A stretch of DNA of 25,076 nucleotides from a virus: IMG/VR virus record IMGVR_UViG_3300047562_002151, positions 1-25,076 of that record; one strand, given 5' to 3'. Under the pieces are notes generated by a model, which was given only the letters and a program-made list of their open reading frames with translations, had not been told where the DNA came from and did no database searches. Both the position numbers and the translations under genes were made by a program. Below are positions 1-25,076 of this stretch, in pieces (within the stretch, counting starts at the first letter, position 1; each line of letters starts with the position of its first letter).

Positions 1-2
1 CA

Positions 3-251
3 CTTGAAAGAGTTGCTCAGGAAAATGTAGACTTTATCTTCTCCATGCGAAACCGTGTACTAAGTCAACAATCGTATTTGAAACAATTAGATAGAAAGGG
101 TTCATTTGAAGCGGATGATGAAGTAGGAGTCTTTTTCAATGAACTAAAGAAAGTAATCAATGATATTGCTGTCTACTTAGAAATAGATGATGAACCATCG
201 GAAGAAGAAACATCAAGAAATTCTTTCAATGGTAGAATAGAGAGGATCTGA
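3..251 (+). CDS. Unknown small acidic protein, 5'-truncated by the window edge
   Basis: An open frame runs from the window edge to a TGA at 249-251. The first in-frame ATG is at 45, but coding-like sequence continues upstream of it (LERVAQENVDFIFS before the Met), so the true start probably lies outside the window. The visible part looks helical and charged, with an acidic stretch DDEPSEEE near the C-terminus. No known domain is recognised. It ends two bases before the late sigma factor gene, so the two are very likely co-transcribed and translationally coupled. Its position next to a gp55-like factor makes a role in late transcription conceivable, but it does not resemble the T4 co-activator gp33 by eye. 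Function unknown. Confidence 0.6.
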   Translation, partial: LERVAQENVDFIFSMRNRVLSQQSYLKQLDRKGSFEADDEVGVFFNELKKVINDIAVYLEIDDEPSEEETSRNSFNGRIERI

Positions 252-253
252 TT

Positions 254-985
254 ATGGAAGTAAAGAAAAAGAAACAGAATATCTATTTCACACAGGAAAC
301 AGAGGATGCAATAAACGAGTACAATAAGTGTGAAGACCCGGTTATTAGAAACATAATCTACACGAAGAAAATTCATCCTGCATTTTACAAGTTGGCAGAG
401 ATTATGATACACCGATTCAAGTTTTATAGTTTCGATGTCCCACATGAAGATGTAAAACATGAGGTTGTTACGTTCTTACATGAGAAGATAAGTAAATACG
501 ATGGAGAAAGTGGGTTCAAGGCGTTTTCTTATTTTTCGATAGTTGCAAAGAACTATCTGATAGCTGAGAATAACAAGAACTATTATCACTATAAGAAAAG
601 ACATAGTTTAGAGACAATAGATTCTGAACGAAATATCGTAAACGAACAGTTACGTAGTGAATATATTGACGAACAAAAAGACTTCATAGATATGTTTGCA
701 GAAATCATGGAACAATTTTTGCCTTTGATTTTTACAAAGAACAGAGATTTACAAGTAGCAGACTCGGTATTGTATCTTTTCAAAACCCGTGACAACATAG
801 AAAACTACAATAAAAAGGCTCTATATATTCTCATTAGAGAAAGAACAGGTATAAAAACACAGTACATAACAAATGTCATTACCAAGTTCAAGTTTATCTA
901 CGGAAAACTCTATGAGGCATATTCAGACGGAAGAAACATAGCCGATATGGATTGGTTTGACATTCAAGACATTATTGAGGACTAA
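254..985 (+). CDS. 55: T4 gp55-like sigma factor for late transcription
   Basis: The 243-residue product resembles the gp55 family of phage late sigma factors, which recruit host RNA polymerase to late promoters and are activated by the DNA sliding clamp. The clearest match is a sigma region 2-like segment around residues 85-130, containing FKAFSYFSIVAKNYLI followed by a basic Tyr/Lys-rich stretch. It is somewhat longer than T4 gp55 (185 residues). The last 13 residues (DMDWFDIQDIIED) are acidic and aromatic, reminiscent of the hydrophobic-acidic clamp-binding tails of gp55 and gp33; this is inference. The ATG at 254 is supported by AGAGGA at 241-246 with a 7-base spacer. It lies immediately upstream of structural genes that such a factor would be expected to switch on. 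A more general sigma-like or DNA-binding protein is the alternative. Confidence 0.75.
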   Translation: MEVKKKKQNIYFTQETEDAINEYNKCEDPVIRNIIYTKKIHPAFYKLAEIMIHRFKFYSFDVPHEDVKHEVVTFLHEKISKYDGESGFKAFSYFSIVAKNYLIAENNKNYYHYKKRHSLETIDSERNIVNEQLRSEYIDEQKDFIDMFAEIMEQFLPLIFTKNRDLQVADSVLYLFKTRDNIENYNKKALYILIRERTGIKTQYITNVITKFKFIYGKLYEAYSDGRNIADMDWFDIQDIIED

Positions 986-998
986 CATAGTTATAGTT

Positions 999-1370
999 AT
1001 GAGCTTTGATACAGAAATATTTGGAAGTAAAAAGTTCTCGGATCTTCTAAAAGATATTTACGAGAATCAAAAAAAGAAAGACCGTCAGATAAATCTTCTG
1101 ATTGCGGACTTGAAGCCTCTTATCACAAACATAGGTGATGCGGCTTTACTTGTACCCGTAATCAAAGATTACATGGAAGTATCCGTCAAGAATGACGAAC
1201 ATCTTGTGAAACTCGCTGCTGTTGTTCAACGTATGGTCTCGAAAACTACGGATGAAGGAAGCTCATTCTTGACAGATGAAGAAAAGGATGCTCTTCTAAA
1301 AGAGATAAAAAACATCGGTGAAACAAAGGAGGAGACAAAAATAGATGAATCCCAAAAAGATAATACTTAA
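999..1370 (+). CDS. Small helical protein of unknown function, upstream of spike gene
   Basis: A 123-residue product starts at ATG 999, 13 bases after the sigma factor gene. The frame also opens at a TTG at 957, but that lies inside the sigma gene and has no better ribosome binding site, so the ATG is preferred. The protein appears mostly alpha-helical: a charged N-terminus (SFDTEIFGSKKFSDLLKDIY), a central hydrophobic segment (DAALLVPVIKDYMEVSV) and a Lys/Glu-rich C-terminus. There is no signal peptide or membrane helix. Its last 26 bases overlap the spike gene and contain that gene's strong ribosome binding site, so the two are probably translationally coupled. It could be a small tail or baseplate component or an assembly factor for the spike; this is inference from position only. 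Confidence 0.7.
   Translation: MSFDTEIFGSKKFSDLLKDIYENQKKKDRQINLLIADLKPLITNIGDAALLVPVIKDYMEVSVKNDEHLVKLAAVVQRMVSKTTDEGSSFLTDEEKDALLKEIKNIGETKEETKIDESQKDNT
1325..1334 (+). promoter_or_regulatory. Strong Shine-Dalgarno site inside the upstream gene
   Basis: AAAGGAGGAG lies 10 bases before the ATG at 1345, within the 3' end of the preceding gene. It is one of the two best ribosome binding sites in the window and fixes the start of the spike gene, despite the 26-base overlap of the two frames. Confidence 0.75.
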
Positions 1371-2673
1371 CGCCGAAGAATATGAATGGGTGCCCGCAGA
1401 AGTCGTTAGTGTTGATTATGAGAATAAAACTCCTAACCGACTTTTTACTATTCAATGTAAGTTTCTGAATTCCGATTCGGCTGGTTCACCAATGGACTTG
1501 GTGCAGGCTAAACCAATCAACGCGAACATAAAACAAATACCACTAAAAGGTGAGGTAGTTTTTGTTTGTAAGGGGCCAACCGCCTATCATTCTGGTGCTG
1601 GTAGTGGTCGTGAGTATTATTACACATCACCCATTTCAATTCAATCATCGGTACACCAGAATGGACTTCCTGGTGCAAACAGAGTTGTTTTAGATGAACG
1701 GAATAATACAAATAAGGCAACTGATTCTAGTCTTGGGTTACCATCAAGACTAACTGATAATACTCTTGTAAAAGATACCATCGATCCTACATTTCCAGAA
1801 AGACTCGACGTATTTCCGATCCAGCCTTACTCAGGTGATATTATTTTTGAAGGTAGATGGGGTCAATCTATTCGTCTAGGTTCAACGGTTGACACGAGAC
1901 GTAGATACCAACAAAATCCTACATGGGGTGTTGGAACTGGTGCAACCGGAAATCCGATTACAATCATTTCAAATGGAACAAACCCAAAACGAAATGAAAA
2001 AACTTTCAATGAATTTCATATCGAAAGTCCGGATAATGATGATGCATCCATCTGGCTTACATCAGGGCAGTCTGTAAAATTCAAACCCGCTTCCGAGTAT
2101 ACTCCATCTATTTTTGATAAGGAGATTGGGCTATTTAGAAAGAACCTATTTGGTGGAAATCAAATAATACTAGCATCTGATAGAATCGTATTGAATGCCA
2201 ACAAACAAGAAATAGTTGGATTCTCTAAAGCCGGTATCGGGTTCGCAACAGAGGCCACACTTGCACTGAACGCAAAGAATATCGTTGAAATAGAAGGTGG
2301 CAGAATATCAATCGGTTTCAATGCTACCTCACCTGTGATATTGGGTGATAGACTGATAGATCTTTTGAAGTTTTTGATGGACGTATTGATAGATATGAAC
2401 ACATCTATAGTTCAGATGACACATCCAACTGGAGTAGGCCCGTCAGGAACTCCCGTCAACAGTGGGGACTATATCAATTACATAAATCAACTAAGTCGTC
2501 TTATAAGTACTCTTCCTAACTTGGCAAGTAAGTTTGCTTTTGTGAATGAATTTTCAGGAGGGCCATCCGAATCTGATTCTAATAAGTTTAGAGATTTACG
2601 AAATAATCAGTTTGTAGTAAAACTACCAGAAAAAATCGGTGGCGATAGACCTAAATCAGTAACATTTGTATGA
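1345..2673 (+). CDS. Baseplate central spike/hub protein, gp5 / gpV-like (OB-fold, no lysozyme domain)
   Basis: The 442-residue product has the layout of the membrane-piercing spike family (T4 gp5, P2 gpV, VgrG). Residues about 10-110 resemble an OB-fold, with alternating strands and the segment LKGEVVFVCKGP. Residues about 155-180 contain PYSGDIIFEGRWGQSIRLG, typical of the OB-fold to spike junction. Residues about 270-330 are a run of short beta strands (ILASDRIVLNAN, ALNAKNIVEIEGGRISIG) resembling a stacked spike. From residue 333 comes a helical C-terminus, LGDRLIDLLKFLMDVL, then THPTGVGPSGTPVNSGDY. That Pro/Gly-rich motif is common in phage spike proteins. No lysozyme domain is visible, unlike T4 gp5; the neighbouring lysin gene may supply that activity. 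The start is set by the strong ribosome binding site at 1325-1334. Confidence 0.75.
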   Translation: MNPKKIILNAEEYEWVPAEVVSVDYENKTPNRLFTIQCKFLNSDSAGSPMDLVQAKPINANIKQIPLKGEVVFVCKGPTAYHSGAGSGREYYYTSPISIQSSVHQNGLPGANRVVLDERNNTNKATDSSLGLPSRLTDNTLVKDTIDPTFPERLDVFPIQPYSGDIIFEGRWGQSIRLGSTVDTRRRYQQNPTWGVGTGATGNPITIISNGTNPKRNEKTFNEFHIESPDNDDASIWLTSGQSVKFKPASEYTPSIFDKEIGLFRKNLFGGNQIILASDRIVLNANKQEIVGFSKAGIGFATEATLALNAKNIVEIEGGRISIGFNATSPVILGDRLIDLLKFLMDVLIDMNTSIVQMTHPTGVGPSGTPVNSGDYINYINQLSRLISTLPNLASKFAFVNEFSGGPSESDSNKFRDLRNNQFVVKLPEKIGGDRPKSVTFV

Positions 2674-2689
2674 TATAGCGTATTATTAT

Positions 2690-5332
2690 ATGGCAACACA
2701 AGCTGAAATACAACAACAATATGATAATGATAAAAGTCAGAAGATACTACAACTTCAAACAACATTTGTTGGTAGAACAGTTCAATCTGCAAAACAAGCA
2801 GGACTACTAAAAAACAATGTTTCTGTAATAAGTACAACTGTAACCGCTGATGATTTTGCTCCTAAGCTAAATCCGTCTATACTAGGTAAGTCTGATACTG
2901 AAAATCGAAACTTCATACTTTCCACTATACGTGATGGTATGATCGAAAAGTTTTCAACAAACGATAGTGTATTTTCTTACGTAATCTTGGAATGTATTTG
3001 TTCAATTACAAGTATCGATTCGAGTAAAATAACACTGAACTATTCAATCATAGAACGTTTGTATCTGAAGGAACAAAATTCTGTAACTGCTAATGAGATA
3101 TTCACCGGCGGCGGTGGGGTTGTAAAAATAGAATTACCTAATAATTCAAATGCGTTCTCGCAGCTTAGAAAAGAACTGTCCGCGTTTGCTTATCCTGTAG
3201 CGAACATAACTTCAAACGGTAGGTTTGACACATACTTACAGTTCGTAAACACAAAATTGAAAGTTGAATCTATACCTCAATTAGATTCACTTGCACTAGC
3301 TGGGTTCGCCGTTTTTAGTTTGGGAGACTACAATGGTATATTTCCTAAACCAGATGGATTGATCGAGACTCCAACAATAACCACACCAACGGATACTGGC
3401 GTGGTGGTGCCATCTGTACCTACTGATTCTGTTGATGTAACCGGAGATTCAAATTTAGGTTCTGTAACTTCGCCTATTTCAACTACACCATCAACTCCTA
3501 CGACTCCAACTAGTACTGGTGGTATAAAGTATCTTTCTATCGAAGCCGTAAAAGACGATGACCCCGGCATTAGAAGTGAAACTGTTCCAACTGCACCGAT
3601 TAGATACATCTCGGTTAGAGCTGTTACAGATGAGGAGGTTGAAGCCTCGTTTAGATCGGGTGGATTGAATGCAATAACAACAGAACAGACAGCAATTAGA
3701 AATACGGAGAATCCACTAAAGCCGACTGATGGGGTGAATACTGTAGTTGCAGAAAATGAACGAGAGGAAATAGAAAGAAGGACACTTGCACAGATAAAAG
3801 CTGAAGAAGCTGATGCGCTTGCGAAGGCACAGGCTAAAGAGAAAGCTTTGTCTGGCCCTGTTGGTCCAAATCCAGACTTGAAGAATGGTGAGATCGTGGC
3901 TGCGGGTGATAAGAAAGACGAACCCACTAGTACTCCAGATAATCCAATAATTCAACAAAATCCAAATGCAGTTGCTAAGTATTTTTTAGAATGGCACAAA
4001 ACAGATGGAGCAGATGAAAACGGCATAATTTACAGGGGAAACAGTGATGCCAAGCCTAGTAACGAAAGCAATTTATTGAATAAACTGGTCGAGAAACGAT
4101 ATAAGAATCTTTTCAATTTTGGAAAAGATCTTGAAAAGATGTTTTCCGGTATAAAACTAGAGTCACCGATAGACATAGGCTTGGCACTAAATGGTATACA
4201 AGTTGGTCTATTCAATAAAAATATTCCATATATGTTTGGTGAGGGATCTGAGGTTCACGCAGCAATGATATTGGCATCTACAGATAACACCATAGTTCAG
4301 AGAGAAGATGGGGGTAGAGGAACTTATTCAAATAATGCAAACTGGGGAAACGAACCATTTTGGTGTGGTTATTTCACTGATTTTGTATTACATACGAATA
4401 CATTTTATCGGTCTGACAATGATCGTAAATCTATAATAGGAACTAGCTCTGTTTATGGTAAAAGTGGGTATTATGATAAGAGTCCCTTCAATAGAATACA
4501 AAATGTAGATGATAGCGATATACAAACCTATCAAAAAAACATACGAGATTATAATAAGCAGCTACGTGCTAGAAATAAAGAATTGAACGCAAAAAAAGCC
4601 GAAGAAAAGGCAAACCAAAAAAAACTAGAATCTGCTAAAAAAAATAAAAACTCCAAACCAGCTAGTCTGAAAAAGCTTGAGATTCAACTGCAAAAAACTA
4701 AAGGAGAAATACAGGCGATTCAAAAAAATATAGCTAGTCTTGATGCTGTAAAAAAATCAAATGAAACTGCATTGGCTGCTAAAACAAATATCAATCAAAA
4801 TACATTGTATAATGAAAGCAACATAGTGGCTGTTTTTTATAGAGGGTATCATATAGCCGGTGACAACTCTTTGACCGCTAGAGGAAAAGAGTTACTGCAA
4901 AAAATAAAGTCTTGGCCGGGTGGGTATATTGTAACTGATACTGGTCATGTTGAAGTTTTGTTACATATATCTCCATCTGGCATCATATACTCACTCGGAG
5001 GAAATACAGGTGTGACACTACGATCATATAAAGGTGGAGACTCTGTTGATGTAATAAAACAACGAGCAAATCCTGCACCACAAAAACCAGATGATACTAG
5101 GAACGGTTATCAATATGGTTTCAAAATTTCATCTTCATTTGGCGCCTGGGGTGGTGGTGGTGGTAACCTTTATATTGTAAAACGAGGAACTAAAATTCCG
5201 TATACAAAGGGAATTGGAGTTGGTGTTATAAAAACTGAAACTTGGAAACAGTATGAAGAAGTTGTGAAATCAAATAATGATATTACTGTAAGTCCTATGG
5301 CATACAATCTCCTTCATAAGATATTCGTTTGA
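2690..5332 (+). CDS. Tail-associated lysin with CHAP/NlpC-like peptidase domain interrupted by a coiled coil
   Basis: The ATG at 2690 is preferred (880 residues, 16 bases after the spike stop); a TTG at 2666 would add eight residues and overlap the spike gene. Residues 1-220 form an unrecognised domain. Residues about 224-278 are a Thr/Pro/Val-rich linker, followed by two related short segments (IKYLSIEAV from 279, IRYISVRAV from 304) and a charged Ala/Glu/Lys helix. The C-terminal part looks like a cysteine amidase/endopeptidase of the CHAP/NlpC type: Cys559 in GNEPFWCGYFTDF, His753 in TDTGHVEVLL and Asn772 in SLGGNTG. The Cys-His distance (194 residues) is far above normal because a Lys/Glu/Gln-rich coiled coil (about 614-704) lies between them. 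It probably digests peptidoglycan during tail penetration, replacing the lysozyme of T4 gp5. The catalytic assignment is by motif only. Confidence 0.65.
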   Translation: MATQAEIQQQYDNDKSQKILQLQTTFVGRTVQSAKQAGLLKNNVSVISTTVTADDFAPKLNPSILGKSDTENRNFILSTIRDGMIEKFSTNDSVFSYVILECICSITSIDSSKITLNYSIIERLYLKEQNSVTANEIFTGGGGVVKIELPNNSNAFSQLRKELSAFAYPVANITSNGRFDTYLQFVNTKLKVESIPQLDSLALAGFAVFSLGDYNGIFPKPDGLIETPTITTPTDTGVVVPSVPTDSVDVTGDSNLGSVTSPISTTPSTPTTPTSTGGIKYLSIEAVKDDDPGIRSETVPTAPIRYISVRAVTDEEVEASFRSGGLNAITTEQTAIRNTENPLKPTDGVNTVVAENEREEIERRTLAQIKAEEADALAKAQAKEKALSGPVGPNPDLKNGEIVAAGDKKDEPTSTPDNPIIQQNPNAVAKYFLEWHKTDGADENGIIYRGNSDAKPSNESNLLNKLVEKRYKNLFNFGKDLEKMFSGIKLESPIDIGLALNGIQVGLFNKNIPYMFGEGSEVHAAMILASTDNTIVQREDGGRGTYSNNANWGNEPFWCGYFTDFVLHTNTFYRSDNDRKSIIGTSSVYGKSGYYDKSPFNRIQNVDDSDIQTYQKNIRDYNKQLRARNKELNAKKAEEKANQKKLESAKKNKNSKPASLKKLEIQLQKTKGEIQAIQKNIASLDAVKKSNETALAAKTNINQNTLYNESNIVAVFYRGYHIAGDNSLTARGKELLQKIKSWPGGYIVTDTGHVEVLLHISPSGIIYSLGGNTGVTLRSYKGGDSVDVIKQRANPAPQKPDDTRNGYQYGFKISSSFGAWGGGGGNLYIVKRGTKIPYTKGIGVGVIKTETWKQYEEVVKSNNDITVSPMAYNLLHKIFV

Positions 5333-5343
5333 TTTTGAATCAA
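5329..5343 (+). other. Small inverted repeat at the end of the lysin gene
   Basis: TTGATT-TTG-AATCAA is a perfect 6-base stem with a 3-base loop, overlapping the TGA stop at 5330-5332 and followed by TTTACTTT. It sits in one of the few gaps in the gene string (5333-5373). It is AT-only apart from two G-C pairs, so it would be a weak structure. It may be a leaky terminator or chance. Confidence 0.25.
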
Positions 5344-5373
5344 TTTACTTTACAAAAATAGTGGAGACTGATG

Positions 5374-5802
5374 ATGAGTTTAGATAAGTTACTAAAACAA
5401 ATACGTACTATAATTCGTGAAGAGATAGAGTATGCTCTTGAGAAAAAACTGAACGAGGGTCAGATGAAGAAAAAGTTGGATACTGAAACTCTAAACCACG
5501 GTATGAGTTTGATGAAAGAAGTTGGTTTGATAAAAAAACCAAAACAGAAACCATCTAAAACTGGTTTGAGTAGTATTCAAGATATACTGAATGAGACACG
5601 ATTATCAATGGAAGCTGCCATGTCAGATGATGAATATCCTGAGATGCGTTTTACTACGGACTCTATCGTAGCTGGCAGACAAACCCCAAGTATGGTTCCT
5701 GACGGTTATTCGGATAGCGAACTAACTCCTGAAGTATCAAAGGCGCTTACGCGTGATTACTCAGCTCTCATGGCTAAGATGAATGAGAAAAAGGGAGCGT
5801 AA
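5374..5802 (+). CDS. Small helical protein of unknown function upstream of gp25
   Basis: Two adjacent ATGs (5371 and 5374) are possible. GGAG at 5363-5366 is 7 bases from the second and only 4 from the first, so 5374 is preferred (142 residues). The N-terminus is a charged amphipathic helix, LDKLLKQIRTIIREEIEYAL, followed by a Lys-rich segment and then a more acidic, Pro/Ser-containing C-terminal half (DGYSDSELTPEVSKALTRDY). No catalytic motif, signal peptide or membrane helix is seen. It sits two bases before the gp25 gene and follows the largest gap in the first half of the window. A small structural or assembly protein of the baseplate is plausible from position, but the function is unknown. 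Confidence 0.75.
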   Translation: MSLDKLLKQIRTIIREEIEYALEKKLNEGQMKKKLDTETLNHGMSLMKEVGLIKKPKQKPSKTGLSSIQDILNETRLSMEAAMSDDEYPEMRFTTDSIVAGRQTPSMVPDGYSDSELTPEVSKALTRDYSALMAKMNEKKGA

Positions 5803-5804
5803 TA

Positions 5805-6326
5805 ATGGCATTTAGAAGAAAAACCATTCTCATCAACTCACCCGTAGATCAAAACACATCACAGATTCGTGATTTGACAAAACCAGGGACTCTAAAACCA
5901 ATTGGTATTACTATACCATTCAACAATCCGAGTGGAGTATTCTTCAAGAGTTTTACGAACCGTGAGCAAGTTTTGAGTAACCTAAGAAACCTGTTACTTA
6001 CAGCTAAAGGTGAGAGGTACTTTGAACCAGAATTTGGTACGGATATACGGGGTGTGTTATTTGAAAACATCAGTAATGAGGAGGACTTCTCATCAAGACT
6101 TAGAGGAGAAATATCTTCAGCGATTTCTCGTTGGTTACCGTACTTGGTTATTACGGATCTTACCGTCGATATAAACATAACAGATGAAGGTCAAGTGGAT
6201 AATCCCGAACACGCGTTAAGTATATTTTTACGTGTTCAAATCTCAGGAACAAACATATATTTGCCGGTCAGGATATTTATATCTGAAACAGCAACTATTC
6301 GTGTAACAGAAGAGGCTCAGAACTAA
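5805..6326 (+). CDS. 25: Baseplate wedge protein gp25 (gpW / gp25 family)
   Basis: The 173-residue product belongs to the gp25/gpW baseplate wedge family, which nucleates sheath assembly next to gp6 in T4-like tails. Residues 54-110 carry the hallmark region: helix EQVLSNLRNLLLTAKGE, then RYFEPEFGTDIRGVLFENIS (from residue 71), closely paralleling the T4 pattern with DPEFG and LFEN. The C-terminal part is a set of beta strands (LVITDLTVDINITDEG, LSIFLRVQISG). The N-terminal extension of about 40 residues is longer than in T4 gp25 (132 residues). The start is supported by AGGGAG at 5792-5797 with a 7-base spacer. The stop codon overlaps the start of gp6 by one base (TAATG), and the 25-6 order is typical of contractile-tail gene clusters. 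Confidence 0.92.
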   Translation: MAFRRKTILINSPVDQNTSQIRDLTKPGTLKPIGITIPFNNPSGVFFKSFTNREQVLSNLRNLLLTAKGERYFEPEFGTDIRGVLFENISNEEDFSSRLRGEISSAISRWLPYLVITDLTVDINITDEGQVDNPEHALSIFLRVQISGTNIYLPVRIFISETATIRVTEEAQN

Positions 6327-8227
6327 TGGCAGATTTAGTAAAAAAGGATATTCGTTATCTCGCTAGAGATTTCGGATCACTACGTCAAAATCTAATCGAT
6401 TTTGCAAGGAATTATTTTCCTAACTCATACCAAGACTTCAATGAGTCTTCACCTGGTATGATGTTTCTTGAAATGTCTGCCTACGTTGGTGATGTACTTT
6501 CTTACTATACCGACGTAGCTCTACAAGAATCCATGATTCTTCAGGCATCAGAGACTCAGAATATTTTGAACCTTGCACAATCATTTGGATACACACCAAA
6601 GACATCTGTTGCTGCTAATGTAACTCTTGATGTATTTCAAATTGTACCAGCTATTGGTAGTGGAATAAACAACAGACCCGATTGGAACTATGCTTTTGCA
6701 ATAGAACCCGGTATGCAAGTATCGGCGGAAAACGATAGTAGTATTCAATTCAGAACAATAGAGTATTTAGACTTTAGGTTCAGTAGTTCTTTTGATCCAA
6801 CTGAGATAACAGTTTTCGAAGTTGATGATATATCAAACGAACCAACCTTTTACTTACTAAAGAAGTCTGTAAACGCGGTTTCTGGTGTTCTAAAGACTAC
6901 AACTTATGATTTCGGATCACCAAAACCATATGATAAAGTCATACTACAAGACGATAGAATTATTGAGATACTTTATGCCATAGACTCCGATGCAAATAAA
7001 TGGTATCATGTACCGTATCTTGCACAAGATACTGTCTTTGAGGCAGTTCCGAACATTCCAAGAAATGATACATCCTTGAATATCCATAGAAATGAAACAC
7101 CATACTTGTTGAAGTTGAATAAAGTTTCACGTAGATTTTCTTCACGTGCGTTTGGTAACAACTTCTCTAGCTCATATGAGATAAACTTTGGAGCCGGAGT
7201 TTCTGATTTTGATGACGAGGAAATCATACCGAATCCAGACCTAATCGGTTCATCTTTATCCGGTATAGAAACGTCAGCTTCGCCAAACATAGATCCTTCA
7301 AACTTTCTTTATACGAAGACATATGGATTGGCACCTAATAATACAACACTGACGGTTTACTACACACAAGGTGGTGGAGTTCGTGACAACGTTAGTTCTG
7401 AAACTTTGACTCGAATCATAAGTAGAACTATAACATTGGATGAAACCGGCTTAGATACGACTCTTTACAACCAAGTAATTGGTAGTCTAGCAACAACTAA
7501 TACTCAACCAGCAACCGGCGGTATGGACGGTGAAACCATAAACGAAATCCGTCAGAATGCACTTGCCTCATTTGCGTCACAGAATAGAGCGGTAACAAAA
7601 GAAGACTACATAATACGTGCTTATAGTTTACCACAACGTTACGGGTCAATTGCAAAAGCTTACATCACAAAAGACACACAACTTACCGAGGAATCTATCT
7701 TCAATAGTGATCGTGTTGCGAACGATCTGGCTTTGAATTTATATGTACTTGGATATGATGCTAATAACAAACTAACTACTATAAATGATGCGACTAAAGA
7801 GAATCTAAAGACATACATAAATCACCACCGTATGCTCACTGATGCCATAAACATAAAGGACGCATATGTTGTGAATATCGGTGTGGAGTTTGACATCATA
7901 ACGTTACCAGATCAAAATGGTAACCAAGTAATACTTCGATGTATAGAACGACTAAAGAGATATTTCGATATAAAACGTTGGCAGATAAACCAACCCATTG
8001 TGATCAGTAACGTTTTCACTGAACTGGACAGAGTTGAAGGTGTTCAAACTGTAATTGATGTGAAGTTTGTGAACTATTATGATACAACATTAGGTTATTC
8101 ACCATATGCTTATGATTTAGTTCGTGCAACGAAGGATGGTATCATTTTCCCATCCCTCGATCCATCTATTTTTGAAATCAAATATCCTGACAATGATATT
8201 GTTGGTAGAGTGAGGGCATTTGGATGA
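6326..8227 (+). CDS. 6: Baseplate wedge protein gp6 (baseplate J family)
   Basis: The 633-residue product matches the gp6/gpJ family that forms the ring of the baseplate wedge. The N-terminus has the usual pattern LARDFGSLRQNLIDFARNYF, then FNESSPGMMFLEMSAYVGDV and a helix with QNILNLAQSFGYTP. The central part is beta-rich. Around residues 399-433 comes the strongly conserved J-family element: GGMDGETINEIRQNALASFA, then SQNRAVTKEDYIIRA. The C-terminal domain includes helix NLKTYINHHRMLTDAINIKD and strand-rich sequence. Its length is close to T4 gp6 (660 residues). It overlaps gp25 by one base and the next gene by four (ATGA), so this is a tightly coupled operon. AGAGG at 6311-6315 may serve as a ribosome binding site. 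Confidence 0.93.
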   Translation: MADLVKKDIRYLARDFGSLRQNLIDFARNYFPNSYQDFNESSPGMMFLEMSAYVGDVLSYYTDVALQESMILQASETQNILNLAQSFGYTPKTSVAANVTLDVFQIVPAIGSGINNRPDWNYAFAIEPGMQVSAENDSSIQFRTIEYLDFRFSSSFDPTEITVFEVDDISNEPTFYLLKKSVNAVSGVLKTTTYDFGSPKPYDKVILQDDRIIEILYAIDSDANKWYHVPYLAQDTVFEAVPNIPRNDTSLNIHRNETPYLLKLNKVSRRFSSRAFGNNFSSSYEINFGAGVSDFDDEEIIPNPDLIGSSLSGIETSASPNIDPSNFLYTKTYGLAPNNTTLTVYYTQGGGVRDNVSSETLTRIISRTITLDETGLDTTLYNQVIGSLATTNTQPATGGMDGETINEIRQNALASFASQNRAVTKEDYIIRAYSLPQRYGSIAKAYITKDTQLTEESIFNSDRVANDLALNLYVLGYDANNKLTTINDATKENLKTYINHHRMLTDAINIKDAYVVNIGVEFDIITLPDQNGNQVILRCIERLKRYFDIKRWQINQPIVISNVFTELDRVEGVQTVIDVKFVNYYDTTLGYSPYAYDLVRATKDGIIFPSLDPSIFEIKYPDNDIVGRVRAFG

Positions 8228-9396
8228 TCTACACAATTTACCCGAAGTTTGATACTACTATCTATGAAAAGACAGAATCCCTAAATACGGGAACTGATCA
8301 AATACTTGAGCTTTCACATGAGTTGGTTGGTTCGTCTTCTATTTACAACAGTCGAATTCTTATGAAGTTCGATATGACTGATATAGAGTCGAGAGTAAAC
8401 TCTGGAAAGATTGGGAGTGACGCTAGATATTACCTTCAGCTTAGAACCGCCGAAGTTAGAGAGATACCACAAGAGTACACCGTGTATGCGTATCCTGTGA
8501 GCGGTACATGGGTAAATGGAACTGGAAAATATTTCAACACTCCAATAACAACAGATGGTGCTTCTTGGACATATCGTAGTTCAAAACAAGTTGGTAGACT
8601 TTGGGGTGTAACTGAAGTAACTGGCGGTATAAATTACGAGTGGGATGAAATATCCGAATCTTGGGTTGACGCTGATTTGATTTTTGGTGCTCTGTTTGCC
8701 AGTTCAACTGGATCCTACTTTACCAATGTGGGTGGTGGAACTTGGTGGACGTTTGAAAACACAGAATGTACGCAGTCATTTGCATACGAGTCATCTGATA
8801 TTTACATGGATGTTACATCTATTGTGAACAAGTGGATAACCGGTTCTGGTAGATTTGACAACGAGGGGTTCATACTGAAGTTTTCAACTGAATTGGAAGC
8901 TCTAAATCAATCGGTAACTAGTCTAAAGTTTTTTAGTGCAGATAGTAACACCATTTACGTGCCAAGACTACAAGCTGTATGGGATGACTCACAGTTTATC
9001 ACTGGTAGTCTTCCATCTGTGTCTCTGGAGGATGTTGTGGTCGGTGTAAGCTTGAAAAGATCCTATTCTGAAACAGAAAAGGCAAAGATAAGAGTCGATG
9101 CTTATACGAAGTATCCTCAGAAAACATACACAACACAATCGTATTACACTCAGAAGTATTATCTCCCATCTTCTTCATACTATGAGGTGAGAGATGCGAG
9201 TACGGATGAAGTAATAATACCATTCAACCTAACTGGTAGTAAAATAAGTTGTGATACTGAAGGTAACTATTTCAATTTGTGGATGAATTCTTTTCAACCA
9301 GAAAGATTTTACAGAGTCTTAGTTAGAGTCGATACTGATGGTGGGGATGTTTCCCAAATCTTTGATAACAACTATTACTTCAAGGTTTCAAGATGA
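8224..9396 (+). CDS. Baseplate-associated protein with DNRLRE (CBM96-like) domain
   Basis: The 390-residue product begins with a DNRLRE-type beta domain (residues about 1-258). DNRLRE modules are beta sandwiches related to carbohydrate-binding modules. The signature parts are FDTTIYEKTESLNTGTDQIL, the conserved SRILMKFDMTDIE, the strand ASWTYRSS, the YMDVTSIVNKWITGSG helix-strand with GFILKFS, and the closing IYVPRLQAVWDD. A second, C-terminal domain (about 270-390) is beta-rich, with YYEVRDASTDEVIIPFN, FQPERFYRVLVRVD and FDNNYYFKV, and is not assigned to a known family. The position right after gp6 suggests a wedge or peripheral baseplate component. Glycan binding is possible, but the fold may be purely structural here. 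The start overlaps the gp6 stop (ATGA), with GAGGG at 8212-8216. Confidence 0.7.
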   Translation: MIYTIYPKFDTTIYEKTESLNTGTDQILELSHELVGSSSIYNSRILMKFDMTDIESRVNSGKIGSDARYYLQLRTAEVREIPQEYTVYAYPVSGTWVNGTGKYFNTPITTDGASWTYRSSKQVGRLWGVTEVTGGINYEWDEISESWVDADLIFGALFASSTGSYFTNVGGGTWWTFENTECTQSFAYESSDIYMDVTSIVNKWITGSGRFDNEGFILKFSTELEALNQSVTSLKFFSADSNTIYVPRLQAVWDDSQFITGSLPSVSLEDVVVGVSLKRSYSETEKAKIRVDAYTKYPQKTYTTQSYYTQKYYLPSSSYYEVRDASTDEVIIPFNLTGSKISCDTEGNYFNLWMNSFQPERFYRVLVRVDTDGGDVSQIFDNNYYFKVSR

Positions 9397-11162
9397 TTCG
9401 AATAGAACAGTTTTTGTTTGAAAACGGAATTGAAAGGACTCAAGCTGAGGCCTTGATAGCACAGTTTCCGACGCTCCAATTTCCAACCGCTCAGGAATTT
9501 ATAGACTACTTTGAATCACAAAACATTACACTCACATACGAAACTAAGTTGGGTGTGAATCGTGAAGTATTTCAACCAAAGGATGAGTTATTACAAAAGT
9601 TCAAAGATTTCAAATCTTCAACTGACTACGATTATGTCAAAAAGTACATAGCTGAGCAGAGGAGAATTCAAGCTGCTATAGATAGTGGTGACATAGTAAG
9701 ATCATCTAATCTTTTGGAAGGAATTACAAACCAACCTTTAGACCCATTTTTCAATTTCATAGTTAGAAAAATGCTAACAGGAAGTGAAACTGGAGTCTTA
9801 CCATCAGAATCCTTACGTTCACTACTAGATGAACTAACTAAAAAAACACAACAAGATATAGACACAACTGTTGGTGTTAGTCGAGATGAGTTGGGTCGTA
9901 TAATTTCATTTGATAACTACCTTAGAAATAAAGGTGTTGTGAAAGTTGAATTGTTGGATGAGCGGTTTGCTATTGAATCTTTCAATTATGTTGTTGATAA
10001 GAAGTTCGACCAACTTGAAAATGCTATTACTGCTGAAAAAAATGTTCTACGTCGTGCAGCAGAGTTTGACACTCTATTTCCAGTTGATGCAACAGGCGAT
10101 GGCGTTATTGATAATGCAGATTTCATTGAGAATCTCAAAAACCTAATTATATCCGATTCCAATAGTCTACCTGCGTTACAGGCCAAATTACAATCTTTAG
10201 AAGTTGATTTAGGCAATCTGAATTCACTTGTGTCACTAAAAGACGAGAATATAAGTGACTTGAATCGCATAATAGAAGAACTTTCTTTACAGAGAAATCT
10301 TATCGTTGATGAAAGCATTGTAAAAGATGAAACGATCATTGCACTAAATGAAGTTATAGATGCAACACTTGCTGAATTGGAAGATAAAGTTTCACAACAA
10401 CTTACAAATACAACTGATGCTTTTGATGCACTTGCTACACAAATTGAGGCACAAGCTAAAAAGTCGGAGGAAGCTTCCACTAAACAATTAGCTGCCTTTG
10501 AAAAGGCTGTAAGTGGTCTAGCAGATTCTCTAAAACCGACGGAACCTGAGCCAGATCCAGAAAATCCAGCGGCAGAAGTCATAAAGCAAATCTTAGACAA
10601 ATGGGATAAGATAACTGTTATATCAGAAACAACATACACTAAGTTTGTCAGGGTTTTGGACATACTTGGTGCAAAGAAGCCAACAAAATCAACTTATGTA
10701 TTTATTCCACCTGCAAAGGGTAATCCATTCAATCCATCTGAAGAGATAAAACAACATCTGAAGTGGAATAATGAATTGAAACCACAGATAAAGAGTATAG
10801 TTGCTGGTATATCGGATAAAGCGGCTGCCGAAGAAGTTTTGAGAAACGTAAATGATATTCTAAATGATGTGAACGGAAGTCTAAACAACAATGGTATGTA
10901 TGACACTATAGTTGCTGCGTTAGATGCTTGGGTTGAAGACCAAGCAAAAGTCCGTGGATTTGCAACATCTGTCATAAGAAAGATAGCATTGGAAGTCGGA
11001 TCCAAGTTTCCAGCCACAAATGATTTGGGTGGCAGTAGATCGTTAGCATTTCAAGCGGCCACTGGTATAAAAACAAGACTAAGTAGGGATCAAGATCAAC
11101 TAATAAACATACTGACTATACTAGATGAAATCAAGAATAATGGTGCAGCATTCGGGTGGTAA
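9393..11162 (+). CDS. Coiled-coil tail/baseplate protein with a single dockerin/EF-hand-like calcium loop
   Basis: The 589-residue product overlaps the preceding stop (ATGA) and has AAGG at 9382-9385. Residues 1-225 are mainly helical and unrecognised. Residues 232-243 (DATGDGVIDNAD) fit a calcium-binding loop of the dockerin/EF-hand type, with acidic or Thr ligands at loop positions 1, 3, 5, 9 and 12, followed by helix FIENLKNLI. Residues about 260-386 form a long coiled coil (heptad-like Leu/Ile spacing, for example LQAKLQSLEVDLGNLNSLV) ending in an acidic Pro-rich hinge (PTEPEPDPENP). Residues 390-589 are a second helical region. No enzyme motif is seen. Its place among wedge genes and its extended shape suggest an elongated structural protein. 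It is not recognisable as a specific T4 gene product. Confidence 0.65.
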   Translation: MIRIEQFLFENGIERTQAEALIAQFPTLQFPTAQEFIDYFESQNITLTYETKLGVNREVFQPKDELLQKFKDFKSSTDYDYVKKYIAEQRRIQAAIDSGDIVRSSNLLEGITNQPLDPFFNFIVRKMLTGSETGVLPSESLRSLLDELTKKTQQDIDTTVGVSRDELGRIISFDNYLRNKGVVKVELLDERFAIESFNYVVDKKFDQLENAITAEKNVLRRAAEFDTLFPVDATGDGVIDNADFIENLKNLIISDSNSLPALQAKLQSLEVDLGNLNSLVSLKDENISDLNRIIEELSLQRNLIVDESIVKDETIIALNEVIDATLAELEDKVSQQLTNTTDAFDALATQIEAQAKKSEEASTKQLAAFEKAVSGLADSLKPTEPEPDPENPAAEVIKQILDKWDKITVISETTYTKFVRVLDILGAKKPTKSTYVFIPPAKGNPFNPSEEIKQHLKWNNELKPQIKSIVAGISDKAAAEEVLRNVNDILNDVNGSLNNNGMYDTIVAALDAWVEDQAKVRGFATSVIRKIALEVGSKFPATNDLGGSRSLAFQAATGIKTRLSRDQDQLINILTILDEIKNNGAAFGW

Positions 11163-11166
11163 ATAA

Positions 11167-14100
11167 ATGGCAAACTTTGAATACAAGAACATAAACGAGA
11201 TAATCGCAGATAACAATCCAAAGAGGGGAATTACATTTCCACTTGAAGATCTTGCATTATTAGAAAAGCGAACGATCGTACCAGAATTTGATCCGAGTGT
11301 TATAGATCCAGTTACTGGAAAGAATTCATTCAATGTAGAACTCCATGTATTTTTACGAAACTTGTTTTACGTAAAATCAGCATACAACATTGATACGTAT
11401 TCTTTAGTTGATGGTAAAGACTATCCAAGTTTGTCATTACAGATTCACAGAGATCTTGAAAATCTAAGTGTTCCACCAACTGAATACAAAGTTGTTTACA
11501 ACTTCTTACGTGACTTTATAGGATCATATGATTCTAAAGACAAGATGTTTATATCCGAAATATCTGACGATAGAACGGAGCTAAAACTTTCACTTACGAA
11601 TCCAAACTCTGAACAAGGGGTTGCTCAACTTGCTAGATTTGTCCTTGAGAATCTGAAACCGAAAACCTTTATACCACCAATAGTCTTGAATTTTGGAGAA
11701 AACAAGCTTGTTGATGTTATAAACGTTACATCAGATGGCGACCCATTCTCATTCTATGTAAAACTATACGAACCACTTAGTCCAGACTTAGACATTTTCT
11801 TTACGTGTTGGGTTGCCGTTAGGTTGATGAAACCGTACATTGACACGGTAAACATTTTACCCGATCAATTTGAGCCAGAGATTCCATTTATAAAGGGGCC
11901 GAATTTTGAGGTAGATTATGATTACTGGACTACATCGGATACCGAATATAAGTCATGGACGGAAATCCTTAGTGAAAATGTTCAGACATCTGAACAACTG
12001 ATAAACCGATATATTTCAGGTTCGAGTTTACCAGTTACACTGAATGTGGATTATACAGACTTCAAGAACTTTGTCTATTATTCTAATGCAAGAGATCGTG
12101 TTGACAACTTTGCATATAAAATGGAACTCATTGAGTTCTATAAAACTGAACTCAATACACTTTCTACTGTAACTGGATCTGTTGCAACAAACCGTATAAA
12201 GATTCAGTTACTGAAGGATAAGGTTATAAGTGGATTTGATGGATTTGAAAAATATCTATACTATAACTCAACTGGTAGTTACAACTACACTTATCAAATA
12301 AGTGCGTCAATAGTACCTTATCCAAAATACGAACTTGATGTAACTGCTAGTGTCTATGACATAGCTACGAAGGAAGGAAAATTCAATTTCTATTCATACA
12401 CATCTTCTTTCGTAGAAAATTGGTTGGACTCACTTCTTGAGTATGCAACAGACTATGATGCAAAAAATTACACAGCGTTAGCAAAGGCACTACCAGATCA
12501 TATCAGAGAAGATAGTGATAACGACCAGGCCGTAACGTTCGTCAATATGTTAGGTCAACACTTTGATATTATGTATCTGTACACGGATCACATTTTGAAG
12601 AAGAACCTAAGAATGGAACATCCAAATGATGGTATTTCACAGGATCTTATATTTGACGCAACAAGAAACTTAGGTTGGACGTTATCACATGGAACTCAGA
12701 CAAAAGATTTATGGGAATATGCACTTGGTATAAGTGGTAGTACCGAACCAATATGGACTGGAAAAACAACCATAAACAAGTACCTTGCTAAATCATACGA
12801 AGAGAGAACAAAAGAAGTGTGGAGGCGTATTTTCAATAATCTTCCATACATCTACAAGACAAAAGGAACTGCCCGTGGTATAAAAGCACTTCTTGCTGCT
12901 TATGGTATACCACAGACTATTCTAACTATTCGTGAATTTGGTGGGCCGGATAACGCAGACTTGGGAATAATTCCAAGAGCAGAGTGGGAAAAACACACGT
13001 ACTATCTAAATCTACGTGGTTCTTTACCAACACCAACCACTGCAAGTTATGTTAGTATTCCGTGGGAAAAGGTCACAAGTCCAACGGGTGCATGGCAGTA
13101 TCCAGACACCCTGACATTCCGTTGGAAAATGGAACCAGAGAGTAGATATGCCTACACAGGCAATTCAACACAGACCCTGCTTCAGAAGCAGTCGGGAAGT
13201 CGAGTGGATTGGTTTGTAACAATGGACAAAAATTCAGGAACCGATCTTGGTAAAGGTACATTGGCTTTTTGGATAGGTGATGGAACAACATATACTTCGG
13301 CGTCATTCTACGATCAGTATTTCTATGATGATGTACCAATAAGTCTCATGATCCGTAGAAATCTGAGTAATGATTTGACTGCATCAAATCAGACCTATGA
13401 TGTTTTTGTAAAAACAGCGAAGTATGGCAAACTTGTAATAGAACAATCTGCCAGTATTTCTATAAACGGAACAACCAGTGGTAGTTACAATCAGGCGTGG
13501 GTATCAGATGGAAATCTGTATATCGGATCTGGATCTAATATTCAAACTGATAACATCTTATCGGGTTCAATTTTCGAATTGAGATATTGGTCTTCTCCAC
13601 TTGAAGAAAGTTCTTTCAATAATCACGTTATTGCTCCAAGAGCATACAACGGAAATAGTTCAACATCTTCGTTCTATGATCTACAAGCTCAATTCAAGTT
13701 TTGGCAGGAGTTTGATACTACACTGACTTCAAGTATAGCTAGTTCACACCCCAATCAAACACTGAGTAGTTTCTACTCGTCTCCAAAAACCGCATCTCTA
13801 ATTGGATTCAATTATGATGCTTTCGAGTCGATAACTGAAACCTACAACATGGAAGTTGCAACGGTAGGAAACAATACACCTTTCGCTGAAAAAGTTCGTT
13901 TAGACTCTGGATCATTGCTTGGTGGGTTAGACCCCAATTACTCATCCGAGGTATCTAGATTTGATAAGTTCTCGGTTGACTCAAATAAGCTCATGGTAGC
14001 ATTTTCGCCTCAGAGTATAATAAATGAAGACATCTACGAGGCAATAGGTTACACTTCAATAGATGACTACTTTGGTGAGTATTCCAATATAGACAAAGAT

Positions 14101-15195
14101 GAATATCCAAGACTAAAGTGGTTTGCGAGAGAGTACTGGCAAAAATACCCGAATAAAAATGACTTTACGGCTTACATTCGTCTAATATCACAATTTGACT
14201 TTAGTATCTTTGATCAAATTCGCCAAACTTTACCAGCCCGTGTAAACGAGATTCTTGGTATAGTTGTTGAACCAAATATCTTGGAGAGATCAAAAGTTCG
14301 TTTGGTGAGGAATTTTAGCGGGGTATCTGAAACAGTAACTAGAACAAACGAGATTAGTTCGTCTGGTACTCCAAGTGCCACCGTATCTTCTAAAAGAGCC
14401 ACTATCCTGATTGGCTTTGAGAATGAAAGTTCTTATCAAGAAATCGATGGTGAAACCGATATAGCTATACAGTTTGAAGGATCACAGGATATAAATGTTG
14501 CTGGAGACTATGACACTGTAGTTATTCCAACTGGATTTGCAAGACAGTATAAGTTAGAAATAACAAGTTCTCGTGGTACGGGATTTGCAAATTTTGTACG
14601 TAATACTTTTGTTCCTTACAAAACGACCATAACTACAACTACAGGTTCTATAAATTCGTTGCTTACAACTTACACCAGTTTGATTCAAAACAGGACATAT
14701 GGTAGAGTTTTCGGAAGTATTTCATCTGGAGTCGGCACTGGAGTCTCGACTATATTTGGTGTTGTTGATACTGCATTCACCAATACGTTTGAAAGAGAAA
14801 ACGTATTTTACTCTGAAGGAAGTCCAGATATAGGATTTGGTTCGGGTTGGATTGTTCAGAGAAATGACTCAGGTAAGTCTCAAGCTGTATTTGAATCAAC
14901 ACAATCTTTTAGACGTGATAGTTATTACAGTGAGTACGTTTTTGCTTACACCAGTAGCAAAGATATGGATGAACGAAATTACTTCTCGTATACATTTACA
15001 AGTGCAAGTTTTGAGAATCCACATAACTTACCAAAACCAATACGAGACCATCGCTTTGATGGGTGTAAATTGAGTGGGCCGGATATAAATGTAGATTCAA
15101 GTGAATCTCCAGACGGTAAGCCAGTAGTAGAAGTATTTATAGTAGATCCTAATCAGATAAACTTGAATCAAAATTTCACAAATAGTGGAATATGA
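11167..15195 (+). CDS. Very large baseplate wedge protein, gpI / gp7-like, with embedded LamG-like lectin domain
   Basis: The 1342-residue product starts 5 bases after the coiled-coil gene. Residues about 559-583 hold a tail protein I-type signature, LPYIYKTKGTARGIKALLAA then YGIP, followed by ILTIREFG. The helical region before it (LLEYATDYDAKNYTALAKAL onwards) fits the same family. In P2-like tails gpI partners gpJ; the T4 counterpart of that wedge subunit is gp7 (1032 residues), so this is probably the wedge backbone. Residues about 649-829 resemble a LamG/concanavalin A-like sandwich: TLTFRWKMEPES, ISLMIRRNLS, GNLYIGSGS and the closing GSIFELRYWSSPLEESSF. A third conserved-looking region near 930-1055 contains WFAREYWQKYPNKNDF and LPARVNEILGIVVEPNILER. 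The C-terminal 280 residues are Ser/Thr-rich beta. The lectin call rests on pattern only. Confidence 0.72.
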   Translation: MANFEYKNINEIIADNNPKRGITFPLEDLALLEKRTIVPEFDPSVIDPVTGKNSFNVELHVFLRNLFYVKSAYNIDTYSLVDGKDYPSLSLQIHRDLENLSVPPTEYKVVYNFLRDFIGSYDSKDKMFISEISDDRTELKLSLTNPNSEQGVAQLARFVLENLKPKTFIPPIVLNFGENKLVDVINVTSDGDPFSFYVKLYEPLSPDLDIFFTCWVAVRLMKPYIDTVNILPDQFEPEIPFIKGPNFEVDYDYWTTSDTEYKSWTEILSENVQTSEQLINRYISGSSLPVTLNVDYTDFKNFVYYSNARDRVDNFAYKMELIEFYKTELNTLSTVTGSVATNRIKIQLLKDKVISGFDGFEKYLYYNSTGSYNYTYQISASIVPYPKYELDVTASVYDIATKEGKFNFYSYTSSFVENWLDSLLEYATDYDAKNYTALAKALPDHIREDSDNDQAVTFVNMLGQHFDIMYLYTDHILKKNLRMEHPNDGISQDLIFDATRNLGWTLSHGTQTKDLWEYALGISGSTEPIWTGKTTINKYLAKSYEERTKEVWRRIFNNLPYIYKTKGTARGIKALLAAYGIPQTILTIREFGGPDNADLGIIPRAEWEKHTYYLNLRGSLPTPTTASYVSIPWEKVTSPTGAWQYPDTLTFRWKMEPESRYAYTGNSTQTLLQKQSGSRVDWFVTMDKNSGTDLGKGTLAFWIGDGTTYTSASFYDQYFYDDVPISLMIRRNLSNDLTASNQTYDVFVKTAKYGKLVIEQSASISINGTTSGSYNQAWVSDGNLYIGSGSNIQTDNILSGSIFELRYWSSPLEESSFNNHVIAPRAYNGNSSTSSFYDLQAQFKFWQEFDTTLTSSIASSHPNQTLSSFYSSPKTASLIGFNYDAFESITETYNMEVATVGNNTPFAEKVRLDSGSLLGGLDPNYSSEVSRFDKFSVDSNKLMVAFSPQSIINEDIYEAIGYTSIDDYFGEYSNIDKDEYPRLKWFAREYWQKYPNKNDFTAYIRLISQFDFSIFDQIRQTLPARVNEILGIVVEPNILERSKVRLVRNFSGVSETVTRTNEISSSGTPSATVSSKRATILIGFENESSYQEIDGETDIAIQFEGSQDINVAGDYDTVVIPTGFARQYKLEITSSRGTGFANFVRNTFVPYKTTITTTTGSINSLLTTYTSLIQNRTYGRVFGSISSGVGTGVSTIFGVVDTAFTNTFERENVFYSEGSPDIGFGSGWIVQRNDSGKSQAVFESTQSFRRDSYYSEYVFAYTSSKDMDERNYFSYTFTSASFENPHNLPKPIRDHRFDGCKLSGPDINVDSSESPDGKPVVEVFIVDPNQINLNQNFTNSGI

Positions 15196-15208
15196 AAAAC
15201 AAAAAAAC

Positions 15209-15236
15209 TTGATATTTATATGAGTAACAGTATATT
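15209..15236 (+). promoter_or_regulatory. Candidate sigma70-like promoter in the 59-base gap
   Basis: TTGATA (15209-15214) and TATATT (15231-15236) each match the bacterial consensus at five of six bases and are separated by 16 bases. This is the largest gap in the window, after an A-rich run at 15196-15207. A start site 6-7 bases downstream would fall in the ribosome binding site, which argues against simple use. No T4-type late promoter (TATAAATA) is seen on this strand. Low confidence. Confidence 0.25.
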
Positions 15237-15240
15237 CAAC

Positions 15241-15246
15241 AAGGAG
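15241..15246 (+). promoter_or_regulatory. Strong Shine-Dalgarno site
   Basis: AAGGAG lies 8 bases before the ATG at 15255. Most genes downstream lack a comparable site, so this gene is probably translated more efficiently than its neighbours. Confidence 0.7.
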
Positions 15247-15254
15247 TAACAACA

Positions 15255-15950
15255 ATGGGTTATTTAGACAATTCCTCAATTACAGTGGACGCTATCCTTA
15301 CGAAAAAAGGACGTGAGCTTTTAGCAAAAGGAAGACAAAACTTCTCTATTACACAATTTGCTTTGGCAGACGACGAAGTAGATTACGATCTATGGAATCC
15401 AGCACACCCACTCGGTTCTGATTATTATGGTGTTGTAATCGAAAGTATGCCGGTAACAGAGGCAGTACCTGATGAAACTCAATCCATGAAGTATAAGCTA
15501 ATTACCCTGCCTAAGGGTACGACTGCTATTCCATTTGTAACAGTTGGTAGTACATCTATTACTGTGAACGCAACAGATGCTTCGAGTATTGAACCTAACA
15601 TTGTACCGGAAACTCGTTACAAGGGTGGTAACAACATAAACGAATCAAGTTTGAATGCTACACTTGGTTACACCGCAACACTTCTTGACAGTACATACTT
15701 TACACTAAAGGTTGCTAATGGTGGTCAAATTGCAGGACTTTCTTCTGCTCCACAGGCTTCAATGGCTGGTGATGCAGAGACAGCGAACTCTGTCTCGGTT
15801 GTTGGTAAAACTTTCCGTGTTGAGCCAAATAGTCAGGCAAGACTTATTGCTACACAAAAGACAACAAAGGTTATCATCACAGCAAATGAAACTGGCGGAC
15901 GTATCGTAATCGACGTTACGGTAACACCACCAACTCAAACTGCACCATAA
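15255..15950 (+). CDS. Virion structural protein with tail-collar-like N-terminus and Ig-like C-terminus
   Basis: The 231-residue product begins MGYLDNSSITVDAILTKKGR, then ELLAKGRQNFSITQFALADD. This resembles the start of phage tail-collar/fibre N-terminal domains (compare P2 gpH-like T-x2-G-x3-LA...I-x3-A-x-GD), which dock fibres on the baseplate; the likeness is by eye. A middle stretch MKYKLITLPKGTTAIPFVTV is beta-rich. The C-terminal half (about 160-231) looks like a small Ig-like sandwich: SVVGKTFRVEPNSQARLIAT, then VIITANETGGRIVIDVTV. It has the second strong ribosome binding site in the window and is flanked by the largest gaps (59 and 42 bases), so it may be made in higher amounts. 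A connector or decoration protein for the paralogous array downstream is plausible but unproven. Confidence 0.65.
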   Translation: MGYLDNSSITVDAILTKKGRELLAKGRQNFSITQFALADDEVDYDLWNPAHPLGSDYYGVVIESMPVTEAVPDETQSMKYKLITLPKGTTAIPFVTVGSTSITVNATDASSIEPNIVPETRYKGGNNINESSLNATLGYTATLLDSTYFTLKVANGGQIAGLSSAPQASMAGDAETANSVSVVGKTFRVEPNSQARLIATQKTTKVIITANETGGRIVIDVTVTPPTQTAP

Positions 15951-15992
15951 GTCACGACTGTTATAGATTCAACTAAATGATAGGAACAAAAT

Positions 15993-17099
15993 ATGGCGAA
16001 TAATTCAAGAATTTTTAGACCTGTTCAAAGACCACTAGATCAATCTGGAATGCCGATGACGGCAGCTGAAAAGGTAATCGAAACCCGTGGACTATGGTCG
16101 GCTGGAACAGGTGAATTATTGACTTTCTTCACAAGTTCAACCCAGACTACTTCATCTCGTGAATATTACTATGCTGTATGGAGTTCTGCTTCTTTAGATT
16201 GTGAAGATGCTCAAGTGTTTTCCGTTGCATATGGACACTATGCTGGATCGGGTTCACTATCACAAGGTGGGGAGGCAAGTGATACACCATCGAAAGCTAT
16301 CTATTCACAGTATAGACTACTTTGTTTAGAACCGACTCAAACTTTGTTTAGTTTGGGTGATGAAGCTGCAACAACACTTTATGATTTTTATGCTATCAAC
16401 TTCAACAGAAGTAAAGTCGGTGATAAAATTGACTTGGGTAATTTTGAACTATGTCTAGCCGAACTTAGTGGTAGTGGGAAGATAAATTCAGCACACACTG
16501 GAAGTGCAGTTGAAGTTTCAGGTTCTAATCCAAAGATTATCAAGCTTATTGATGATTCTGCAGATAAGACTGACGCTTTGGGTTATAATGGTATACCTTC
16601 TCCTGTTAGAAATCTTGTAAGTGGTAGTTTAGCTGATGGTGTACACAATCCATCTGCCCCACACTATTACGGACTTGTTTATGCTGACCTCGGAACAATT
16701 ATTGTCTCTGCTGATGTGTTGAACATCTCCGCGTCATTCAATACCGTTAGTGGTAGTAACATCGCTGGTGACAACTCATTCAAGTTATTCACATCTATAA
16801 GTGGATCTGCAACAAAAGACTTTGGATTTACAGCTAGAGCCGTTGATGTAAAACAACAAGATTTTTACTTCGTAAGAATATCCAATACTGAATTCAACTA
16901 CAGTAATAATCCTACATATGTAAGTGGTAGTTCCGCCGTTGTTGCTAATACAAGCTTCACAAATGAACCGATCACATACATAACATCTATCGGACTTTAC
17001 AATGACAGTGGTGATCTGCTTGCTATCGCAAAAATGAGTAAACCACTTCAAAAATCATTCAATAGTGAATTATCAGTTACTGTGAAATTAGAGTACTAA
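15993..17099 (+). CDS. Tail surface protein A: minimal form of the five-member paralogous family
   Basis: The 368-residue product is almost entirely one module (residues about 30-368), after a short Arg/Pro-containing lead. Module landmarks, in order: ETRGLW; SREYYYAVW; FSVAYGHYAGSGS; AIYSQYRLL; KIDLGNFELCLAEL; IIKLIDDSADKTDAL; YYGLVYADLGTIIVS; FNTVSGSNIAGDNSFKLF; FYFVRISNTEFNYSNNPTYV; ITYITSIGLYNDSGDLLAIA; and a last strand SVTVKLEY. The same order recurs in the next four genes. The protein is Ser/Gly/Thr-rich and beta-rich, with no signal peptide, no membrane segment and no enzyme motif. The last part (IGLYNDSGDLLAIA) recalls the IGLFDxxGDLIAV element of tail-collar fibre domains. It is probably a virion surface or adhesin component. 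AGGA at 15982-15985 has a 7-base spacer to the ATG. Confidence 0.7.
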   Translation: MANNSRIFRPVQRPLDQSGMPMTAAEKVIETRGLWSAGTGELLTFFTSSTQTTSSREYYYAVWSSASLDCEDAQVFSVAYGHYAGSGSLSQGGEASDTPSKAIYSQYRLLCLEPTQTLFSLGDEAATTLYDFYAINFNRSKVGDKIDLGNFELCLAELSGSGKINSAHTGSAVEVSGSNPKIIKLIDDSADKTDALGYNGIPSPVRNLVSGSLADGVHNPSAPHYYGLVYADLGTIIVSADVLNISASFNTVSGSNIAGDNSFKLFTSISGSATKDFGFTARAVDVKQQDFYFVRISNTEFNYSNNPTYVSGSSAVVANTSFTNEPITYITSIGLYNDSGDLLAIAKMSKPLQKSFNSELSVTVKLEY

Positions 17100-17104
17100 A
17101 AGTT

Positions 17105-18169
17105 ATGACACAAGAACAAATTCTAATACGTAAAAGCCTTAGAAACGGTAAAACCTTTACTCCTTTCGTGGATGACATAGATGTGGCTCCAAATCAAAAG
17201 GAAGTGGTATCAGCTCCGCTCTGGTCTAAGAGTCAAGCAGCACTAACAGCTATTTATACCAGCTCTGCTCAATCTACTAATCAGAAGAGATATTACTACG
17301 AAGTTTACAATAGTCAATCAAACTTACAAGGTGCCGAGTCTCAGTTTAGCATTGCTTATGGTGATTCTGTAGGGAGTGGTTCGTCCACTGGTTCGGGTGC
17401 TCAGAATCTATATGACTTTCCTACAAAGGCGGTGTACTCACAATATAGACAGATGCTTTTGAATGCAGGTGATACCTTATTCACTTTCTCTGGTGGTGAG
17501 ACATCCGAATACATATACGTTGTAAACGTAAACCGAGCCAGATTCAAAGATAGAATGGATACAAAGACATGGCAACTTTCATTTTCGGGTTCAGGAGATA
17601 ACTACATCACATTGATAGATGATTCTTCGGCATCAACAACTGACTTAGCACAATTGGGTGGTAGAGTTTTCAATGTTAGAAGTGGTTCTATCGCGAACGG
17701 TATTTACACACCAGACACAACACCGTGGGGATTATTTTATCCAGACCGTGGTGTTATAGTATTGAATGGACAGGCACTTGATGCATCTGCTTCATTCAAT
17801 ACAGAACGTGTCCCTGCAACTGGAAGTGGATTTGATAACGCCTTCAAGTTATTCACTGCTATAAATGAAGCTATGGCGGCTGATGTATCATGGTCATTTC
17901 AAGGTAGAACGAGTGAAGTAATGTCTTCAACATACTATTTTGTACGACTGTTCAATGGTGAGTACAACTATACAACGAATGATAGCTTTATTAGTGGTAG
18001 TTCTGGTGTAGTGAAATATGATTCAATGGTGCGTGATCCACAGGTTTATGTTACTACGATTGGTTTGTATGACGATAATCAGGAATTGCTTGCGGTTGCA
18101 AAACTAAGTAAACCTGTAAAGAAGTCATTTGATAGAGAGTTGGTTATAAAAGTTAAACTAGATTATTGA
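17105..18169 (+). CDS. Tail surface protein B: second minimal paralogue
   Basis: The 354-residue product starts 5 bases after gene A and has no good ribosome binding site, so coupling is likely. Residues about 37-354 are the module: APLWSKSQ; RYYYEVYNSQ; FSIAYGDSVGSGSSTGSG; AVYSQYRQM; DRMDTKTWQLSFSG; YITLIDDSSAS; WGLFYPDRGVIVLNG; FDNAFKLFTAIN; YYFVRLFNGEYNYTTNDSFI; VYVTTIGLYDDNQELLAVAK; last strand VIKVKLDY. It differs from A by having Asp in place of His in the AYGD turn, lacking the AELSG segment after the strand, and having a shorter middle. The N-terminal 36 residues are unrelated to A. Function is inferred as a virion surface protein alongside A; no enzyme motif is seen. Confidence 0.7.
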   Translation: MTQEQILIRKSLRNGKTFTPFVDDIDVAPNQKEVVSAPLWSKSQAALTAIYTSSAQSTNQKRYYYEVYNSQSNLQGAESQFSIAYGDSVGSGSSTGSGAQNLYDFPTKAVYSQYRQMLLNAGDTLFTFSGGETSEYIYVVNVNRARFKDRMDTKTWQLSFSGSGDNYITLIDDSSASTTDLAQLGGRVFNVRSGSIANGIYTPDTTPWGLFYPDRGVIVLNGQALDASASFNTERVPATGSGFDNAFKLFTAINEAMAADVSWSFQGRTSEVMSSTYYFVRLFNGEYNYTTNDSFISGSSGVVKYDSMVRDPQVYVTTIGLYDDNQELLAVAKLSKPVKKSFDRELVIKVKLDY

Positions 18170-18180
18170 GATAAACGCAT

Positions 18181-20784
18181 ATGGCAACAACATTTTCAGA
18201 ATTGTCACTTAGAAGAGATTATGAGTCAGCGCTCCAAAGGGGTGATACAATTACAGCTGGACTCATTCGTAACGAGTTTGTTCAAAGATTTGGTATATCT
18301 CCTGAACAATCACTTGCCAACTCTGAGGGTATTGCACTTGAAAGTGCTGTAGCCGCTAGAAATCTTACTCAGGCACTTACATTTGTAGACTCCCCAACTC
18401 TAAATGCTGGAAGTCAACTTGTAGATATAACTGGTAGACGTAATATCGTCACACCAAATCCAGTGGACGCCAGTGTTGGTGGTAGAACCAATCCTGACTT
18501 AGCACCTCAACGGGGTGGTACTGATTTATCAGGCGGGACTAGAATTATAGATGACATCACTTTCCCACCAGTACCCCCACCACCTCCTGTTATCATCAAT
18601 AATGAACCAACGTGTGATTATCGATACTCTTTTGGTTGTCCTGAATTTTCAAAACGACCAGGTGAGGGAGGATGTAGAATACTATTACCAATTTATAGAA
18701 CGTGTTATCCTTCGGGAAATGCACGATTGTTTGGTGTTGATGCAAATAACCTAAGTTCATTTTCATATGCACCAGAACTACTTGGATACATTGATATATC
18801 GTCATACGTTGATGAATTCAACGAAACGGATACCAATGCTGTAGAAAATGGTGTAGTTGGTACTCGTAGAACTCGTGGTACTAGAATAACAACAGAAAGA
18901 CTAAGACAAGCAATTATCGAGCAGGCAAGTGTTGGAGTCAAGAGTGCTTCTAGATTTATAAAACAGACTGCAGCAAACGGTGAAACGGTAATAGTATCAG
19001 ACACCTCTTCCAGTGGAACAATTGATCTTGTAGCTGTTGTTTCTAACTTACAAGATCCTACACAGTCTGTATTACCGGGACTGGCTCAACCAAAAGGAGA
19101 CATAAATGTAGTTGCAGATTATTGGGCTAGAACTTGTAATCTTGGCAAGCAGCCTGATTACTGTGTAACAGAGAGAACGTTTACACCAAGACCACCGGCT
19201 GAACCACCCGGCCCACGCGGGCCTTTTGTTGGTCTAGATCCAGTACTTATTCCAGGTACACGTAAAATAGTTGGTACACGTAGACTTTACGATATACCAA
19301 TTGATGAAGTTCTAAGAACAACGCCATTTCAAAAACATCCAAGTAAACCATGTAGAATTGCTAAACCAGCAACCTTTGTAGAAGTGCAGGATGTCACTGA
19401 TGATTTCGGTATACCAGTATATGCAGACGAATCTCGTACTCTAATAATTTCCTATCAGAATATCGAGTCTGTTGCTACTGTTATTACAGGCGAACGTGGA
19501 GTTGAATATGTTGGTGAACAAATAGATCCAAACTGTGAATTTAGACTTGAAGAAAAAGAACTTACACCAGAAGACGTATTTGGTGACCCATGTTTGGGTG
19601 TGATAAAGAAAGACGTTTACAAGGTATATGCCGATGGACGACGTGAGTTGTATCTACAAGGTGTCTTCGTAAGATACTTTAGAAAACAAGATGCAGATTG
19701 TTCACCGGAAACTGTAAAAGTTTATCACCCACTTGATTTGGGTAAGGATGTGATGACTGCAAAGATTCGTGCTAGAACAAAGGGTCTCTTTGATGGGGCA
19801 CAAACATTAGAATGCCATCACACAAGTTCAACCCAACCAACTGCTTCAAAAAATCACTACTATGAGGTGACCGATTGTGATTCATGTGGTAAGACTCCAT
19901 ACTTTGCAGTTGCGTATGGTCACAATGCTGGTTCTGGTTCTGTATGGGCGGATGGTGAATTGAATGATACCTCAACACGAGCTATCTACTCACAATATAG
20001 ATTGATGGCACTTGATATGCCTCAAACTGAATTTACTTTCTACACAAATGGTGTAGCTACTTCGTCAAAAGATGTTTATGTCATAAACTTCTCACGTACA
20101 GGTATGAGTGATAGAGTGGATCCTGGTAACTGGGAACTTGCACTTGCTGAACTAAACGGTGGTGCTTATGCAAACAATGTGTTCACCGGAAGTAATGTTG
20201 AAGTTTCTTCTTCAAGTAAGGTCTTGACATTCATAGATAACTCAGGTGACAGGTCTGATAGTATTACGTGTACACACGATCCTTATGTATCATATGATAT
20301 TGTCAGTGGTAGTTTGAACGATGGTGAGGTTGTTTCTGCTAATAGACATACGTATGGTGTTGTATACCCCAACTTAGGTGTAATAGTACTGGATCCATAC
20401 AAACTAAATACTGAGCTTGGATTCAATACAGTGACAGGTAGTAATGTTGCCGGTGATAATGCTTTCAAACTTTTCACTTCTATAAGTGGTTCCGGTACAT
20501 TGGGAAGCTATATGAAAGCAAGAAATGTACAGTATAAGACAACAAACCATTACTTCGTTCGTGTATCTGCACCACTTGCTAATTACAGTAATAATCCAAC
20601 GTATGTCAGTGGAAGTGGTGGTGAATTTTTACACGCTTGTTATGACAAGAACCCACAAACATACATTACGAGTATTGGTCTTTACGATGACTTCAATCAG
20701 TTACTCGCAATAGCAAAACTAAGTAGACCAATAAACAAGTCATTCGATAACGACGTTCTAATAAAAATCAGATTGAACTGGTAA
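18181..20784 (+). CDS. Tail surface protein C: paralogue with long Cys- and Pro-containing N-terminal extension
   Basis: The 867-residue product has the shared module at residues about 527-867, closest to gene A (GHNAGSGS, AIYSQYRLM, DPGNWELALAELNG, FNTVTGSNVAGDNAFKLF, YITSIGLYDDFNQLLAIAKL). The first 526 residues are not shared. They start helical (residues 1-70), then have a Pro run (FPPVPPPPPVIINN), a cluster of four cysteines (145, 153, 165, 175), a basic Thr/Arg-rich helix (TRRTRGTRITTERLRQAI) and a second Cys pair (319, 328). Inside the module there is CHH at 545-547 and CDSC at 566-569, absent from A and B, a possible metal site. A Pro/Gly-rich stretch (PPGPRGPFVG) coincides with a GC-rich hairpin at 19210-19223. 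Probably an elongated virion protein; function otherwise unknown. Confidence 0.68.
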   Translation: MATTFSELSLRRDYESALQRGDTITAGLIRNEFVQRFGISPEQSLANSEGIALESAVAARNLTQALTFVDSPTLNAGSQLVDITGRRNIVTPNPVDASVGGRTNPDLAPQRGGTDLSGGTRIIDDITFPPVPPPPPVIINNEPTCDYRYSFGCPEFSKRPGEGGCRILLPIYRTCYPSGNARLFGVDANNLSSFSYAPELLGYIDISSYVDEFNETDTNAVENGVVGTRRTRGTRITTERLRQAIIEQASVGVKSASRFIKQTAANGETVIVSDTSSSGTIDLVAVVSNLQDPTQSVLPGLAQPKGDINVVADYWARTCNLGKQPDYCVTERTFTPRPPAEPPGPRGPFVGLDPVLIPGTRKIVGTRRLYDIPIDEVLRTTPFQKHPSKPCRIAKPATFVEVQDVTDDFGIPVYADESRTLIISYQNIESVATVITGERGVEYVGEQIDPNCEFRLEEKELTPEDVFGDPCLGVIKKDVYKVYADGRRELYLQGVFVRYFRKQDADCSPETVKVYHPLDLGKDVMTAKIRARTKGLFDGAQTLECHHTSSTQPTASKNHYYEVTDCDSCGKTPYFAVAYGHNAGSGSVWADGELNDTSTRAIYSQYRLMALDMPQTEFTFYTNGVATSSKDVYVINFSRTGMSDRVDPGNWELALAELNGGAYANNVFTGSNVEVSSSSKVLTFIDNSGDRSDSITCTHDPYVSYDIVSGSLNDGEVVSANRHTYGVVYPNLGVIVLDPYKLNTELGFNTVTGSNVAGDNAFKLFTSISGSGTLGSYMKARNVQYKTTNHYFVRVSAPLANYSNNPTYVSGSGGEFLHACYDKNPQTYITSIGLYDDFNQLLAIAKLSRPINKSFDNDVLIKIRLNW
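19210..19230 (+). terminator. Terminator-like hairpin inside the coding region of gene C
   Basis: GGCCC (19210-19214), loop ACGC, GGGCC (19219-19223), followed directly by TTTTGTT. A 5-pair all G/C stem plus T-run is the form of an intrinsic terminator and is conspicuous in AT-rich sequence. It lies about 1.0 kb into gene C, so it may be a leaky attenuator, an mRNA structure, or simply the codons for PPGPRGP. Confidence 0.3.
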
Positions 20785-20785
20785 T

Positions 20786-22960
20786 ATGGCTGCCGAATAT
20801 GAAATCAAGGAAGTTGGCTTCATAGGATCTTTGTGGCGAGGTGGATACGATTCACCTCTAAACATAGGCAAGACAATTGAAGTAACTAATGTACCAAATA
20901 CAATAGAGACATCAAGAAGACAATCTATATTCATTACCGCAAAAGAAGGTATAGACATTGTACGATTGAATAGTCAGCTTCCAGATGTTGAGTTCCAATT
21001 TGAGTTTGGTAAACTAACAGATAGTGAATTAGAGGATATTTCAATTCACACAAAAATCGATAAAACGTTTTTACAGCAACAAGAAATTCTGTTTAGGTAT
21101 AATACTAAAGCACTCATGCGTGGTATAAATGCTAGTTCTATTCCATTGCAAGAAAACTGGTCATTTGATACAACTGATCCTTACAATGTAAAGTATATCT
21201 ACAACGATCCAACCACATCTATTTTTGCAAACTACGTTATACTTGTTGACTCAATTTATCAAGACCAACTTGTAACATACTTCGAGTCTCTACAACAAGA
21301 ATCCTTACCTGTTCCTGTTATCCCACCATCTGTACAACCAGTTTTAGTATCTACTGTAAGTGCGGCTATGTTACCACCACCACCACAAATTCAAGGTGGT
21401 ATTTTCGAAGAACCAGTTGGTGAAGATGAAATTGAAAGACTGGCAATCGAGAGATTTGAAACTCAATTTGAACTCATAGGAACAGATGTTCCAATCGAAA
21501 ATATCGATCCTATATTTACAGCGGGAACAAACGCAGAAATAAATGCTAGCTTGAAACTTATAAGAGAACGTGAGGAGTTTTTAGAGAGAGTACTGGCAGA
21601 TCCAGGCAATACGTTTGATAGTCCATTTAGTGCCATTCGTGGAATTAGGGTAGAACAAGTATATCTTAGACTTGTGAGAAACTATCTATTAGATAGATTC
21701 CGTCAGTTGAATGATGTTGGGTTTGCTACGGATGAACCGGAAAGATATAGCTTTGATGAAGATGGAAATATCATAATCGAACCGAGGGTTATATCAGACC
21801 CACCACCAACTGTTATTGTGAACGAAAACATTGATAGAGATTTTTCCGAATTTGATGACTTCATTGATGAGATAATTGAAGACCTTGAAACAGATGACAA
21901 TAATGTTTACGTATTCAAGAAGGTTTCAAAGATAGCAGATTACTCATTACCAACATTACGATATAAGACAAAGGGTCTTTTCAAGTGTACGGGTGAAAAA
22001 TTATCAACGTATTATACGGGGTCTTTATCTTCTAAGCAGCAGAGATACTACACTTCAGTTTTCAATGAACAACCTGGAACAACAGATTCGTATCACCAGT
22101 TTGATATTACATATTGTCATATATCGGGGTCGGGCTCTTCTTACGTAGAGGGTGAGGTAGATTATTATCCTGCAAAAACTATGTATAGAAAGTATATGTT
22201 AGAGTGTTTCGGGAATACAGCTGGAAAGTTTCCATTCAAGAATGGAAAAAACGGTGATTACTTCTATGCTATACAGTTGGACAGAACTCAGTACAAGGAA
22301 AAATTGGATGCTGGTAATTTTGAACTATCACTTTGTGAATTGTCATCGAGTGGAACTGTTACACATCCAACTTCGACTAGATTTTTTACTTTGATTGATG
22401 ATAGTAAAGACACCAAACAAGAGATAGTTACAAACGAAGGGATTCAAGAATTTTACTACATAACATCTGGATCTTTACGTGATGGTGTCTATAATGAAGT
22501 TAGTGATGATGCATGGGGTGTTGTCTTTCCAAAGATGGGACTTATTGTATTAGATGGTGTAGTGCTAGACCAGTCATGTTCTTTCAGTACTGTTACTTCA
22601 TCCACTGACGGTCAAAATGCAAATCGTTTATTCTTGGCTATAAGTGGTGCCGCAGTTCCAAACGCATATCGTCCTAGTGGATCGTTTTTCGCTAGATCTT
22701 TTGAGACATTTCTAACAGAAACTTATTTCTGTAGAGCAGAACCTACTGAATTCAATCTATCGACTAATTATACATATGTGAGTGGTAGTTATGGGTTATT
22801 GAAATATGACTATTTCAAAAATCGTCCTAGTGCGTACATAACAACGATTGGATTATACAATCGTAAGAAAGAATTGTTAGCAGTGGGTAAACTTAGAAAT
22901 CCTATCCTAAAAACCGAAGGCAAAATTTGCACATTTGAAGTAGTAGTGAGATTGAACTAA
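20786..22960 (+). CDS. Tail surface protein D: paralogue with acidic N-terminal extension
   Basis: The 724-residue product follows gene C with a single base between stop and ATG. The shared module lies at residues about 390-724: YKTKGLFKC; RYYTSVFNEQ; FDITYCHISGSGSS; AKTMYRKYML; EKLDAGNFELSLCELSSSGT; FTLIDDSKDTK; WGVVFPKMGLIVLDG; YFCRAEPTEFNLSTNYTYVS; AYITTIGLYNRKKELLAVGK. The first 389 residues are distinct. They open with EIKEVGFIGSLWRGGYDSPL, include a beta-rich domain to about 170, a Pro-rich hinge (PVPVIPPSVQP, MLPPPPQIQ), helices around 210-300 and a very acidic segment (FSEFDDFIDEIIEDLETDDN) just before the module. No enzyme motif is seen. The extension may anchor the protein or bind a partner specific to it. 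Confidence 0.68.
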   Translation: MAAEYEIKEVGFIGSLWRGGYDSPLNIGKTIEVTNVPNTIETSRRQSIFITAKEGIDIVRLNSQLPDVEFQFEFGKLTDSELEDISIHTKIDKTFLQQQEILFRYNTKALMRGINASSIPLQENWSFDTTDPYNVKYIYNDPTTSIFANYVILVDSIYQDQLVTYFESLQQESLPVPVIPPSVQPVLVSTVSAAMLPPPPQIQGGIFEEPVGEDEIERLAIERFETQFELIGTDVPIENIDPIFTAGTNAEINASLKLIREREEFLERVLADPGNTFDSPFSAIRGIRVEQVYLRLVRNYLLDRFRQLNDVGFATDEPERYSFDEDGNIIIEPRVISDPPPTVIVNENIDRDFSEFDDFIDEIIEDLETDDNNVYVFKKVSKIADYSLPTLRYKTKGLFKCTGEKLSTYYTGSLSSKQQRYYTSVFNEQPGTTDSYHQFDITYCHISGSGSSYVEGEVDYYPAKTMYRKYMLECFGNTAGKFPFKNGKNGDYFYAIQLDRTQYKEKLDAGNFELSLCELSSSGTVTHPTSTRFFTLIDDSKDTKQEIVTNEGIQEFYYITSGSLRDGVYNEVSDDAWGVVFPKMGLIVLDGVVLDQSCSFSTVTSSTDGQNANRLFLAISGAAVPNAYRPSGSFFARSFETFLTETYFCRAEPTEFNLSTNYTYVSGSYGLLKYDYFKNRPSAYITTIGLYNRKKELLAVGKLRNPILKTEGKICTFEVVVRLN

Positions 22961-22961
22961 T

Positions 22962-24725
22962 ATGTCATTTCAAACTGGAAATACAGTAAGTCTTATTTGG
23001 AAGAAACTCAAAAAGGGTGACTACACAGTTCGTCCATTTGAAGTTTACAAGCTATGGGAAATCTCATCAGATTCAAACGAGCCAAATAACTATTATGGAC
23101 TTTATGACATAAACGTCTTCAGAGCATACTATCCTGAGAACCATAAGTACTACGGGGCTGTTGCAAATCTTTCGTCTTCGTTGTATGAACGAATCTTTAC
23201 TACACAAAGTTTAGATCCAAAACTACTTTGGTATTATTTAGATCACAACTTCTACACGGAGTATAGTAAAGAAAAAACGCCTACGGTAATAACTGATTAT
23301 AGTAGGGTAACTTATCTCGCTGAGTCTAGTTCTATCATGGTTTTACCACAAGGTGTCTTTGGGGAGGGAATACGTCGAGGTACTGTAAACATAACAAATG
23401 TACATCCATCAGCATCTAGACAAGTTCACATGACAGATGATGGTAGTGGTAATTTGAAAGACAACGCGTTTGATGAATCAAAAATTGTTGGTGATGATAG
23501 ACTGTATTTATACGTCGGTTTCAATGAAAAGTACAGAGAATATAACTTTAGGAATAAACCAACAGAGTACGTTTTGGATTCATCCCCATTGCATAACACT
23601 GTTACATCTATACGGAACAAACAGATAACGTATCTACCCGGTATACCTACAACCGATACTTCAGAATCAAGTGGTGTTTCTGCGTATTTAGATGGTGGTT
23701 ATTACAACATAGAAAGACCAACCGAGTTCAACTTTAGTGGAAGAACTAGTTTTGCATTTAGTTTTTGGATAAACATCCCACCTACTCAATCGAATTTGAC
23801 GCAAACATATAACAGTCTATTTGATAAACAAACAACACGTGAGTTTATCGTAAAAGATAGACAAACAAAAGTTGTCTCCCAAGTTGATAGTAATGCTGGA
23901 ACAACCACCATATACGGTGGTGCTACTAATTATCCGTTTGATATACGTATTTACAACGAAACTGCTGATGCGTCTTACAAACACAAACTTGAGTTTTCTC
24001 AAAAGTCTGGAAACACGTTACTATCTGTAACATCTAGTGCAATATCTGAATCAATTTGGAATCATATTGTTTGCCAAAAAAGCGCAAGCTATTATCAAAT
24101 ATGGGTGAACGGTATCTTGAGTGGTGAGATTAGCGGGTCAATTTCCACCAATACAAGTAACGAAAACAAGTTCTATGTTGGTGGTAATGGTACACAATCT
24201 GGTAGCTTTAGTGGGTACTTGGATGAAATACGGGTTTACAATAAAGGACTCACAACAGAACAGATAAGTTACTTGGGGGATAACAGTTTTTCAACCGGCT
24301 ATGCTTATCAGACGGCAAGAATAGGTAATGTGTTTTATAAACACGGTATGATTGTTGTTTCCGACCCAAGACCTAAGTATTGGGATGTATTCTTAGGTGA
24401 AACTGGTAACTTTGATTTTAGTGGAACACAATACGGTTTCACAGGCTCATTTCGTAGTACAACCACCCTTTATGAGTATGAGGTTATTTGTAAAATCAGA
24501 AAATCTGAGTTCAATTTTACGCAAAATTGGACTGTCAGAAAAGACAAGAATATGGAGTCACAAGTAGTAGATGATTACGTAACAAGTTCGTTTTTCAATC
24601 CATACATAACAACCATTGGTTTATACAACGATAACTACGATCTTATTGCTATTGGTAAACTGGCATCACCACTTGAAAAGAGAGATGACGTAGATATGAA
24701 CATCATTGTTAGATGGGACATTTGA
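22962..24725 (+). CDS. Tail surface protein E: paralogous module split by a LamG-like lectin domain
   Basis: The 587-residue product follows gene D with a 1-base gap. The first part (about 29-180) is a diverged module N-half: EVYKLWEISS, an NNYYGLYDINVFRAYYPENH strand region, FGEGIRRGTVNITN and MTDDGSGNLKDNAF. Residues about 181-440 look like a LamG/concanavalin A-like lectin: LYVGFNEKY, VLDSSPLHNTVT, SFAFSFWINIPP (from residue 263), WNHIVCQKSASYYQIWVNG and the closing YLDEIRVYNKGLTTEQI (from 419). The module then resumes: IGNVFYKHGMIVVSDPRP, YEYEVICKIRKSEFNFTQNW, YITTIGLYNDNYDLIAIGKL and last strand NIIVRWDI. The inserted lectin makes this the most likely receptor- or glycan-binding member of the set. 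That role is inference; the fold call rests on the recognisable sequence pattern. Confidence 0.73.
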   Translation: MSFQTGNTVSLIWKKLKKGDYTVRPFEVYKLWEISSDSNEPNNYYGLYDINVFRAYYPENHKYYGAVANLSSSLYERIFTTQSLDPKLLWYYLDHNFYTEYSKEKTPTVITDYSRVTYLAESSSIMVLPQGVFGEGIRRGTVNITNVHPSASRQVHMTDDGSGNLKDNAFDESKIVGDDRLYLYVGFNEKYREYNFRNKPTEYVLDSSPLHNTVTSIRNKQITYLPGIPTTDTSESSGVSAYLDGGYYNIERPTEFNFSGRTSFAFSFWINIPPTQSNLTQTYNSLFDKQTTREFIVKDRQTKVVSQVDSNAGTTTIYGGATNYPFDIRIYNETADASYKHKLEFSQKSGNTLLSVTSSAISESIWNHIVCQKSASYYQIWVNGILSGEISGSISTNTSNENKFYVGGNGTQSGSFSGYLDEIRVYNKGLTTEQISYLGDNSFSTGYAYQTARIGNVFYKHGMIVVSDPRPKYWDVFLGETGNFDFSGTQYGFTGSFRSTTTLYEYEVICKIRKSEFNFTQNWTVRKDKNMESQVVDDYVTSSFFNPYITTIGLYNDNYDLIAIGKLASPLEKRDDVDMNIIVRWDI

Positions 24726-24726
24726 T

Positions 24727-25076
24727 ATGAAAAGAAATGCAGTTGCGATAAAACACGGGTTTCGTTCTGGTCTTGAAGATACAATCAATGAAAATCTAAA
24801 ATCCTCAAAGAAAAAGTACAGTTACGAAACCGAGAAACTTTCGTATATTAGACCAGCCACAAACCACACCTACACACCCGACTTTGTTCTACAAAAGAAA
24901 AAGGGTGGAACAATGTACTTGGAAACAAAAGGACGTTGGGTAAAAGCCGATAGAGAAAAGATGGAACTGATATTCGATCAATATCCAAACATAGATATTA
25001 GGTTTGTCTTTCAGAATCCAAATGCAAAACTCTACAAGGGAAGTAAAACAACCTATGCACAGTATTGCGATAAAAA
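24727..25076 (+). CDS. T7 endonuclease I-type Holliday junction resolvase, 3'-truncated by window edge
   Basis: A frame from ATG 24727 stays open to the window end (116 full codons; T7 gp3 has 149 residues). Sequence similarity to T7 endonuclease I is clear: HGFRSGLEDTINENLKS, NHTYTPDFVLQ, YLETKGRWVKADREKMELIF, IDIRFVFQNPNAKLYKGSKT and TYAQYCDK. All four catalytic residues of the family are present: Glu17, Asp52, Glu66 and Lys68 (E20, D55, E65 and K67 in T7). The enzyme cleaves four-way junctions and branched DNA so that replicated phage DNA can be packaged. It starts one base after gene E, so it is in the same operon as the tail genes. T4 uses an unrelated enzyme, gp49 (endonuclease VII), for this role. 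Confidence 0.93.
   Translation, partial: MKRNAVAIKHGFRSGLEDTINENLKSSKKKYSYETEKLSYIRPATNHTYTPDFVLQKKKGGTMYLETKGRWVKADREKMELIFDQYPNIDIRFVFQNPNAKLYKGSKTTYAQYCDK

Follow-up and report, generated by a model that had tools for sequence, protein, structure and literature searches.

Five consecutive genes, A to E, in a 25,076-nucleotide stretch of DNA from a large T4-like freshwater phage (IMG/VR record IMGVR_UViG_3300047562_002151; hereafter the window) encode proteins that share one conserved module with different additional parts attached to it. We consider it probable that these proteins are paralogous structural components of the baseplate periphery in a T4-like contractile tail, in which the module would serve as the anchor and the extra parts would be displayed; their location in the virion is predicted. 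One conserved module with differing attachments, and descent by tandem duplication, had both been proposed in a preliminary description of the window, and both proposals are borne out by the homology of the modules of A to D and, for E, by profile comparison. The same analysis led to a different view of gene E and of the origin of the attached parts.

The shared module in genes A to D

The five genes lie on one strand (+) and are separated by 1-11 nt. Their coordinates in the preliminary description were exact, and the module starts found for A, B, C and D (residues ~27, ~35, 527 and 389; Table 1) agree with the approximate values that it gave. The proteins encoded by A to D have in common a C-terminal module of ~340 residues with pairwise identities of 32-47%. 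In pairwise blastp comparisons with the database size set to 1e8, the E-values for the module were 1.7e-62 (A-B), 2.3e-89 (A-C), 1.5e-49 (A-D), 5.9e-50 (B-C), 1.4e-45 (B-D) and 1.1e-39 (C-D). By these alignments the homology of A to D is far above the chance level.

Table 1. Coordinates in the window of the array genes, their parts and the neighbouring genes
Feature	Position	Strand	Remarks
Gene A	15993..17099	+	368 aa; module only (residues ~27-368); the short N-terminus ahead of it is poorly modelled
Gene B	17105..18169	+	354 aa; module only, residues ~35-354
Gene C, whole	18181-20784	+	867 aa
Gene C, N-terminal part	18181..19758	+	residues 1-526; fast-evolving, no family match
Gene C, module	19759..20784	+	residues 527-867
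Gene D, whole	20786-22960	+	724 aa
Gene D, N-terminal part	20786..21949	+	residues 1-388; tip (residues 1-50) conserved, middle variable
Gene D, module	21950..22960	+	residues 389-724
Gene E, whole	22962-24725	+	587 aa
Gene E, first module part	22962..23495	+	residues 1-178; hhalign, AlphaFold2
Gene E, inserted LamG/concanavalin-A-like domain	23496..24290	+	residues ~179-443; PF13385, AlphaFold2 beta-rich block
Gene E, last module part	24291..24725	+	residues 444-587; blastp and profiles
Baseplate wedge gp25	5805..6326	+	PF04965, 1.6e-9; PHROG 261, 1.9e-13
Baseplate wedge gp6/J-like	6326..8227	+	PHROG 6, E 2e-17; Baseplate_J, 6.5e-4
Conserved 390-aa protein following gp6	8224-9396		by eye recalls DNRLRE/carbohydrate-binding-like domains; no library match
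1342-aa protein	11167..15195	+	position conserved; 1159-1758 aa in relatives
Conserved ~220-aa protein (MGYLDNSS...)	15255..15950	+	231 aa in the window; immediately 5' of the array in most relatives
Phage endonuclease I	24727-25076		PF05367, 4.8e-36; truncated at the window end; directly 3' of the array in many relatives

Gene E: the module interrupted by a LamG domain

The idea that all five genes carry one module holds for A to D at the level of blastp (1e-39 to 1e-89), and for E the direct sequence evidence is confined to the last ~90 residues: in blastp comparisons with A to D just the final 40-110 residues align (A-E 1.9e-5, C-E 0.09). The full set of landmark motifs that had been attributed to E is not present in it, and its distinct part is mostly internal rather than N-terminal, as had been thought. 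This internal part contains a LamG domain (PF13385, E 1.8e-13, residues 311-436) that scores 51.3 bits against a gathering cut-off of 27.6. E-like proteins of 304-357 aa that are devoid of LamG occur in four relatives (L002, L004, L021 and L022).

Profiles of the A-type and E-type families match each other by hhalign with a probability of 99.2% over the C-terminal part, and the comparisons of the A type with the E type taken together gave 99.1-99.6%, which upholds the common ancestry of E with the A-type family. When the columns of the LamG domain are cut out, E becomes collinear with the A-type profile over 225 columns, at a probability of 99.6% and an E-value of 8e-25; taken alone, the first halves of the two module types match at 66% (E 5.5e-5), and the LamG domain of E showed no hhalign match to the A-type profile. 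In AlphaFold2 models that were predicted separately for A (mean pLDDT 87.6, with residues 1-18 below 50) and E (mean pLDDT 90.2), the order of helices and strands is identical. The LamG domain of the E model is located between the strand that carries the IDDS motif and the strand that carries the GVxYP motif. In Foldseek searches the A model retrieved an E-like protein that carries LamG, A0A6J5N9K5 (E 1.3e-7), and the E model retrieved the A-like proteins A0A6J5LXN9, A0A1B1IWT5 and A0A6J5KW04. From the hhalign results, the AlphaFold2 models and the cross-matching in Foldseek, we conclude that E is the same module and fold as A, interrupted by an inserted LamG domain. The PDB matches of the E profile (clostridial toxin binding domains, an arabinanase and pentraxins) reflect the concanavalin-A fold of LamG and are uninformative with respect to the module or to toxicity.

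The module itself has no Pfam or PHROGs model. A Foldseek search of the PDB with the A model returned no structure at E <= 1e-3, and the A-type profile had no meaningful match among PDB sequences; the caspase matches of this profile (E >= 0.38) are attributed to chance. Among viral models, 11 matches to the A model pass 1e-3, and apparently all of them are relatives within the A/E module family. No known baseplate protein exhibited profile or fold similarity to the module, the fold of which appears to be undescribed and to have no solved relative in the libraries searched.

The attached parts of C and D

In comparisons of C from the window with its closest relatives the module is 78-93% identical and most of the 526-residue N-terminal part is 24-45% identical; its first 100 residues exhibit an identity of 27-28% to close relatives and include no conserved N-terminal anchor. 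The corresponding values for D are 72% for residues 1-50, 28-39% for the middle and 79-91% for the module. Among orthologs the N-terminal part ranges in length from 484 to 1023 aa in C and from 78 to 530 aa in D. Searches of Pfam and PHROGs with the N-terminal parts of C and D yielded nothing useful apart from Ig-like domains, one in the C ortholog of L025 and another in one A-type protein of L083. In L102 and L103 the N-terminal domain of D (residues 1-172) has a gene of its own immediately 5' of D, and the start element of split D proteins is contained within D where this protein is fused (L001, L025 and L027); such fission or fusion suggests that both parts of D act together.

It had been suggested that the array arose with swapping of N-terminal parts between the copies. 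Among the orthologs compared, N-termini of C and of D did not match each other in either direction, which leaves exchange within the array unsupported, as does the monophyly of each of A to D across 13 phages. Judged from these alignments, the N-termini look as if they had grown by accretion within particular lineages, changed rapidly and undergone fusion or fission of genes, and not as if they had been exchanged between genes of the array.

Genomic neighbourhood

A setting among baseplate genes is supported by the position of the array behind gp25 and gp6. The order upstream of it in the window is gp25, gp6, the 390-aa protein, a 589-aa protein, the 1342-aa protein and the 231-aa protein. A similar block is repeated in distant relatives, in the order gp25, gp6, ~380-aa protein, a variable segment, ~1300-aa protein, ~220-aa protein, array, endonuclease and a primase-like gene. 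By its position, the 1342-aa protein is a candidate for the counterpart of gp7. At 254-985 the window also contains an ORF of 243 aa that by eye has the look of a T4 gp55-type late sigma factor and that gave no PHROGs or Pfam match.

Distribution and copy number

Relatives detected by tblastn include Microcystis phage Mel-JY01, Flavobacterium phage immuto, a 484-kb uncultured phage and Rhodothermus phage RM378. Matches to the module family were found in at least 600 stretches in scans of viral contigs, which indicates that the family is common. Copy number varies among relatives, with arrays of 2, 3, 5 and 7 copies. Among the matches listed, arrays delimited at both ends show the order A-E at no fewer than 77 loci (69 contigs), A-A-A-A-E at no fewer than 18 (16 contigs), A-A-E at no fewer than 4, and an A together with a split E at no fewer than 2. 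Seven consecutive A-type genes of 363-767 aa, some of them very divergent, are present in L056/L057; these contigs end soon after the seven genes and an E-like gene might have been cut off. By these sequence comparisons, which span about 90 contigs, the basal state is an adjacent pair of one A-like and one E-like gene.

Exactly four A-type copies plus E are characteristic of one phage clade that includes the window and Mel-JY01, and a sister lineage has seven. In a tree of the module with 93 rows, the sequences of each of the four genes A to D from 13 phages form a monophyletic group with 100% support, and B is placed among the single-copy A-like proteins of two-gene phages. An independent tree of gp6 likewise unites the five-gene phages in a single clade (SH-aLRT 99), whose sister lineage is the seven-copy phage. 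The monophyly of A to D together with the single clade in the gp6 tree implies that the duplications are old and had a single origin for the five-gene clade, within which the array has stayed constant at four plus one. Old, single duplications and a constant composition point to specialised, non-interchangeable roles and argue against shuffling between copies. In an A-A-E phage (L087:7903-10766), the first of the two A-type genes is placed with D (92/96) and the second in the branch containing B and the single-copy genes, an order that is reversed; from this grouping, D may be older than the five-gene clade.

Proposed role of the array and its alternatives

As we picture its history, an ancestral pair of an A-like and an E-like protein would have been produced from neighbouring genes and probably assembled together. 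Tandem duplication of the A-like gene would then have given rise, in the lineage of the window, to four fixed and specialised copies, A to D, with B nearest to the original. The C-terminal module would anchor each protein, either on the wedge or on neighbouring proteins, and the long N-terminus of C, the N-terminal domain of D and the LamG domain of E would project outward, where they would meet the host surface or fibres. That the proteins dock by a common fold is plausible and agrees with the pattern of conservation. The proposal that A to E are proteins of the baseplate periphery draws on the operon position behind gp25 and gp6, which is kept in distant relatives, and their membership in the virion is predicted from this gene context. 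LamG and Ig-like domains are typical surface-display domains, and their occurrence in E and in the C ortholog of L025 is counted in favour of a display role. The variability of the N-termini could, alternatively to host-driven change, result from relaxed constraint on linkers. A broader formulation, which we put forward tentatively and to which we would assign somewhat less than an even chance, is that the undescribed family constitutes a modular baseplate chassis, in which the conserved C-terminal module anchors and variable N-terminal or inserted domains are displayed, and in which a pair has grown to five and seven specialised paralogs in a hetero-oligomeric rim that partly replaces separate tail-fibre genes in widespread aquatic T4-like phages.

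The polarity of the proteins might be the reverse, such that they would be fibres or fibre adaptors with their N-termini on the baseplate and the C-terminal module as an exposed knob or trimerisation domain. Classical tail fibres do attach through the N-terminus, many free C-terminal knobs are beta-rich, and the conserved residues 1-50 of D ahead of its variable middle resemble an anchor; yet no part is more conserved than the module, which, unlike host-specific tips, is common to Microcystis, Flavobacterium and Rhodothermus phages, C has no such anchor at its N-terminus, and A and B consist of little more than the module. The pattern of an ordinary tail fibre, a conserved N-terminus followed by a variable C-terminus, is reversed in C and is not found in D, where the tip and the C-terminal module are conserved around a variable middle. 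We regard this polarity as unlikely.

It seems quite improbable that the A-type proteins are highly diverged homologs of T4 gp8, the wedge dimer (PDB 1N7Z; PMC3004832), expanded in the lineage of the window. Their comparable length (about 340 aa) and their location after a very large protein behind gp6, as T4 gp8 follows gp7, prompted the comparison, but hhalign gave a probability of 0.3% against a gp8 alignment of 5 sequences, gp8 was not among the best 50 Foldseek matches listed for the A model, and the PDB searches described above, by fold and by sequence profile, lend the homology no support. The scan of viral contigs for cyanophage gp8 recovered near copies only. Least probable, in our estimate, is that A to E act outside the virion as chaperones or assembly factors encoded within the baseplate operon. 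T4 gp8 also assists the folding of gp6 as a chaperone (PMC3004832), and the literature searched yielded neither mass spectrometry nor cryo-EM of an array member and no virion proteomics of Mel-JY01, immuto or RM378; the LamG and Ig-like domains, the large variable extensions and the fixed specialised copies are nevertheless better suited to structural display.

Comparison with known systems

The nearest isolate is Mel-JY01 (PP395634.1, 172489-181435; gp6 68% identical), which matches the window in all five genes, in their order and in their neighbours; its five array genes are annotated only as hypothetical proteins, and its C has 954 aa. Flavobacterium phage immuto has an A-like and an E-like neighbour at the same locus (genes 164-165), with a single A-like copy and, in contrast to the E of the window, no LamG domain in its E-like protein; the two-gene form also occurs in many uncultured phages. 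Rhodothermus phage RM378, which is classed as a Far-T4 phage (PMC4360716), retains an A-like gene (Rm378p128) with no recognised E-like neighbour. The gene that follows it (L003:13635-14342) begins like the ~220-aa protein found upstream of the array elsewhere. None of the Far-T4 marker genes gp23, gp20 and gp17 was identified in the window. With the phage LamG/concanavalin-A-like proteins (PF13385) the E protein has a domain in common, which in E is an insertion within the module.

The closest precedent is the set of T4 gp10, gp11 and gp12, which are encoded by consecutive genes, are located at the baseplate periphery in mutual contact, and possess a common primordial fold with added subdomains; they have been proposed to descend from a single ancestor and to have specialised afterwards (Leiman et al. 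2010, PMC3004832). A to E resemble this set as adjoining genes for one module with different additions and, as predicted here, in their peripheral location. Membership in the set is unsupported, since no common fold was found: the flower-motif fold of the trimeric gp10, gp11 and gp12 was not matched by any PDB structure at E <= 1e-3 or by sequence profile, and the A-type module has no fold or profile match to these proteins. Whereas the T4 relationship was described from structures, the modules of A to D are still 32-47% identical, and, unlike the T4 set, the array exists in 2, 3, 5 or 7 copies, one of which bears a LamG domain inside the module. The receptor-binding proteins of the array-bearing phages have so far been unannotated, and candidates for the parts that contact the host in this abundant group, which includes a Microcystis phage, are the LamG domain of E and the rapidly changing segments of C and D. 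The array would represent a second case, on a fold that has no solved relatives, of the extension of a baseplate by gene duplication as proposed for gp10, gp11 and gp12, and one in which intermediate stages of two, three, five and seven genes persist in living lineages, so that its history can be traced by sequence.
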